Shown: piece after piece, positions 1 to 64,000 of the stretch | How positions within the stretch are numbered: position 1 is the first letter of the stretch | Layout of the letters: each line of letters opens with the position of its first letter | Origin: Rhodocyclaceae bacterium | Lineage (GTDB): Bacteria; Pseudomonadota; Gammaproteobacteria; Burkholderiales; Rhodocyclaceae | Assembly: GCA_026646875.1 (NCBI GenBank) | Contig: JAPKHL010000012.1 | Span: 1 to 64,000 of the forward strand | DNA: 64,000 bases | Reading direction: 5' to 3' | The notes under the pieces: generated by a model | Seen by the model: only the letters and a program-made list of their open reading frames with translations | The model's database searches: none | Told to the model about the DNA's origin: nothing | Program-made: the position numbers and the translations under genes

Positions 1-1580
1 TCGACGGTTTCCAGCATGTCCTTCTGGAACTCCGGATTATCCCGGTGTCTTTCCGCATTCTTGAGCATCAGCGACAACTGGGCAATGATATTTTTCAGGT
101 CGTGCACCACGAAGGCCGACATGCGGTTGAACGCCTCGAACTTGCGTGCTTCGAGGAGGGCCTCGGTGGCCTGCATCTGGCCGAGGAAGGCGCCGGCCTG
201 ACGCCCCGCCGTCTTGAGCAGGTCATTGACCTCCCAATTGACATCGAGCCGCGTGCGCGCGGTGGCAAGCACGGCGAAACCGATCAGCTCGCTGCCGGTC
301 GCCAGCGGCACGACCAGCCAGGCATTGGGAATCGCCAGCAGCCATTCCGGCAGGGCCAGCCCCTGGTAGCGGCGCGGCAGCGAACGGTACTCCTCCAGGT
401 TGATCACCCAGCCGCTGTCCACCAGGAAATGACAGAGCACACTATCGGCCGGCTCGGTCGCCGTCGATGCCGGCAGGTTCCAGCTGGCGGCCTGGGCGAA
501 GAATCGGCCCGAGGGGTCCTTCAGCCAGAGTGCGCCGGCCGGACTCTCGACCATGTCGGCAAGACCGCGCACCGCATGCGCGCCCATTCCAGAAAAGCCA
601 TCCTGCGAGGAGAGGGTCTGCGTGAAGCGCAGCCACTCCTCGCGATAGTCGTAGCGATAGCTGAAGAAGTGCTTGCCGATCAATACGCGCAGCTTGGCAC
701 GCATCGAACCGGAGACGGCGAGCACACCGAGCGCCAGCAGCGCGGCAAAAAGCAGCGCCAGCTGAAAGGCCCGCCCCCAGTCTCCTCCGAAATAGCGGAC
801 GTAATAACCGGCTGCCGCCATGAACAGCAGATAAACGCCGACCATCAGCAGCGTGGCCGACTGCATGGCGGCGCGCTGCGAGAGCACCAGCCGCGTTTTC
901 CAGTCGCGGCTGCGGATCGTCGACACCGCGACGAGGGGCACCACCAGCGCATGCACGAACCCGCGGATGCTGAAGGCATCGAGATCGAGCTGGTTGAACA
1001 GCAAGGCTTCCGAATACAGATAAAGATCGTAGAGGAAGGCGCCGGCCAGCCCCAGGCAGAGCGGTTTGATGCTCCAGCGCGAATCGCTCGCCGCGGTGCG
1101 GAAAAGCTGCTCGACGAGCACCAGCCCGAACACCGCCATGGCCAGCGAATCGAGCAGCGCAAGACGCTGCAGCGAGGCCCCGAGCGCCGGCTCGAGCAGG
1201 ATTGCCAGCTGCACCGCCACACCCAGCCCGACCAGGGCGACCGCCGCCGCGGTCATGCGCGGCCAGCGGGCGGTCGTCACGGCGCCGTCGGCGGCCGCGT
1301 CGCCATGACCGACACGCAGCAGAACGAGCAGGAAAAAGTACCAGCCACCGAAGCGCAGGACATCGGTCAGCAGGCTGGCAGCGAGGTAGAGCGCCTCGCC
1401 CGACAGCGCGAAGGCCAGGCCAGCCGTCGCCCACAGCTCGCAGGACAGGGCGGCCACGAACAATGCGCGCCGACGCTCACCGCCATTCCGGCCGCTGGCC
1501 AAGTAAAGGGCGAAGGCACCATAGACGACGCCTGCCAGCCCGTAGCTCCAGGCGGTGATGATCGCTATGCCGCTACCCAT
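1..1580 (-). CDS. prsK: PEP-CTERM/XrtA system sensor histidine kinase PrsK-like (C-terminus truncated by window edge)
   Basis: Minus-strand translation from ATG at 1580 (MGSGIAIITAWSYGLAGVVYGAFALYLASG...) has many TM segments and ends in the H-box SAFVVHDLKNIIAQLSLMLKNAERH; adjacent to an EpsB-type transferase. Not in ORF track because it runs off the window. Confidence 0.85.
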   Translation of the reverse strand, partial: MGSGIAIITAWSYGLAGVVYGAFALYLASGRNGGERRRALFVAALSCELWATAGLAFALSGEALYLAASLLTDVLRFGGWYFFLLVLLRVGHGDAAADGAVTTARWPRMTAAAVALVGLGVAVQLAILLEPALGASLQRLALLDSLAMAVFGLVLVEQLFRTAASDSRWSIKPLCLGLAGAFLYDLYLYSEALLFNQLDLDAFSIRGFVHALVVPLVAVSTIRSRDWKTRLVLSQRAAMQSATLLMVGVYLLFMAAAGYYVRYFGGDWGRAFQLALLFAALLALGVLAVSGSMRAKLRVLIGKHFFSYRYDYREEWLRFTQTLSSQDGFSGMGAHAVRGLADMVESPAGALWLKDPSGRFFAQAASWNLPASTATEPADSVLCHFLVDSGWVINLEEYRSLPRRYQGLALPEWLLAIPNAWLVVPLATGSELIGFAVLATARTRLDVNWEVNDLLKTAGRQAGAFLGQMQATEALLEARKFEAFNRMSAFVVHDLKNIIAQLSLMLKNAERHRDNPEFQKDMLETV

Positions 1581-1629
1581 GGGAACCCGGCCGCCCCCGA
1601 CCGGCACGACACAGACAGACGCGCCACGC

Positions 1630-3015
1630 TCACTGCGCCCCCTTTCCGGTCAGCACCACGCCCACTGTTTCGAAAAGCACGACGATGTCGAGAAACAGTG
1701 TGTGATTCTTGACATAGTACAGATCGTACTGAAGCTTCTGCACGGAATCATCCACCGAAGCTCCGTAGTGGTAACGCACCTGGGCCCAGCCGGTAACCCC
1801 CGGCTTGACGCTATGGCGCACGGCGTAGAACGGAATGTCTCGCGTCAGCTGATCGACGAAATAGGGACGTTCGGGGCGCGGGCCGACCAGACTCATGTCA
1901 CCGGTCAGGACGCTGTACAGCTGCGGCAGCTCGTCGATGCGCAGCTTGCGGATGATCCGCCCGACACGCGTCACGCGGTCGTCGTTGGCGGCGGCCCAGC
2001 GCGGCTTGCCGTCGCGCTCGGCGTCGGTGCGCATGCTGCGGAACTTGATCACGTTGAACAGGCGACCGTTGAGCCCCACCCGCTCCTGCCGGTAAAAGAC
2101 CGGAAAACCATCCTCCAGCACGATCAGCAGCGCCGTCACCAGCATCACCGGCATGGCCAGCACCAGCAGGACGGACGCGGCCACGATGTCGAAGAGGCGC
2201 TTCACGGTCGTCCTCGCCCAGCCCTGGCGGAAGCCCTCGCCGAAGATCAGCCAGCCGACACGCAGGGAATCGAGGCGGATCTGTCCGAGCGCCCGTTCGA
2301 AATAGCTGGCGAGATCGAGGACCTTGATGCCGGCAAGCTTGCAGTCGAGCAGCTCGCGCAAGGGCAGGATGCCGCCGCGCCGCTCGCGCACGGCGATGAT
2401 GATTTCATTGACGCGCAGGCTGTGCGCGGTATCCGACAGCGACATCTCGCGCGACAGCACAAGCTGGGCCGGCAGGCAGATCTCGGTATCGGTGGGACTG
2501 GGGTAGAAGCCGACGATCTGGATGTCCGGGTCCGACTTGCGCAGCACGGCCGCCACCGACTCGGCCTCGGTGCCCGCGCCAAAGATCAGGACGCGGTGCA
2601 CCAGCATCGTCCCGGAACGGCTGTTGGCCATGTAGACCCGGTGCGCCAGCGTTCCAAACAGCGCTGCGAGGCCCGAAAGCAGCAGCAGCTCCCGGTTCAC
2701 CTCCGCGATCGACAGGACGTGGAAGACCGCGTAGGCCAGCGGCACCGCGAGGTACAGGGAAAGCACCGCACGGGCACGGACGCGGGCGGCCTGGCGGCTG
2801 CCGCCACCGAGCTGGTAGAGGCCAAGCAGGGCATTGAGGAGAACCATGGTCAGCGCGAAGATCACGGCGTAGAGCACCACCGTCTGAACATCGATCTCGC
2901 CACCGCGTCCGACCCAGAACATGGCCAGGAGCACGCAGACGACCGGGAAGAGAAAATCGAGAGCGACCTGGAAAATCGTTCTCCAATGCAACCAGTGGCT
3001 AAAGACCTTGATCAT
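1630..3015 (-). CDS. TIGR03013-like PEP-CTERM/XrtA system sugar transferase (undecaprenyl-phosphate sugar phosphotransferase)
   Basis: KRLFDIVAASVLLVLAMPVMLVTALLIVLEDGFPVFYRQERVGLNGRLFNVIKFRSMRTDAE and GDMSLVGPRPERPYF motifs; N-terminal TM segments. Confidence 0.88.
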   Translation of the reverse strand: MIKVFSHWLHWRTIFQVALDFLFPVVCVLLAMFWVGRGGEIDVQTVVLYAVIFALTMVLLNALLGLYQLGGGSRQAARVRARAVLSLYLAVPLAYAVFHVLSIAEVNRELLLLSGLAALFGTLAHRVYMANSRSGTMLVHRVLIFGAGTEAESVAAVLRKSDPDIQIVGFYPSPTDTEICLPAQLVLSREMSLSDTAHSLRVNEIIIAVRERRGGILPLRELLDCKLAGIKVLDLASYFERALGQIRLDSLRVGWLIFGEGFRQGWARTTVKRLFDIVAASVLLVLAMPVMLVTALLIVLEDGFPVFYRQERVGLNGRLFNVIKFRSMRTDAERDGKPRWAAANDDRVTRVGRIIRKLRIDELPQLYSVLTGDMSLVGPRPERPYFVDQLTRDIPFYAVRHSVKPGVTGWAQVRYHYGASVDDSVQKLQYDLYYVKNHTLFLDIVVLFETVGVVLTGKGAQ

Positions 3016-3506
3016 GATCGCCCCTTTGCTGGCCGCCCTGGGGAGGAGGCGGCACTGTTGCTCGCACGGGGATTTGAGCAGAACAGTTTTTCAGTGTTGT
3101 TATCGCGTACCGGCCAAATCCGATGGAATCAAGGCTAGCACCGCGTCGGATTATGAAGCGTGAACAAATACACAAGCGCCCGTCCAAACCCTCCAATTTC
3201 CCGCTATTACAAAGGTAATAATAATGACCAAATATTTAACAAACAGATGTAACTCATTGTTTTAACTTAGTTAATCAAAACAGTCATTTCATCGTTTTAT
3301 GGATTTATATACCGGAACGATACTATACGCCGTTTGGATCGGTGGCTGCCACCCGGGCGCGATAAACGCTTTTGACATACCAGGAATTCCAGTCATGCTT
3401 GCGATATCCATTAGCGCAATCTAATATACAAGCGCCGCACCGGCCCCGCCGTCAGGACACACTCTCGAACATACACCGCCGGGCGCGCACGACAAGGAGG
3501 AAATAC

Positions 3507-4853
3507 ATGAATGGAGACAACCGGGAGCGCCACCAGGCGTTTCCCCAGCTTAGCCGGCGCGGCTTTTTCGCCCTAGGCGCCGCCGCCGGCCTGGGCGCAC
3601 TGGTCGCATCGCCGGCTGCGGCGACGCAGTCCGCGCGGGTGAAAAGCAGTGCACGCATCGTCATCGCCGGCGCCGGCGCCGCCGGGCTGGCTGCCGCATC
3701 GCGCCTGATGCAGCGGCTGGACGGCGCGAAGGTGATCCTGCTCGACCGCCGCCAGGAGCACTTCTACCAACCCGGCTTCACGCTCATCGGGGCCGGCCTC
3801 AAACCCCAGTCCTACGTCGTCTCCGGCACGGCCGATTACCTCCCGCAAGGGGTCGAATGGATCCAGGAGCGCGCCGCCGAGTTCGACCCCGAAGGCAAGC
3901 GCGTGGTCACCGATGCCGGACGCGCGATTCCCTACGACTACCTGATCGTGGCCACGGGCCTCAGTCTCGACTACGCCAGCATCGAGGGCATGGACACCAA
4001 GCTCATCGGCAGCAACGGCATCGGCAGCATCTACGCCAGCCCGGAAGCCGCATCGGCGACCTGGAAACTGATGTCGGAATTTGCCGACAAGGGCGGCGTC
4101 GGTCTGTTCGGCCGTCCGGCCACCGAGATGAAATGCGCCGGCGCACCGCTCAAATACACCTTCATCACCGACGACTACCTGCGCCGGCGCGGTAACCGCG
4201 GCAAGGCGGAGCTCACCTACACCGCGCACAACAAGGCGCTGTTCAGCGTGCCGATCGTCTCGGAAAAGGTGCGCATGCTGTTCCAGGACCGGCAGGTCAA
4301 GGTTCGCCACGACCACGTGATGACCGGCATCGACCCCGGCCGCAAGGTCGCCACCTACCGCACACCGAACGGCAGCGCCGAGATTCCCTTCGATTTCATC
4401 AACGTGGTGCCGCCGATGCGTGCCCCGGACCCGGTGCGCAACAGCCCCCTGCGCTGGCAGGAGGGGATCTTCGCCGCCGACGGCTGGATGGAGGTGGACA
4501 AGGCCAGCCTGCGCCACAAGCGCTTCGACACCGTGTTCGGCGTCGGCGACGTGGCCGGCGTGCCGAAGGGCAAGACGGCGGCCAGCGTCAAATGGCAGGT
4601 CCCGGTGATGGTCGACCACCTGGTCGCCGCCATCGAGGGCAAGACATCCGACAGCGTCTACAACGGCTACACCTCGTGCCCGCTGATCACCCGGCTCGGA
4701 CAGGCGATGCTCGTCGAATTCGACTACCAGGACAACCTCGTCCCCTCCTTCCCCGGCATCGTGGCGCCGCTCGAGGAACTGTGGATCACCTGGGTGATGA
4801 AGACGATGGCGCTCAAACCGACCTACCTGGCCATGCTGCGCGGCCGCAGCTGA
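3507..4853 (+). CDS. Tat-exported FAD-dependent oxidoreductase, sulfide:quinone oxidoreductase-like
   Basis: Twin-arginine signal LSRRGFFALGAAAGLGALVASPAAA; Rossmann IVIAGAGAAGLAAASRL; cysteines in EMKCAGAPLKYTF and YTSCPLITRLGQAML contexts; RBS aaggagg before ATG 3507. Confidence 0.8.
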   Translation: MNGDNRERHQAFPQLSRRGFFALGAAAGLGALVASPAAATQSARVKSSARIVIAGAGAAGLAAASRLMQRLDGAKVILLDRRQEHFYQPGFTLIGAGLKPQSYVVSGTADYLPQGVEWIQERAAEFDPEGKRVVTDAGRAIPYDYLIVATGLSLDYASIEGMDTKLIGSNGIGSIYASPEAASATWKLMSEFADKGGVGLFGRPATEMKCAGAPLKYTFITDDYLRRRGNRGKAELTYTAHNKALFSVPIVSEKVRMLFQDRQVKVRHDHVMTGIDPGRKVATYRTPNGSAEIPFDFINVVPPMRAPDPVRNSPLRWQEGIFAADGWMEVDKASLRHKRFDTVFGVGDVAGVPKGKTAASVKWQVPVMVDHLVAAIEGKTSDSVYNGYTSCPLITRLGQAMLVEFDYQDNLVPSFPGIVAPLEELWITWVMKTMALKPTYLAMLRGRS

Positions 4854-4863
4854 GGAGACGACG

Positions 4864-5214
4864 ATGAAGGAACTCGATCCGATGGTCTTCCTGGCCGTAT
4901 TCCAGGAAATGCTCGGCCCCATGCTGTGGGTGCTGATCCTGCTCGCGCTCGCCGGCATCGCCGCCTTTGCGGTGCTGCTGCTGCGCGAGAAGGGCCTGAG
5001 CAGCCAGCGGCTGGTGCGCGCCGAGATCGCCGGCCTGTTCGGCGGCGTGGCCGCACTGGTGCTCGCCGCGCGCTTCACCGTCTCCGGCTTCTCCGACGCC
5101 GGCGGCCCCGTCGACTGGCTGCTGATCGGCCTGATCTGGGGGGTCGGCCTGGCCGGCACGACCATCCTGGTCTACTCGGTGGCCGGCTGGACGGCCCTGC
5201 TGCGCAAGCGCTGA
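4864..5214 (+). CDS. Small multi-TM protein (DUF5368-like)
   Basis: 116 aa, three hydrophobic segments, 10 nt downstream of the SQR-like gene. Confidence 0.6.
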   Translation: MKELDPMVFLAVFQEMLGPMLWVLILLALAGIAAFAVLLLREKGLSSQRLVRAEIAGLFGGVAALVLAARFTVSGFSDAGGPVDWLLIGLIWGVGLAGTTILVYSVAGWTALLRKR

Positions 5215-5226
5215 CCGCCCCCGCCC

Positions 5227-5250
5227 GGATGGCGCCGCCCGGCGCCATCC
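5227..5250. terminator. GC-rich hairpin between convergent genes
   Basis: Perfect 10-bp stem GGATGGCGCC-gccc-GGCGCCATCC; no clear U tract. Confidence 0.5.
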
Positions 5251-5278
5251 ATCCCCGCGCTCGGCTGCTCCCCTCCCC

Positions 5279-6487
5279 TCAGGCAAAGGCCAGCCACTGG
5301 GGGCGGAAGAGCAGCAGCAGACCGATCGCCGCCAGCACCCCGGCACCGAGCAGTCGGCTGGCGCGCGCGTAGCGTGCGCCAAAGCCGGCGAATCGCAGCG
5401 TCGTCGCCGCAAGGGCAAAAAGCGCGATGTCGTCGAGCATATACACCACGTTGTACAGAGCGAGATAGGCGTAGTACTGCCAGGCCGGCATCGGCGTCAG
5501 GGTCAGCACCTGCGTATAGACCGCCGGAATCCCCGCCGAACAGGCCAGCTCGACCAGATTCACCGCCACCGACAGCAGCAGCACACCGACGATCGCCGGC
5601 CACAGCCGTTCCTCCAGCGCAAAGCGCCGCAGCCGCCCGAGCACCCGCTGACGGCGATCCCCGTGCGAAACCGCGCAGGCCGCCTCGGGGTTGGTCGCGT
5701 AATCGTGCAGATGCCAGGCCGCGCCGGCCAGGGCCACGAGGCCGACGGCCACCCGCAGTCCCGTGGCCAGCCCGACCGCCAGCAGCACGTTGAGCCAGGC
5801 CGCCATGATCGCGAAATACACCAGCCCCGATCCGGCCAGGAAGACCAGGCCGAGGATCCACATACGCCGCCGATCCCGCGCACCCATCAGCAGGCCGAGC
5901 AGAAAGACCAGGGCCCACATCGCGCAGGGATTGAAGCCGTCGAGTGCCCCCAGCAGCACGGTGAGCAGAGGCAGCGACAGCGTCGCCGTATCGACCTCGC
6001 CGAACAGCGGCACGGCAAGGGTTGCCGGCAAGGCACCCGGCGCCGCGCGCACCGCGCCCGGAGCGTCCGCCACGCCGCTCGCGAGAAGCTGCCCCGCCCA
6101 ATCCGGACACCCGACCGCCAGACAGTGCGCCAGGCGCGGATCGATCTCGGCGCCCGTCGACGCATCGTCGTGGTAACCGACCCGCGCCCAGTCGCCGATC
6201 ACGATCAGCGGCACGGCGGCATCGCGCAGCCCGACCGCCCCGGCCACGCGCAGGAAGGCCGCACGCGCCGCCGCGTCGTGCCGGACCTCGTACTCGCGCA
6301 ACTGGATGCGCGGCTCCCCGGCATGCCGGCGCAACCACGCGCCGGCATGCTCGCAATGCGGACAGCCATCGGCCCGGAAGTAATGCACGACGACCGATGC
6401 CTCGCCGGCAACGCACCATCCGGGCAGCCAGGCAAGGCAAACCGCCAGCACGGCAAAGCCACCGGCAATCCGCCGGAAAACGCTCAT
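5279..6487 (-). CDS. Thioredoxin/glutaredoxin-like domain fused to DsbD/CcdA-like membrane protein
   Basis: Signal peptide, VVVHYFRADGCPHCEHAGAWL (CPHC), then GALDGFNPCAMWALVFLLGLLMG multi-TM region; start ATG 6487 (ORF-track version is over-extended). Confidence 0.75.
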   Translation of the reverse strand: MSVFRRIAGGFAVLAVCLAWLPGWCVAGEASVVVHYFRADGCPHCEHAGAWLRRHAGEPRIQLREYEVRHDAAARAAFLRVAGAVGLRDAAVPLIVIGDWARVGYHDDASTGAEIDPRLAHCLAVGCPDWAGQLLASGVADAPGAVRAAPGALPATLAVPLFGEVDTATLSLPLLTVLLGALDGFNPCAMWALVFLLGLLMGARDRRRMWILGLVFLAGSGLVYFAIMAAWLNVLLAVGLATGLRVAVGLVALAGAAWHLHDYATNPEAACAVSHGDRRQRVLGRLRRFALEERLWPAIVGVLLLSVAVNLVELACSAGIPAVYTQVLTLTPMPAWQYYAYLALYNVVYMLDDIALFALAATTLRFAGFGARYARASRLLGAGVLAAIGLLLLFRPQWLAFA

Positions 6488-6858
6488 GGCGCCGCCAGCG
6501 AACCGATGCGCCAGGTTTCGAGCAGGCGGTCGGCCTCGGGCGAATGCGGCCGCCCGCGCAGCTTGGTCGCGTAGGCCTCGGTCGCCTCGCGGCCGCACCA
6601 GGGCAGCACCACCTGCGGCCGCGTCGGATGCTCGGGCAGATAGGCGCTGACGTCGTACACCCCACCGCGTATCGCCATCCAGCAGTCCTCCTCCGTCGCG
6701 TGCGCGGCCAACTCGGCGGGCGTCACGCCCCGCGTTGCCGGGGAAACGGCCGGCGCCTCCGGAGGCGCCGGAGCGAACAGCGCGACTCCGCCGGCCAGCG
6801 CCACGAGCAGCCAGAAGATCGCAGTGGACAATCGGTAGACGGTGGCCATCGTCGTCAA
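6484..6858 (-). CDS. Cytochrome b5-like heme-binding domain protein, membrane anchored
   Basis: TPAELAAHATEEDCWMAIRGGVYDVSAYLPEHPTRPQVVLPWCGREATEAYATKLRGRPHSPEAD; N-terminal TM. Confidence 0.8.
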   Translation of the reverse strand: MTTMATVYRLSTAIFWLLVALAGGVALFAPAPPEAPAVSPATRGVTPAELAAHATEEDCWMAIRGGVYDVSAYLPEHPTRPQVVLPWCGREATEAYATKLRGRPHSPEADRLLETWRIGSLAAP

Positions 6859-8163
6859 TCAGCGGAAATCGAAGCGTTCGAAATGAATCTCCGCGGCCGG
6901 CACGCCCCGCGCGCGCAGCGCCGCCTCCAGCGCCCCGAGCAGGCCCGGCGGCCCGCACAGATAGCAGGCGCATCCCCGCAGCGTCGCCGCCTCGGGCAGC
7001 AGCGCATCGACGGGCGGCGGTCGCGGACCGGTCTCGCGTACCGTCAGCGTCAGCAGCGGATCGGCGGCGGCCAGCGCCTGCAGCTCGTCGAGCCAGCCCG
7101 CCTCGCGCCCGCCGCGAAACAGGTAGAGCAGCCGCACCGCCTGCGTCAGCCGGCCTTCGCGCAGCACCGCGAGAAACGGCGTGATGCCGATGCCGCCCGC
7201 CACCCAGAACTGCGGACATTCCGGACGCCCCGCCATGAAATCGCCGAAAGGGCCGTGCACACGCGCCGCCACGCCCGACACCAGCGACTGCATGCGCCGG
7301 GTGCAATCGCCGAGCGCCTTGACACCAATGCGCAGCGCCCCGTCCGGATCGTGCCCGCTGACCGTGAAGGGATGGAATTCGCCACAGCCGCGATAGCGCG
7401 GCCCGCTCAGGAAAGCCACCAGCACGAACTGCCCGGGCAGCACCGCCAGCGAACGGGCCAGCGGCGCCAGCGTGATCTCCACCGTCCCCTCGGCGACCGT
7501 GCGCACCGCGCGCACCACGGCCGGCCGCGCCGCCGTACCGGCATCGATGCGCAGCAGCCGCCACAACAGCAAGACCCCGGCCACCACGCCGCCGAGCACC
7601 GCCCCAAGCCCGATGCCGAGCCACTGCACATGCGCGAACCCGAGCACCGTGCCAAGACCGAGCAGCGCGTGCAGCCAGCGCCAGTAGCGCCACGCCAGCC
7701 CCGCCGAGAAGGTCGCCGCCAGCCCGACCATCAGGCACAGCAACGCCGCCCAGCCCAGCCACACCGCCACATCCCCGGCCCCAGGCGACAAGCCCGGCGC
7801 CAGCAGCTGCCAGGCCCCGGCCGGTGTGACCCGCACCGCCTCGGCAGCCAGCAGCAGGGGATGCAGCAGGAGCAGCAGATAGGCAGCCATGCCGCTGTAG
7901 TGATGCCAGCGGGTCATCCGCTCCAGACCGCCCAGCGCGGCGGCCAGCCGCACCTCGCGCACCATCATCAGCAGGCTGGCGAGCAGCAGGCCGCCGCCGG
8001 CCCAGGCGACGACGATGCCGGCCGCCCGCAGGAAGGGCAGCCCGGCCGGAAACGCCCAGGCCACCGGCAGCAGCATCCCGGCCAGCGCCACCATCGGTGC
8101 CGCCAGCGCGCGCACCGGCGCAAGCCGGCCCGGCTCCGGCGGCAAGCCCGCCCGCGACATCAA
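6859..8163 (-). CDS. Ferric reductase-like transmembrane / FAD-NAD(P) oxidoreductase
   Basis: N-terminal multi-TM, then ferredoxin-reductase motifs EFHPFTVSGHDPDGALRIGVKALGDCTRRM, WVAGGIGITPFLA, CYLCGPPGLL. Confidence 0.82.
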   Translation of the reverse strand: MMSRAGLPPEPGRLAPVRALAAPMVALAGMLLPVAWAFPAGLPFLRAAGIVVAWAGGGLLLASLLMMVREVRLAAALGGLERMTRWHHYSGMAAYLLLLLHPLLLAAEAVRVTPAGAWQLLAPGLSPGAGDVAVWLGWAALLCLMVGLAATFSAGLAWRYWRWLHALLGLGTVLGFAHVQWLGIGLGAVLGGVVAGVLLLWRLLRIDAGTAARPAVVRAVRTVAEGTVEITLAPLARSLAVLPGQFVLVAFLSGPRYRGCGEFHPFTVSGHDPDGALRIGVKALGDCTRRMQSLVSGVAARVHGPFGDFMAGRPECPQFWVAGGIGITPFLAVLREGRLTQAVRLLYLFRGGREAGWLDELQALAAADPLLTLTVRETGPRPPPVDALLPEAATLRGCACYLCGPPGLLGALEAALRARGVPAAEIHFERFDFR

Positions 8164-8480
8164 TCGCCTGCCTTCCCCAGATGCGCGCAGAAATCGCGCG
8201 TACCGGGCGGCGGCGGCAGGCCGCGCGCCCGCGCCCGCGCCACCATCTCGCGCTGGTGCTCGCGCTGGTAGTCACGGCACGCCTCGAGCGTAACGAAGGC
8301 GCGCAGCCGCGCCTGATGCGCAATGCGCTCCTCCGGGGTCATCAGCTGCCAGCCGCGCGTATTGTCCTCGCTGGCCCGCACCGGGCCGCGCGCCAGCGCA
8401 TCGGGCACTCCCCGGAAAACCAGCAGCACAAGGAAAAGCGCGCCAAGACCCGCTCGCACGCCCGTTTTTCTCCCGTTCAT
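8160..8480 (-). CDS. Small exported hypothetical protein
   Basis: Signal peptide; ...RGWQLMTPEERIAHQARLRAFVTLEACRDYQREHQREMVARARARGL; 4-nt overlap with next gene. Confidence 0.6.
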   Translation of the reverse strand: MNGRKTGVRAGLGALFLVLLVFRGVPDALARGPVRASEDNTRGWQLMTPEERIAHQARLRAFVTLEACRDYQREHQREMVARARARGLPPPPGTRDFCAHLGKAGD

Positions 8481-8544
8481 CGAACCTCCCCTTAGCGCAT
8501 GCTCTCCGTTCATTCTAGCCGCTGCGCCGAGGAGAGGCCGACGA

Positions 8545-10299
8545 TCAGCCGACAATGCCGCGCAGGCCAGTCGCGCCGGTCGGCAGCGCTGCCCGCCAAG
8601 GCACCAGCGCGCAGCGCGGAGCCAGCACCTCGGCGACACGCTGGATGAAGGGCCGCTCGTACTCGCCGCGCTGGGCGAGCAGCGGATCGCGCGTACCGCT
8701 GGCGAGCAGGCTCTGGTTGATGACCCAGGCGAACGGAGCGATCCCGGCCCGCGCAAGATCGGCCTGCAGACGCTCGGCTTCGTGCACGGGCGTCGCCTCG
8801 GCGAGAGTGACGACAAGGATGCGGGTGTACGCCGGGTCGCGCAGGCGCGGCAGCAGCCGGGTCACCGCTTCCGGCATCTCGCCGCGGGTGCGCAGCACCT
8901 CGCGGTGATAGGCCTCGGCGGCATCGAGCAGCAACAACGTATGCCCTGTCGGCGCCGTATCGAGGACAACGAAACCGTCGCGGCCGCGATCGACCTCGCG
9001 CGCGAAGGCGCGGAATACGGCAATTTCCTCCGTGCAGGGCGAGCGCAGGTCTTCCTCGAGCAGCGCGCGACCCGCGACATCCAGGCTGGCGGAAGCCTTC
9101 TCCAACACCTCCGCGGCATATGCAGCCACCTCGCGCGCCGGATCGATGCGCCCGACGCTCAGCCGGGGCAGCGCCTCGCCCAGCGCCTCGGCCACATGCG
9201 CAGCCGGGTCGGTGGTCGACAGGTGCACGGCATGGCCCCGGTCGGCCAGCGCCACGGCAATGGCCGCGGCCACCGTGGTCTTGCCGACGCCGCCCTTGCC
9301 CATGGTCATGATCACGCCATGACCGGCGGCCGCCAGCGTATCGATCAGCGCAGCCAGCCCATCGGGCAGCGCAACGGTGCCCCCCTTGGCGGATACCGCC
9401 GGCGGCGCTTCGACACGCTCCGGATGGGCGACCAGACGGAGGGCGTCAAGCCCCACCGTGCCACGCGGCAGGAAGGGCACCACCGAGCGCGGCAAACCGC
9501 CGAGGCCGGCCGGCATGGCCAGCAACGCATCGCTGGCACGGCGGGAAAAGGCTTGCGCAATGCCATCGTCGCTCGGCCCCACGGAAAAGAGCCCGTTGAT
9601 CGCCAAGTGCAGATTGCCGATGCCCAGTGCCGCCAGCTCACTGCGCGTACGCTCCGCCTCCCGCAGCGCAGCGCTATCCGGCCGAGCGACGAGCACCACT
9701 GCGGTCGATGCAGGATCGGCAAGGCGCTCGACAGTGGCCGCATAGAGCGCCTTCTGCCTTTCCAGACCGGCCAGCGGCCCGAGACAGGATGCACCGCCGC
9801 TCGAAGAGGCGATGAAACCGCTCCACGCCGAAGGCAGCGTCAGAAGACGCAGCGTGTGCCCCGTGGGCGCGGTGTCGAAGATCACGTGATCGAAGCCATC
9901 CGTCGCCTCCGGCGAACCGAGCAGCCGGGAAAACTCGTCGAAGGCGGCGATCTCCACGGTGCATGCACCGGAAAACTGCTCCTCCATGCTCTGGATGGCC
10001 GCCGCCGGGAGAATGCCGCGATAGGGCGCGACCATGCGTTCGCGGTAATCGCGCGCCGCAGCCTCGGGATCGATGTTCAGCGCGAACAGTCCGGACACCC
10101 CGGCGACCGCCGTCGGCGTCCGCCCGAGCGGCGTACCGAGCACCTCGTCGAGATTGGAGGCCGGATCGGTCGAAACGATCAGCACGCGCCGGCCGGTCTC
10201 GGCCAGCGCCAGGCCGGCGGCGCAGGACAGCGAGGTCTTGCCGACGCCGCCCTTGCCGGTGAAGAAGAGATGGCGGGTACGCAGCTCGGGCAAGGTCAT
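8545..10299 (-). CDS. arsA: Arsenical pump-driving ATPase ArsA (two ATPase halves)
   Basis: Two deviant Walker A motifs FFTGKGGVGKTSL and MTMGKGGVGKTTV; follows arsD; start ATG 10299. Confidence 0.93.
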   Translation of the reverse strand: MTLPELRTRHLFFTGKGGVGKTSLSCAAGLALAETGRRVLIVSTDPASNLDEVLGTPLGRTPTAVAGVSGLFALNIDPEAAARDYRERMVAPYRGILPAAAIQSMEEQFSGACTVEIAAFDEFSRLLGSPEATDGFDHVIFDTAPTGHTLRLLTLPSAWSGFIASSSGGASCLGPLAGLERQKALYAATVERLADPASTAVVLVARPDSAALREAERTRSELAALGIGNLHLAINGLFSVGPSDDGIAQAFSRRASDALLAMPAGLGGLPRSVVPFLPRGTVGLDALRLVAHPERVEAPPAVSAKGGTVALPDGLAALIDTLAAAGHGVIMTMGKGGVGKTTVAAAIAVALADRGHAVHLSTTDPAAHVAEALGEALPRLSVGRIDPAREVAAYAAEVLEKASASLDVAGRALLEEDLRSPCTEEIAVFRAFAREVDRGRDGFVVLDTAPTGHTLLLLDAAEAYHREVLRTRGEMPEAVTRLLPRLRDPAYTRILVVTLAEATPVHEAERLQADLARAGIAPFAWVINQSLLASGTRDPLLAQRGEYERPFIQRVAEVLAPRCALVPWRAALPTGATGLRGIVG

Positions 10300-10685
10300 C
10301 AGCAGCAACCCGACTTCGGCGTGCAGCAGCGCCCCGTCCCGGCAGGTTTCTCCCCGCCCGCCGCCCGCGCCGCATCGCCTCCGGCCGACAGGCCGAGTTT
10401 CTGCGCCAACTGTGCACGCGACGGATAGAGCCCGGTGCTCGCGACCTGCCCATCGATGACAACGACCGGCAGCCGATCCATGCCGGCTTCCATCTCCTTC
10501 AGCACCGCCGGATTGGCGGCAAAGGCCTGCGGCGCCTGTCCGAGGTTGTGGCGGGAAACGGCAACGCCCTGTGCCTCGACCCATTGCAGGTCTGCCGCGA
10601 ACTGCGCCAGCACCGGATCGACCTCCACTCCGCAAACACCGGTCGAGCAGCACATGGCGGGATCGAACACTTCGAGTTTTCTCAT
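10299..10685 (-). CDS. arsD: Arsenite efflux metallochaperone ArsD
   Basis: MRKLEVFDPAMCCSTGVCGVEVDPVL...; C-terminal CC...CC motifs. Confidence 0.93.
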   Translation of the reverse strand: MRKLEVFDPAMCCSTGVCGVEVDPVLAQFAADLQWVEAQGVAVSRHNLGQAPQAFAANPAVLKEMEAGMDRLPVVVIDGQVASTGLYPSRAQLAQKLGLSAGGDAARAAGGEKPAGTGRCCTPKSGCC

Positions 10686-10709
10686 GATTTTTCTCCTTGG
10701 AAATTCATG

Positions 10710-11780
10710 TCAGCGGTTTCCTTCGTACCAGTTCCGGGTGGAATTGACCATGCGCACCAGCCACAGCATCACCGGCACCTCGATCAGCACGCCGACCACG
10801 GTGGCCAGCGCAGCGCCGGAATCGAAACCGTAGAGGACGATGGCCACGGCCACCGCCAGCTCGAAGAAATTCGAGGCGCCGATCATCGTCGATGGCCCGG
10901 CGATGTTGTGCGCCACGCGGAAACGGCGGTTCAGCCAGTAGCCGAGTCCGGCGATGAACAGCCCCTGCAGCAGGATGGGCACGGCAAGCATGGCGATGAT
11001 CAGCGGCTGCGCGGCGATGGCTTCGCCCTGAAAGGCGAAGAGCAGCAGCAGCGTGGCCAGCAGCGCCACCATCGTGAACGGCGCGATGCGCGCCACCGCC
11101 GCCTGGAAGAGCGCCTCGCCGCGCGCCATGAAATGCCGGCGCAGCCCCTGCGCGATGGCCAGCGGAATGACGATGTAAACCACCACCGAGAGCAGCAGCG
11201 TATCCCACGGCACCGGGATGGCCGACACGCCGAGCAGGAAGGCAACGATGGGCGCGAAGGCAAAGACCATCACCAGATCGTTGAGCGCCACCTGCGAAAT
11301 GGTGAAATTGGCATCGCCGCGACACAGATTGCTCCACACGAAGACCATTGCCGTGCACGGCGCGGCGCCAAGCAGGATCAATCCGGCGATGTAGCTGTCG
11401 AGCTGCTCCGCCGGCAGCCAGGGCGCGAAAACGTGGCGGATGAACAGCCAGCCCAGCGCAGCCATGGTGAAGGGCTTCACCGCCCAATTCACGAACAGCG
11501 TGATGCCGATGCTCGCTCCCTGCTTGCGCACCTCGTGCAGCGAAGCGAAATCGATCTTCATCAGCATCGGAACGATCATCACCCAGATCAGCAGCCCCAC
11601 CGGCAGATTGACCTGCGCCACCTCCATCCGCCCCACGGCCTGGAAAAAGGCCGGCGCCAGCTGACCAAGCGCGATTCCCGCACCGATGCAGAGCACCACC
11701 CACAAACTCAGCCAGCGCTCGAAGACGCCGATCGGAGCCCCCACGGCCGCCCGCGCCGCACGCTCGCACTGCACGCTCAT
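10710..11780 (-). CDS. Arsenite efflux transporter, Acr3 family
   Basis: FERWLSLWVVLCIGAGIALGQLAP..., MVFVWSNLCRGDANFTISQVALND; in ars operon. Confidence 0.9.
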   Translation of the reverse strand: MSVQCERAARAAVGAPIGVFERWLSLWVVLCIGAGIALGQLAPAFFQAVGRMEVAQVNLPVGLLIWVMIVPMLMKIDFASLHEVRKQGASIGITLFVNWAVKPFTMAALGWLFIRHVFAPWLPAEQLDSYIAGLILLGAAPCTAMVFVWSNLCRGDANFTISQVALNDLVMVFAFAPIVAFLLGVSAIPVPWDTLLLSVVVYIVIPLAIAQGLRRHFMARGEALFQAAVARIAPFTMVALLATLLLLFAFQGEAIAAQPLIIAMLAVPILLQGLFIAGLGYWLNRRFRVAHNIAGPSTMIGASNFFELAVAVAIVLYGFDSGAALATVVGVLIEVPVMLWLVRMVNSTRNWYEGNR

Positions 11781-12610
11781 TGCCCGCCCTCCTCCGCATG
11801 GATCCTGCGCGCGGCGGCCTGCACCTCCGCCGCCGGCATGCGCTCCAGCGGCAGCGCGAGAAACGCCGAAATCCGGCGCACCAGCTGCGCGTAGGCCGTC
11901 TCGAACGCCGCGCGGCGGGCCGCCAGCGGCTCGACATGCGCCGGATCGGGAATCGCCCAGTGCGCCGTGGCCGGATGCCCCGGCCACACCGGGCAGGCCT
12001 CGCCCGCCGCGCTGGCGCACACGGTGAAGATGAAATCCATGCGCGGCGCCTCCGGCGTGGCGAACTCCGTCCACGACTTGCTGCGCGCCTCGGGCAACGG
12101 CACTCCGTGCCGCGCCAGCGTTTCCAGCGCCACCGGATTGACCGTGCCGGACGGCTGGCTGCCCGCCGAAAAGGCACGCACGCGCCCCGGCCGCGACTGG
12201 TTGCCGAGATGATTGAACAACGCCTCGCCGAGAATCGAGCGGGCGGAATTGCCGGTGCACAGCACCAGGATGTTGAAGACAGGCAAGGCAGGCATCGAGC
12301 AGTCCTTGGGCAGACAGAGTTCGGGATGACCGTGGCAGCAGTCCTCGGTCAGGAAGGCAAGCAGCGCGTTGATGCCGGCCATGGCCGCCCGGTAGCGCAC
12401 GTAACGCCCCTCCTGCGCCATGCTGACCAGCCCCGCCTGCGCCAGCGTCTTGAGATGGAAGGACAGCGTCGGCGCCGGCAACGCCAGCTGTTCGGCAATC
12501 GCCCCCGCCGTCATCCCCTCGGGCCCATGGCGAACCAGCAGACGGAAAACGGACAGACGGCTCTCCTGAGCCAGCGCGGACAGCGCAGTGACGGCGGCTT
12601 TTGATTCCAT
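11777..12610 (-). CDS. ArsR-family repressor fused to low-MW-phosphatase-type arsenate reductase (ArsC)
   Basis: ArsR winged helix (ALAQESRLSVFRLLVRHGPEGMTAGAIAEQLALPAPTLSFHLKTLAQAGLV) followed in one frame by NILVLCTGNSARSILGEALFNHLG. Confidence 0.88.
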   Translation of the reverse strand: MESKAAVTALSALAQESRLSVFRLLVRHGPEGMTAGAIAEQLALPAPTLSFHLKTLAQAGLVSMAQEGRYVRYRAAMAGINALLAFLTEDCCHGHPELCLPKDCSMPALPVFNILVLCTGNSARSILGEALFNHLGNQSRPGRVRAFSAGSQPSGTVNPVALETLARHGVPLPEARSKSWTEFATPEAPRMDFIFTVCASAAGEACPVWPGHPATAHWAIPDPAHVEPLAARRAAFETAYAQLVRRISAFLALPLERMPAAEVQAAARRIHAEEGGQ

Positions 12611-12612
12611 GA

Positions 12613-12628
12613 TTCCAATATTATGGAA
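12613..12628. promoter_or_regulatory. Candidate ArsR operator upstream of arsR-arsC
   Basis: Inverted repeat TTCCA-atatta-TGGAA immediately upstream of ATG 12610. Confidence 0.4.
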
Positions 12629-12660
12629 ATGATTGGCGATGGGCAAGGGGTGAATTTGAT

Positions 12661-12816
12661 GTTTCGGCCCAAGGCTCGATCCCGAGCGACGAAGGGCCGA
12701 TGAAACTCTTCTATCTGGCCCTACGCAACATCAGCCAGAAATGGACGATGCCGATTCGGGATTGGAAAGCCTCGCTGACTCACTTTACTATCCAGCTCGA
12801 TGAACGGATTCCACAG
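12661..12816 (+). pseudogene. 3' remnant of an IS256-family transposase
   Basis: In-frame reading GSIPSDEGPMKLFYLALRNISQKWTMPIRDWKASLTHFTIQLDERIPQ resembles the IS256-family C-terminus (HFPSDEAA..KLL.LALRNI.KKWTMPI.DWK.ALN.F.I....R.P); possible IR end gtttacacatagattcggacaggc follows at about 12833-12856. Confidence 0.75.
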
Positions 12817-12891
12817 CGCGATTTGAAACCCCGTTTACACATAGATTCGGACAGGCACCAACTAGATTCCAGCCCTACTTCGGAGATCTGA

Positions 12892-15800
12892 ATGCAGCCC
12901 GGCGACAAAGTCCGCTTGAAGGCCAACCCGGGCAGGGTTGGCATCCTCGGTAACGAAACCGATGGCCCACCGCATCGATTCCGAGTTCTAGTCACCTTCA
13001 CAGACGGTGAAGAGCAGTTCGTACTCAAGAACTCGCTCGAGAAGGTCGACCGGGCATCGGCCGGCCCTTATGCAATGGTGGCCAGTGGTCGTTACGGCCG
13101 AGTCGAGGATCTCCGTGGTGCGATCACGTATTACCGGCTGAGCGGTCGACTAGCAAACCTCATCTACAGCCTGAACACGACGAACACGCAGTTCCTTGCC
13201 TACCAGTTCAAGCCTGTACTGCAGTTCCTCGACTCGCCGTCGAACGGCATCCTCATAGCGGACGAGGTCGGCCTCGGCAAGACCATCGAGGCCGGCCTGA
13301 TCTGGACGGAGCTCCGCGCCCGTGTCGATGCGAAGCGCCTCTTGGTGATCTGTCCCGCGATGCTTCGCGAAAAGTGGAAGGCCGAACTCTCCGAGCGCTT
13401 CGGGGTGAGCGCGGAGATCGTCGATGCACGCGGCCTGCTCGACCACCTGCAGAGCGCACGAGAACGCCCCCAGCAACAGTTCGCGCTGATCGCCAGCATG
13501 CAGGGTTTGCGCCCGGCCAAGGGCTGGAATGACGATGAGGAGCCCTCCCAGGCAACCACTGCAAAGCTGGCGCGCTTTCTGAACGAGGCGGACCTCGAAG
13601 AGCCCCTGCTCGACATGCTGATCATCGACGAGGCGCACTACCTGCGAAACGACGAAACGGCTACCCATCGTCTGGCCCGGCTGCTTCGTCCAGTCGTGCA
13701 GAGCATGGTGATGCTGTCGGCGACACCGATCCAGTTGCGGAGCGACGATCTTTTCAACCTGCTCAACCTGATCGACGAGGACTCCTTCCCCTTCCCCACC
13801 TCGTTCCAATACTCCCTGCAGGAAAACGCACCGATCGTCGCCTTGCGCGACCGGATCCTGAGTCACGTGGTCACGCCCACGGATTTCGTAGAGACCTTGC
13901 GTGAGGCAGTTGGTGGTCGCATCTTCGGCGACAACGCTCAGCTCGAGCACCTCATCAATCATCCGCCCTCTGCCGAGGACCTTTCCTCGCCGCGCGGACG
14001 CTCAGAAATTGCCGATCAGCTGGACCGAATCAACCCGCTGACCAAGGTCGTCACGCGAACCCTGAAACGCGACGTGCAGGAAATGCGCGTGCAGCGAGAT
14101 CCGGTGACGGTCCGCGTAGAGATGAACCCGATCGAGCGCGAGTTCTACGATCAAGTGACCGAGGCGGTTCGCGAGTTCTGCGCGCGCATCGACATCTCTG
14201 AAGGCTTCATGCTGACGATTCCGCAGCGCCAGTTGTCCAGCTGCGTGGCAGCCGCGTGCAAGGGTTGGCTCGATCGCACGGAAGTCGATGACGAAGAGCT
14301 TGCAAGCGAGGTCTTCGAGCTCTACGGCGATGCCGAGGACAACGAGAAACGCCCGAACCTTGGCGCCCTATTGCGAACACTCGTGGGCATTGCACGACGC
14401 GTTGGCGACCACACGGCACTCGAATCGGTGGACAGCAAGTACGACATGCTGGTCCGCAACCTGAAGCAATACTGGGCTGCTTACCCCGGCAAGAAGATCG
14501 TTCTGTTCTCCTTCTACCGCAACACGCTCCACTACCTCGCACGCCGGCTGGCAGCAGAAGGGATCCAGTCTGCAGTGCTTCACGGCGGGATGGACAAGCA
14601 TGGCGTGCTGCGGCACTTCGAGTCGACCGAAGGCCCCGACATCCTGATTTCTTCAGAGGTCGCTTCCGAGGGCGTGGACCTCCAGTTCTCCAGCCTGCTC
14701 ATCAACTACGACCTGCCCTGGAACCCCGCCCGGATCGAACAGCGCATTGGTCGTATCGACCGGATCGGACAGGAAGCCGAGAAGATCCTGATCTGGAATT
14801 TCATCTACACGCACACGATTGATGAACGGATCTACGACCGACTGCTGGAGCGCCTCGACATTTTCCGCCAGGCGCTCGGCAGCATGGAGGCGATGCTGGG
14901 CACCGAGATCCGCACGCTGAGCTACGAGCTGCTATCGCACAAGCTCACACCGGAGCAGGAGCAGGAACGCATCGACCGCGCCAGTCTTGCCATCGAGCGA
15001 GTGAGCAGGCAGCAGGCGCTGCTGGAAGAGGAAGCCACCCAGCTGATCGCCCATGGCGACTTCATCCAGAACAAGGTACGGGCCGCCAAGGAGTTGGGTC
15101 GCTTCATCCGAGGCGAAGATCTGCTCGCCTACGTGAAGGATTTTCTCGAGCGTGAGTTTCCCGGGACGCGTTTGCTTGCGGACGATGACAACGAGCTCGA
15201 GCATGTCATCGAGATCTCGACCGAGGCCCGCGTCGCTTTCTCCGAGTTTCTCCAGCAACAACGGCTTCAGGGCGCAACGCGCCTCCTTGGTGCCGCACCG
15301 CCAAGGCTCATCTTCGAGAACCGTCATGGGCGGAACCCGTCCGGAAAGGAACGGATCACGCAAGATCATCCGCTCGTGCGCTTCGTGGCGGATGAGTTGA
15401 AGAAGGGTGGAAAGGGGCCGCTCTACAGCCCGGTTGCGGCGGTGGAAATCCTGGGCAACACGGTTGGAAACATCGAGCGCGACATCTACGTCTATGCGAT
15501 CGCACGCTGGACCGTCTCGGGTGCCCGCGACATCGAGCGGCTGGAGTATCTGGTCCAGCGGCTTGCGGACGGTTGGTTGCTCGACGGCGAGCAGGCGGAG
15601 TTTCTCGTGAATGCCGCCGGTCTCCAGGGCCGGGACTGGCTGGGCGCAAGCACAAGCCTGAACCATGCGCACACCGCCGGGGTGCTCGACGACTGCCGTG
15701 CCGAGCTCGAAGAGCGTTTTCGCGCATTTCGTGACGCACAGATCCGCGAAAACCGAGATCGCGTCAGCTTCATGGTGAACACCCTTCGGCATCACCTGGA

Positions 15801-16005
15801 TAACCAGCGCAGGCGCTTCCACGAACGAATCGAGAAGTATCGACTGCACGGTACCGACAAGCAGAGGCGACTGATTCCAGCGGAAGAGGGCCGGCTCAAG
15901 AAGCTCACCCAGCGCATCGAGGCACGGATCGCTGAGTTGCGCCTGAAGGAGTCGATCCAGGCCCACGACAGCATGGTGTCAGGCGGCGTCATCCGAGTGG
16001 TCTGA
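12892..16005 (+). CDS. SNF2-family helicase (RapA/DrmD-like)
   Basis: 1037 aa; GILIADEVGLGKTIEAGLIW (motif I), MLIIDEAHYLRND (II), MLSATPIQLRS (III), SSEVASEGVDLQFSSLLINYDLPWNPARIEQRIGRIDRIGQ (V/VI); N-terminal small beta-rich domain PGDKVRLKANPGRVGIL. Confidence 0.92.
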   Translation: MQPGDKVRLKANPGRVGILGNETDGPPHRFRVLVTFTDGEEQFVLKNSLEKVDRASAGPYAMVASGRYGRVEDLRGAITYYRLSGRLANLIYSLNTTNTQFLAYQFKPVLQFLDSPSNGILIADEVGLGKTIEAGLIWTELRARVDAKRLLVICPAMLREKWKAELSERFGVSAEIVDARGLLDHLQSARERPQQQFALIASMQGLRPAKGWNDDEEPSQATTAKLARFLNEADLEEPLLDMLIIDEAHYLRNDETATHRLARLLRPVVQSMVMLSATPIQLRSDDLFNLLNLIDEDSFPFPTSFQYSLQENAPIVALRDRILSHVVTPTDFVETLREAVGGRIFGDNAQLEHLINHPPSAEDLSSPRGRSEIADQLDRINPLTKVVTRTLKRDVQEMRVQRDPVTVRVEMNPIEREFYDQVTEAVREFCARIDISEGFMLTIPQRQLSSCVAAACKGWLDRTEVDDEELASEVFELYGDAEDNEKRPNLGALLRTLVGIARRVGDHTALESVDSKYDMLVRNLKQYWAAYPGKKIVLFSFYRNTLHYLARRLAAEGIQSAVLHGGMDKHGVLRHFESTEGPDILISSEVASEGVDLQFSSLLINYDLPWNPARIEQRIGRIDRIGQEAEKILIWNFIYTHTIDERIYDRLLERLDIFRQALGSMEAMLGTEIRTLSYELLSHKLTPEQEQERIDRASLAIERVSRQQALLEEEATQLIAHGDFIQNKVRAAKELGRFIRGEDLLAYVKDFLEREFPGTRLLADDDNELEHVIEISTEARVAFSEFLQQQRLQGATRLLGAAPPRLIFENRHGRNPSGKERITQDHPLVRFVADELKKGGKGPLYSPVAAVEILGNTVGNIERDIYVYAIARWTVSGARDIERLEYLVQRLADGWLLDGEQAEFLVNAAGLQGRDWLGASTSLNHAHTAGVLDDCRAELEERFRAFRDAQIRENRDRVSFMVNTLRHHLDNQRRRFHERIEKYRLHGTDKQRRLIPAEEGRLKKLTQRIEARIAELRLKESIQAHDSMVSGGVIRVV

Positions 16006-16029
16006 ACCGGCACGAAAAGGGAGAAGAAG

Positions 16030-17853
16030 ATGGCTGGCCAGATGGCAGAACTGTTGAAGAAGGCCTTTGCAGAGAAGGGCGTGCAGCTTCCAGGCGCCAA
16101 GGTCGAGACCCGAAAGGTTCTCCCAACCGGCAGTGGCGAGTCATCACAGCACACGGGCCAAAGCGCGGAAACACCGACGGTATCGCCCCCGGCGGGCCCC
16201 AAGGCACCCACGGCACCCAAGGAAGGAAAGAGATCCGACCCGATCGCCGAGGCTTGCAAGAAGTGGCGTGCGGAGCATCCGGTGGCTCGCGCAAAGGCGC
16301 CAGTCAAATCGTCTCAAAGGGCCGCTCCCCTCGCTTGCTACGACTCGTCACCCGTGCGTGCTGGCAAATCACCCGAAGGCAAGGTGTCGCCCTATGAGGT
16401 TCGCCTCGGCTCCGCCGCAAGGCTTGCGCTCACCCTCGACGAACAGGTCGAGCTCGAAGTGCTGGATGTATACGAGGAGTTGGGACGGAGCAGCCAGTGC
16501 TGCCACGAGACGGCGGATGACGAGCATCTGATCGCCATGGGGGTCGATTTCGGGACGTCGAGCATCAAGGTGGTGATCGGCGACCCTGCCCTTGGCAAAG
16601 CCTTCGCAGTACCGTTCACAACGGCAAGCGATGTCGCCCGGTATCTCCTGCCGACCCGCTTGCACGAATCGGCAGGACGGTTCTCCTTGTGCGAAGGAGA
16701 AGAAACACATCGCGACCTGAAACTCGCATTGATTGCGAACCCCGGCGATCTGGTGTTGCGCGAGCGCGTGTCCGCCATGCTCGCCCTGGTCATCAGGCAA
16801 GCTCGGGGCTGGCTGTTCGCAACGCATGCCGACGTCTTCGCCCGAACCCGGCTCCTGTGGAAGCTCTCGATTGGCCTGCCCGTCGCCCACCACCTGGACG
16901 ATGAGCTGACTCAGACCTTCAACGATGTAGCGCACGTGGCCTGGCTTGCAGCGTGCATGCCGCGAGATATCTCACGCGCATCAATCGCAGCAGCAAGGGA
17001 TCGCAAGCACGAAATCGCGGCAGCCCCCGAGTGCATGTCGGAGGACGAGGATGTCGAGATTAGCGTCGTCCCGGAGATCGCCGCGCAGATCTTCGGCTTC
17101 GTGAATTCGAGCCGTTTCAATCGTAGGGAGCAGAACATCTACCTGATGGTGGACGTCGGCGCCGGCTCGGTCGATTCATCGCTGTTCCACGTCAAGCCGG
17201 CGCGCGGGGGAAAATGGGACTTCGAATTTTTCACCTCGATCGTCGAACCGCACGGCGTCATGAACCTCCATCGTCATCGTGTGGGGTGGTGGGAAGAGGC
17301 GCTTTCGCAGTGCAGCGAACCTAAGGCTGGACTCATCTCGAGCGCGCTGGCAGAGCACAAGTATCCGACGGATCGGACCGTCGCTCTCCCGAGTCGATTC
17401 ACTCGCTACGTCCATGATGCGAAGGTGTTCTTACGCAAGCCCTCGGACGACCCCGACGACACCTTCTTCCAGAAAAAGGTGGTCAGCCAGGTGCGCGGCA
17501 AGAGCTACTGGCGAGCATGGAAAGATGGGCATCTCACCCCCGCACAGCTGATCGGCGTACCTGCGTTCTATTGCGGAGGCGGCATGCGTATGGAGTTCTA
17601 CAGCAAGCTGCAAAACCAGATGCAGTCGATGCCTGGCTACAGTTGGCTCAGGGCTGAACCCAGGCGAGTCGAGTTGCCGAAGAACCTCGAGGCCCCAGGG
17701 CTTCACCGAAGCAATTACGATCGGATGACCGTCGCCTATGGCCTCAGCTTTCTGGAGGTTGGAACAGTCACTAAAGCAGTTCCGCCCCCGAAGCTTCCCT
17801 TGAAGCAAGAGACATCCTGGACAGAGAACTATGTCGGGAAGGAACACTGCTGA
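16030..17853 (+). CDS. Hsp70/actin-like ATPase-fold protein
   Basis: 607 aa; MGVDFGTSSIKVVIGD (phosphate-1), IYLMVDVGAGSVDSSLFHV (phosphate-2), VPAFYCGGGMRMEFY (adenosine motif); 24 nt after helicase. Confidence 0.8.
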   Translation: MAGQMAELLKKAFAEKGVQLPGAKVETRKVLPTGSGESSQHTGQSAETPTVSPPAGPKAPTAPKEGKRSDPIAEACKKWRAEHPVARAKAPVKSSQRAAPLACYDSSPVRAGKSPEGKVSPYEVRLGSAARLALTLDEQVELEVLDVYEELGRSSQCCHETADDEHLIAMGVDFGTSSIKVVIGDPALGKAFAVPFTTASDVARYLLPTRLHESAGRFSLCEGEETHRDLKLALIANPGDLVLRERVSAMLALVIRQARGWLFATHADVFARTRLLWKLSIGLPVAHHLDDELTQTFNDVAHVAWLAACMPRDISRASIAAARDRKHEIAAAPECMSEDEDVEISVVPEIAAQIFGFVNSSRFNRREQNIYLMVDVGAGSVDSSLFHVKPARGGKWDFEFFTSIVEPHGVMNLHRHRVGWWEEALSQCSEPKAGLISSALAEHKYPTDRTVALPSRFTRYVHDAKVFLRKPSDDPDDTFFQKKVVSQVRGKSYWRAWKDGHLTPAQLIGVPAFYCGGGMRMEFYSKLQNQMQSMPGYSWLRAEPRRVELPKNLEAPGLHRSNYDRMTVAYGLSFLEVGTVTKAVPPPKLPLKQETSWTENYVGKEHC

Positions 17854-17963
17854 GCAGTGGGCTCACCGTTGAGATTTTCTGGTACGCGGTAGGACGGCGC
17901 AATGCGATACCGCGTCAATCTGTGAAAAACGGGCAAGCGGGAGATCGGGAAGCGCCGGCGGCA

Positions 17964-18368
17964 TCAGTGCGAATCCGCCCGGATGTACTCGATGGACAGG
18001 CCCAGCGGCGCCGCCAGCGGCAGCCAAGCACGGTCGGCGGTGACCGCAACGGCATTCTCGCGCAGCGCCAGCGCGAGGCAGGCGCGGTCGCCGAGCGAGA
18101 GCCCGAGATGGCGGGTGGATTGGCGCAACAGGCCGGCCTCGGTGGCCTGCGCCGCATCGAAGGGCAGGCAGCGCGCCTGCAACTGGCCGATGACCTGCCG
18201 CAGGACAGCCTCGGGCTGGCCCAACTGCGCCAGCCGCGTCACCACCTCGGCGGCGTTGACGCTTGAAATCAGGCAGTCCTCTTCGTGCAGGAGCTGGTGT
18301 ACCCGCGCCTGCCCGGGTTCGTTGAAGATCCAGGCCAAACAGGCCGATGCGTCGAGGACAAAACTCAT
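17964..18368 (-). CDS. PIN-domain toxin (VapC-like)
   Basis: MSFVLDASACLAWIFNE... SSVNAAEVVTRL... GLSLGDRACLALALRENAVAVTADRAW: PIN acidic residues. Confidence 0.88.
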   Translation of the reverse strand: MSFVLDASACLAWIFNEPGQARVHQLLHEEDCLISSVNAAEVVTRLAQLGQPEAVLRQVIGQLQARCLPFDAAQATEAGLLRQSTRHLGLSLGDRACLALALRENAVAVTADRAWLPLAAPLGLSIEYIRADSH

Positions 18369-18661
18369 GCCGGGGCTTTCCCCGGCCGTGCGGCGGATTC
18401 AGCCGCCTCGGCATCTTCACGCGCGGCCTCGGCGCGCCGCTCGGCAATCAATTCATCGACGATGGAGTGCTCGGGCCGATCCTTGAACAATCCGGCGAAA
18501 AATTGCCGGGCCCGCTCGACCTGCTGCCGACGCGAAGTCAGCACGAGCTGGCCGTCAACCTCGGTCCAGATCACTTCATCGCCTTCCTTGAGGCCCAGTT
18601 TCTGGCGGTATTCCTTGGGAACAACCACGCGACCGCCTTGTGACATGATTGCAGTATTCAT
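18365..18661 (-). CDS. AbrB/MazE-type antitoxin
   Basis: MNTAIMSQGGRVVVPKEYRQKLGLKEGDEVIWTEVDGQLVLTSR; 4-nt overlap with PIN gene. Confidence 0.85.
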   Translation of the reverse strand: MNTAIMSQGGRVVVPKEYRQKLGLKEGDEVIWTEVDGQLVLTSRRQQVERARQFFAGLFKDRPEHSIVDELIAERRAEAAREDAEAAESAARPGKAPA

Positions 18662-18701
18662 GGCATTCACCCATCCAATGACACAACCCATTCTAGTGCC
18701 A

Positions 18702-18714
18702 CGCCCATTGGGCG
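18702..18714. promoter_or_regulatory. Palindrome upstream of the antitoxin gene, candidate autoregulatory operator
   Basis: CGCCCA-t-TGGGCG perfect arms about 40 bp upstream of antitoxin start. Confidence 0.35.
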
Positions 18715-18912
18715 ACAAGACGGCACGGAGCGCGTGAGCCGGGAAAAAAGGAGATCGAACCCCGTCGATCCACGCCCTGGCCCTGAGCGTATCCCGATGT
18801 GCTCGAGAATCACACCAATCTCCATGAAACCTGCCTTCCGTGCGCTGGCAACGAACTCGCGCTGTCACCGCTGTTAAACTGCCGCCACCCCTTTCCCCGC
18901 CCTTGCCCCCTC

Positions 18913-20139
18913 ATGTCCGACACCCCCGCCCGCCCATCCGCTCCCCCGCGCCGCGCCCGTCGCCTGGCCCTGCTGCTGGGCGGGATTGCCCTGCTGGCGG
19001 GGGGGTATTGGGGGCTGCGCGGGGAGCGGGTCGAGGGGGCGGTGGTCGAGCGCGGCGAGTTGCGTCAGGCGGTGGTGGCCAGCGGCCGGGTGCGCACGCC
19101 GCAGCGCGTGGAGGTGGCCGGTCAGATCACCGGCCGGGTGACGCGCGTTGCCGTGCGCGAGGGGGATGCCGTGGCCGTCGGTCAGGTGCTGCTCCAGCTG
19201 GACGACGCCGAGTGGCAGGCCGGCGTTGCCCAGGCGCGGGCCACGCTGACGCAGGCGGAAAGCCGCCTGCAGCAGATCGGCGAAGCCGGCCTGCCGCTGG
19301 CCGAGCAGAGCCTGCGCCAGGCCGAGGCCAACGCCCGCCAGGCCGAGCGCCAGTTCCAGCGGGTCGGCGAGCTGGTATCGAAAGGCTTCTACAGCCCGGC
19401 CCAGCTGGACGATGCCCAGCGCGCCCGCGACGTGGCGGCCAGCCAGTTGCAGGCGGCGCGCATCCAGGCGGAGAACAACCGGCCGCAGGGCAGCGAGGCG
19501 CGCGTCGCCCGCAGCAATGTCGAACAGGCCCGCGCCGCGCTGGCCGTGGCCGAAGCCCGCCTGGCCTACGCCACGCTGCGCGCCCCGGTCGCCGGCCGGG
19601 TGCTGACGCGCAGCGTCGAGCCGGGCGACACGGCGCAACCCGGCAAGGCCCTGCTCACGCTGGCGCCGAACGGCGACACCGAGCTGACGGCGCAGATCGA
19701 CGAAAAGAACTTCGGCCTGCTCGCCCTCGGCCAGAACGCCCGGGTGTCGGCCGATGCCTACCCGGGCGAGCATTTCCCGGCCACGCTCAGCTACATCGCG
19801 CCGTCCATCGACGCCCAGCGCGGTTCGGTCGAAATCCGCCTGGCCGTGGCGCAGCCGCCGGCCTACCTGCGTCACGAAATGACCGTCTCCATCGACATCG
19901 AAACCGCCCGCCGGCCGGACGCCCTGAGCATCCCCTGCGACAGCGTGCGCGAAGCCGGCGGCCCGCCCTGGGCGATGGCCGTGCGCGACGGCCGCACGGT
20001 GCGCCAGCCGGTCAGGCTCGGCCTGCGCGGCGCCGGACGCTGCGAGGTGCTCGCGGGCCTGAATGAAGGCGAGGCCGTGCTGCCGGCCAGCGCGGCACTC
20101 GGCGAAGGCCGCCGGGTAGCAGCGGTCAACCGGAAATAA
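18913..20139 (+). CDS. HlyD/MacA-family efflux periplasmic adaptor
   Basis: Barrel-sandwich/coiled coil: GRVTRVAVREGDAVAVGQVLLQLDDAEW..., APVAGRVLTRSVEPGDTAQPGKALLTL. Confidence 0.88.
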   Translation: MSDTPARPSAPPRRARRLALLLGGIALLAGGYWGLRGERVEGAVVERGELRQAVVASGRVRTPQRVEVAGQITGRVTRVAVREGDAVAVGQVLLQLDDAEWQAGVAQARATLTQAESRLQQIGEAGLPLAEQSLRQAEANARQAERQFQRVGELVSKGFYSPAQLDDAQRARDVAASQLQAARIQAENNRPQGSEARVARSNVEQARAALAVAEARLAYATLRAPVAGRVLTRSVEPGDTAQPGKALLTLAPNGDTELTAQIDEKNFGLLALGQNARVSADAYPGEHFPATLSYIAPSIDAQRGSVEIRLAVAQPPAYLRHEMTVSIDIETARRPDALSIPCDSVREAGGPPWAMAVRDGRTVRQPVRLGLRGAGRCEVLAGLNEGEAVLPASAALGEGRRVAAVNRK

Positions 20140-20148
20140 GGGCCGACA

Positions 20149-21369
20149 TTGAAAACCTGGCTGCCCTTCGAGTGGATCGCCGCCGTGCGCTTTCTGCGCG
20201 AGGGGCGGATGCAGTCGCTGCTCATCATCGTCGGCGTCGGGGTCGGCGTGGCCGTGATCGTCTTCATGTCGGCGCTGCTTTCCGGCCTGCAGGCCAACCT
20301 GATCAAGCGCACGCTGTCCTCCCAGGCCCACATCACGCTGCTGCCGCCCGAGGAAATCGCCCGCCCGCAGCAGGCCACCGACGCCACCGCCCTGCGCCTG
20401 CAGAAACAGGCGCAGCGCCTGCGCGCCATCGACCAGTGGCAGACGCTGCGCGACCGGCTGGAAACCTGGCCGGAAATCGCCGCCGTCTCGCCGGTCGCTT
20501 CCGGCCCGGCCTTCGCGGTGCGCGGCGAGGCCAACAAGGCGATCACCGTCGTCGGCATCGAGCCGGAACGCTACAACCGCGTCATCTCCCTGGCCGAGCG
20601 GCTGACCGCCGGGCAATTGCGGGTCGGCGCCGGCGAGGCGGTGATCGGCATCGAGCTGGCCAGGGATCTCGGCGCCGAGGTCGGCGACAAGCTGCGCCTG
20701 AGTGCGGCCGACGGGCGCAGCGACACGCTGACCGTCACCGGCCTGTTCGACCTCGGCAACAAGGGGGTCAATGCGCGCAACGTCTATGTCGGCCTGCGCA
20801 CGGCGCAGAGCCTGCTCGATCTGGTCGGCGGCGTATCGAGCATCGACCTGGCGCTGCATGATCTCGACCTGGCCGAGCAACTGGCCCGCCGCATCGCCGG
20901 CGAAATCGGGCTGACCGCCGATTCGTGGATCAAGACCAATGCCCAGTTCGTCACCGCGCTGACCTCGCAGCGCGTGTCGAGCAACGTCATCCGCTTCTTC
21001 ATCGCGCTCTCGGTCGCCTTCGGCATCGCCAGCGTGCTGGTCGTCTCGGTCATCCAGCGCGGCAAGGAAATCGGCATCCTGCGCGCCATGGGCGCGACGC
21101 AGGCGCAGATGCGGCGCATCTTCCTGCTGCAGGGCGGCATCGTCGGCTTCTTCGGCTCGCTGCTCGGCTCGGCGCTGGCCTGGAGCTTCCTGATGCTGTG
21201 GCAACTGTTGGCGCGCAACCCGGACGGCACGCCGATGTTCGTCATCGGCGTCGAACCCGGCCTGGTCGCCCTGGCGGCCGGCGGCGCCAGCCTGGTCGGC
21301 ATCCTCTCCGCCCTGCTGCCGGCCCGCCGCGCGGCGCAGCTCGACCCGGTGGTGGCGATCCGTGGCTGA
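20149..21369 (+). CDS. ABC transporter permease (FtsX/MacB type)
   Basis: Multi-[43 protein letters not shown]. Confidence 0.88.
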
Positions 21370-22072
21370 ACCCGACGACCGCGTCCTCCATCTCGCCGGC
21401 ATCCGCAAGTCCTACGGCAGCGGCGAGGTGGAAAGCGAGATCCTGCACGGCATCGACCTGACGCTGCGGCGCGGTGAGTTCGCCGCCCTGATCGGTCCGT
21501 CCGGCTCGGGCAAGAGCACCCTGCTCAACCTGATCGGCCTCCTCGACCGGCCGACCGCCGGCCAGCTGCACATCGACGGCGAGGACAGCGGCCGGCTCGA
21601 CGACACCGGACTGACCCGCCTGCGCGGCCAGCGCATCGGCTTCGTCTTCCAGCACCACCACCTGATCCCGGCCTTCACCGCCGAGGAAAACGTCGCCATG
21701 CCGCTGCTCGTCGCGCGCGGCCGGCCGGATGCCGAAATGTTCGCACGCGCCGGGCGCCTGCTCGATCAGGTCGGCCTCGCCGACCGCAAGCGCCACCTCG
21801 CCAACCGGCTCTCCGGCGGCCAGCAGCAGCGCGTCGCCATCGCCCGCGCGCTGGTCACCGACCCGTCGCTGGTGCTGGCCGACGAGCCGACCGGCAACCT
21901 CGACACGCACTCGGCCGACGACGTCTTCGCCCTGCTCCGCGAATTCAACCGCCGCCAGCACACCACCTTCCTGATCGTCACCCACGACCCGCGCCTGGCG
22001 GCCCGCTGCGACCGCATCGTCGAACTGGTCGACGGCCGCATCGTCGCCGACCGCCCCCCCGGCCCCGCCTGA
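21362..22072 (+). CDS. ABC transporter ATP-binding protein (MacB/LolD type)
   Basis: [45 protein letters not shown]. Confidence 0.92.
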
Positions 22073-22103
22073 AAACCGGCGCCGCGCCGCCGGGCCCTGC
22101 CCC

Positions 22104-23009
22104 TCACGCCCGGTCCCAGTACGGATCGGGACCGAAACGCTCGAGCAGGAAGTCGATGAAGGCGCGCACCTTGGCCGGCAGATGGCGGGTCGGCAGATAC
22201 AGCGCATAGACGTGGCGTTCGACCGGGATGTATTCCGAGAGCGCGGCGCGCAGGCGGCCGGCCTGCAGGTCGTGGCCGACGATGAAGGTCGGCAGCAGCG
22301 CGAGACCGAGGCCGCCGAGCACCGCCTGCGACAGCGCCTCGTCGTCGTTGATGCGCAGCCGGCCGGAGACGGGGACAGCGATCTCGCCCTCGGGACCGGT
22401 GAAGCGCCACAAGCCCTGCTCGCCGGAATGGGTGTAGTCGAGGCAGTTGTGCCGCGCCAGATCCTGCGGAACGCACGGCATGCCGTGCCGCGCGAAGTAC
22501 TCCGGGGTTGCGCACAGCTGGCGGCGGACCGGAGCGAGGCGGCGGGCGACGAGGTTCTGCGGCAGCTCGCGCGCCACGCGCACGATCACGTCGTAGCCTT
22601 CCTCGGCAAGGTCGATGCTGCGATCGGTGATGGTCATGTCGATGTCGAGCTCGGGGTACTGGCCGAGAAAATCGGCCAGCGCCGGGGCCACGTGCAGGGT
22701 GCCGAAGGCCACCGAGGCCGCCACCCGCAACACGCCGCGCGGCTGGGCGTGCAGGCTGCTGGCCACCTGTTCGGCCTGTGTCGCCTCGTCGAGGATGCGG
22801 CTGCAGTGTTCGGCGAAGGCCGCACCGACCTCGGTCACGCTGAGGTGCCGGGTGCTCCGGTGCAGCAGGCGCACGCCGAGCGCGTGCTCGAGCTTGGAAA
22901 CTGCCTTGCTCACCGCCGAGCGCGAGGTGCCGAGACGACGCGCGGCAGCCGAGAAGCTGCCGCCCTCGACCACATGCGCATACACCGCCATCAAGTTCAG
23001 ATCCTGCAT
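22104..23009 (-). CDS. LysR-family transcriptional regulator
   Basis: [54 protein letters not shown]. Confidence 0.92.
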
Positions 23010-23119
23010 GGAAGGATTGTAGCTTTCACAGAAACAGCCATGTTCGATTGCGCGGGCTTATGCATGCCGGCGCCGCCCCCTATGATCACCCCGTTTACGA
23101 CGATTCCGGCACAACGGGG

Positions 23120-23665
23120 ATGGCAAGCACGATGGAAAGCCTGCGGTACAGCGAATTTCCCATTCAGCGGCTGCTGCAGCTGGCCTCCAGCCCCTTTCAG
23201 ATCGGCTTCGCCCGCCAGGTGATGCGCGTGCTGGAGCCCTCGCCCAGAGTGGCGCACGAAGCCACGCACGACGGCCTGCTGGTGTTCGCGGCCAACGAGG
23301 AGGTCCTGCTCGCGCAGACCGGAGTGCTGGCCTGCATGTACGGCGACGGGCTCGTCGCCGGACCGCCGCGGGTACGCCGCCTGTCGCTGGGCCGGCGCCT
23401 GTACGAGCCGGTGATGCGCCTGCGGGTGTGCGTCGAGCGCCGGCATCTCGCGGCGGTGCGGCAGGACCTCGATGCGCGCGGCGCGCGCCGCCTCGACGAG
23501 CGGCCAGGCGGCGAAAGCTGCGAACTGGAGGCCGAAGCCCTGCTGCAGGACCTGCTCGGTTACGGTGCGGCGCTGGCTGACCTCGGCGCGCCGTCGGCAC
23601 GGCACAGCACCGCCCTTGACCGCTATGTGCCGGTAAGCCGGCCGCCCGGCGACCAGGCGGCCTGA
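23120..23665 (+). CDS. Stand-alone protein resembling EF-G C-terminal domain
   Basis: RRLYEPVMRLRVCVERRHLAAVRQDLDARGARRLDERPGGESCELEAEALLQDLLGYGAALADLGAPSARHSTALDRYVPV resembles EF-G domain V layout (EPIM..EV..P......V..DL..RRG.........EA..P....FGY...LR..T.GR). Confidence 0.55.
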   Translation: MASTMESLRYSEFPIQRLLQLASSPFQIGFARQVMRVLEPSPRVAHEATHDGLLVFAANEEVLLAQTGVLACMYGDGLVAGPPRVRRLSLGRRLYEPVMRLRVCVERRHLAAVRQDLDARGARRLDERPGGESCELEAEALLQDLLGYGAALADLGAPSARHSTALDRYVPVSRPPGDQAA

Positions 23666-23680
23666 GCGGCGGCCTGCCAC

Positions 23681-24559
23681 TCAGGCAGGCTGTCCGGCGG
23701 CTTCTTCCCAGCAACCGCTCATCAGGCCCTGCGGCCTGCGGCGCGCGTGCACCCGGGCGCTGCTTTCCCAGGCATCGGTGCGCACGTTGAGTCCGGCGAA
23801 GACGCCGTAACCCGCGCCGGCACGGATTTCATCGCCGGCACGGATGCTCTCGCCGGCCCGGATCGCGCCCTCGGCGCGGATCGTGCCGCCGGCGCGGATG
23901 CCCCAGCCGGCCTCGAGATGCCCGGCGCAGTCGATCGCGCCGCCCACGTCGATGCCGCAGGCGGCGCGAATGCCGTCCGCGCCGTCGAGGTCGCCGCCGG
24001 CGTGCAGGCTCTTCCCGGCTGCGAGCGGCCCGCTGACGGCGAGATCGCCGGCGACCGTGACGTTGCCGGCCACGCACAGGGCCCCGCCGCAGCGCAGCCC
24101 CCAGCCGGCGCGCAGATCGTCGCCGCAGGCCAGGGCCTCCCCGCTCTCGATACCCCACTCGGCGCGGATGCCGCCGGCAGCCTCGATCCGGCCGTCGCAG
24201 CGCAGGTTGCCGCCGACGCGCAGCGCGTCGCCGCTGACCAGCGCCCGGCCCACGCGCACACTGCCACCGGCCCGAACGGCGCGACCGGCGCGCAGGGTGC
24301 CGGCCACGTCGATATTGCCGCGCACGACGAGCGTGCCGGCGAAGACCAGCGCATCGACATCGAGGCTGTCGACCGCCAGCACGGCATCGGTCGGCCCGAA
24401 CTGGCCGAGCAGCCAGACGGCGTCGTCGAGACGGCCATCGGCCACCAGCGCGTCGAGCAGCCCCTGATAGTCGCCCCCCTCGCGGTAATTCCGCAGGAAC
24501 CAGCGGAAGCCTTCGGCACACGGGCGCTTCGCGCGGACGGAGTTGTGCGTGATGTCCAT
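23681..24559 (-). CDS. Hexapeptide-repeat, predicted beta-helix polymer-forming-like protein
   Basis: About 25 tandem 6-residue units such as GSVRVG RALVSG DALRVG GNLRCD GRIEAA GGIRAE ... GTIRAE GAIRAG ESIRAG DEIRAG. Confidence 0.65.
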   Translation of the reverse strand: MDITHNSVRAKRPCAEGFRWFLRNYREGGDYQGLLDALVADGRLDDAVWLLGQFGPTDAVLAVDSLDVDALVFAGTLVVRGNIDVAGTLRAGRAVRAGGSVRVGRALVSGDALRVGGNLRCDGRIEAAGGIRAEWGIESGEALACGDDLRAGWGLRCGGALCVAGNVTVAGDLAVSGPLAAGKSLHAGGDLDGADGIRAACGIDVGGAIDCAGHLEAGWGIRAGGTIRAEGAIRAGESIRAGDEIRAGAGYGVFAGLNVRTDAWESSARVHARRRPQGLMSGCWEEAAGQPA

Positions 24560-24574
24560 GATGCCCACTCCACG

Positions 24575-24901
24575 CTAGAGCGAAGCCCGCCCGGCCGGCG
24601 GTGCCTCCGCGCCGTCCGGGCCCGCCGGGCGCCGGCAGGCGCGGAGGGTGCGGCAGTAGAGCAGGCAGTGCCCGGCATGGGCGTGCGCGCTCGCCGCTGC
24701 CACGGCCAGCAGCGCGCCCGGGGTATCCGCCGCGAGCAGGCTTCGCAGGGCGACGGCATGATCGTCCAGGGCCGCGCGGCCCAGGGCCAGATTGAGCCCG
24801 GCCAGCCGGTTCAGCGTCACCATGCAGGCCCGGCCGACGGCCAGCGCGCTGGCCACGGCGGAAAGCTGCCGCTGGGCGGCATCGGAATACAGGGTATTCA
24901 T
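24575..24901 (-). CDS. Phasin-like small protein
   Basis: MNTLYSDAAQRQLSAVASALAVGRACMVTLNRLAGLNLALGRAALDDHAVALRSLLAADTPGALLAVAAASAHAHAGHC. Confidence 0.5.
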   Translation of the reverse strand: MNTLYSDAAQRQLSAVASALAVGRACMVTLNRLAGLNLALGRAALDDHAVALRSLLAADTPGALLAVAAASAHAHAGHCLLYCRTLRACRRPAGPDGAEAPPAGRASL

Positions 24902-24957
24902 CGCTCGGTCATCCTCCACAAAAAAATGCTGTCGGCGGCGCGGCCGCCGGTCCGGCG

Positions 24958-25917
24958 TCACTTGACCAGCGTCACTGGCAACGGAGCGCGGCGCAGCACG
25001 CCGTTGGACACCGCGCCGGCAATCAGGCTGTCGAGCGATCCGGGGCCGCTCGTGCCCATGACGATCCGGCCGCAACCGGCGTCCTCGGCAAACCGCAGGA
25101 TCTGCGCCACCGGATCGCCGGATTCGACGTGGAACAGGCACGCGATTCCGGCGGTTTCAAGGCAGTCGAGCGCGGCGGCACACTCCTGCGCCGCCTGCCT
25201 CCGCATCGCCGCATCGACCCGGCCCGGCAGCGCCGGCAGCAGCCCGCCCGGCATGCGCACGTTGAGCACATGCACCCGTCCCCGCCTGGCGCGTGGCGCC
25301 GTCGCCAGACGGCCGGCGAGATGGCGCGCGGCGCGCAGCGCGGCGGCGGAGCCGTCACAGGCGAACAGCCAGTCCTCTCCGGCGCCCGCCAGCTCGTCGG
25401 GATGAATGCCCGCCCGGACCAGCGTGACCGGTTGGTCGACACGCGCAATCACGTCGGCGGCCACCGAGCCGAGGATCGCGCAGACCACGCCGCCGATGCC
25501 GTCGGCACCCATCACGATCTCGCTCACGTCTTTTTCGCGGGCATGCTCGACGATGGCCGTGCCCGCCGGTCCGGCGACCAGATGCAGCAGATAGGGGATG
25601 CCGGCGGCGTCGAGGAGCGCGCGCGCCGACGCGGTGCACGCCAGCCCCTGGTCGACCAGCGTATCGCTGCGCGCATCGGCACCGATCGCGACCTGGGCGT
25701 TCAGCAGGTGCAGCGTCGCACCGGGGCGGCGGCCGACCGTGCGCACGGCCACCCGCAGGGCGTTCAGCGAGGCACGCGAGCCGTCCACCGGCACCAGCAG
25801 CCGCTCGCCACCGAGTGCGCGCGGTGGTTTTCCGACATGCCCGGTGAGATCGACCAGGCGGCCGAAATCGTCGCATTCGGCGCTGTCCAGTCGTATCGAT
25901 TCCAGAAGGGCATTCAT
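24958..25917 (-). CDS. Universal stress protein with two UspA domains
   Basis: RLLVPVDGSRASLNALRVAV..., EIVMGADGIGGVVCAILGSVAADVIARVDQPVTLVRAG; second copy GRIVMGTSGPGSLDSLIAGAVSNGVLRRAPLPVTLVK. Confidence 0.85.
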   Translation of the reverse strand: MNALLESIRLDSAECDDFGRLVDLTGHVGKPPRALGGERLLVPVDGSRASLNALRVAVRTVGRRPGATLHLLNAQVAIGADARSDTLVDQGLACTASARALLDAAGIPYLLHLVAGPAGTAIVEHAREKDVSEIVMGADGIGGVVCAILGSVAADVIARVDQPVTLVRAGIHPDELAGAGEDWLFACDGSAAALRAARHLAGRLATAPRARRGRVHVLNVRMPGGLLPALPGRVDAAMRRQAAQECAAALDCLETAGIACLFHVESGDPVAQILRFAEDAGCGRIVMGTSGPGSLDSLIAGAVSNGVLRRAPLPVTLVK

Positions 25918-26255
25918 CGGTGGACCTCGCAGGCGCCGGCGGAACCCTCCGCCCGCGCCAAAATCGTTCCATGAAAACAACAATCAACACCCCCCGGACC
26001 CGCACCGGCCCACCCAACCCGGGAGCATCAATCAATTTGTTTTCAATGATATAGACGCAACAAACGAACGATAAGCCATCAAGCTGGCATCAATTTGTAT
26101 CCACCAAGGAAACAATAGGACTGCCCGACCGCTGGGCGGAATCATCGCATCGACATCCCCGGAAGCCCTCGATAGAATGCGCCGCCGTATCGGATGCATG
26201 TCCCCCCAACATCGCCCGGAAGCACGCTGCGACTGGACGAAACGACCGTAAAAAA

Positions 26256-27923
26256 ATGAACAACAATATTCCGCCCGCCCGACGCGGCCTCCGCTCCGCG
26301 CCCCTGCTGCCCGCCCTGCTCTGGCTCTGGCTGATGCTGGCGCCGGCCGCGGCGAACGCGGCTTTCCTCCTGCAGACCCTGGTCGACAGCGACAACGACG
26401 CAGCCACCGGGTGCATCGTCGCCACCGCGGCCGGCCCGGTGACCGGCATCGACTACGCGACCACCACCCGCGTCGATCTCGGCGTCGTGCCCCCGGTCGG
26501 CCCCGTCGTGCAGGAACGCTGCACCCTCGGTGCGCTGGCCGCCGATCCGGGCTTCGCCCCGTTGCCGCCGGCACAGTGGGCGCTCGGCGTCGGCGCCGCC
26601 GGCGGCACCGTCGATGTGGTGGAAACCTATGCCCGCGTCCCGGCGGCGCCCGCCGGCGCACGCCTCGCCTTTGCCGCCCGGACCGACGACGCCAGCTGGG
26701 CGCCGACCGCGCTGGTCACCCGCAACGGCGCCCTCGGCGGACCGCCGGTGGTGATTCCGGGGCCGGGAGCGCCCTTCGGCGTGCCGCTCGACAACCCGCT
26801 CGCCATCGCCCTGCTGGCGCTGGTGCTGGCCACGCTGGCCGTGCGCGGGCTCGCCCGCCACCGCCACGCGCCCGGTGCGGCGGCCCTGCTGCTGGCGCTG
26901 GTGGCCGGTCTCGCCTGGGCCGCCATCGCGCGCGACGGCAATCCGGCGGACTGGGGAGCGATCCCGCCGGCGGCCCAGGACACCACGCCCGCGCTGCCCG
27001 GCACCCTGCATCTCGACGCGGTGTATGCCCGCCAGGAGGGCGGCGTGCTCAACGTGCGCTTCGACCTCGATCTCGGCATCCGCCCCCCCGCGGCCGTGGC
27101 CGACGGCCCGTACACCGTGGCCCAATCCGCCACCCTGTCGGTCGCCGCGCCCGGCCTGCTGGCCAACGATCTGCCGGGTCAGCCGGCGGCGGTCGTGCGC
27201 GAATTCCGGCTGGCCGGCGGTGGCCCCGCGCAACCGGCCGGCAGCACCATCGCCTTTGCCGGCGGCACCCTGACGGTACACGCCAGCGGCGCCTTCACCG
27301 TGAATTCGCCGGCCCTGACGGGCAGCCCGGCATTCGACTATCACCTCGGCAACGGACTCGCCGCCGGCAGCTGGGCAACGGCCACCGTCAACGTCACCCC
27401 GTCCGCCACCTGCGGCAACGGCATGAAGGAAGTCGGCGAGGCCTGCGACGACGGCAACAGCATCACCGAGTTCACCTGCCCCTACGGCACGACCAGCTGT
27501 ATCGCCTGCAACGCCACGTGCACGGCGACGCTGAACCTGAGCGGCCCGTACTGCGGCGACAACGCTGTCTCCCACGGTGAGGTCTGCGACGACAGCAACA
27601 GCATCACCGAGTTCACCTGCCCCTACGGCACGCCCAACTGTATTGCCTGCAACGCCACGTGCACGTCGATACTGAACCTGAGCGGCCCGTACTGCGGCGA
27701 CAACGTCGCCTCCCACGGCGAGATCTGCGACGACGGCAACAACATCGACGAAGCCGCCTGCCCCTACGGCACGGCAAACTGCGTGACCTGCAATGCCAGC
27801 TGCTCGGGAACGCTCAACCTGACCGGACCGTTCTGCGGCGACGGGGTGAAGAACGGCCTCGAGCAGTGCGATCCCAACGACGGCGGCGGCCCCGCCTGCA
27901 AGCCGGACTGTACGCTGCTGTAG
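26256..27923 (+). CDS. Exported multi-domain protein: N-terminal secreted domain, central sorting-signal-like TM segment, C-terminal DUF4215-type Cys-rich repeats (probable midcut-by-XrtH family)
   Basis: Signal peptide; central VPLDNPLAIALLALVLATLAVRGLARHRH; repeats CGN/DG..EVGE.CDDGNSITEFTCPYGT..CIACNATCT. Confidence 0.65.
   Translation: MNNNIPPARRGLRSAPLLPALLWLWLMLAPAAANAAFLLQTLVDSDNDAATGCIVATAAGPVTGIDYATTTRVDLGVVPPVGPVVQERCTLGALAADPGFAPLPPAQWALGVGAAGGTVDVVETYARVPAAPAGARLAFAARTDDASWAPTALVTRNGALGGPPVVIPGPGAPFGVPLDNPLAIALLALVLATLAVRGLARHRHAPGAAALLLALVAGLAWAAIARDGNPADWGAIPPAAQDTTPALPGTLHLDAVYARQEGGVLNVRFDLDLGIRPPAAVADGPYTVAQSATLSVAAPGLLANDLPGQPAAVVREFRLAGGGPAQPAGSTIAFAGGTLTVHASGAFTVNSPALTGSPAFDYHLGNGLAAGSWATATVNVTPSATCGNGMKEVGEACDDGNSITEFTCPYGTTSCIACNATCTATLNLSGPYCGDNAVSHGEVCDDSNSITEFTCPYGTPNCIACNATCTSILNLSGPYCGDNVASHGEICDDGNNIDEAACPYGTANCVTCNASCSGTLNLTGPFCGDGVKNGLEQCDPNDGGGPACKPDCTLL
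27411..27833 (+). repeat. Three tandem 141-bp coding repeats (47 aa each) plus a partial fourth
   Basis: TGCGGC... repeat starts at 27411, 27552, 27693, 27834, exactly 141 bp apart; TGCGACGACRGCAACARCATCRMCGA and CCCTACGGCACG conserved. Confidence 0.9.
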
Positions 27924-28043
27924 GACGGATCTCCCCAGGCAGGCCCGGGCGCCTTCGTCGCGCGGGCCTGCTACAATCCCCCGCTTACCAACACCCAAAC
28001 CGCACGCGACTCCTGCGGCATGTCGCGCCGGGCGGTTTACACA

Positions 28044-29375
28044 ATGGACGTAGCCCTTCTGCTCCTGCTGATCCTGCTCAACGGCGTTTTCGCCATGTCC
28101 GAAATCGCCGTCGTCTCTTCCCGCAAGTCACGGCTGCAGAATCTGGCGGACGACGGCAGCCCCGGCGCCGGCGCCGCCCTCTCGCTGCACCAGGAGCCGT
28201 CGGGCTTCCTGTCCACCATCCAGGTCGGCATCACCTCGGTCGGCATTCTCAGCGGCGCCATCGGCGAGGCCGCGCTGGCCGATCCGCTGGCCGCCTGGCT
28301 GACCGGTTTTCCGCTGCTCGCCCCCTATGCCAAGACGGCGGCGCTGGCCGTCACCGTGGTCGCCCTGACCTATTTCTCGGTGGTCGTCGGCGAGCTGGTT
28401 CCCAAGCGGCTGGCCATGCTGGCACCGGAAACGATCGCCTCGCTGGTGGCCCGCCCGATGATCGTGCTGGCCAAGCTCACCCATCCGCTGGTGGTCACCC
28501 TGTCGACCTCGAGCAGCTTCATCCTGAGCATCCTCGGCGCCCGCCGCCGCGACGAGCCGCCGGTCACCGACGACGAAATCAAGGTGCTGATGGAACAGGG
28601 CGCCGAAGCCGGGGTATTCCACGAAAGCGAGCAGGAAATCGTCTCCAACGTGCTGCGCCTGGACGAGCAGCGGATCCCGGCAATCATGACGCCGCGCCGC
28701 GAGATGTTCGCGCTCGACCTCGACGAGGACGTGGAAATCCTGCGCCAGCGCATCGCGGAGACGGTCTATTCGCGCGTCGTCGTCTGCCGGGGGGGGCTGG
28801 ACCACATCCTCGGCGTCCTGCAGACCGGCGACCTGCTCAAGCACACCATCCACGGTCATTGCATCACCGCCGCCGACATCGAGTCGGCGCTGCATCCGGC
28901 GCTCTTCGTCCCCGAAACGGTGACCACCACCCGTCTGCTGGAGAATTTCCGGCGCGCGCGCCTGCAGTTCGCGCTGATCGTCGACGAATACGGCGACGTG
29001 CAAGGCGTGGTGACGCTGACCGACGTGCTGGCCGCCATCGTCGGCGAGCTGTCGGTGCCGGAAGCGCCGGAGGACCGCGACATGGTGCGGCGCGAGGACG
29101 GTTCCTGGCTGGTCGACGGCGACGTCGGCATCGAGCGCCTGAAATCGACGCTGGAAATCGGCGAGGATCTCCCCGGCGAGGACGAGCACGGTTTCCACAC
29201 GCTCGGGGGCTTCATGATGCACGTGCTCGGGCGCATTCCCGCGCCGACCGATCATTTCGTCGCGGCCGGCTGGCGCTTCGAAATCATGGACATGGACCGG
29301 AACCGGGTGGACAAGGTCCTCGCCGCACCGTGCCCGCCCGACGACGGCGAGCCGCCGCTACCCGAGTTGCGCTGA
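28044..29375 (+). CDS. CNNM/HlyC/CorC-family membrane protein (hemolysin-family)
   Basis: LLLLLILLNGVFAMSEIAVVSSRKSRLQ..., CBS pair, RRARLQFALIVDEYGDVQGVVTLTDVLAAIVGE, C-terminal CorC_HlyC domain. Confidence 0.9.
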   Translation: MDVALLLLLILLNGVFAMSEIAVVSSRKSRLQNLADDGSPGAGAALSLHQEPSGFLSTIQVGITSVGILSGAIGEAALADPLAAWLTGFPLLAPYAKTAALAVTVVALTYFSVVVGELVPKRLAMLAPETIASLVARPMIVLAKLTHPLVVTLSTSSSFILSILGARRRDEPPVTDDEIKVLMEQGAEAGVFHESEQEIVSNVLRLDEQRIPAIMTPRREMFALDLDEDVEILRQRIAETVYSRVVVCRGGLDHILGVLQTGDLLKHTIHGHCITAADIESALHPALFVPETVTTTRLLENFRRARLQFALIVDEYGDVQGVVTLTDVLAAIVGELSVPEAPEDRDMVRREDGSWLVDGDVGIERLKSTLEIGEDLPGEDEHGFHTLGGFMMHVLGRIPAPTDHFVAAGWRFEIMDMDRNRVDKVLAAPCPPDDGEPPLPELR

Positions 29376-29397
29376 TCTCCGGCCGGCCGCCGGCGGC

Positions 29398-30072
29398 TCA
29401 GGCCTCCGGCAGCAACCGCCCGAGCCGGGCGCGCAGGTCGGCCACTTCCGCCTCCAGCGCGGCGACGCGTGCCTCCAGGGCAGCGTCCGCGACGCGGCCG
29501 CCCATGCCGGCCGAGCCATTCCCCGTCCGTTCCCCCTCCCCCGCCATGCCGCCGCGTGCCACCGCCGGCTCGCCGCACAGCAGGTGCGCCCAGCGCTGCT
29601 CGCGCGCGCCGGGCTGGCGCGGCAGCAGGATGGCGAGCGGCTGCGCGCGCGCCGCCAGTTCCTCGAGATAGCCCTCCACCGACGAGGCATCGGCGAAGTG
29701 CTGCAGGCGGTCGCAGTTGGCGCGCAGCTCGCTCACCGTCTGCGGTCCGCGCAGCATCAGCACGGCCAGCAGCGCAACGGCGGCCGCCGGCAGCTGGTAG
29801 ACCTTGCCGAAGTTGTGCGCGTAGCGCAGCACGCGACCGGAAGCGCCGAAGGTCTCGATCACCAGCGTGCGCCCGCGCAGTTCCTCCAGCGCCGCCAGCA
29901 CCCCGGCCTCGGACAGATTCATCACCGGATCGCGCGATGTCTTCTGGTTGCAGGCGGTGGTCAGGCTGTTCAGCGTCAGCGGATAGACATCGGGTGTCGT
30001 CTTCTCCTTCTCGATCAGGGCGCCAAGGATGCGGGCTTCGGTTTCGCTGAGGAACGGCAGGGCGTCGGGCAT
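29398..30072 (-). CDS. YceH family protein (DUF480)
   Basis: [48 protein letters not shown]. Confidence 0.92.
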
Positions 30073-30163
30073 GGTTTTTCCTTCGTCGAGGGACCGTCCG
30101 CGCGAACGGCGGACGGGAGGCGGGAATTCTAGCTGCAGGCCCGCCGGTCGGCGCGCATGGCGT

Positions 30164-30190
30164 AAAAAAACCCGCGCAAGGCGGGTTTTT
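30164..30190. terminator. Rho-independent terminator
   Basis: AAAAAAACCCGC-gcaag-GCGGGTTTTT, bidirectional, between rightward-read rhlE-type gene 3' end and yceH. Confidence 0.88.
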
Positions 30191-30211
30191 CCGGGCGATG
30201 CGGGGTGCCGC

Positions 30212-31651
30212 TCAGCGGTCGCCGTAGCTGCGGCGGTTGCCGCCACCGGCCGGCTTGCCGGCGTGCGCCTGGGCGTGCGGGGCGCGGGCGTAGCCGTCGT
30301 GGCGCGGCGCGGCGGGCTTGCCCTGGCCACGGCTCTCGCCGCTGCGGGCGCCGCCCTTCCAGCCACCGGGTTTGCCTCCCGGGGCGCCGTTCGGACGGCC
30401 GCCCGGCTTGCGCGGAGGCGGTGCGCGCCGGGTCGGCTCGTGTCCGGGAACGACGTCGACCGGGATCGACTGGCGGGTGAAGCGTTCGATCTTGCGCACG
30501 TTGAAGTGCTCGGCATGGTTGACCAGCGAGACGGCGAGGCCGTTGCGGCCGGCACGGCCGGTGCGGCCAATGCGGTGCACGTAGTCCTCGGCGAACTTCG
30601 GCAGGTCGTAGTTGATGACGTGGGTGATGGTCGGCACGTCGATGCCGCGCGCGGCAACGTCGGTGGCGACGAGGATGCGCACCTGGCCGCGACGCAGGGC
30701 GTTGAGCGTGCGGTTGCGCGCGCCCTGGTGCATGTCGCCGTGCAGCGCGGCGGCGTTGAAGCCGGCGATGTTCAGGCGGTCGGTGATGGTGTCGGCGTCG
30801 CGCTTGGTGGCGGTGAAGACGATGGCCTGGTCGATCGAGACGTCGCGCAGCAGGTGGTCGAGCAGGCGGTTCTTGTGCGACAGGTCGTCGACGAAGTGCA
30901 GGCGCTGTTCGATGTTCTCGTGACGGGCGGTGGCGGCGGCGATCTGGATGCGCTGCGCGTCACGCGTCATGCGGCTGGCCATCTCGCCGACCATGCCGTC
31001 GAGGGTGGCCGAGAAGAGCATGGTCTGGCGGCTGGCCGGGGTGGCCATGACGATTTTCTCGATGTCGTCGATGAAGCCCATGTCGAGCATCCGGTCGGCC
31101 TCGTCGAAGACCAGGACCTGCAGTTCGGAAAAGTCGATCTTGCCCGATTCCATGTGGTCGATCAGGCGGCCCGGCGTGGCAACCAGGATTTCCGGATTGC
31201 GCGAGAGCAGCTCCATCTGCTTCGGATAGGGCATGCCGCCGAGGATGGAGACCGCCTTCAGGCGGCGCACGAAGGCGCCGTACTTGGCGGTGGCCTCGGT
31301 CACCTGCATGGCCAGCTCGCGCGTCGGGGTGAGCACCAGCATCTTGGGCTGCGCCGGGGTGAAGCGCGGACGCTCGCCGCGTTCGCCGCGCGCGCGCGCC
31401 GACTGGCGCTGTTGGTTCGGCGTCTTCTGGCCGGGCACGAAGGCCGGGCGTTCCTGCGAGGCCAGCAGGTGGATGGCCGGCAGCATGAAGGCGGCGGTCT
31501 TGCCCGAGCCGGTCTGCGAGGAAACGATCAGGTCGCGCCCTTCGAGGGCGGCGGGAATGGCCTGCGCCTGGACGGGGGTCGGTTCGGTGTAGCCCGCTTC
31601 GGTGAGGGCCTTGAGGACGGCTTCGTGGAGGCCGAGTTCGGCAAAGGTCAT
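30212..31651 (-). CDS. DEAD-box RNA helicase (RhlE-like)
   Basis: [81 protein letters not shown]. Confidence 0.93.
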
Positions 31652-31859
31652 GTTTCTCTTTCGTATGAGTCAGCGTCGCGCGGTCGAACGGTGTCGACGC
31701 ACGGGCGCGGGAAAATGCAACGCCAACCAACGAAACAGCCGAGAAAGACAAACAACTCAGGAGATTCGGCACAAAAGCTTTGTGCCAGGACGGTGCTCAG
31801 TGAAAAGGCACCTGGAGGCAGGAGGCTTCAGTTACGCGCCCGGTGGGGCGGCGAGGTTC

Positions 31860-31881
31860 GCGATGCGCGGTTGTGCATCGC
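31860..31881 (-). terminator. Hairpin downstream of ubiC
   Basis: GCGATGC-gcggttgt-GCATCGC, about 70 nt past the ubiC stop. Confidence 0.35.
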
Positions 31882-31951
31882 ATGCTGCAATGCACAAGGG
31901 AGCGGATTGTACACGCCGCGGCGTAGCCTGTCGACCCTTTTGTTGCGCTGG

Positions 31952-32470
31952 TTACTGGTCGTCCGGCGCTGCGTGGAGGCGCGGCGAGAAGACTTCGGTG
32001 ACCAGCACCGACTGGCGGCCGAAGACGAAGCGCGAGCGGCGCGCCCACAGCGTGCGCGCCGTGCAGCCGAGCGTGGCGATGGCCCGGGAATGCAGCGGGC
32101 CGCGCGCGAAGCCGGGGTGGGCGAACAGCATGGCGCCGAGCGAGCGCGTACCGAGCCGGGCCAGCCAGCGGGTGAGCGGGCCGCGCGGCCGGCAGGGCAG
32201 CACGGTGTGGGCGAAGACCACCGGGATGCCGTCGACGCGCAGCACGACCTCGCGGACGCGGGCGCGCACGCCCAGCCGCAGGCCGAGCGGCGCCGCCTCG
32301 TCGGCGGTCGGCCGGGCGAGATGCTGGCGCAGCAGCCCGACCGAGAAGCGGCCACGCGCCTGCAACCGGGCGGTCAGCGATCCCCGGTCGCGCAGCCAGG
32401 GCTGCACGCGCCGGTTGTCGTCATCGCGGCGCAGTGTTGCGCGCCAGTCGGCGGAGCGGCGGGCGGTCAT
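31952..32470 (-). CDS. ubiC: Chorismate lyase UbiC
   Basis: LRDRGSLTARLQARG..., EVVLRVDGIPVVFAHTVLP, GTRSLGAMLFAHPGFARGPLHSR. Confidence 0.88.
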   Translation of the reverse strand: MTARRSADWRATLRRDDDNRRVQPWLRDRGSLTARLQARGRFSVGLLRQHLARPTADEAAPLGLRLGVRARVREVVLRVDGIPVVFAHTVLPCRPRGPLTRWLARLGTRSLGAMLFAHPGFARGPLHSRAIATLGCTARTLWARRSRFVFGRQSVLVTEVFSPRLHAAPDDQ

Positions 32471-32507
32471 CGGAGGGCGGCCGGAGCGAGGACGCGGGAG
32501 CGCGATC

Positions 32508-32960
32508 TCACCGCGGTTGCGGAGCCCGCTCGATGCCGCCGAGGCGGATGCCGGCCTTGAGCCCGCGCTCGGCGAACCAGCCACGGTTCATTTCCAGCGC
32601 GAAACGCGCCGGTGCCACGGCGCAGTGGCTGTCCTCGGTCTGCGGCTGCATGTCGGCGATGTTCAGGATGCGTCCCGTCTCGTCGAGAAACGCGACAGAG
32701 AGCGGCAGGTAGGTGTTGCGCATCCACATGCAGTGGCGCGCCGCCTGCGGAAAAACGAAGAGCATGCCCTGGTTGCGCGGCATGACGCGACGGTGCATCA
32801 ACCCCTGCATGCGCTCGGGCTGGGTGGCCGCGACCTCGGCCTCGATGCGGTGAAATCCGGCGGTCAGCTCCATGCGCGGCATTTCGGCAACGGCCGCGGT
32901 GGCGGCCAGGAGAAGGGCGGCGGCCCCGGCGCATGGCACGCCGGCGGGAATGAAGGTCAT
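32508..32960 (-). CDS. DUF192 family protein
   Basis: RMQGLMHRRVMPRNQGMLFVFPQAARHCMWMRNTYLPLSVAFLDETGRILNIADMQPQT. Confidence 0.9.
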   Translation of the reverse strand: MTFIPAGVPCAGAAALLLAATAAVAEMPRMELTAGFHRIEAEVAATQPERMQGLMHRRVMPRNQGMLFVFPQAARHCMWMRNTYLPLSVAFLDETGRILNIADMQPQTEDSHCAVAPARFALEMNRGWFAERGLKAGIRLGGIERAPQPR

Positions 32961-33014
32961 CGCGAACTCCTGCGGGGGAAGGAAGCGGGAAGGCGGCGAC
33001 TTTAGCACAGCCGG

Positions 33015-33311
33015 CTATTTGCCGGCGCTGCGTGCCTTGCGCTGGCTGTCCTTGCGCACCGGTTTCCCCTTGCTGGGCGCTGCCCGCTCGTGCGGGGCAA
33101 TCTTGCGCCGTACCGGTGCGGCCGGCTTCGCCGTCGCGGCCTCGAGCGCTCGGGCGCCGGGGCGCGGTCGCGGCGATTCGGCGGCGCCGTGAGTGACCGG
33201 CGCATCCTCGTGTTCGGCGGCCTTGGGCACGGCCCCCGCCACCTGGGCATGACAGGCGCCGGCCAGCGCACCGGTCAGCATGAGCAATTGCAGTATTTTC
33301 ATCCGGAGCAT
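33015..33311 (-). CDS. Small exported basic hypothetical protein
   Basis: Signal peptide-like N-terminus, K/A/P-rich tail; between DUF192 and pseudouridine synthase genes. Confidence 0.45.
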
Positions 33312-33907
33312 TCCTTCTTACGGGGGGAACGGGCCGCATCGCTCCCCGGCAGCAGGTCGGCGAGCCCGCCTTCGAACAGTCGCCACTCGCCCGGCGCCAG
33401 CCCCGCCAGGGTAAGGCCGCCGACCGCGTGGCGGATCAGCCGCAGGGTCGGGAAGCCGACATGCGCGGTCATCCGTCGAACCTGCCGGTTCTTGCCTTCG
33501 CGGATCGTGATCTCCAGCCAGCGGGTGGGAATCGCGGCACGATAGCGCACCGGTGGTTCGCGCGGCCAGAGGCCGGCCGGTTCGTCGATGCGGCGCACGC
33601 ACGCCGGCTGCGTGGTGAAGTCGGCATAGCGCACGCCGCGCCGCAAGGCTTCGAGCGCCGTATCGTCCGGCTCGCCCTCCACCTGCACCCAGTAGCGCTT
33701 GGCCAGCTTGTGTCTCGGCTCGGCGATCCGCGCCTGCAGGCGACCGTCGTCGGTGAGCAGCAGCAGGCCTTCGCTGTCGGCATCGAGTCGCCCGGCGACG
33801 TATACGCCGGGCAGCGGCAGCAGTTCCTTCAACCCGCGCCAGCGCCCTTCCGGGGTGAACTGGCTGAGGTAGCCATAGGGCTTGTTGAGAAGGACGATGC
33901 GCGCCAT
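33299..33907 (-). CDS. RluE-type rRNA pseudouridine synthase
   Basis: [70 protein letters not shown]. Confidence 0.9.
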
Positions 33908-33934
33908 CGGGCGTTCCGGGGTGTCGACAGGAGA

Positions 33935-33963
33935 GGGGCGGATCGTACCATCCGATCCGCCCC
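33935..33963. terminator. Strong hairpin downstream of nirN-like gene
   Basis: GGGGCGGATCG-taccatc-CGATCCGCCCC, perfect 11-bp stem. Confidence 0.5.
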
Positions 33964-34033
33964 CCGGGGCCTTCCCCCGCCCCGCTTACCCCCTTCCCCG
34001 CTCATTCGTCCCGCCCGGATTGCCCATTCCCGC

Positions 34034-35620
34034 TCAGTGCGAGGTTCCCTCGGAGCGCGTGATCTTGTTCCAGACGTTGTACTTGCCGACCGGCTTCCTG
34101 GCCGGGATGCGCTTCACCTCGGCGAGCGTCTTCATGTCGATCACCACCAGCGCGCCATCCATCTCCCACAGGCTGGCCAGCGCGTAACGGCCATCGCGGG
34201 TGAATTCGACGTGCGCCAGCGTCTGGCCGGGCGGCCCCTCGATTTCCTTGACGACTTCCAGCGTCTGCTTGTCGATGATCTGCAGCTTGTTCTTGTGCTC
34301 GCGGCTCATCATCGAATCGGTGAAGGCGTAGCGGGTATTCTCGTGGCTGCGCATGAAGAAGCCGGGACCGCGGGTCCTGATCTGCTTCACGTTCTCGAAG
34401 GTATTCAGGTCGATCACCGTGATCAGCCCTTCGTTGAGGTTGGGCGAGGCCATCACCAGCCGCTCCTTGCCGGCCGGATCGGTCCATTTCCAGGTAATGC
34501 CGGAACCGAGGTGCGGCATCCCGGGCAGATCGAGGTCGGCCACCTTCTTGCGTCCGTCGAGCAGGATCACCTGGCCCTTGGTCGCCGAACGCGAGGCGCC
34601 GAGAATCTCGTCGTAGCTCTGGGTGAAGAAGAAGTCGTCCAGATAGTCGGTGAGCAGGGTACGGCGCGGATACAGGAAGCCGGGCTTGAAATCGCCTTCC
34701 TTGTACTTGAAGTCATGCACCAGCCCCTCGGCCACCGGTTCGGCATCCGGGTCGTAGCTGATCTCCCAGACCTCGGGCACGTCCTTCAGCGCAGCGACGA
34801 AGCTCTTGCGCGGCGTCGCGTCATAGACGGCCGAAACGCGCGAGGTCTTGTCGCCCTTGGCGTTGGTCACCGGGATGATCTTCTTCAGCGCCAGATCCTG
34901 CGCGTCGAGCACCACCAGGGTGTGCGGCAGGTAATTGGCCACCATCACCCACTTGCCGTCGCCGGAGACGGCGGCGTTGCGGGTGTTGAGCCCGGCGCGG
35001 ATCTCGGCGACCACGGCAAGGTTCCACAGGTCGTACTTGGTGATCCAGCCGTCGCGCGAGGCGAAGTAAACGAAGCGCCCGTCCGGCGAGTATTTCGGTC
35101 CGCCATGCAGGGCATAGCGGCTGGGGAAGCGGTGCAGGCGCTCGAGTTTGTCGCCGTCGAGCACCGAAACATGGTGATCCCCGGTCTCGACGACGATGAA
35201 GAGATTCATCGGATCGGCCCCCTTGAGGGCCTGTGCGGGTTTGTGCGGCAGCGTGAGCGCCGCGGCATCGACGATCCGCGAGGCCTTGATCTCGGCTTCG
35301 CCCCAGACCGGCGCCGGTTCGACGCGGGTATAGATCCACTCGGCGAGGCGCTTCGCCTCCTCCGGCTTGAGCTGCTCGGCGAAAGCGGGCATCTGCGTGG
35401 CGACGCGCCCCTCGAGGATGACCTTGAGCGCCTCCGGCTTTTTCAGGCGCTCGAGGTTCTCCGGCAGCAGGGCGGGGCCGACTCCGCCAAGGCGGCCCTC
35501 ACCGTGGCAGACGGCACAGTGCTGCTTGTACAGCTCGGCCTCGGCGGCTTCGGCAAAGGTGGCGAAGCCGGTGAGGAAGATGGCGAGATAGGAGGCGGAC
35601 AGCCAGAAACGCCAGTTCAT
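34034..35620 (-). CDS. nirN: NirN-like c/d1-type cytochrome (cytochrome c domain plus cytochrome d1 propeller)
   Basis: LYKQHCAVCHGEGRLGGVGPALLPENLERL (CxxCH) followed by d1-propeller sequence; TGATG-coupled with nirJ; start ATG 35620. Confidence 0.8.
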   Translation of the reverse strand: MNWRFWLSASYLAIFLTGFATFAEAAEAELYKQHCAVCHGEGRLGGVGPALLPENLERLKKPEALKVILEGRVATQMPAFAEQLKPEEAKRLAEWIYTRVEPAPVWGEAEIKASRIVDAAALTLPHKPAQALKGADPMNLFIVVETGDHHVSVLDGDKLERLHRFPSRYALHGGPKYSPDGRFVYFASRDGWITKYDLWNLAVVAEIRAGLNTRNAAVSGDGKWVMVANYLPHTLVVLDAQDLALKKIIPVTNAKGDKTSRVSAVYDATPRKSFVAALKDVPEVWEISYDPDAEPVAEGLVHDFKYKEGDFKPGFLYPRRTLLTDYLDDFFFTQSYDEILGASRSATKGQVILLDGRKKVADLDLPGMPHLGSGITWKWTDPAGKERLVMASPNLNEGLITVIDLNTFENVKQIRTRGPGFFMRSHENTRYAFTDSMMSREHKNKLQIIDKQTLEVVKEIEGPPGQTLAHVEFTRDGRYALASLWEMDGALVVIDMKTLAEVKRIPARKPVGKYNVWNKITRSEGTSH

Positions 35621-36804
35621 CAGGCACTCCTTTCGAGACAGGGGCTGGGGGCGGCAGTCGGAGCAGCGAGGCCGATCTCCGCGTCGTCGAGGTAGCAGCC
35701 GGGGTCCTCGGCCCAGGGATCGCCGGTCAGCTGCTGGGCACGAACCCGCGTGTTGCCGTTGCAGATCGCGAGGTAGCGGCAGGCGCCGCAGCGTCCCTTG
35801 ACCGCGCGCGGATGCTGCTTGAGGCCCGCCAGCAGCGGATCGGAGAGGTCGCTCCAGATCGCCGAGAAGGGACGCTGGCGGACATTGCCCAGGGTGTGAT
35901 GCCACCACATGGTGTCGGGATGGACGTTGCCGAGGTTGTCGATGTTGGCGACGTTGACGCCCGAGGAGTTGCCACCCCACTGCCGCAGCTTGGCCTCGAC
36001 GTGCGCGGCGCGCTCGGGGAAGCGCCGCTGCACCCAGTGCAGGAAGTAGACACCGTCGGCATCGTTGTTGCCGGTGGTGAATTCCTTCTCCAGCCCGCGC
36101 TGCCGGTATTCCCAGCAGGTGTCGAAGAGCAGGTCCATGGCCTGCCGCGTGAGCTGGTGGCGGGCGTCGTCCTTGCGGTTCTTGTTGCCGCGGCCGGCGT
36201 AGTTGAGGTGCGAGAAGTAGAAGCGGTCGATGCCCTCGTCCTCCACCAGCTTCAGCAGCCCCGGCAGGTCGTGCGCGTTGTCCTGCGTCATCGTGAAGCG
36301 GACGCCGATCTTCAGGCCGAGGTCACGGCAGCGGCGGATGCCCGCCAGCGAGGCCTCGAAGGCACCCGCCATGCGGCGGAAGCGGTCGTGCGTCTCGCGG
36401 ATGCCGTCGAGCGAAACGCCGACGTAGTTGAAGTCGCACGCGGCGATCCGCTCGATGTTGCTCTCGTCGATCAGGGTTCCGTTCGAGGACAGGCCGACGT
36501 AGAAGCCCATCGCCTTGGCCCGCCTGGCGATCTCGAAGATGTCCGGGCGCAGCAGGGGCTCGCCGCCGGACAGGATCAGCACCGGCACGCGGAAGGTCTT
36601 GAGATCGTCCATCACCGTGAAGATCTCGTCGGTGGCGAGCTCGCCGGGGAAATCCTTGTCGGCGGAGATCGAGTAGCAATGCTTGCAGGTGAGATTGCAG
36701 CGGCGGATCAGGTTCCAGATGACGACCGGACCGGGGGGATTCCGCTTCGGGCCGGCCGGGGTCGGCTCGGCGATTTCCTGCATGTACTGGGAGATTCGGA
36801 ACAT
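35620..36804 (-). CDS. nirJ: Heme d1 biosynthesis radical SAM protein NirJ
   Basis: IWNLIRRCNLTCKHCYSISADKDFPGEL (CxxxCxxC) and C-terminal GRCGACRYLAICNGNTRVRA...GCYLDDAEI. Confidence 0.92.
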   Translation of the reverse strand: MFRISQYMQEIAEPTPAGPKRNPPGPVVIWNLIRRCNLTCKHCYSISADKDFPGELATDEIFTVMDDLKTFRVPVLILSGGEPLLRPDIFEIARRAKAMGFYVGLSSNGTLIDESNIERIAACDFNYVGVSLDGIRETHDRFRRMAGAFEASLAGIRRCRDLGLKIGVRFTMTQDNAHDLPGLLKLVEDEGIDRFYFSHLNYAGRGNKNRKDDARHQLTRQAMDLLFDTCWEYRQRGLEKEFTTGNNDADGVYFLHWVQRRFPERAAHVEAKLRQWGGNSSGVNVANIDNLGNVHPDTMWWHHTLGNVRQRPFSAIWSDLSDPLLAGLKQHPRAVKGRCGACRYLAICNGNTRVRAQQLTGDPWAEDPGCYLDDAEIGLAAPTAAPSPCLERSA

Positions 36805-36860
36805 GGACAAAGCCCGCAATAAAGTGCGGCCTATTAGAAGACAGGCCCTCCGCCACAGCC

Positions 36861-36874
36861 TTGACGTGGATCAA
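36861..36874. promoter_or_regulatory. FNR/DNR-type box upstream of nirJ
   Basis: TTGAC-gtgg-ATCAA versus consensus TTGAT-N4-ATCAA; centred about 63 nt upstream of nirJ ATG. Confidence 0.65.
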
Positions 36875-37020
36875 GCGCTTCCGGATTTCGCCCGGGCCCG
36901 CGGCGGCTCCGCGGAAGCCGCCGGAAAGCGGTAAATTTGATCGGTCCTAAAGTTTTTTGCGCGCCGGATGCTAGGCTTGCGAATAACCATACGATTACCA
37001 ATGTTATTGAAGGCGCCGCC

Positions 37021-37581
37021 ATGTTCCTCTTCGATCTGCTGTTCGGAAAACGCGAAAAGAAAGCCACCCCTGCCGCCGACCCTGCCCCGCTACCGGCCGA
37101 GGCCTCCGTGCCCCCCGTGGAGGATGCCGGCGCCCGGACCGCGCCGGGGACGCGCATCCATTTCAACCCCGAGCTGATTCCCCGGCTGACCGCCGACCAT
37201 CAACGCCTGCTGCAGGGCTTCACCTCGATCCGCGAGGCGGCGGCGGGCGGCGACCTGGCAACCGCCGCGCTGCGGCTGGAGACCTTCCGCAACGACCTGC
37301 AGGGTCATCTGCTGACCGAGAACATCCGCTTCTACGTCTATCTCGAACACGCGCTGGCCGACGCGCCTGAGAACCACGCCCTGATGCGCGGCTTCCGTCA
37401 CGAGATGGACGACATCGGCAAGGCCGTGGTGGCCTTCCTCGGCCGCTATCGCACGCTGGCCGACGATCCCGGACTGGCCGAGGGCTTTGCCCGCGACCTC
37501 GACGGCATCGGCGCCGTGCTGGTCGAACGCATCCGCCGCGAGGAAGAGACGCTCTACCCGCTGTACCGCCCGACGGCCTGA
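37021..37581 (+). CDS. Hemerythrin-domain protein
   Basis: LTADHQRLLQGFTSIREAA...LRLETFRNDLQGHLLTENIRFYVYLE...RREEETLYPLY. Confidence 0.8.
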   Translation: MFLFDLLFGKREKKATPAADPAPLPAEASVPPVEDAGARTAPGTRIHFNPELIPRLTADHQRLLQGFTSIREAAAGGDLATAALRLETFRNDLQGHLLTENIRFYVYLEHALADAPENHALMRGFRHEMDDIGKAVVAFLGRYRTLADDPGLAEGFARDLDGIGAVLVERIRREEETLYPLYRPTA

Positions 37582-37623
37582 GCAGCCGCCGGATCTCCTC
37601 CCTCGCCCCCTCTTCCCTTCCCG

Positions 37624-37658
37624 TACCCGCCCGCAGGCACGATGTCTGCGGGCGGGTA
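37624..37658. terminator. Hairpin after hemerythrin gene
   Basis: TACCCGCCCGCAG-gcacgatgt-CTGCGGGCGGGTA, perfect 13-bp stem. Confidence 0.65.
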
Positions 37659-37817
37659 TACTTGCGCTTTCGGTCAACCGGCCGGAGGCACGCAGCGTTC
37701 ACCCTGCATGCGCGCCGGCCCGACCGCTCCCCGGCCCGCGATCCGCCAGTCGCGCCCGCCGCCCATGCGGCGCCGGCGACCCGGCGGCCCCCCAAGGGCG
37801 AACAAGACAAAGCAACA

Positions 37818-40115
37818 ATGACCAGCTCCCCATCCCGCCCCCCTTCCCCCTCCGCACTGGCGAACGGCCGCCCCGCCCCGCAACCGCTCCCCGCCGACTG
37901 GCAGGCACCGGCCACCGCGCAAATCGATGCCGGCGAGGAGATTCTCGCCTGGTTCGAACTCGATCTCGACGCCACCCTGCGATTCGCTTCCGGGCTCATG
38001 ATCCTGACCGACCGGCGGCTGCTGGCCTGCGCCGCCGGCCAGTCCGACTGGCAGGCCTGGCCGCTGCGCGCCGGGCTGTCACTGCATCGCCACGACCACG
38101 CCGGCGTCGGCCGGCTGGAGCTGCACGACGCCGGCGGCCTGCTCGCCGGCTGGCGCTACACCCTCGGCGGCGACATCGCCGCCGGCCGCCTGCTCGACCG
38201 TTTCGACGAACAGCTGGCCACGGTGCTGACCGGGGAGCCGCCGGCGCCCGTCGAGCACGCCCTCTGCCCGGTCTGCGAAACGCCGCTGCTCGCCGGACAG
38301 GACGAATGTCCGCGCTGCAGCCGCGAATCCGACACGCCCCCCTCCACCTGGACGCTGCTGCGCCTGTGGCGCTTCGCCCACCCCTACCGCTGGCGCCTGC
38401 TGGCCGGTTTCCTGCTCACGCTGGCCTCGACGGCGGCGACGCTGGTGCCGCCCTATCTGACCATGCCGCTGATGGACAACATCCTGATTCCCTATCAGAA
38501 CGGCAAGCCGATCGACCGCGATCTCGTCATGCTCTACCTCTCGGGCCTGCTCGGCGCCGCCCTGCTGGCCTGGGTGCTCGGCTGGGCGCGCACCTACATC
38601 CTCGCCCTGGTGTCCGAGCGGATCGGCGCGGACCTGCGCACGACCACGTACGAACACCTCCTGAAGCTCTCGCAGGAATACTTCGGCGGCAAGCGCACCG
38701 GCGACCTGATGGCGCGCATCGGCTCGGAAACCGACCGCATCAACATCTTCCTGTCGCTGCACCTGCTCGACTTCGCCACCGACGTGCTGATGATCGTGAT
38801 GACCACGGCCATCCTGGTTTCGATCAACCCGTGGCTGGCGCTGGTCACCCTGCTGCCGCTGCCGGTGATCGCCTGGCTGATCCACGTGGTGCGCGACCGT
38901 CTGCGCACCGGCTTCGAGAAGGTCGACCGCATCTGGGCCGAGGTCACCAACGTGCTCGCCGACACCATCCCCGGAATCCGCGTGGTCAAGGCCTTTGCGC
39001 AGGAAAAACGCGAGGCGGCGCGCTTTCGCGCGGCCAACCTGCACAACCTGGAAGTGAATGACCGGGTCAACAAGGTGTGGTCGCTGTTCACCCCCACCGT
39101 CACCCTGCTCACCGAGGTCGGCCTGCTGATCGTCTGGGCCTTCGGCATCTGGCAGATCTCCCAGAACGAGATCACGGTCGGCGTGCTGACCGCCTTCCTC
39201 TCCTACATCGGCCGCTTCTACCTGCGCCTCGACTCGATGAGCCGCATCGTCTCGGTGACGCAGAAGGCCGCCGCCGGCGCCAAGCGCATCTTCGACATCC
39301 TCGACCACGTGTCGAGCGTGCCCGAGCCGCAACGGCCGGTGCACCTGCCCAAGGTCGAGGGACGCATCGAGCTGCGCAACGTCGGCTTCCGCTACGGCAC
39401 GCGCAGCGTCACGCGCGACATCAGCCTGACCATCGAACCCGGCGAGATGATCGGCCTGGTCGGCCACTCCGGCTCGGGCAAGAGCACCATGGTGAACCTG
39501 ATCTGCCGCTTCTACGACGTCACCGAGGGGGCCATCCTGATCGACGGCGTCGATATCCGCTCGCTGCCGGTCGCCGAATATCGCCGTCACATCGGTCTGG
39601 TGCTGCAGGAACCCTTCCTGTTCTTCGGCACGATCGCCGAGAACATCGCCTACGGCAAGCCCGACGCGACGCGCGAGGAAATCATCGCCGCCGCGCGCGC
39701 CGCGCACGCCCACGAGTTCATCCTGCGCCTGCCGCACGGCTACGACTCGCTGGTCGGCGAGCGCGGCCAGGCGCTTTCCGGCGGCGAGCGGCAGCGCATC
39801 TCGATTGCCCGCGCCCTGCTCATCGATCCGAAGATCCTGATCCTCGACGAAGCCACCTCGTCGGTCGACACGACCACCGAGAAGGAAATCCAGAAGGCCC
39901 TCGACAATCTCGTGCGCGGGCGCACCACCATCGCCATCGCGCACCGCCTGTCCACGCTGCGCGAGGCCAACCGGCTGGTTGTCCTCGACCGCGGCAGCGT
40001 CGTCGAGGTGGGCAACCACGAGCAGCTGATGGCGCGCGAGGGGCATTACCACGCGCTCTACCAGGCGCAGGCGCGCAATGTCGATGCGGATGCCGGCAGC
40101 GGAGAACGCGAATGA
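37818..40115 (+). CDS. ABC exporter (TM + ATPase) of the cyanophycin-associated type, with N-terminal extension and CxxC...CxxC zinc ribbon
   Basis: CPVCETPLLAGQDECPRCSRE; ABC TM domain; VGHSGSGKSTMVNLICRFYD; ALSGGERQRISIARALLIDPKILILDEATSSVD; upstream of DUF1854 and cphA genes. Confidence 0.88.
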   Translation: MTSSPSRPPSPSALANGRPAPQPLPADWQAPATAQIDAGEEILAWFELDLDATLRFASGLMILTDRRLLACAAGQSDWQAWPLRAGLSLHRHDHAGVGRLELHDAGGLLAGWRYTLGGDIAAGRLLDRFDEQLATVLTGEPPAPVEHALCPVCETPLLAGQDECPRCSRESDTPPSTWTLLRLWRFAHPYRWRLLAGFLLTLASTAATLVPPYLTMPLMDNILIPYQNGKPIDRDLVMLYLSGLLGAALLAWVLGWARTYILALVSERIGADLRTTTYEHLLKLSQEYFGGKRTGDLMARIGSETDRINIFLSLHLLDFATDVLMIVMTTAILVSINPWLALVTLLPLPVIAWLIHVVRDRLRTGFEKVDRIWAEVTNVLADTIPGIRVVKAFAQEKREAARFRAANLHNLEVNDRVNKVWSLFTPTVTLLTEVGLLIVWAFGIWQISQNEITVGVLTAFLSYIGRFYLRLDSMSRIVSVTQKAAAGAKRIFDILDHVSSVPEPQRPVHLPKVEGRIELRNVGFRYGTRSVTRDISLTIEPGEMIGLVGHSGSGKSTMVNLICRFYDVTEGAILIDGVDIRSLPVAEYRRHIGLVLQEPFLFFGTIAENIAYGKPDATREEIIAAARAAHAHEFILRLPHGYDSLVGERGQALSGGERQRISIARALLIDPKILILDEATSSVDTTTEKEIQKALDNLVRGRTTIAIAHRLSTLREANRLVVLDRGSVVEVGNHEQLMAREGHYHALYQAQARNVDADAGSGERE

Positions 40116-40585
40116 ACCCGACCCCCGATTACCAGCTGCACCGCGACCCCTTCGGTCGCCTGGTGTTCACTGCGCCGGACGGCGAAATCCACGTCGGCGT
40201 GGTACCGGTACGCGCCTTTCCGATCGCCGCGCCGGCCGACGGCATTGCGCTGGTCGACCCGCACGGCCACGAACTGGCCTGGATCGACCGGCTCGACACG
40301 CTGCCGGCCGGGCTGCGCCAGCTGATCGAGGCGGAGCTGGCGAGCCGCGAGTTCATGCCGGAGATCCGCCGCATCGTCAGCGTTTCGAGCTTCGCCACGC
40401 CCAGTACCTGGGCGGTGGAGACCGATCGCGGGACGACCCGTTTCGTCCTCAAGGGTGAGGAGGATATCCGCCGCCTCGCCTCGCCGGCGCTGCTGATCGC
40501 CGACAGCCACGGCATCCATTTCCTGATCCGCGACCGCTTCGCGCTCGACGCGCACAGCCGCCGCCTGCTCGATCGTTTCCTCTAA
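40112..40585 (+). CDS. DUF1854 family, cyanophycin-associated
   Basis: YQLHRDPFGRLVFTAPDGEIHVGVVPVRAFPIAAP...HELAWIDRLDTLP...; overlaps end of ABC gene. Confidence 0.8.
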   Translation: MNPTPDYQLHRDPFGRLVFTAPDGEIHVGVVPVRAFPIAAPADGIALVDPHGHELAWIDRLDTLPAGLRQLIEAELASREFMPEIRRIVSVSSFATPSTWAVETDRGTTRFVLKGEEDIRRLASPALLIADSHGIHFLIRDRFALDAHSRRLLDRFL

Positions 40586-40722
40586 CCCCTCGACGCCACC
40601 TGCCCGCCGTCACATACGCACCGATACACATCCGCCGTTACACACCATTACCCGCGCCGGTCACCCGCTCCGCCCCGCCCGGCGTTATTCTTGCGATACC
40701 TCACGGCCACCCTTCCGCACCC

Positions 40723-42900
40723 ATGAAAAAGAGAGACATCAAGTTCCTCGAGATCCGGCACCTGAACGGGCCGAACATCTGGACCTACCGCCCGGTCCTC
40801 GAAGCCGTCGTCGATATCGGCGATCTCGAGGACGCCCCGTCCAACACCATCCCCGGCTTCGCCGACCGGCTCGCCGCCTGGATCCCGTCGCTGATCGAGC
40901 ACCGCTGCAGCTACGAGGAGCGCGGTGGCTTCCTGCGTCGCCTGCAGGAAGGCACCTGGCCCGCGCACATCCTCGAACACGTCACCCTCGAGCTGCAGAA
41001 CCTTGCCGGCATGCCCGGCGGCTTCGGCAAGGCACGCGAGACGCCGCTGCGCGGGGTCTACAAGGTGATCGTGCGGGCCTGGCACGAGGATGTCACGCGC
41101 GCCGCCCTGCTGGCCGCGCGCGAGCTGGTGCTGGCGGCGATGGACGACCGCCCCTACGACGTCGCGGCGACCGTCGAGCATCTCTCCGACATGGTCGACT
41201 CGCTATGTCTCGGCCCCTCGACCGCCTGCATCGTCGACGCCGCCGACGACCGCGACATCCCGGCGATCCGCCTGCTCAACAAGGGCAATCTAGTCCAGCT
41301 CGGCTACGGCGCGAAGAGCCGCCGCATCTGGACCGCCGAGACCGACCGCACCAGCGCCATCGCCGAGGGCATCTCGCGCGACAAGGATCTGACCAAGACC
41401 CTGCTGGCCGCCTGCGGCGTGCCGGTGCCCGAAGGACGCATGGTCGATAGCCCCGAGGACGCCTGGGAGGCGGCGCAGGACATCGGCCTGCCGGTCGTCG
41501 TCAAACCCTACGACGGCAACCACGGGCGCGGCGTGTTCATCGAGCTGACCCGGCAGGAAGAAGTCGAATCCGCCTACCGGGTGGCGCTGGAGGAAGGCAG
41601 CGGCGTCATCGTCGAACGTTGCATCCCGGGGGCGGAACACCGCCTGCTGGTGGTCGGCGGCAAGCTGGTGGCGGCCAATCGCGGCGACATGGTGTGGGTC
41701 ACCGGCGACGGGCGGCAGACGATCACCGAGCTGATCGCCAGCCAGATCAACGCCGATCCGCGGCGCGGCACCACCGAGGAGCATCCGCTCAACGTGATCC
41801 GCATCGATTCCGCGGCGCGCATGGAAATCGCCCGCCAGGGCTACACCGCCGACGCGGTGCCGGAAGCCGGCAAGGCCGTGCTGATCCAGCGCAACGGCAA
41901 CCACGCCTTCGACGTGACCGACGAGGTGCACCCCTCGGTGGCCGCGGCAGCCTCGCTGGCCGCGCGCATCGTCGGCCTGGACATCGCCGGCATCGACCTC
42001 GTCTGCGAGAACATCGGCCGGCCGCTCGCCGAACAAGGCGGCGCCATCGTCGAGGTGAATGCCGGTCCGAGCCTGCTGATGCACATCAAGCCGGCAGTCG
42101 GCAAGCCGCGTCCGGTCGGGCGGGCCATCGTCGAGCATCTTTTCCCCAACGGCAGCGACGGCCGCATCCCGCTGGTCGGCATCACCGGCAGCTACGGCAA
42201 GACCACCGTCGCCCGCCTGGTCGCCCACCTGCTCACGCTGTCCGGCCGGCACACGGGGCTGGCCTGCAGCGACGGGCTCTTCCTCGACCAGCGACAGGTC
42301 GAGGCCGGCGATCGCGCCACCTGGGGCGCCGCGCACCGCACCCTGAAGAACCGCCAGGTCGACGCCGCGGTCTTCGAGAATGGCAGCGACGTGATCCTCG
42401 GCGAAGGCCTCGCCTACGACCGCTGCCAGGTAGGCATCGTCACCAACGTCGATGCGCAGAAGCATCTCGGCCGTTTCTACATCGAGGATCCGGAGAAAGT
42501 GTTCTCGATCCTGCGCACGCAGGTCGACGTCGTCCTGCCGGGCGGCGCCGCCGTGCTCAACGCGGCCGACCCCGCCTGCGTCGAGATGGCGCCGCTATGC
42601 GACGGCGAGGTCATCTATTTCGCCAGTCACGACAACGAGACTGTCGCCGCGCACCGCGCCGGTGGCGGCCGCGCCGTCTTCGCCTACAACGGCAGCGTGG
42701 TGCTGGCCACCGGTGCCGAACAGCGTGCGCTGCTGCCGCTCGCCGCCGTGCCGCAGGCCGCCGGCCGCGAATCCGGCTCGCTCGATGCCCGGCAGACCGA
42801 GAACGTGCTGGCAGCCATCGCCGCCGCCTGGGCGCTCGGTCTCTCCGATGACCTGATGCGCGCCGGCGTGGCGACCTTCGCGCCGGTGGCACCGGCCTGA
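40723..42900 (+). CDS. cphA': Cyanophycin synthetase-like protein, short form (CphA')
   Basis: 725 aa; ATP-grasp region (VVVKPYDGNHGRGV, GAIVEVNAGPSLLMHIKP) and Mur ligase GITGSYGKTTVARLVAHLL, ends before the Mur C-terminal domain. Confidence 0.85.
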   Translation: MKKRDIKFLEIRHLNGPNIWTYRPVLEAVVDIGDLEDAPSNTIPGFADRLAAWIPSLIEHRCSYEERGGFLRRLQEGTWPAHILEHVTLELQNLAGMPGGFGKARETPLRGVYKVIVRAWHEDVTRAALLAARELVLAAMDDRPYDVAATVEHLSDMVDSLCLGPSTACIVDAADDRDIPAIRLLNKGNLVQLGYGAKSRRIWTAETDRTSAIAEGISRDKDLTKTLLAACGVPVPEGRMVDSPEDAWEAAQDIGLPVVVKPYDGNHGRGVFIELTRQEEVESAYRVALEEGSGVIVERCIPGAEHRLLVVGGKLVAANRGDMVWVTGDGRQTITELIASQINADPRRGTTEEHPLNVIRIDSAARMEIARQGYTADAVPEAGKAVLIQRNGNHAFDVTDEVHPSVAAAASLAARIVGLDIAGIDLVCENIGRPLAEQGGAIVEVNAGPSLLMHIKPAVGKPRPVGRAIVEHLFPNGSDGRIPLVGITGSYGKTTVARLVAHLLTLSGRHTGLACSDGLFLDQRQVEAGDRATWGAAHRTLKNRQVDAAVFENGSDVILGEGLAYDRCQVGIVTNVDAQKHLGRFYIEDPEKVFSILRTQVDVVLPGGAAVLNAADPACVEMAPLCDGEVIYFASHDNETVAAHRAGGGRAVFAYNGSVVLATGAEQRALLPLAAVPQAAGRESGSLDARQTENVLAAIAAAWALGLSDDLMRAGVATFAPVAPA

Positions 42901-42913
42901 CACCCCTGGAACA

Positions 42914-42935
42914 CCGGCCTCCCCCGCGAGGCCGG
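42914..42935 (+). other. Intercistronic hairpin between cphA' and cphA
   Basis: CCGGCCTC-ccccgc-GAGGCCGG. Confidence 0.45.
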
Positions 42936-42989
42936 ACGCTTGGATTGCGCGCACCGCGCACGAGAGAAAGGACACGAGGAAGACCGACC

Positions 42990-45563
42990 ATGGAAGTCAC
43001 CCGCATCCGCGCCCTGCGCGGCCCCAACCTGTGGAGCCGGCACACGGCCATCGAGGCCATCGTCCGCTGTACCCCCGCCGAGTGCGCCATTGCCGGCATC
43101 GAGGGGTTCGAGGCACGCCTGCGCGAACGCTTTCCCGAAATCGCCCTGCTCCAGCCGGCCGGCCACGACGAGGCGGTCAGCATGGCGCACGCGCTGGAAT
43201 TCGCGACGCTCGGCCTGCAGGCGCAGGCCGGCTGTCCGGTCACCTTCAGCCGCACCACGCCGACGATCGACGCGGGCGTTTTCCAGGTGGTTGTCGAATA
43301 CAGCGAGGAAGCCGTCGGACGCCTGGCGCTCGAGCTCGCCGAGGCGCTCTGCCAGGCTGCCGTCGACGACCGGCCCTTCGATCTCGCCGACGCCCTGCAC
43401 CGGTTGCGCGACCTCGACGAGGACATGCGCCTCGGCCCGTCGACCGGCTCCATCGTCTGGGCGGCCATGGCGCGCAACATTCCCTTCCGCCGCCTCACCG
43501 AGGGCAGTCTCGTGCAGTTCGGCTGGGGCAGCAAGCAACGGCGCATCCAGGCCGCGGAAACCGACCTGACCAGCGCCGTGGCCGAATCGATCGCGCAGGA
43601 CAAGGAGCTGACCAAGACGCTGTTGCACGCAGCCGGCGTTGCGGTGCCCTTCGGCCGCCCGGTCAGCGACGCGGCCGACGCCTGGGCCGCCGCCTGCGAG
43701 ATCGGCGGCGCGGTGGTGGTGAAGCCGCAGGACGGCAATCAGGGCAAGGGCATCTCGGTGAATCTGACCACGCGCGAGCAGGTCGAGGCCGCCTACGCGG
43801 CGGCCGCCGAGGTCAGCGACGAGGTGCTGGTCGAGCGCTTCCTGCCCGGCCACGATTACCGCGTGCTGGTGATCGGCGGCAAGGTGGTGGCGGTCGCCCG
43901 GCGCGATCCGCCGCAGGTGATCGGCGACGGCGTGCACACCGTGCGCGAGCTGGTCGACCAGGTGAACAGCGACCCGCGTCGCGGCGTCGGGCACGCGACC
44001 TCACTGACCCGCATCCGCTTCGACGACATCGCCCTGGCCCGGCTGGCGCTGCAGAATCTCACCGCCGATTCCGTTCCCGCCAAGGGACAGCGCGTGCTGC
44101 TGCGCAACAATGCCAACCTGTCCACCGGCGGCACCGCGACCGACGTGACCGACGACGTGCACCCCGAATTCGCCGCGCAGGCGGTGGCGGCGGCACTCAC
44201 CGTCGGTCTCGACATCGCCGGCGTCGACGTGGTCTGCGACAGCGTCCTGCGCCCGCTCGCCGAACAGGGCGGCGGCATCGTCGAGGTGAATGCCGCGCCG
44301 GGCCTGCGGATGCACCTGCAGCCCTCGTACGGCAAGGGGCGCGCGGTCGGCGAGGCGATCGTCGACAACATGTTCCCGCCCGGCGAGAACGGCCGCATCC
44401 CGCTCGTCGCCGTCGCCGGCACCAACGGCAAAACCACCACGGTGCGCCTGATCGCCAGCATCTTCGGCGCCGACGGCAAGCGCGTCGGGATGACCAGCAC
44501 GGACGGTGTTTACATCCAGGGACAGCGTATCGATACCGGCGATTGCAGCGGACCGAAGAGCGCCCGCAACGTGCTGCTCCACCCCGACGTCGACGCGGCG
44601 GTGCTGGAGACCGCGCGCGGCGGCGTGCTGCGCGAGGGCCTCGGCTTCGATCGTTGCGACGTGGCGGTGGTCACGAACATCGGCAAAGGCGACCACCTCG
44701 GCCTCTCCTACATCAGTACGGTCGAGGATCTCGCCGTGGTCAAGCGGGTGATCGTCCAGAACGTGACGCCGGACACCGGCGTCGCGGTACTCAATGCCGC
44801 CGACCCGATGGTCGTCGCCATGGCGCCGTCGTGCCCGGGGCAGGTGATCTTCTTCGCCCGCGATCCGCAGCTGCCGACCATGGCCATGCACCGTGCCCAG
44901 GGCAAGCGCGTGGTCTACCAGGACGGTAGCGAGATCGTCGCCAGCGAAGGCGGTACCGAACACCGCCTGGCACTGTCGGCGATCCCGGTGACCGCACACG
45001 GCAGCATCGGATTCCAGGTCGAGAACGCCATGGCCGCGACCGCTGCCGGCTGGGCGCTGGGCCTGTCCTGGGACACCATCCGGACCGGACTGGCGGCCTT
45101 CGTCAACGATGCCGAATCCGCCCCCGGGCGCTTCAATGTTTTCGATTACCGGGGCGCCACCCTGATCGCCGACTACGGCCACAACCCGGATGCCATCACG
45201 GCGCTGGTGCAGGCTATCGACACCATGCCGGCAACCCGCCGCACGGTGGTGATCAGCGGCGCCGGCGACCGTCGCGACGAGGACATCCGGCAGCAGACCG
45301 AAATCCTCGGCGATGCCTTCGATGCGGTTATCCTGTATCAGGACCAGTGTCAGCGCGGTCGTGCCGACGGCGAAGTGATTGCACTACTGCGGGCCGGCCT
45401 GCAGAATGCCGGACGAACCCGCGCGGTGCAGGAAATCACCGGCGAGTTCCTCGCCATCGACACCGCCCTGCAGACATTGCAACCGGGCGAACTGTGCCTG
45501 ATCCTGATCGACCAGGTGGATGAAGCCCTCGCCCACATCGCCAGGCGGGTGGCCGAAGACTGA
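42990..45563 (+). CDS. cphA: Cyanophycin synthetase
   Basis: MEVTRIRALRGPNLWSRHTAIEAIV; VVVKPQDGNQGKGISVNL; VAGTNGKTTTVRLIASIF; DYGHNPDAITAL. Confidence 0.95.
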   Translation: MEVTRIRALRGPNLWSRHTAIEAIVRCTPAECAIAGIEGFEARLRERFPEIALLQPAGHDEAVSMAHALEFATLGLQAQAGCPVTFSRTTPTIDAGVFQVVVEYSEEAVGRLALELAEALCQAAVDDRPFDLADALHRLRDLDEDMRLGPSTGSIVWAAMARNIPFRRLTEGSLVQFGWGSKQRRIQAAETDLTSAVAESIAQDKELTKTLLHAAGVAVPFGRPVSDAADAWAAACEIGGAVVVKPQDGNQGKGISVNLTTREQVEAAYAAAAEVSDEVLVERFLPGHDYRVLVIGGKVVAVARRDPPQVIGDGVHTVRELVDQVNSDPRRGVGHATSLTRIRFDDIALARLALQNLTADSVPAKGQRVLLRNNANLSTGGTATDVTDDVHPEFAAQAVAAALTVGLDIAGVDVVCDSVLRPLAEQGGGIVEVNAAPGLRMHLQPSYGKGRAVGEAIVDNMFPPGENGRIPLVAVAGTNGKTTTVRLIASIFGADGKRVGMTSTDGVYIQGQRIDTGDCSGPKSARNVLLHPDVDAAVLETARGGVLREGLGFDRCDVAVVTNIGKGDHLGLSYISTVEDLAVVKRVIVQNVTPDTGVAVLNAADPMVVAMAPSCPGQVIFFARDPQLPTMAMHRAQGKRVVYQDGSEIVASEGGTEHRLALSAIPVTAHGSIGFQVENAMAATAAGWALGLSWDTIRTGLAAFVNDAESAPGRFNVFDYRGATLIADYGHNPDAITALVQAIDTMPATRRTVVISGAGDRRDEDIRQQTEILGDAFDAVILYQDQCQRGRADGEVIALLRAGLQNAGRTRAVQEITGEFLAIDTALQTLQPGELCLILIDQVDEALAHIARRVAED

Positions 45564-45602
45564 CGATGCACTGAAAACGCCGGCAACGGCCCGGAGGTGG
45601 CC

Positions 45603-46676
45603 ATGAATCGCGACACACTGCTCGCCATTCTCGATCTCGCGCGCTGGGCACCCAGTGGTGACAACACCCAGCCCTGGCGCTTCGAGATCGTTGCCGACGA
45701 CCGGGTCGCCGTGCATGGCCACGACACCCGGGCCGAAGTGCTGTACGACTTCGACGGCCACGCCAGCCAGATGGCGCACGGCGCCCTGCTCGAAACCCTG
45801 CGCATCGCCGCCAGCGGATTCGCGCTCGAGTGCGTCTGGCAAGCGCGTCCGGGTTGCCCTGAACATGCGCCGGTCTACGATGTCGAGTTGCGCGAGGCTC
45901 CCGGCCTGCCGCCCGACCCCCTTGCTGCCTGCATACGCCAGCGCACGGTGCAGCGCCGGCCGATGCGTACCACCGCCCTCACGGCGACCCAGCGTGACGC
46001 CCTGCGCAGGGCGCCAGGCGACGCCTACCGCGTCGATTTTTTCGAATCGCCGGGAGCGCGGCTCGCCGTGGCCGGCCTGCTCTGGCGGAACGCCCACCTG
46101 CGCCTGACCTGCCCGGAGGCCTACCAGGTCCATCGCGCGGTGATCGAATGGAATGCACGTTTCAGTCAGGACCGCATCCCCGATCAGGCGGTCGGCGTCG
46201 ATCCGCTGACCGCACGGCTGATGCACTGGGTCATGCAGCGCTGGGAACGGGTGGACTTCTTCAATCGCTACCTGTTCGGCACCATCGCCCCGCGCATCCA
46301 GCTCGATTTCCTGCCGGCACTGGCCTGCGCCGGACATCTCCTGATGTGTCCGCGCCGACCGCTCGCCACACCGGGCGACCATGTCGAGGCCGGTGTGGCC
46401 CTGCAGCGTCTCTGGCTGACCGCCACCGCCTGCGGTCTGCATCTGCAGCCGCAGATGACTCCGGTGATCTTCCGCTGGTACGTGCAGGCCGGCCGCTCGA
46501 TCTCGCGCACGCCGCACATCGATCCGGGAGCAAGCGCTCTGGCGGCGCGTTTCGAAACGCTGGCGGGCGCCGGACGCGACGACCCCTTCGCCTTCTTCTG
46601 CCGGGTCGGATCATGCGCCCCACCGCGGTCACGCTCGATCCGCAAGGAACTCGCGGAGCTGCTGATGCAACGCTGA
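45603..46676 (+). CDS. Nitroreductase-family protein
   Basis: LLAILDLARWAPSGDNTQPWRFEIV; C-terminal GVALQRLWLTATACGLHLQPQMTPVIFRW. Confidence 0.78.
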   Translation: MNRDTLLAILDLARWAPSGDNTQPWRFEIVADDRVAVHGHDTRAEVLYDFDGHASQMAHGALLETLRIAASGFALECVWQARPGCPEHAPVYDVELREAPGLPPDPLAACIRQRTVQRRPMRTTALTATQRDALRRAPGDAYRVDFFESPGARLAVAGLLWRNAHLRLTCPEAYQVHRAVIEWNARFSQDRIPDQAVGVDPLTARLMHWVMQRWERVDFFNRYLFGTIAPRIQLDFLPALACAGHLLMCPRRPLATPGDHVEAGVALQRLWLTATACGLHLQPQMTPVIFRWYVQAGRSISRTPHIDPGASALAARFETLAGAGRDDPFAFFCRVGSCAPPRSRSIRKELAELLMQR

Positions 46677-46750
46677 ACTAGCCAATGCCTGGGCGCACAG
46701 GGGATGCGCAGGACGAAGCGGTGCAAGCCAGGGCATGGCAGGGCGAAAAA

Positions 46751-46788
46751 AAAACCGAAACCGGAACTCTGTTTCCGGTTTCGGTTTT
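46751..46788. terminator. Rho-independent terminator
   Basis: AAAACCGAAACCGGAA-loop-TTCCGGTTTCGGTTTT, perfect 16-bp stem between convergent genes. Confidence 0.88.
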
Positions 46789-46865
46789 AAACATGCAGCA
46801 CGCGGAGCAGCGAGCAGCCCTCCAGCCGCGCGGGACGGGGCACGGCCCCGCCCCTGCTTGCGTGC

Positions 46866-47651
46866 TCAGTCCTTGCGGCGACGCAGTCCGGCAAGACCGA
46901 TCAGGCTGAGGCCGACCAGCGCCAGCGAGCCCGGCTCCGGAACCTGCAGGCGGAACTGACCGTTGTTGGACAGATGCAGATCGGTGGTGCCGTTCGGAAC
47001 GACCGGACCGACCTGATCGGGGTCGAATGCGCTGTTGTACAGACCGATCAGCGCCGGAGCGACGGCATTGGGCAGCGGAATCACGTTGGTCGTGCCGAAG
47101 CCCATCACCACGCCGCCGGGCGACGAAACCACGCCGGCCAGGTCGTTCATCGCGGAGTCGAAGAAATAGCCCGAGCTCATCGCCGTGGCCTGGAAGATGA
47201 ACGACACCGCGCCATTCGGAAGGACGGTGCCCGCCGCCAGGTTGGCGCTGCCGGCCAGCAGATCGAAGGTGGCCACGGGAGTCACGCCGGAGCTCACCAC
47301 CAGGGTTCCGCTCGTGAAGGTCAGCGTGCCACCGACCGAGCCGGTGCCCGAGCCGGTGAAGGCCGCGGTCAGCTGCGGGCTGATCGGCGTGCCGATGGGT
47401 ACCGGGCCGTCGGCGGTCGGCGTCGAGAACAGGCCGGACTCGTTGAAATTGAACGTCGTCAGGGAAGTGAAGGTGTTATGGACGTAGGAAACGCCGATCA
47501 GATCCAGGTAGTCCTGCACCAGGATCGGCGCGTTACCGCCGGCACCGTCGCTGTCGAGGTACCAGTTGCTCAACGCTGCGTTGGCCGTGCCCGCTGCACC
47601 CAAGGCCGAGACCATCGCGATCGTCGCCAGATACTTCTTGATTGATTTCAT
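46866..47651 (-). CDS. PEP-CTERM sorting-domain protein
   Basis: Signal peptide MKSIKKYLATIAMVSALGAAGTANA; C-terminus VPEPGSLALVGLSLIGLAGLRRRKD. Confidence 0.93.
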   Translation of the reverse strand: MKSIKKYLATIAMVSALGAAGTANAALSNWYLDSDGAGGNAPILVQDYLDLIGVSYVHNTFTSLTTFNFNESGLFSTPTADGPVPIGTPISPQLTAAFTGSGTGSVGGTLTFTSGTLVVSSGVTPVATFDLLAGSANLAAGTVLPNGAVSFIFQATAMSSGYFFDSAMNDLAGVVSSPGGVVMGFGTTNVIPLPNAVAPALIGLYNSAFDPDQVGPVVPNGTTDLHLSNNGQFRLQVPEPGSLALVGLSLIGLAGLRRRKD

Positions 47652-47699
47652 GATGTAGCCTCCAAAGTCATCAAGGCGGTCTCGCCTCGGTCACCTTTC

Positions 47700-47715
47700 A
47701 GCAAGCGCCGTGCCA
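47700..47715 (-). promoter_or_regulatory. Sigma-54 (-24/-12) promoter upstream of PEP-CTERM gene
   Basis: Minus strand TGGCACGGCGCTTGCT, matching consensus TGGCACG-N4-TTGCW; about 50 nt upstream of start 47651. Confidence 0.8.
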
Positions 47716-47844
47716 CCTCGACAACACCAATTGCAACACCATGATTTAAATGAATAAAACAGAAATTGTCGGGATTTTTTCGTGAACCGTCCGCCAGCCA
47801 CTGTAAATAATGTCGACAGGCCCGGCGACGGTCACTGCCCCCGC

Positions 47845-49278
47845 TCAGAAGCTGTAGCGCACCTCCGAATACACCCGGTCACGCCCGTCGTAGCGACCGA
47901 AGAGGCCGCTCGGCGGCCCCCGGAAGAGATCGGCGCCCACCGCCAGGCGCCAGTTCCGCTCGAACGTCCAGGTGACACGGGGGCGGAACAGCCAGTCGGT
48001 GCGGTTGATGCTCGAGATCCACAGCGCCTGCGCTTCCACCCGGTCGCCCAGCTTGCGGTTGAGGAGCAGGCTGTAGCCGCTCTCATGCCGCGCGGGAACG
48101 ATGTCGGCATCGTGTTCGTGGAAATCGCGCTGGAAAACCTGCACGTTGAAGCGGGTATCCGCCGGCAGGGAAAAATCGAGGCCGATCGCCCAGTCGAGGA
48201 TGTTCTGCGGCACCACCCCGTCGGCATCGCTGGCGCGCAGCACGTTGAAGCTGCGTCCGCGGGTGTAGACCACCTCGCTCTTCAGGACCACCGATCCGAA
48301 ATCCTTGGCCAGCGTCCCGCCGTACTGGGTGATGCGGTCATGCCTGGCCTCGTAGGCAATGGTGGCCGGGCCGACGATCTCGCGGTAGAAGGTGGGCGCC
48401 ACGTCCATGCTGCGATAGACGAAGGCGGAATAGTCCCAGCCGTTGCTGAGATTGGAGAGACGCAGGCCATAGTTGCTGTTCGCCAGCGAGCGCGACGGAC
48501 GCACCTCGCTGCGATAAAGCGTGGTGACCCCCGGCACCGGTGGCAGTGCCGGATAGAATTCGGCGCCCGGCTTGCCGATCTCGTCGTAGCTGGCCACGGG
48601 AATCCAGAGCAGTTCGGCATGGAAGTCGTCGCGGAAGTACTCGGCGCGCAACGCCCACTGCGGGATACGCAGCGCCTCGAATTCGGGCAGGATGAACTCG
48701 CGCATGTCGCGCGCGGAAACGACATCGGCGAAGAACAGGCCGACCATTTCACCCCACACCACATGCTGGCGTCCGAGCCGGAAATCCCAGGCACCGGCCC
48801 CGATGTCGAGGTAATTCTCGCGCAGGGTCAGGTTTGCCCGCTGATCGCGCGCGACCTCGTCCGGGTAGGTGTGGTAAAGGCTATGGACGGCATCGTAGTC
48901 GGCGCGCGCGCCCAGTTTCCACTTGATTCCGTTGCCCAGCGCGCCCTGCGCGGAAAGATCGGCGCGTGCGCGCATCTTCGACCAGTGCACCGGCGATTCG
49001 GTGGTGCGGGCCAGCTCGAGCTGCAGATAGCCCTTGAAACCGCCGGCGCGCGCCGCCGGCGCGGCCGGCGCCGCTGAAGGCACGGATGGGGAACCCGCCT
49101 CCGGCAGATCGTCGCCGAACAGCGCATCCCGGCTGGACGGTGCCGCATCGCCGGCGGCAAGCAGCAGTGGCGCAGCGCCGCGCAGGGCGGCGCTGCCGCT
49201 CGGTTGGGCAAGGACGGGGGAAGCGCCGCCAGCCAGGGCGAGCAGACAGGCCAGGGCAGGCAGGGTCGGCGATTTCAT
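47845..49278 (-). CDS. DUF1302-like outer-membrane beta-barrel protein
   Basis: Signal peptide; GYLQLELARTTESPVHWSKMRARADLSAQG...WDFRLGRQHVVWGEMVGLFFADVVSARDMREF; C-terminal aromatic SEVRYSF. Confidence 0.75.
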   Translation of the reverse strand: MKSPTLPALACLLALAGGASPVLAQPSGSAALRGAAPLLLAAGDAAPSSRDALFGDDLPEAGSPSVPSAAPAAPAARAGGFKGYLQLELARTTESPVHWSKMRARADLSAQGALGNGIKWKLGARADYDAVHSLYHTYPDEVARDQRANLTLRENYLDIGAGAWDFRLGRQHVVWGEMVGLFFADVVSARDMREFILPEFEALRIPQWALRAEYFRDDFHAELLWIPVASYDEIGKPGAEFYPALPPVPGVTTLYRSEVRPSRSLANSNYGLRLSNLSNGWDYSAFVYRSMDVAPTFYREIVGPATIAYEARHDRITQYGGTLAKDFGSVVLKSEVVYTRGRSFNVLRASDADGVVPQNILDWAIGLDFSLPADTRFNVQVFQRDFHEHDADIVPARHESGYSLLLNRKLGDRVEAQALWISSINRTDWLFRPRVTWTFERNWRLAVGADLFRGPPSGLFGRYDGRDRVYSEVRYSF

Positions 49279-49316
49279 GAAAGTTCCAGTCAGTGGCATT
49301 GCAGAATTCTCGCTTG

Positions 49317-50072
49317 TCAGGCGGCACCCGCCGCCGGCTCGCTGCGCGCCGGACGGCGCTGCCGTGCGAGCGACCATTTGTCCTCGGCGCGGACGCCGAG
49401 AACGGAAATCTCGCCGTCGTCGACGCGGACCAGCCGGTCCGCCTTGGCGATCACGCGCTTGTCGTGGGTGGAGAAGATGAAGGTGGTGTTGAAGGCGCGG
49501 TTGATCTGCTTCATCAGGTTGAGGATCTCCTCGCCGGTCTTGTGGTCGAGGTTGGCCGTCGGTTCGTCGGCGAGGACGATGGCCGGCCGGATGGCCAGCG
49601 CACGGGCGATGGCGACGCGCTGGCGCTGGCCGCCGCTGAGCTGGTTCGGCCGGTGCCCGGCGTAGCGGGTGAGCCCGACGATATCGAGAAAATAGGCCAC
49701 CCGCTTGCGGCGCTCCTCGCGCGAGACATCCTTGCGCTGCAGCAGGGGATACTCGACGTTCTCCGCCGCCGAGAGGACGGGCAGGAGGTTGAAGGTCTGG
49801 AAGATGAAGCCGATGGTACGGGCGCGCAGATCGGCCAGCTGGTCGGGGGTGCGGCCGCTGACATCCTCCTCGTTGATGTAGATCCTGCCGCGGGTGGGGG
49901 TGTCGATGCAGCCGATCAGGTTCAGCAGGGTCGTCTTGCCGCTGCCGGACGGGCCGGCAATGGCGAGGAAGACGCCCGGCTCGAATGACAGGGTGATGTC
50001 CTTGAGCGCTTGGACTTTCTGGTCACCGAGCAGATAATCCTTGAAAACGTGTTCGATCCGGACGACGCTCAT
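49317..50072 (-). CDS. ABC transporter ATP-binding protein (LolD-like)
   Basis: [46 protein letters not shown]. Confidence 0.93.
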   Translation of the reverse strand: MSVVRIEHVFKDYLLGDQKVQALKDITLSFEPGVFLAIAGPSGSGKTTLLNLIGCIDTPTRGRIYINEEDVSGRTPDQLADLRARTIGFIFQTFNLLPVLSAAENVEYPLLQRKDVSREERRKRVAYFLDIVGLTRYAGHRPNQLSGGQRQRVAIARALAIRPAIVLADEPTANLDHKTGEEILNLMKQINRAFNTTFIFSTHDKRVIAKADRLVRVDDGEISVLGVRAEDKWSLARQRRPARSEPAAGAA

Positions 50073-50112
50073 TCGGAGGCACTCTCAGCCAACCGTGTCG
50101 GAGGTCAGCGCA

Positions 50113-50916
50113 ATGGGGATGAAAACTGTGGAAATCATGAACATCCGTCATGCAGGTGTCAAGGTTGCCTGCACCCTCCTGCTGCTCGGATTCGGTCTCG
50201 GCGCCGGCATGGGCCGGGCCGAGGAGGCCCCGGCCGGCGACGATGCACTGGCCCGCGCCGTCGTCGAGAAGGCCGACCAGGTGCGCTTTCCCGCCGAAGG
50301 CTTCCAGGTCGACGTGAGCATCACCAGCACCCGTGCCGAACAGCCGCCCGAGGTCCGCAAGTACCGGGTCCTCTCGAAGGGCAACAGCAACACCGTGGTG
50401 ATGGTCACCGAACCGGCCGCCGAGCGCGGCCAGATCATCCTGATGAAGGGGCGCGACCTGTGGGTGTTCATGCCCGACGTCTCGCAGCCGATCCGCATCG
50501 CGCTGTCTCAGCGCCTGACCGGCCAGGTGGCCAACGGCGACCTGGCGCGCGCCAACTTCGCCGCCGACTACACGCCGCGCATCCTGCGCAGCGAGACCCT
50601 GGGCAACGAGGCCTACCACGTTCTCGAACTGGTCGCGGTGGACCGCAGCGTCACCTACCAGCGGGTCGTTTACTGGGTGCGCCAGAAGGACGCCTGGCCC
50701 CACAAGGCGGAGTTCTACTCCCTCTCCAACCGCCTGCTGAAGACCTGCCGCTACGAGAACTTCCAGATGATGGAGGGTCGCCTGCGCCCGACCCGGCTGG
50801 TGATGGAGGACGCCCTGCGCGGTGGCGAACAGTCGGTCCTCGAATACGGCGCGATGAAACTGCGCGACCTGCCGGACAAGATATTCACCAAGGACTATCT
50901 GAAGAAACTCGACTGA
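50113..50916 (+). CDS. Outer-membrane lipoprotein-sorting-like (LolA-fold) periplasmic protein
   Basis: Signal peptide; SKGNSNTVVMVTEPAAERGQIILMKGRDLWVFMPDVSQPIRIALSQRLTGQVANGDLARANFAADYTPRIL. Confidence 0.8.
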   Translation: MGMKTVEIMNIRHAGVKVACTLLLLGFGLGAGMGRAEEAPAGDDALARAVVEKADQVRFPAEGFQVDVSITSTRAEQPPEVRKYRVLSKGNSNTVVMVTEPAAERGQIILMKGRDLWVFMPDVSQPIRIALSQRLTGQVANGDLARANFAADYTPRILRSETLGNEAYHVLELVAVDRSVTYQRVVYWVRQKDAWPHKAEFYSLSNRLLKTCRYENFQMMEGRLRPTRLVMEDALRGGEQSVLEYGAMKLRDLPDKIFTKDYLKKLD

Positions 50917-53900
50917 CCCCGCCGGAACCGGGGGCAGCGGCGACCAGCCGGTTGCGCCCGCCCCCCTTGGCGGCGTAGAGCGCCCGGTCGGCCCCCCGGA
51001 TCACGTCATCGCCGACGGTTTCCGGGCCGGGCCGAACGGTATGGCAACCGACGCTGATCGTGACGATCGCATGCCCGTCATTCCCGGCGTGGGTAATGGC
51101 CAGCTCGGCGACCGCCTGACGCATGCGCTCCCCCAGTCCCGCCGCCTCGTCGGCGCCCGTGGCCGGCAGCAGGACGACGAATTCCTCCCCGCCGTAGCGG
51201 GCGACCAGATCGGTGGCGCGGACGAAGACGGAAGCGATGGCCGCCGCCGCTCGCTGCAGGCAGCGGTCGCCGGCCACATGCCCGTGGCGGTCGTTGTAGC
51301 GCTTGAAATTGTCGAGATCGCAGATCAGCAGCGAGAGCGGCTGCCCGTGCCGGGCGCAACGACCGAGTTCATAATCGAGCCGCTCGCTGAAATGGCGGCG
51401 GTTGGCCAGTCCGGTCAGCGGATCGGTGTTGGCGCGCGCTTCCAGCTGCCGGTTTGCCTCGTGCAGCTGCGCGTAGGCTGCCTCGAGCTTCTGGCTCGAG
51501 GCCTGCAGTTCGGCGTTCAGGCGCTCCTGCTCGGCGAGCGAGGCCCGCAATTCCCGGGTACGTTCCGCAACGCGCTCCTCCAGCTGTCCATACAGCCGCG
51601 CATTTTCGATCGAAATCGCCGCCTGCGCCGCGATCAGCCGCAACAAGTCGAGATGTCCGGGAGAGAACGCACCCGCCATCAGATTGTTTTCCAGGTAGAG
51701 CAGGCCGACCAGCTTGCCCTGTCGGAGAATCGGCTCGCAGAGAACCGACAGCGGCTGTTCGCGCAGGAAATACGGATCGCGTTCGAACGGCGTCGGCTGC
51801 CGCGCATCGTCGATCACCGCACTGCGGCCGGAACGCGCGACGTACTGGATCAACGTGCGCGGAAGCGCCGGACAGGACTCGATCGGCGTGGCTCCGACGA
51901 CAATCGCGATCCGCTCGCCCGCAGTGCCGGACGCCTCCACCGAGAGGGTATCGTCCCGCTTCAGGATCAGGGTCGCACGCTGTGCGCCGCCGTGCTCGAT
52001 GACGAGACACAGCAGGGTCGACACCAGGCGGTCAAGGACGATCTCGCCCGAAATCGCCAGGGACGCCTGGGTCAGCGCCTGCTGGTCGAAGGTGGCACCG
52101 ATCGACGTGTCGGTCGTCCCGGTCGAACGCGAGGCAGAGGTGCGCGCTGCCGGCACGATCACTCCGGCAGCGCGCGCCCCCTGGCCGCCCCGCAGGCTGG
52201 CAACCTTGCCGCCCGCGCCCCAGCGCTCGTAGAGCCGGAGCGCCTGACGCTGGTAGAAGGAAGCCAGGCGCTCGCGGCCTTCCCGCCGGTAGTGCGCGGC
52301 GGCTCTCTCGTTCGCCAGGGCTTCCTCGTGCAGGAATCCGCTTTCCCGGGCCAGGTCGATCGCCTGCTCGAACAGGCGTGCCGCCGGCTCCGGCTTGCCG
52401 GCCAGCCCCAGCCGCTCCGCTTCGACCAGGCACCACTGGTGACGATGATTGGCCGGCGAATGCTGCGCCCAGCGCGCCAGACGCTTCTGATTGGCGGCCA
52501 CCCGGCGCAGTCCGGTACGTCGCTGCCCTCCCCTCGCAGCCGCGATCCCGGCGAGCAGGAGCAGCGATTCGTGAAAATGGAACAAGGCCTGCGCGTACAT
52601 ACCGGTACCGGCAGCCAGCCGGGCGCGCGCCTCGCGCGCATAGACCAGTCCTGCCGCGGTATCGCCGAAGAAGCTGGCCAGCGTCAGCTTGGCGCAGTAC
52701 AGGAGGAACAGCGTGCTGTGATCGTTGACCCGGAGATGCTGGGGCAGATTCGCCGCCTCGTCGTAGGCCGGTCCCGCCAGCACATGGGGCGTTTCGCCCC
52801 CGCGGGAAAGGTTGCAGGCGGTCTGCCACCAGATGTCGTGCCAGAACAGCGACGAACCGACGTCAAAACGGGTCAGGTCGCGATGCGCCCGCTCCATCTC
52901 GGGAAGCAGCTCGTCGAGCGGCGTACCGCAGTGAAAACGCATCTGCATCTCGTTGTTGCGGGCATAGGAGGCATACTCGAAATCCCCCTTCTCCAGCGAC
53001 ACGGCATAGGCCTGGGTGAGCAGGGGCAGCGACTCGCGCAGCGGATGGCGGTATTTGTGGACGATCCAGCCGGCGAAGAAGAGCGGCTGCTGCAGCTTGA
53101 GGTCATGCCGGCGGGCCAACTCGATGGCGAATTCGCCGAACACGACGCCGGCCTCGATGTCGCCGAGCAGCGCGCATTCGGTGATGCCCCACCACGACAG
53201 GCCGTAACCGGCGTTCGGCGAATACCCGTGCGCCAGGGTCTCGCGGACCATCTGGAAAACGACCAGCGCGAGCAGGTCCGGCGCGGTCCAGTAAGCGGGC
53301 GGCAGCAGCAGTCCGAGCAGATCCATGGTCGCCAAGCGGACCGGATCGGTCATCGCCGGCAGGCCGTGCAGGTCGGTGAAGGACTGGCGCCGGATGGCCA
53401 GGCGGGTGCGGGCGAGGTGCAGCAGGACGCGCGCCTTGCCGGGCGTGCGCGAAAGCTCGGTGCCGAGCAGGCGCAGGGCGGAGAGGCCGACATCGACCGC
53501 CTCGGAAAGACGGTTCTGCGCGACATAGGCCTGCAGGCGGATGCGCAGCGCGGCCACCCGTGCCAGCGGCGCCCACACATGGGCGAGATACTCGTCCAGC
53601 CAGGACTCCATGTCGGCATAGCGCTTGCAGAGCAGCGCGGCATCGGCAGCGGCGAGCAGCAGGGCGGCGGAAGCCTCCGGCCTCGCCTGCCAGCCATCCG
53701 TCTCGCGCAGCTCAACCGCGCAGCGCAGATAGTTCAGCGCGGTGGCCGGATCGGCCGCCAGGCGAGCTCGCTGGCCGGCCGCCAGGTTGATGTCGCAGAG
53801 TTCGCGCCGCTGCGCGGCGGTCTCGATCAGACGCCGGCCGGCATTGAACTGGTTGGCGATATCGAAGATGTGCCGGGCGCGCCGCTGCGGATCGGATTCG

Positions 53901-56044
53901 GCAAGCCAGGTGCGGGCAATCTCGAAATGGACGCGTTCGCGCTGTGCGGGGTCGATGAGCCCGTAGGCCGCCTGCCGGACCCGATCATGGACGAACTGAT
54001 AGAGCACCGGTGCGGTGTTGTCCTGCTGGCGCGCGAAACGGTAGTTCGAGCCGAGCGGGACGATGATGCCTTCCTGCAGCGCCGGCTCGAGCGCGCTTGC
54101 CGCATGGTGCGCCTGCTGCCCGAGGATTTCCGCCAGCGTGCGCAGGCGAAAGCGGTCGCCGATGCACGCCGCATGAACGAGGGCATCCTGCGTTGCTTCC
54201 GGCAAGGAACGGATGCGCCCGGCCATCAGATGGAGGACGTTGTCGGAAAGACTGGCGGCAGCCATCTTTTCGGCATCCCAGGTCCAGCCGGACGAACTCC
54301 GTTCGAAGCGGAGGATCGAGCGGTCGTGCAGGTCGTGCAACAGCTGGATCAGGAAAAAGGCGTTGCCGAGCGTCTTCTCGTAGACCAGCCGCGACAGCTC
54401 GTCGAGGCCCTGTGCGCCGACCAGGGCCTCACCCACCAGCTGCTGGACGTCTGGCGGCGCCAGCGGGCCGATCTCGACAGTAACGATTTCGGTGCCGGCC
54501 CGGGCGATTTCGTTCAGCACGGCGTGCAGTGGATGCGATGCATCCACCTCGCTATCGCGGTAGGCCCCGAGCACCAGCAGGTGCTCGCAGTCGCCGGAGA
54601 GCACGAAACGCAACAGCGCGAGCGACCCCGCGTCGGCCCACTGCCAGTCGTCGATGAAAACCACCAGCGGGTTGTCCGCGACGCTGATGGCCTTGATGAA
54701 CCGGCCGAAAACATAGTTGAGACGGTTCGCCGCCTGTTCGCCGGCCAGGGGCGGCACCTCCGGCTGCGGACCGACGATCAGCTCGATCGACGGCACCACA
54801 TCGGTCAGCACGCGCCCGAGGCTGCCGAGAGCCTCCTGGATACGCGCGCGCCAGCGGGCGAGCACCAGCTCGTCCTCCTGCAGGAGCAGGGTGCACAGGT
54901 CGTGGAAAGCCAGGGTCCAGGGATAGAACGGGACATCGCGCTGGAACTGGTCGAACTTGCCGGAAACGAAATTCCCGTGCCGGGCGGTCAGCGGCTTGTA
55001 GACCTCTCGCACCAGCGCGCTCTTGCCGACCCCCGGCGCGCCGGTGACCAGCAGCAGGCGCGCCGGACCGCTCGCCGCCCGATCGAAGGTGGCGAGGATC
55101 GTCGCCAGCTCCTCGGCACGACCGAACAGCTTCTGCGGAATATGCAGGCACGTCGGGACATCGGCGGTGGCCAGCGGAAACGGCGCGACGGTCCCGCACC
55201 CGCGCAGGGCCGTCAGGCAGCGGGCAAGGTCCTCGCGGACCCCCCAGGCACTCTGGTAGCGATCGTCCGCCATTTTCTCGAGCAGGCGCATCACGATCCG
55301 CGAAACCGCCTCGGGAACAGCGGGAGATATCCGGTGCGGCGCGGGCGGCGTCAGCGCGATGTGGGCGTGCACCATCTCGATGCCGGCGCGGTCGGGAAAC
55401 GGCAGCGCCCCGGTCAGCAGCTCGTAGAGCGTGACACCGAAGGCGTACAGGTCGGCGCGGTGATCGAGCCGGCGATTGATCCGCCCCGTCTGTTCCGGCG
55501 CGGTGTAGGCGAGCGTGCCCTCCAGCTGGGTCGGACTGAGGAACTCCTGCTGTTCCTGGTTGAGCTGCGAGGCGACCTCGAAGTCGATGATGCGCAATTC
55601 GCCGCTCGTCTCGTTCCAGACGATGTTGGCCGGGTTGATGTCCTTGTGGATGATCCGTCGCTCGTGGATGGCGCCGATCGCCTCGGCGATCGCAATCGCC
55701 ACCTCGAGGCCGCGCGCCAGTCCGAAGGCCCCCCGCTCGAGAATGCGGTCGAGGGAAACACCACCGATATCCTCCGCGACGATGGCGACGCCACCGGGCA
55801 GATCGAGCAGGTCGTAGACCCCGATCACGCCCGGCGTCCCCGCCAGCGAGCGGGTGATTTCGAATTCGCGCCGGCAGCGGCGGATCGCCTCGCCGTCGGC
55901 CTGCGGGTCGGAAAACAGCTTGAGGACGACGGCCCGGCCATCTTCCTGCCGATGCGCGCGGAAGACCTGGGTGCCCCGGCAGGCATACAATTCCTCGCCG
56001 AGGACGAAGCCGGGCGCGGTCGTCACCTCGCCGCCTCCCGGCAA
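50885..56044 (-). CDS. Multidomain signalling protein: Ser/Thr kinase-like + AAA/STAND-type ATPase + helical repeat region + GAF + GGDEF
   Basis: HKDINPANIVW...IIDFEVAS; VTGAPGVGKSALVREVYKPL; GAF-like QPLSVLCEPILRQGKLVGLLYLENNL; DPLTGLANRRHF...RYGGEEFVVLLP. ORF opens with TTG; GTG at 56026 behind GGAGG is an alternative start. Confidence 0.9.
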   Translation of the reverse strand: MPGGGEVTTAPGFVLGEELYACRGTQVFRAHRQEDGRAVVLKLFSDPQADGEAIRRCRREFEITRSLAGTPGVIGVYDLLDLPGGVAIVAEDIGGVSLDRILERGAFGLARGLEVAIAIAEAIGAIHERRIIHKDINPANIVWNETSGELRIIDFEVASQLNQEQQEFLSPTQLEGTLAYTAPEQTGRINRRLDHRADLYAFGVTLYELLTGALPFPDRAGIEMVHAHIALTPPAPHRISPAVPEAVSRIVMRLLEKMADDRYQSAWGVREDLARCLTALRGCGTVAPFPLATADVPTCLHIPQKLFGRAEELATILATFDRAASGPARLLLVTGAPGVGKSALVREVYKPLTARHGNFVSGKFDQFQRDVPFYPWTLAFHDLCTLLLQEDELVLARWRARIQEALGSLGRVLTDVVPSIELIVGPQPEVPPLAGEQAANRLNYVFGRFIKAISVADNPLVVFIDDWQWADAGSLALLRFVLSGDCEHLLVLGAYRDSEVDASHPLHAVLNEIARAGTEIVTVEIGPLAPPDVQQLVGEALVGAQGLDELSRLVYEKTLGNAFFLIQLLHDLHDRSILRFERSSSGWTWDAEKMAAASLSDNVLHLMAGRIRSLPEATQDALVHAACIGDRFRLRTLAEILGQQAHHAASALEPALQEGIIVPLGSNYRFARQQDNTAPVLYQFVHDRVRQAAYGLIDPAQRERVHFEIARTWLAESDPQRRARHIFDIANQFNAGRRLIETAAQRRELCDINLAAGQRARLAADPATALNYLRCAVELRETDGWQARPEASAALLLAAADAALLCKRYADMESWLDEYLAHVWAPLARVAALRIRLQAYVAQNRLSEAVDVGLSALRLLGTELSRTPGKARVLLHLARTRLAIRRQSFTDLHGLPAMTDPVRLATMDLLGLLLPPAYWTAPDLLALVVFQMVRETLAHGYSPNAGYGLSWWGITECALLGDIEAGVVFGEFAIELARRHDLKLQQPLFFAGWIVHKYRHPLRESLPLLTQAYAVSLEKGDFEYASYARNNEMQMRFHCGTPLDELLPEMERAHRDLTRFDVGSSLFWHDIWWQTACNLSRGGETPHVLAGPAYDEAANLPQHLRVNDHSTLFLLYCAKLTLASFFGDTAAGLVYAREARARLAAGTGMYAQALFHFHESLLLLAGIAAARGGQRRTGLRRVAANQKRLARWAQHSPANHRHQWCLVEAERLGLAGKPEPAARLFEQAIDLARESGFLHEEALANERAAAHYRREGRERLASFYQRQALRLYERWGAGGKVASLRGGQGARAAGVIVPAARTSASRSTGTTDTSIGATFDQQALTQASLAISGEIVLDRLVSTLLCLVIEHGGAQRATLILKRDDTLSVEASGTAGERIAIVVGATPIESCPALPRTLIQYVARSGRSAVIDDARQPTPFERDPYFLREQPLSVLCEPILRQGKLVGLLYLENNLMAGAFSPGHLDLLRLIAAQAAISIENARLYGQLEERVAERTRELRASLAEQERLNAELQASSQKLEAAYAQLHEANRQLEARANTDPLTGLANRRHFSERLDYELGRCARHGQPLSLLICDLDNFKRYNDRHGHVAGDRCLQRAAAAIASVFVRATDLVARYGGEEFVVLLPATGADEAAGLGERMRQAVAELAITHAGNDGHAIVTISVGCHTVRPGPETVGDDVIRGADRALYAAKGGGRNRLVAAAPGSGGVSRVSSDSPW

Positions 56045-56065
56045 GGCCCCGGCACGCGGGGGCGA

Positions 56066-57517
56066 TCAGTCCACCGGCACGGCATCGAAAACCTCGGCGA
56101 CATGTGCGGCAAATGCCGCATTCTCCGCATCCGCCCGCAGCGAGGGGAAAAAGGACAGGCAGACCTCGTCCGGTGCCGACAGATTGATCACCAGGATAGG
56201 CCGGTTGACCAGCACGGCCCCCAGGGTATCGCGCGGATCGATGTTGACGCCGCTCTGGTGGCGGAGGGAACGGCAACCGCGCAGATAATCCGGCGTTTCC
56301 AGGAAGGTGTAGTTGTTCCAGCTGGTGACGACGAACGACAGGGCGTCGTCGACGGTGCCGACCGCACCCGCGCGGACGGCATCCTCGACGGCGCGGAAGA
56401 GGCTGACGTCGATCCGCCCGTCCTTGATCCGGCGCGTCCGCTCATGGATCTGGCGGGCAATTTCCTCGACCGGGCGTTCGCCCGCCACGGACACCGGAAC
56501 AAAGGCGATGTAATTGCCGCAATGCGTCGCGCGCATCTCGGGCGGCAGCAGGTCGGAAAGCATCTTGAAGCTGATCGTCTGCTCCTCCGGCAGGCTCCGC
56601 CCGCTGCGATTGAGGGCGTGCAATCCCTTGGCCAGCGCGGCGCAGATCACCGCGTTGCGGGTCACCTCCGGGGCATGCGCGCGGCAGCGCGCCAGCAGCC
56701 CGCCGAGCCGGAAGAAGCGGACGATCGGCGGACGCCTTGCGCGCCGGTGCGCCAGCAGGCAGTCGGGCACCTCGGCAAGGGGAATCGCGTAGCCTCCGTC
56801 ATCGGCGACGCGATAGTCGGCCAGCGCGGAAAGATTCTCCCGGTGCCGCGCGTCATCCAGCCCCAGCGTCTCGACGACCCGGTCGCCCGGCACCGTGCGC
56901 AGGGCGCGCACCGCCGCCTCGATCGCGGCCTGCCGCGCACTGTCTCCGTCGAGTCCGGCGTTGTAGTGCTCGATCATCCGGTTGAACAGGAACTCCGCGC
57001 TGCGCGCATCGAGATAGGTATGCTCGCTGGTCTGCGCGATCAGGAACTCGTCGCTGCCGCGTCGACGCAGGACGGCAAGCGCCATCGGACAATGCGCTCC
57101 GTCGGCGGCGAGATCGAGACTGTCGCGGCACCAGGCGCCGAAGGCCTGATCGAGATCGTCGCAGTCGATCGCCCGGAAGGACGGAGACAGCGCATCGGCG
57201 GGTCGCCATGCATAGTCGGTCTGGGCCGAGAAGTGCAAGCGGTGCGCGAACTTGTCCACCGCACCGGCGACGGCGCGAAAACTGGCCTCCAGGCGCTCCG
57301 CATCGAGCACCCCGGAAAAGCGGTAGCCGCTGGTGAAATAGATGTTGGCCCGGTTCATCAGGCATTCGAGCCCGATCGGACCGACCGGCCCGGTCGTGCC
57401 CACCGGGCCGATGGATTCTGCGCTGGCGCTGGTCACGGCATCCCCCTTCTTGTTCTGGCCGGCCAATGCGGAATCGCCGGTCCCCCCCGGCTGCCGACAT
57501 CCACCCTGGCGACTCAT
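56066..57517 (-). CDS. Condensation-domain/acyltransferase-like protein
   Basis: NRANIYFTSGYRFSGVLDAERLEASFRAVAGAV; AQTSEHTYLDARSAEFLFNRM in the HHxxxD position; VLVNRPILVINLSAPDEVCLSFFPSL; start uncertain (57517 or 57358). Confidence 0.6.
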   Translation of the reverse strand: MSRQGGCRQPGGTGDSALAGQNKKGDAVTSASAESIGPVGTTGPVGPIGLECLMNRANIYFTSGYRFSGVLDAERLEASFRAVAGAVDKFAHRLHFSAQTDYAWRPADALSPSFRAIDCDDLDQAFGAWCRDSLDLAADGAHCPMALAVLRRRGSDEFLIAQTSEHTYLDARSAEFLFNRMIEHYNAGLDGDSARQAAIEAAVRALRTVPGDRVVETLGLDDARHRENLSALADYRVADDGGYAIPLAEVPDCLLAHRRARRPPIVRFFRLGGLLARCRAHAPEVTRNAVICAALAKGLHALNRSGRSLPEEQTISFKMLSDLLPPEMRATHCGNYIAFVPVSVAGERPVEEIARQIHERTRRIKDGRIDVSLFRAVEDAVRAGAVGTVDDALSFVVTSWNNYTFLETPDYLRGCRSLRHQSGVNIDPRDTLGAVLVNRPILVINLSAPDEVCLSFFPSLRADAENAAFAAHVAEVFDAVPVD

Positions 57518-57587
57518 TCTAGCCACTTTCCCCCGCTGCGTCCGTATCGCATCGCCTGCACCGCTCACGCAGCGCGGCGCCGGGGCT

Positions 57588-58076
57588 TCAGCGCCCCGGG
57601 AAGGGTGCCTCCGGCTCTGCCGGGCAGTTTGCGAGCAAGGCCCGGACGGCGGCCTCGCACAGTTCGAGCACATGCTCGAAGCCGGCCTCGTTACCGTAGT
57701 AGGGGTCAGGGACTTCGGTGCCTGCCAGCGCGGGCACGCAGTCGAGCAACAGGGACAGCCGGTCGTGCCGTGCCGGCGGGCAGATCCGCCGCAGCGCGGC
57801 CAGGTTGGCGCGATCCATGGCGAAGATCCGGTCGAAGCGTTCGAAATCCTCGGGCACCACCTGTCTCGCCCGCAGGCGGGAAAGATCGTAGCCGCGCCGC
57901 GCCGCCACGCGCTGCGCCCGCGCGTCAGGCGCTTCGCCGACGTGATATCCGTGGGTTCCCGCCGAATCCACCTTGATCGCCCCGGCCAGCCCGGAGCGCG
58001 CCGCAAGCGTGCGACAGACCTCCTCGGCCAGGGGGGAACGGCAGATATTGCCCATGCAGACGAAGAGAACGCGCAC
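57588..58076 (-). CDS. Low-molecular-weight protein tyrosine phosphatase
   Basis: MRVLFVCMGNICRSPLAEEVCRTL; DPYYGNEAGFEHVLELCE. Confidence 0.93.
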   Translation of the reverse strand: MRVLFVCMGNICRSPLAEEVCRTLAARSGLAGAIKVDSAGTHGYHVGEAPDARAQRVAARRGYDLSRLRARQVVPEDFERFDRIFAMDRANLAALRRICPPARHDRLSLLLDCVPALAGTEVPDPYYGNEAGFEHVLELCEAAVRALLANCPAEPEAPFPGR

Positions 58077-58167
58077 GCCTTGCTCCGTACTCCGCCGGCA
58101 GCGGAGGATGAAAGCGGGGAAAAGGGGAAGGAAAAAAGAGGAAAGGGAGTTCCGCCTGTCGCAGGAA

Positions 58168-58241
58168 TGGTGCCCCCGGTCGGAATCGAACCAACACCTG
58201 ATGCTTACAAGGCAACTGCACGACCTTCATGCTACGGGGGC
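58168..58241 (-). tRNA. tRNA-Thr(UGU)-like, divergent
   Basis: GCCCCCGTAGCATGAAGGTCGTGCAGTTGCCTTGTAAGCATCAGGTGTTGGTTCGATTCCGACCGGGGGCACCA; 7-bp acceptor stem, T-loop TTCGATT, anticodon loop CTTGTAA, encoded CCA. Confidence 0.8.
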
Positions 58242-58401
58242 GCGGCCGCGCGGGCCGAGGGCGGATTATAGCCGAACCTCCCGCGCCTCCCAACGATCGC
58301 GCGGGATTCGTCGGGAATACCGCCGGAACGGACGGCGCACCGCTTCCTGAGCCCCGCCCAAGCCGCTAGAATCGCACGACAACTCCAGCCGACGCGGATC
58401 G

Positions 58402-60192
58402 ATGCCCACCCTCTCCAACCCCTCAGAAATCGCCCGCGAGGCCCTGCGGCAGCTGGCCGCGCGGCGGATGCCTCCCTCCCCGGACAACTACCGCGCCCTC
58501 TACCATGAAATCGCCGGCACCGTGGATCGCAGCGGCGATGCCGCCAGCGAGCGCGAATTCCGGGCACTGCTTGCCGCCCTGCCAAGGGAGGAGCCGCTGC
58601 AGCAGCGCCTGGTGCGGGAGCTCGAGCAGACCCTCAGGAACAACGATGCGGCCGGATTCCGCAAGATCCTCGCGGAGTTCGTGCGGACACACAGCGCCGA
58701 CGACCAGCTCGGCTGGAGCGAACTGATCGCCGATCTGCTGCGCCAGTGGGAGGCCAAACAGAGCGGCCTGACGCCCGGGCGCAAGCGCGAAGCGCTCGAG
58801 CATGTCCTGGGCGGTGCCGCCAGCAACAACGAGCTGCTTTTCGGGCGCCTGCAGAATCTCGTCCGCTCGTGGTCGCAGAACCCCGCCGCTCCGGAAACTC
58901 CGCTGGTCGACGAAGACTCCGGCACGTCGCCGGGAACGTCCGGATCGCCGGAATCGGTCGCTGCTGCCGGAGCGCCGCCGGGCCGCACCGGCGCCCAGCT
59001 GACCGAACTGCGGGAGCTGTTCGCGTTCACGCTGGAAGCGGCGGTAGCGGCGCAGCTGGCCGAGGAACCCGAGCTCGCCGCCGACGCCCGCCATCTTGCC
59101 GCTGCGGTGCGCAGCGCCGGCACACCGAAGGCGATGGAAACGCTGCTCGGCAACATCAAGCGCTTCGCCTTCCGCCTCGAACTGCTGGCGGAGGACCGCA
59201 ACGAGCTGCGCACCGGGCTGCTGCAGCTCCTGCAACTGCTGATCGAGAACGTCGGCGAACTGGTCATCGACGACCGCTGGCTGCAGGGACAGATCGCCAT
59301 CGTCCGCGATATCGTCGCGCAGCCGCTCAACCTGCGCGCCATCGACGACGCCGAGCGACGCATCAGGGAAGTCATCTACAAGCAGAGCCAGCTCAAGCAG
59401 AGTCTCAACGATGCGCGCGAAGCGCTGAAGAACATGCTTGCCGGTTTCGTGGACCAACTCGCCGAATTCGCCGACTCGACCTCCGATTATCACGACAAGA
59501 TCGAGGTCTGCGCGGAAAAGATCAGCAAGGCCGAGAACATCACCCAGCTCGAGGACGTACTGGCCGAGGTGATGCGCGAAACCCGCGTCGTCCAGCTCAA
59601 CGCACAGCGCTCGCGCGACGAACTGCACGCCGCGCGGCTGCGCGTGCAGGAAACCGAACGGCGCATCGGCGAACTGCAGGCCGAACTCGACAAGGCCAGT
59701 CTGCTGGTGCGCCACGACCAGCTGACCGGCGCGCTCAACCGCCGCGGGCTGGAGGAAGCCTTCGCCAAGGAAACCGCGCGCGCCGGGCGGCGTCGCTCGC
59801 CCCTGTGCGTCGCCCTGCTCGACATCGACAATTTCAAGAAGCTCAACGACACCCTCGGGCACGATGCCGGCGACGCCGCGCTGGTGCACCTGTGCACGGT
59901 CATCCGCGAGGCGCTGCGCCCGCAGGACACGGTGGCCCGGCTCGGCGGCGAGGAGTTCATCATCCTGCTGCCGGACACACCGCTCGCCGACGCCGGCCGC
60001 GCCCTCGTCCGCCTGCAGCGCGAACTGACCCGCCGCTTCTTCCTGCACAACAACGAAAAGCTGCTGATCACCTTCAGCGCCGGCGTCACCGAGCTCCGGA
60101 CCGATGACGACCAGGCCAGCATCACCAAGCGCGCCGACGAGGCCATGTACCAGGCCAAGCAGACGGGAAAGAACCGGGTCGTTTCAGTGTAA
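58402..60192 (+). CDS. GGDEF diguanylate cyclase with long helical N-terminus
   Basis: DQLTGALNRRGLEEAFAKE...VARLGGEEFIILLPDTPLADAGRALVRLQRELTR. Confidence 0.92.
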   Translation: MPTLSNPSEIAREALRQLAARRMPPSPDNYRALYHEIAGTVDRSGDAASEREFRALLAALPREEPLQQRLVRELEQTLRNNDAAGFRKILAEFVRTHSADDQLGWSELIADLLRQWEAKQSGLTPGRKREALEHVLGGAASNNELLFGRLQNLVRSWSQNPAAPETPLVDEDSGTSPGTSGSPESVAAAGAPPGRTGAQLTELRELFAFTLEAAVAAQLAEEPELAADARHLAAAVRSAGTPKAMETLLGNIKRFAFRLELLAEDRNELRTGLLQLLQLLIENVGELVIDDRWLQGQIAIVRDIVAQPLNLRAIDDAERRIREVIYKQSQLKQSLNDAREALKNMLAGFVDQLAEFADSTSDYHDKIEVCAEKISKAENITQLEDVLAEVMRETRVVQLNAQRSRDELHAARLRVQETERRIGELQAELDKASLLVRHDQLTGALNRRGLEEAFAKETARAGRRRSPLCVALLDIDNFKKLNDTLGHDAGDAALVHLCTVIREALRPQDTVARLGGEEFIILLPDTPLADAGRALVRLQRELTRRFFLHNNEKLLITFSAGVTELRTDDDQASITKRADEAMYQAKQTGKNRVVSV

Positions 60193-60250
60193 AGGCACGA
60201 ACATTGCTTGCCGTCACGCGACGCACCGGACAAAAACGGAGAGGAAAACC

Positions 60251-61258
60251 ATGTTCAACGGCAGCAACATCCTGGTCACCGGGGGCACCGGCTCCTTCGG
60301 CAAACGCTTCATCGCCACCCTGCTCGAACGGCACGCCCCGAACAAGATCGTGGTGTACAGCCGCGACGAGCTCAAGCAGTTCGAGATGTCGAACCAGGCG
60401 CCCTTCGCCGCCCGCCAGGACGTGATGCGCTACTTCCTCGGCGACGTGCGCGACCTGCCCCGCCTGGAGCGCGCGATGGAAGGCATCGACATCGTGGTCC
60501 ACGCCGCCGCCCTCAAGCAGGTGCCGGCGGCCGAATACAACCCCTTCGAGGCGGTCAAGACGAACATCATCGGGGGGCAGAACGTCATTGACGCCTGCCT
60601 CGCCGGCAAGGTCCGGCGGGTCATCGCACTGAGCACCGACAAGGCGGCCGCGCCGATCAACCTCTACGGCGCCACCAAGCTCTGCTCCGACAAACTCTTC
60701 GTCGCCGCCAACAACTATCGCGGCACGCGGGACATCCGCTTCTCGGTCGTGCGCTACGGCAACGTCCTCGGCAGCCGTGGCTCGGTCATCCCTTTCTTCC
60801 TGCAACGCAAGGGGGGGGGCGTCCTGCCGATCACCGACGAGCGCATGACGCGCTTCTCGATCACCCTGCAGGAAGGCGTCGACTTCGTGCTCGACTGCCT
60901 GGCGCGCATGTGGGGTGGCGAGCTCTTTGTCCCCAAGATTCCCTCCTACCGCATCCTCGACGTCGCCAGCGCGATCGCGCCCGAATGCCGCACCGAGGTG
61001 GTCGGCATCCGCCCCGGCGAAAAGCTGCACGAGGAAATGATCACCGATACCGACTCGCTGAACACGCTGGAATTCGACGATTACTACGTCATCCTGCCCT
61101 CGACGCCGCTGTGGGACGTCGATGCGTTCAGCGCGCAGAGCGGCCGGCAGGCGGCACGCCGCGTTCCCTTCGGCTTCCGCTACAACAGCGGCGACAACCC
61201 GGATTTCCTGACGGTGGACCAGCTGCGCGCACTGATGTCGAGCGAGCTGCATGTCTGA
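60251..61258 (+). CDS. pseB: UDP-GlcNAc 4,6-dehydratase (inverting) PseB
   Basis: MFNGSNILVTGGTGSFGKRFIATLLER; HAAALKQVPAAEYNPFEAVKTNIIGGQNVIDA. Confidence 0.93.
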   Translation: MFNGSNILVTGGTGSFGKRFIATLLERHAPNKIVVYSRDELKQFEMSNQAPFAARQDVMRYFLGDVRDLPRLERAMEGIDIVVHAAALKQVPAAEYNPFEAVKTNIIGGQNVIDACLAGKVRRVIALSTDKAAAPINLYGATKLCSDKLFVAANNYRGTRDIRFSVVRYGNVLGSRGSVIPFFLQRKGGGVLPITDERMTRFSITLQEGVDFVLDCLARMWGGELFVPKIPSYRILDVASAIAPECRTEVVGIRPGEKLHEEMITDTDSLNTLEFDDYYVILPSTPLWDVDAFSAQSGRQAARRVPFGFRYNSGDNPDFLTVDQLRALMSSELHV

Positions 61259-62423
61259 GGCGATGATCCCCTACGGCCGGCAGGACATCTCCGAGGCCGA
61301 CATCGACGCCGTCGTTGCCGTCCTGCGCTCCGACTTCCTCACCCAGGGGCCGGCCGTCGCCGCCTTCGAACGCACCGTCGCCGATCATTGCGGCATCGCG
61401 CACGCGGTCGCCGCCAACAGCGCCACCTCGGCACTGCACCTCGCCTGCGCGGCCCTCGGACTGGGGCCCGGTGACCGCCTGTGGACGGTTCCCAACACCT
61501 TCGTCGCCTCGGCCAATTGCGCCCGCTACTGCGGCGCCACGGTCGACTTCGTCGACATCGACCCGCTGACGCGCAACCTCAGCGTGCCCGCCCTGCGCGC
61601 CAGGCTCGCCGATGCCGCGCGCACCGGCACGCTGCCGAGAATCGTCGTTCCCGTCGCCTTCGCCGGCCTGCCCTGCGAGATGGCGGAAATCCGGGCCCTG
61701 GCCGACGACTACGGCTTCGCCATCCTCGAGGATGCCTCGCACGCCATCGGCGCCCGCTACCGAGACCGGCCGGTCGGTTGCGGCGAATGGGCGGACATCA
61801 CTGTCTTCAGCTTCCACCCGGTGAAGATCGTCACCACCGGCGAAGGCGGCATGGCGGTCACGCGCGATCCGGCACTCGCCGCGCGCATGGCCCGCCTGCG
61901 CTCGCACGGCATCACCCGCGACCCCGCCGAAATGGACACCCCGCCCGCGGGCCCCTGGATCTACGAGATGCAGGAACTGGGCTGGAACTACCGGATGACC
62001 GACCTTCAGGCCGCCCTCGGCAGCTCGCAGATGCGCAGGCTGGACGATTTCGTCGCCCGCCGCGCCGCGCTCGCTGCCCGCTACGACGCCCTGCTCGCCG
62101 GCAGCGGCCTGACCCTGCCGCCACGCACCGTCGACGGCCACTCGGCCTGGCACCTCTATGTCGTCGGCTGGAACGAGGAACGTTCCGGCCTGAGCCGCGA
62201 CGCGGCGTTCATGCACCTGCGCGCCGCCGGCATTGGCGTGAATGTGCACTACATTCCGGTCCATCTCCAGCCCTATTACCGCCGTCTCGGCTTCCGGCCC
62301 GGCCAGTTTCCGGCCGCCGAGGCCTACTACGCCACCGCGCTCAGCCTGCCGCTCTACGCCACGCTCGACGAAGCGGCGCAGGATCGGGTGATCGCAACCC
62401 TGCGCGGAATGGTCGATCGATGA
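61251..62423 (+). CDS. pseC: UDP-4-amino-4,6-dideoxy-AltNAc aminotransferase PseC
   Basis: MIPYGRQDISEADIDAVVAVLRSDFLTQGPAVAAFE; EDASHAIGARY; SFHPVKIVTTGEGG. Confidence 0.93.
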   Translation: MSEAMIPYGRQDISEADIDAVVAVLRSDFLTQGPAVAAFERTVADHCGIAHAVAANSATSALHLACAALGLGPGDRLWTVPNTFVASANCARYCGATVDFVDIDPLTRNLSVPALRARLADAARTGTLPRIVVPVAFAGLPCEMAEIRALADDYGFAILEDASHAIGARYRDRPVGCGEWADITVFSFHPVKIVTTGEGGMAVTRDPALAARMARLRSHGITRDPAEMDTPPAGPWIYEMQELGWNYRMTDLQAALGSSQMRRLDDFVARRAALAARYDALLAGSGLTLPPRTVDGHSAWHLYVVGWNEERSGLSRDAAFMHLRAAGIGVNVHYIPVHLQPYYRRLGFRPGQFPAAEAYYATALSLPLYATLDEAAQDRVIATLRGMVDR

Positions 62424-63181
62424 ACGACACCGTGATCATCGTCCAGGCCCGGATGACCTCGACCCGGCTGCCGGGCAAGGTATTGCTGCCGATCGCCGGA
62501 CGTCCGATGCTCGCCTACCAGCTCGAGCGCTTGCGCCGCTGCGCACGCGCGCAGCGCATCGTGATCGCCACCACGACCAATGCCAGCGACGATCCGATCG
62601 TCGCCTTCTGCGCCGCCGAGAACGTCGATTGCACGCGCGGCGCCGAGCACGATGTCCTTTCCCGCTACTTCGAGGCAGCCAGCCGTTTCCATGCCGGCAC
62701 GGTGGTCCGCGTCACTTCGGACTGCCCGCTGATCGACCCGTCCCTGATCGACCGGGCCATCGACGCCCACGCCGCCGGCGATTGCGACTACGTCTCGAAC
62801 ATGATCGAACCGACCTGGCCCTACGGCATGGCCGTCGAGGTCTTCTCGATGCGCGCCCTCGGCGAAGCACAGGCGGAAGCCCGCGACCCGGCCGAGCGCG
62901 AGCACGTCACCCCCTTCATTTATTGGCGCCCCGACCGTTATCGCTTGAGATCGCTGACCATGCAGCCCGACCTCAGCGCGCACCGGTGGACGGTGGACAC
63001 CCCCGAGGATTTCGAACTCGTCCGGCGCATCCTCACGACCCTTTACCCGCGCAGGCCCGAGTTCACGATGGATGACGTACTAGCCCTGCTCGCCGAGCAC
63101 CCCGACTGGTCCGCGCTCAACCGCGACGTGGTCCAGAAGAGCGCCACGCAGACGCAACTGACCGACAAGGAAAGCCGATGA
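62420..63181 (+). CDS. SpsF-like cytidylyltransferase family protein
   Basis: VIIVQARMTSTRLPGKVLLPIAGRPMLAYQLERL; VTSDCPLIDPSLIDRAI. Confidence 0.85.
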   Translation: MNDTVIIVQARMTSTRLPGKVLLPIAGRPMLAYQLERLRRCARAQRIVIATTTNASDDPIVAFCAAENVDCTRGAEHDVLSRYFEAASRFHAGTVVRVTSDCPLIDPSLIDRAIDAHAAGDCDYVSNMIEPTWPYGMAVEVFSMRALGEAQAEARDPAEREHVTPFIYWRPDRYRLRSLTMQPDLSAHRWTVDTPEDFELVRRILTTLYPRRPEFTMDDVLALLAEHPDWSALNRDVVQKSATQTQLTDKESR

Positions 63182-63801
63182 CCTACCAAACCGAGCAGGA
63201 AGCCTTCTGGGCCGGCGATTTCGGTGCCGAATACATCGGCCGCAACCAGGGCAGCGAGCTGCTGGCGGCCAATCTCGCATTCTTCGCCAAGGCGCTGGCC
63301 GCCGCCCGCGGACTGTCGAGCTGCATCGAATTCGGCGCCAACATCGGCATGAACCTGCGGGCGCTGCAACTGCTTTACCCGAGGCAGGAGCAGCACGCCA
63401 TCGAAATCAACCCGCAGGCCGCCGCCGAACTCGGCCGGGTGATCCCGCCGGCGCATGTGCACCAGGCATCGATCCTCGACTTCGCGCCGGCGCGCACCTG
63501 GGATCTCGCACTGATCAAGGGTGTCCTCATCCACATCAACCCCGACTGGCTGCCCCGGGTATACGACGCCCTGCACCGCGCCACCGGGCGCTACCTGCTG
63601 GTCTGCGAGTACTACAACCCGAGTCCGGTGGCGATCCCCTACCGCGGCCACGCCGACCGCCTGTTCAAGCGCGATTTCTGCGGTGAGATCCTCGACCGCC
63701 ATCCCGACCTCGCGCTGATCGACTACGGCTTCGCCTACCGGCGCGACCCGAACTTCCCGCAGGACGACATCACCTGGTTCCTCATGGAAAAGCGAGACTG
63801 A
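63178..63801 (+). CDS. Pseudaminic acid biosynthesis-associated methylase
   Basis: TEQEAFWAGDFGAEYIGRNQGSELLAANLAFFAKAL...CIEFGANIGMNLRAL...EYYNPSPVAIPYRGHADRLFKRDF. Confidence 0.85.
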   Translation: MTYQTEQEAFWAGDFGAEYIGRNQGSELLAANLAFFAKALAAARGLSSCIEFGANIGMNLRALQLLYPRQEQHAIEINPQAAAELGRVIPPAHVHQASILDFAPARTWDLALIKGVLIHINPDWLPRVYDALHRATGRYLLVCEYYNPSPVAIPYRGHADRLFKRDFCGEILDRHPDLALIDYGFAYRRDPNFPQDDITWFLMEKRD

Positions 63802-63802
63802 C

Positions 63803-64000
63803 ATGCTGAAATACTGCACCCGGTGCGTGATGCCCGACACCAAGCCCGACCTGCATCTTGACGAGGAGGGCGTGTGCAACGCCTGCCGCAGCTACGAGCG
63901 GCGCACCGAGGTCGACTGGGACGCCCGCCACGCGGAGCTGCTCGGCGTGCTCGGGAAATACCGCCGGCCGGACGGCGCCAACTGGGACTGCATCGTGCCG
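63803..64000 (+). CDS. N-acetyl sugar amidotransferase, PseA/WbpG-like (truncated by window end)
   Basis: MLKYCTRCVMPDTKPDLHLDEEGVCNACRSYERR. Confidence 0.85.
   Translation, partial: MLKYCTRCVMPDTKPDLHLDEEGVCNACRSYERRTEVDWDARHAELLGVLGKYRRPDGANWDCIVP

Follow-up and report, generated by a model that had tools for sequence, protein, structure and literature searches.

A predicted RapA-type SNF2 helicase and a predicted Hsp70-fold ATPase encoded by a mobile gene pair: a candidate anti-invader module

RapA is a SWI2/SNF2 ATPase that acts on RNA polymerase, which it recycles in bacteria. Hsp70-type proteins have been described in prokaryotic conflict systems: CnuD and CnuCD are Hsp70-type proteins of the McrBC-derived CoCoNuTs, of which CnuD is predicted to bind RNA and has motifs that are reported to be degenerate (PMC11090510), and GTPase-centric conflict systems include HSP70 without a peptide-binding domain (PMC7159879). 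Here we analyse a pair of genes that brings together a SNF2 helicase and an Hsp70-like protein in a 64-kb stretch of DNA from a Rhodocyclaceae bacterium (the window), in which an initial annotation had inferred a mobile two-gene module, probably of defence.

The two proteins and their predicted folds

The layout first described, in which the gene for an intact SNF2 helicase (1037 aa) and that for an Hsp70-fold ATPase (607 aa) lie 24 nt apart, in this order, on the same (+) strand, is confirmed by the open reading frames and by motifs that are invariant or near-invariant in homologues (Table 1). A purine-rich ribosome-binding site, GGGAGAAGAAG, lies within the 24-nt gap. Helicase motifs I, II, III, V and VI had been called intact, and conservation agrees: in addition to the motifs in Table 1, the key residues of SATP (residues 276-279) and EGVDLQ (residues 593-598) are invariant over 45 homologues. 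The AlphaFold model of the helicase consists of a small N-terminal beta-barrel, two RecA lobes, and a C-terminal alpha/beta region with a long coiled coil. All five top Foldseek matches to this model are Escherichia coli RapA, and the similarity is near full-length (about 1000 columns, TM 0.48-0.58 on the target), so the predicted model meets the full-length RapA architecture. RapA is also the best sequence-profile match in the PDB. The curated NCBIfam threshold for RapA is not reached (174 bits, cut-off 576). By its predicted fold the helicase would be a RapA-type remodeller. This corrects the initial annotation, which had named ‘DrmD/RapA-type’ helicases together: the protein is of RapA type by its Foldseek matches and falls outside the DISARM DrmD clade.

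The second protein escapes most sequence searches. Pfam gives no match, including PF00012; a PF00012 search of the protein's own genome finds other proteins and misses this one; NCBIfam and single-sequence PDB searches give no match; and direct hhalign to DnaK spans only the connect-1/phosphate-2 part. The Hsp70/actin phosphate motifs and GGG adenosine motif that had been noted are nonetheless well founded, with the Hsp70-type catalytic residues (D173, T176, K231, E349, D375 and GGG) invariant or nearly so in 57 homologues. In the AlphaFold model (mean pLDDT 80.6), the listed Foldseek PDB matches belong to the Hsp70/Hsp110 family, with TM values of up to 0.59 on structures of the nucleotide-binding domain (NBD). 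A ParM/MreB-type actin fold was considered and rejected: the profile search returned mixed weak matches, but the structure prediction speaks clearly for Hsp70. The model stops about 30 residues past the NBD, in line with the earlier statement that the substrate-binding domain of DnaK is missing. Likewise, the N-terminus, which had been singled out as unusual, is predicted to be disordered over residues 21-114; in a Leptolyngbya homologue this extension is long and coiled-coil-like, and a simple hydropathy scan found no transmembrane helix in the N-terminus of the window protein. At the other end, a tail motif is present in 36 of 75 homologues, although its regular expression was set after viewing the tails and the count is exploratory. 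Modelling and conservation together suggest that the partner protein is an Hsp70 NBD with its catalytic residues.

Table 1. Positions of the gene pair, its motifs and the adjoining mobile sequences in the window
Feature	Position	Strand	Evidence or remark
3′ end of IS256-family element	12673..12861	+	blastn, 78% DNA identity to IS256 transposase genes
Transferred unit, only block shared with Thauera loci	12861..17920	+	97% and 95% identity
RapA-type SNF2 (SF2) translocase/helicase, 1037 aa	12892..16005	+	ORF; Pfam SNF2-rel_dom/Helicase_C; PADLOC PDLC02623, 901 bits; AlphaFold and Foldseek
Walker A GLGKT, residues 127-131	13270..13284	+	Invariant, 45 homologues
Walker B DEAH box, residues 246-249	13627..13638	+	Key residues invariant, 45 homologues
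SF2 motif VI QRIGRIDRIGQ, residues 617-627	14740..14772	+	Key residues invariant, 45 homologues
Hsp70-fold ATPase (predicted), 607 aa, nucleotide-binding domain only	16030..17853	+	ORF; AlphaFold; Foldseek
Disordered, lineage-variable N-terminal extension, residues 21-114	16090..16371	+	pLDDT mostly < 50
Phosphate-1 GVDFGTSSIK, residues 171-180	16540..16569	+	D173, G175, T176 and K180 invariant, 57 sequences
Lys231, candidate counterpart of DnaK Lys70	16720..16722	+	Invariant; counterpart inferred from spacing
Connect-1 VVPEIAA with Glu349	17065..17085	+	E349 invariant; aligned by hhalign with DnaK NEPTAA (Glu counterpart)
Phosphate-2 MVDVGAGSVD, residues 373-382	17146..17175	+	D375 and G377 invariant; hhalign to DnaK YDLGGGTFD
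Adenosine motif YCGGG	17569..17583	+	GGG 516-518 invariant
C-terminal tail WTENYVGKEHC	17818..17850	+	Motif [F/Y]..K[D/E]..-COOH

Conservation and transfer of the pair

If the two genes form a module, their homologues should be kept together, a check that the initial annotation had proposed. When genomes were scanned with only the Hsp70-like protein as query, 73 loci were found; the helicase gene is adjacent in 71 of them, and the contig ends in the other two. The intergenic gaps are mostly -28 to +60 nt, and both gene orders are seen, with the Hsp70 gene usually downstream. In the reverse test, on two sampled genome sets, an Hsp70 gene lies beside all six helicases of the pair subfamily and beside none of 11 sister-lineage or canonical DrmD helicases. 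The two proteins co-vary with r = 0.97, and no permutation exceeded 0.13. Both genes are also under purifying selection relative to the Thauera copies (dN/dS about 0.06 for the helicase and 0.12-0.14 for the Hsp70-like gene). Given this selection, and with the two genes side by side in every informative genome, the pairing is not due to chance; it is near-obligate, close to absolute. No conserved third gene was found, and the neighbours vary by clade. In two cyanobacterial loci the motor has been lost, while the N- and C-terminal parts of the helicase and the Hsp70 gene are retained, which suggests that the docking surface lies in those parts. The pair is distributed over about ten bacterial phyla, and is sparse and patchy (about 1% of sampled Pseudomonadota). 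A search of viral contigs with the Hsp70-like alignment gave 32 pattern matches and no relative.

The window and two Thauera copies have one 5.06-kb block in common, which contains only the pair genes, and their surroundings are unrelated; the SNF2-Hsp70 pair thus moves as a unit, which supports the early view of a mobile two-gene module. The GC content of the pair genes is 61%, versus 68% for the window. The IS256 remnant that had been reported upstream is real. It was identified through a DNA search (Pfam gave no match on the 54-aa remnant), and it abuts the start of the transferred block, but it is a neighbour that has not been shown to be the vehicle of the pair. Only 31 bp separate its end from the helicase start codon, so the pair lacks its native upstream region in the window and may or may not be expressed there. 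On the other side, a PIN (VapC-type) toxin and a MazE/AbrB-type antitoxin are encoded on the minus strand. This toxin-antitoxin pair is the one that had been noted as VapBC, but its suggested association with the module does not hold, because, like IS256, it lies outside the block shared with Thauera; both were rejected as module parts. The window copy is flanked by arsenic-resistance genes and not by a defence island. No nuclease accompanies it, and none of the defence genes that adjoin related loci (DISARM, McrBC, type III methylase, RecD-like) has a homologue in the window.

Defence neighbourhoods and possible functions

In several genomes, a class 1 DISARM operon harbours a relative of the pair, inserted between drmMI and drmA; relatives also lie beside McrBC, type III restriction/methylase, RecD-like PDC-S68 and BREX (BrxC/WYL) genes. 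The annotatable effectors near pairs fall into the classes of DNA restriction, methylation and helicase-nuclease proteins. In about half of the loci, no defence gene was recognised in the flanks, whose annotation is incomplete. The defence role rests on these neighbourhoods, and anti-phage function is inferred. The recurrent context, spanning DISARM, McrBC, type III restriction-modification, RecD-like and BREX genes, is wider than first guessed and lends support to the original suggestion of defence.

Our main reading, to which we assign a probability of about 0.5, is that the pair is an autonomous, horizontally mobile anti-invader module in which the Hsp70-like ATPase would control the motor, which is still an inference, as it was in the initial annotation; defence, direct contact between the two proteins, the order of gating and the target are all inferred. 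The motor would be a RapA-type SNF2 translocase on double-stranded DNA, and the partner a free Hsp70 NBD that uses ATP to switch or clamp the motor and does not act as a folding chaperone. In its ATP-bound state, the Hsp70-like subunit would dock on the N-terminal barrel and C-terminal region of the helicase and hold the motor off. A nucleoprotein of the invader would then engage the helicase with its partner; by analogy with RapA, a transcription or replication complex is the most plausible candidate. Upon this engagement, the Hsp70-like subunit would hydrolyse ATP and release the motor, which would translocate and strip or stall the foreign nucleoprotein. At loci with nucleases in adjacent genes (DrmAB/C, McrBC, type III Res, RecD-like), these might receive the DNA that is exposed.

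The pair could instead be a reduced or variant DISARM, whose helicase is DrmD and whose other genes have been lost. The PADLOC DrmD model PDLC02623 indeed matches the helicase over its full length with 901 bits, and the pair does occur in class 1 DISARM operons. However, the helicase scores only 422 bits with the NCBIfam DrmD model, whose cut-off is 610, the Hsp70 gene is missing from canonical DISARM loci, and most pairs are not near drmA/B/C. In eight genomes in which the pair is next to DISARM genes, the contig also encodes a canonical DrmD (1040-1430 bits), no more than about 12 kb away. At the level of about 901 bits, PDLC02623 recovers only pair helicases. Since the clade of pair helicases is separate from that of canonical DrmD, and DISARM loci with the pair keep their own DrmD, the PADLOC label ‘DrmD’ is misleading. 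Within the 64-kb window we found no homologue of drmA, drmB, drmC or the DrmMI adenine methylase, as had been stated at the outset for drmA/B/C and the methylases. With a separate clade, a co-existing canonical DrmD and a sub-cut-off score, a DISARM remnant is largely refuted and, in our judgement, very improbable. The proposed PADLOC check thus produced a name, yet no named system fits upon examination, and the initial reluctance to assign one was justified.

Three further explanations retain the pair as a unit but give it other work. The Hsp70-like protein could bind RNA or ribosomes and bring the SNF2 protein to stalled transcription-translation complexes, in keeping with the action of RapA on RNA polymerase and with the McrBC genes that adjoin some pairs. 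The predicted RNA binding of the Hsp70-like CnuD in CoCoNuTs would be a precedent, but its motifs are reported to be degenerate (PMC11090510), whereas the catalytic residues of the pair protein are invariant; moreover, the annotatable effectors act on DNA, and no RNase, SmpB, YTH or cold-shock domain is found among annotated neighbours, so we regard this role as unlikely. We are similarly sceptical of a toxin-antitoxin-like or abortive unit, in which a free SNF2 motor would poison the host unless kept inactive by the Hsp70-like protein until infection: pair-subfamily helicases are not found without the partner and the genes are translationally close in a mobile unit, but the Hsp70 gene is usually second, the reverse of most antitoxin-first operons, and the partner is kept even in motor-less loci. 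Finally, the closeness to the RapA structure and the arsenic-resistance genes flanking the window copy would suit a non-defence accessory, that is, a mobile spare RapA with a chaperone that aids transcription recycling under stress. Given that the pair is patchily spread, is transferred as a unit and has repeatedly entered several unrelated defence operons, this is quite unlikely.

Comparison with known systems

A defence pair of the Hsp70-SNF2 or sacsin-SNF2 kind is not described in the literature that we searched, which is not proof of absence, as most subscription papers were outside the search. An unexpected observation was that the neighbouring helicase lineage has an Hsp90/sacsin-type ATPase as partner in place of the Hsp70 gene. 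This partner is of the type of Tiamat TmtA and SACS; it has a GHKL (Hsp90) fold, not an Hsp70 fold, and is absent from the window. Its presence suggests that motors of this lineage generally require a switch with a chaperone fold. Tentatively, and at somewhat less than even odds, the pair could represent an undescribed, general class of prokaryotic immunity, built on a RapA-type DNA motor with a chaperone-fold ATPase as its gate, of Hsp70 type or, in the neighbouring lineage, Hsp90/sacsin type. Such a system would defend without a nuclease when alone, and would plug into DISARM, McrBC and restriction effectors as their trigger. If so, the common ‘DrmD’ annotation conceals a distinct immune module of two genes that is spread over about ten bacterial phyla, pair-carrying DISARM operons hold an extra regulated motor that is not considered in the DISARM literature examined, and Hsp70- and Hsp90-type ATPases serve bacteria as switches of DNA motors. 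A clean experiment would then also be possible, on a system of two genes and no nuclease whose ATPases can be broken one at a time.

Among described systems, ARMADA resembles the pair in having a RapA-like SNF2 helicase in a defence operon (ArmA, BrxHII/RapA-like), but it also has the PglX-like methylase ArmB and the YprA helicase ArmC, unlike the pair, and Hsp70-type proteins go unmentioned in the main text of the preprint (PMC12458937). CoCoNuT CnuD and the HSP70 of GTPase-centric systems (PMC11090510, PMC7159879) share with the pair the recruitment of an Hsp70-type ATPase to prokaryotic conflict systems; their partners are McrBC-type or other GTPases, whereas the pair has a SNF2 motor, a contrast drawn without sequence comparison. 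For the type III CoCoNuT CnuB/McrB-like GTPase, no homologue of McrBC-type neighbours was found in the window. Class 1 DISARM has in common with the pair a SNF2 helicase, the PADLOC label and the pair itself as an insert, but the pair differs in its separate helicase clade, its co-existence with canonical DrmD and its Hsp70 partner. With DnaK-type Hsp70 chaperones, the pair protein shares the NBD and catalytic residues, without the substrate-binding domain. The closest solved structure to the helicase is RapA, which it resembles in near full-length fold, but from which it differs in having only 19% identity in the structural alignment and in being a patchy mobile gene with a near-obligate Hsp70-like partner.

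The helicase gene and the Hsp70-like gene as a unit

The RapA-type SNF2 helicase gene and its Hsp70-like partner are, we are nearly certain, a real, conserved and mobile two-gene unit. Their coordinates confirm the initial annotation, with ORFs of 1037 and 607 aa on the same strand, 24 nt apart. A forward scan of GTDB-species genomes with an alignment of the Hsp70-like protein, containing no helicase sequence, yielded 73 loci. A helicase homologue directly adjoins the Hsp70-like gene in 71 of these (shortened in two, L065 and L069), and the remaining two are cut off within 450 bp by the end of the contig or locus; this answers the earlier question of whether homologues stay paired. The scan of genome contigs used one peptide pattern and missed relatives with an altered phosphate-1 motif. 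Plasmid records contributed additional pairs, two from Sphingobium and one from Cyanobacterium. Spacing mostly ranges from a 28-nt overlap to 60 nt. Among the 71 loci measured for gene order (three on plasmids), 58 are helicase-first and 13 Hsp70-first, all 13 being cyanobacterial.

In a reverse test on 399 Pseudomonadota genomes, PDLC02623, the PADLOC model labelled DrmD, exceeded 700 bits in exactly five, the same five that carry the Hsp70-like gene; another 369 genomes sampled from the class yielded one more such helicase, with the Hsp70-like gene adjoining. The latter gene is absent beside the five relatives that score 370-405 bits and whose flanks are long enough for a verdict, and beside all of six canonical DISARM DrmD proteins. 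Distances within the two protein families are correlated (r = 0.97 over 63 loci, with none of 2000 permutations above 0.13; r = 0.80 for distant pairs only). Part of this correlation comes simply from the genes being inherited together, and that is the very point. Pairs occur in Pseudomonadota, Cyanobacteriota, Acidobacteriota, Thermodesulfobacteriota, Bacteroidota, Spirochaetota, Verrucomicrobiota, Nitrospirota, Omnitrophota and Bipolaricaulota; these labels were taken from record titles, and as several loci come from metagenome-assembled genomes, the phylum count may include binning errors.

Thauera phenylacetica B4P and Thauera sp. 28 carry the nearest relatives (helicase identity 99% and about 98%). 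DNA similarity to these loci is confined to a block comprising both genes, 31 bp 5′ and 67 bp 3′. The surroundings differ: in the window the neighbours are arsenic-resistance genes and PIN/MazE toxin-antitoxin genes, and in Thauera they are a WYL regulator, brxC and a NERD-UvrD helicase; the GC content is 61% for the pair versus 68% for the window. The block's left edge is the end of an IS256 element, which may have deleted the pair's native upstream region. The initial annotation's mobile module with an IS256 remnant thus holds insofar as the remnant abuts a mobile block, but IS256 has not been shown to be the carrier. Its downstream VapBC pair is likewise present, as a PIN toxin and MazE/AbrB-type antitoxin, but lies outside the block. 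The arsenic-resistance genes (ArsR, SBF/ACR3-type permease, ArsA) are directly upstream of the remnant.

Features and loci of the pair and its relatives
Feature	Location
Helicase ORF	window 12892-16005
Hsp70-like ORF	window 16030-17853
Hsp70-like C-terminal tail	window 17818-17850
Block in common with Thauera	window 12861-17920
Arsenic-resistance genes	window 8548-12604, minus strand
PIN toxin and antitoxin	window 17964-18661, minus strand
Motor-less helicase partner, 457 aa	L065:8620-9993
Motor-less helicase partner, 478 aa	L069:3362-4798
GHKL (HATPase_c_3) gene	L041:4426-6513; L029:4503-6383
Type III methylase with unrecognised 1013-1043-aa protein	L050:13878-17015; L044:1-3132; L048; L046
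Sacsin/TmtA-like-paired helicases	L094:3670-6837; L095:12582-15701; L166:9600-12782; L162:10901-14242; L163:11032-14157; L165:11022-14126
Class 1 DISARM around pair	L029, L034, L037, L038, L040, L041
DISARM-type genes adjoining pair	L016, L018, L030, L031, L039
McrBC by pair	L005, L017, L076, L077, L079, L080
RecD-like PDC-S68 by pair	L032, L058, L059, L062, L072, L075, L078
Type III methylase by pair	L044, L046, L048, L050

Predicted folds and a possible switch

The helicase contains SNF2 and Helicase_C domains (Pfam). Across 45 aligned relatives no key residue of its five classical motifs varies, in agreement with the earlier description of intact motifs. Its AlphaFold model (pLDDT 81.9) best matches E. 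coli RapA, over about 1000 columns (Foldseek), and RapA is also top in a sequence-profile search. The Hsp70-like protein has no match in Pfam, NCBIfam or the PDB by single sequence, and a PF00012 search of its own genome misses it. Its AlphaFold model, made with 57 relatives, has high confidence at about residues 155-585 and is mostly disordered at residues 21-114. All 50 Foldseek hits listed from the PDB belong to the Hsp70/Hsp110 family; those to isolated nucleotide-binding domains have TM-scores of about 0.5-0.59. Direct hhalign to DnaK aligned the connect-1/phosphate-2 part and nothing else. Counterparts of the DnaK catalytic set are invariant family-wide (phosphate-1 Asp and Thr, connect-1 Glu, phosphate-2 Asp, adenosine Gly), as is the candidate catalytic-set Lys about 60 residues after the phosphate-1 motif. 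The model has no substrate-binding domain, as previously noted. The short C-terminal tail is common to 36 of 75 homologues and is a possible docking peptide; in seven (L013, L014, L016-L019, L021) a CxxCxGxG zinc-ribbon-like segment, which recalls DnaJ zinc fingers, replaces this [F/Y]..K[D/E] tail.

Since a motor without a nuclease is combined with an Hsp70 catalytic set without a substrate-binding domain, a nucleotide-driven switch acting on the motor would fit better than a folding chaperone; whether the Hsp70-like protein gates the motor is an even bet. In cyanobacterial L065 and L069, the Hsp70 gene adjoins a protein that keeps the N- and C-terminal parts of the helicase while the motor is gone. 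Retention of these parts and the Hsp70 gene after motor loss suggests, without proving, that they are a docking surface for the Hsp70-like protein. By analogy with RapA, the pair would act on transcription (or replication) complexes on foreign DNA; this activity is established for RapA and inferred for the pair.

Defence loci and related systems

We consider the pair a defence module with a probability of roughly 0.8. Its neighbours vary by clade. By a tally over incomplete annotation, some 32 of the 73 loci from genomes have a recognised gene of defence type no more than 10 kb away; flank genes were called by a greedy ORF method, so that neighbour counts are lower bounds. Nothing was recognised in the neighbourhood at many loci, the window among them. 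The class 1 DISARM order is drmMI, often a GHKL ATPase, helicase, Hsp70, drmA, drmB, drmC. The GHKL gene lies just 5′ of some DISARM-embedded pairs, with drmMI on its other side. Separately, an unrecognised protein recurs with the type III methylase beside the pair.

Among the helicases nearest the pair clade, a protein of about 1030-1110 aa takes the place of the Hsp70 gene, often with a 4-bp overlap. It matches a sacsin domain and PADLOC TmtA, the Tiamat sacsin-type Hsp90 ATPase, and one example, on a Methanomethylovorans plasmid, bears an HSP90-family chaperone annotation. In a tree that has canonical DrmD as its outgroup, helicases paired with Hsp70 fall into a single clade (61 rows, SH-aLRT 91), next to a grade of sacsin-paired ones. 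This quick tree, with a simple model and flagged long branches, deserves moderate weight; an initial FastTree that included more distant rows placed three pair helicases just outside. This combination of a RapA-like helicase with a sacsin/Hsp90-type ATPase, present both in bacteria and on a plasmid from an archaeon, appears to be another two-gene module without a name.

PADLOC labels the window helicase DrmD (901 bits). At high scores PDLC02623 picks the pair helicase, not canonical DrmD, and a lone pair can therefore be labelled a DISARM gene. We reject the identification of the pair helicase as DrmD, because the two separate in trees that include both and because nine genomes with DISARM genes beside the pair also encode canonical DrmD (1040-1430 bits). 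In eight of these, canonical DrmD is on the pair's own contig, at most about 12 kb away; in the L029 genome the two are on different contigs, and a single operon is not shown. Since canonical DrmD is also present there, the pair is a module added to these DISARM loci.
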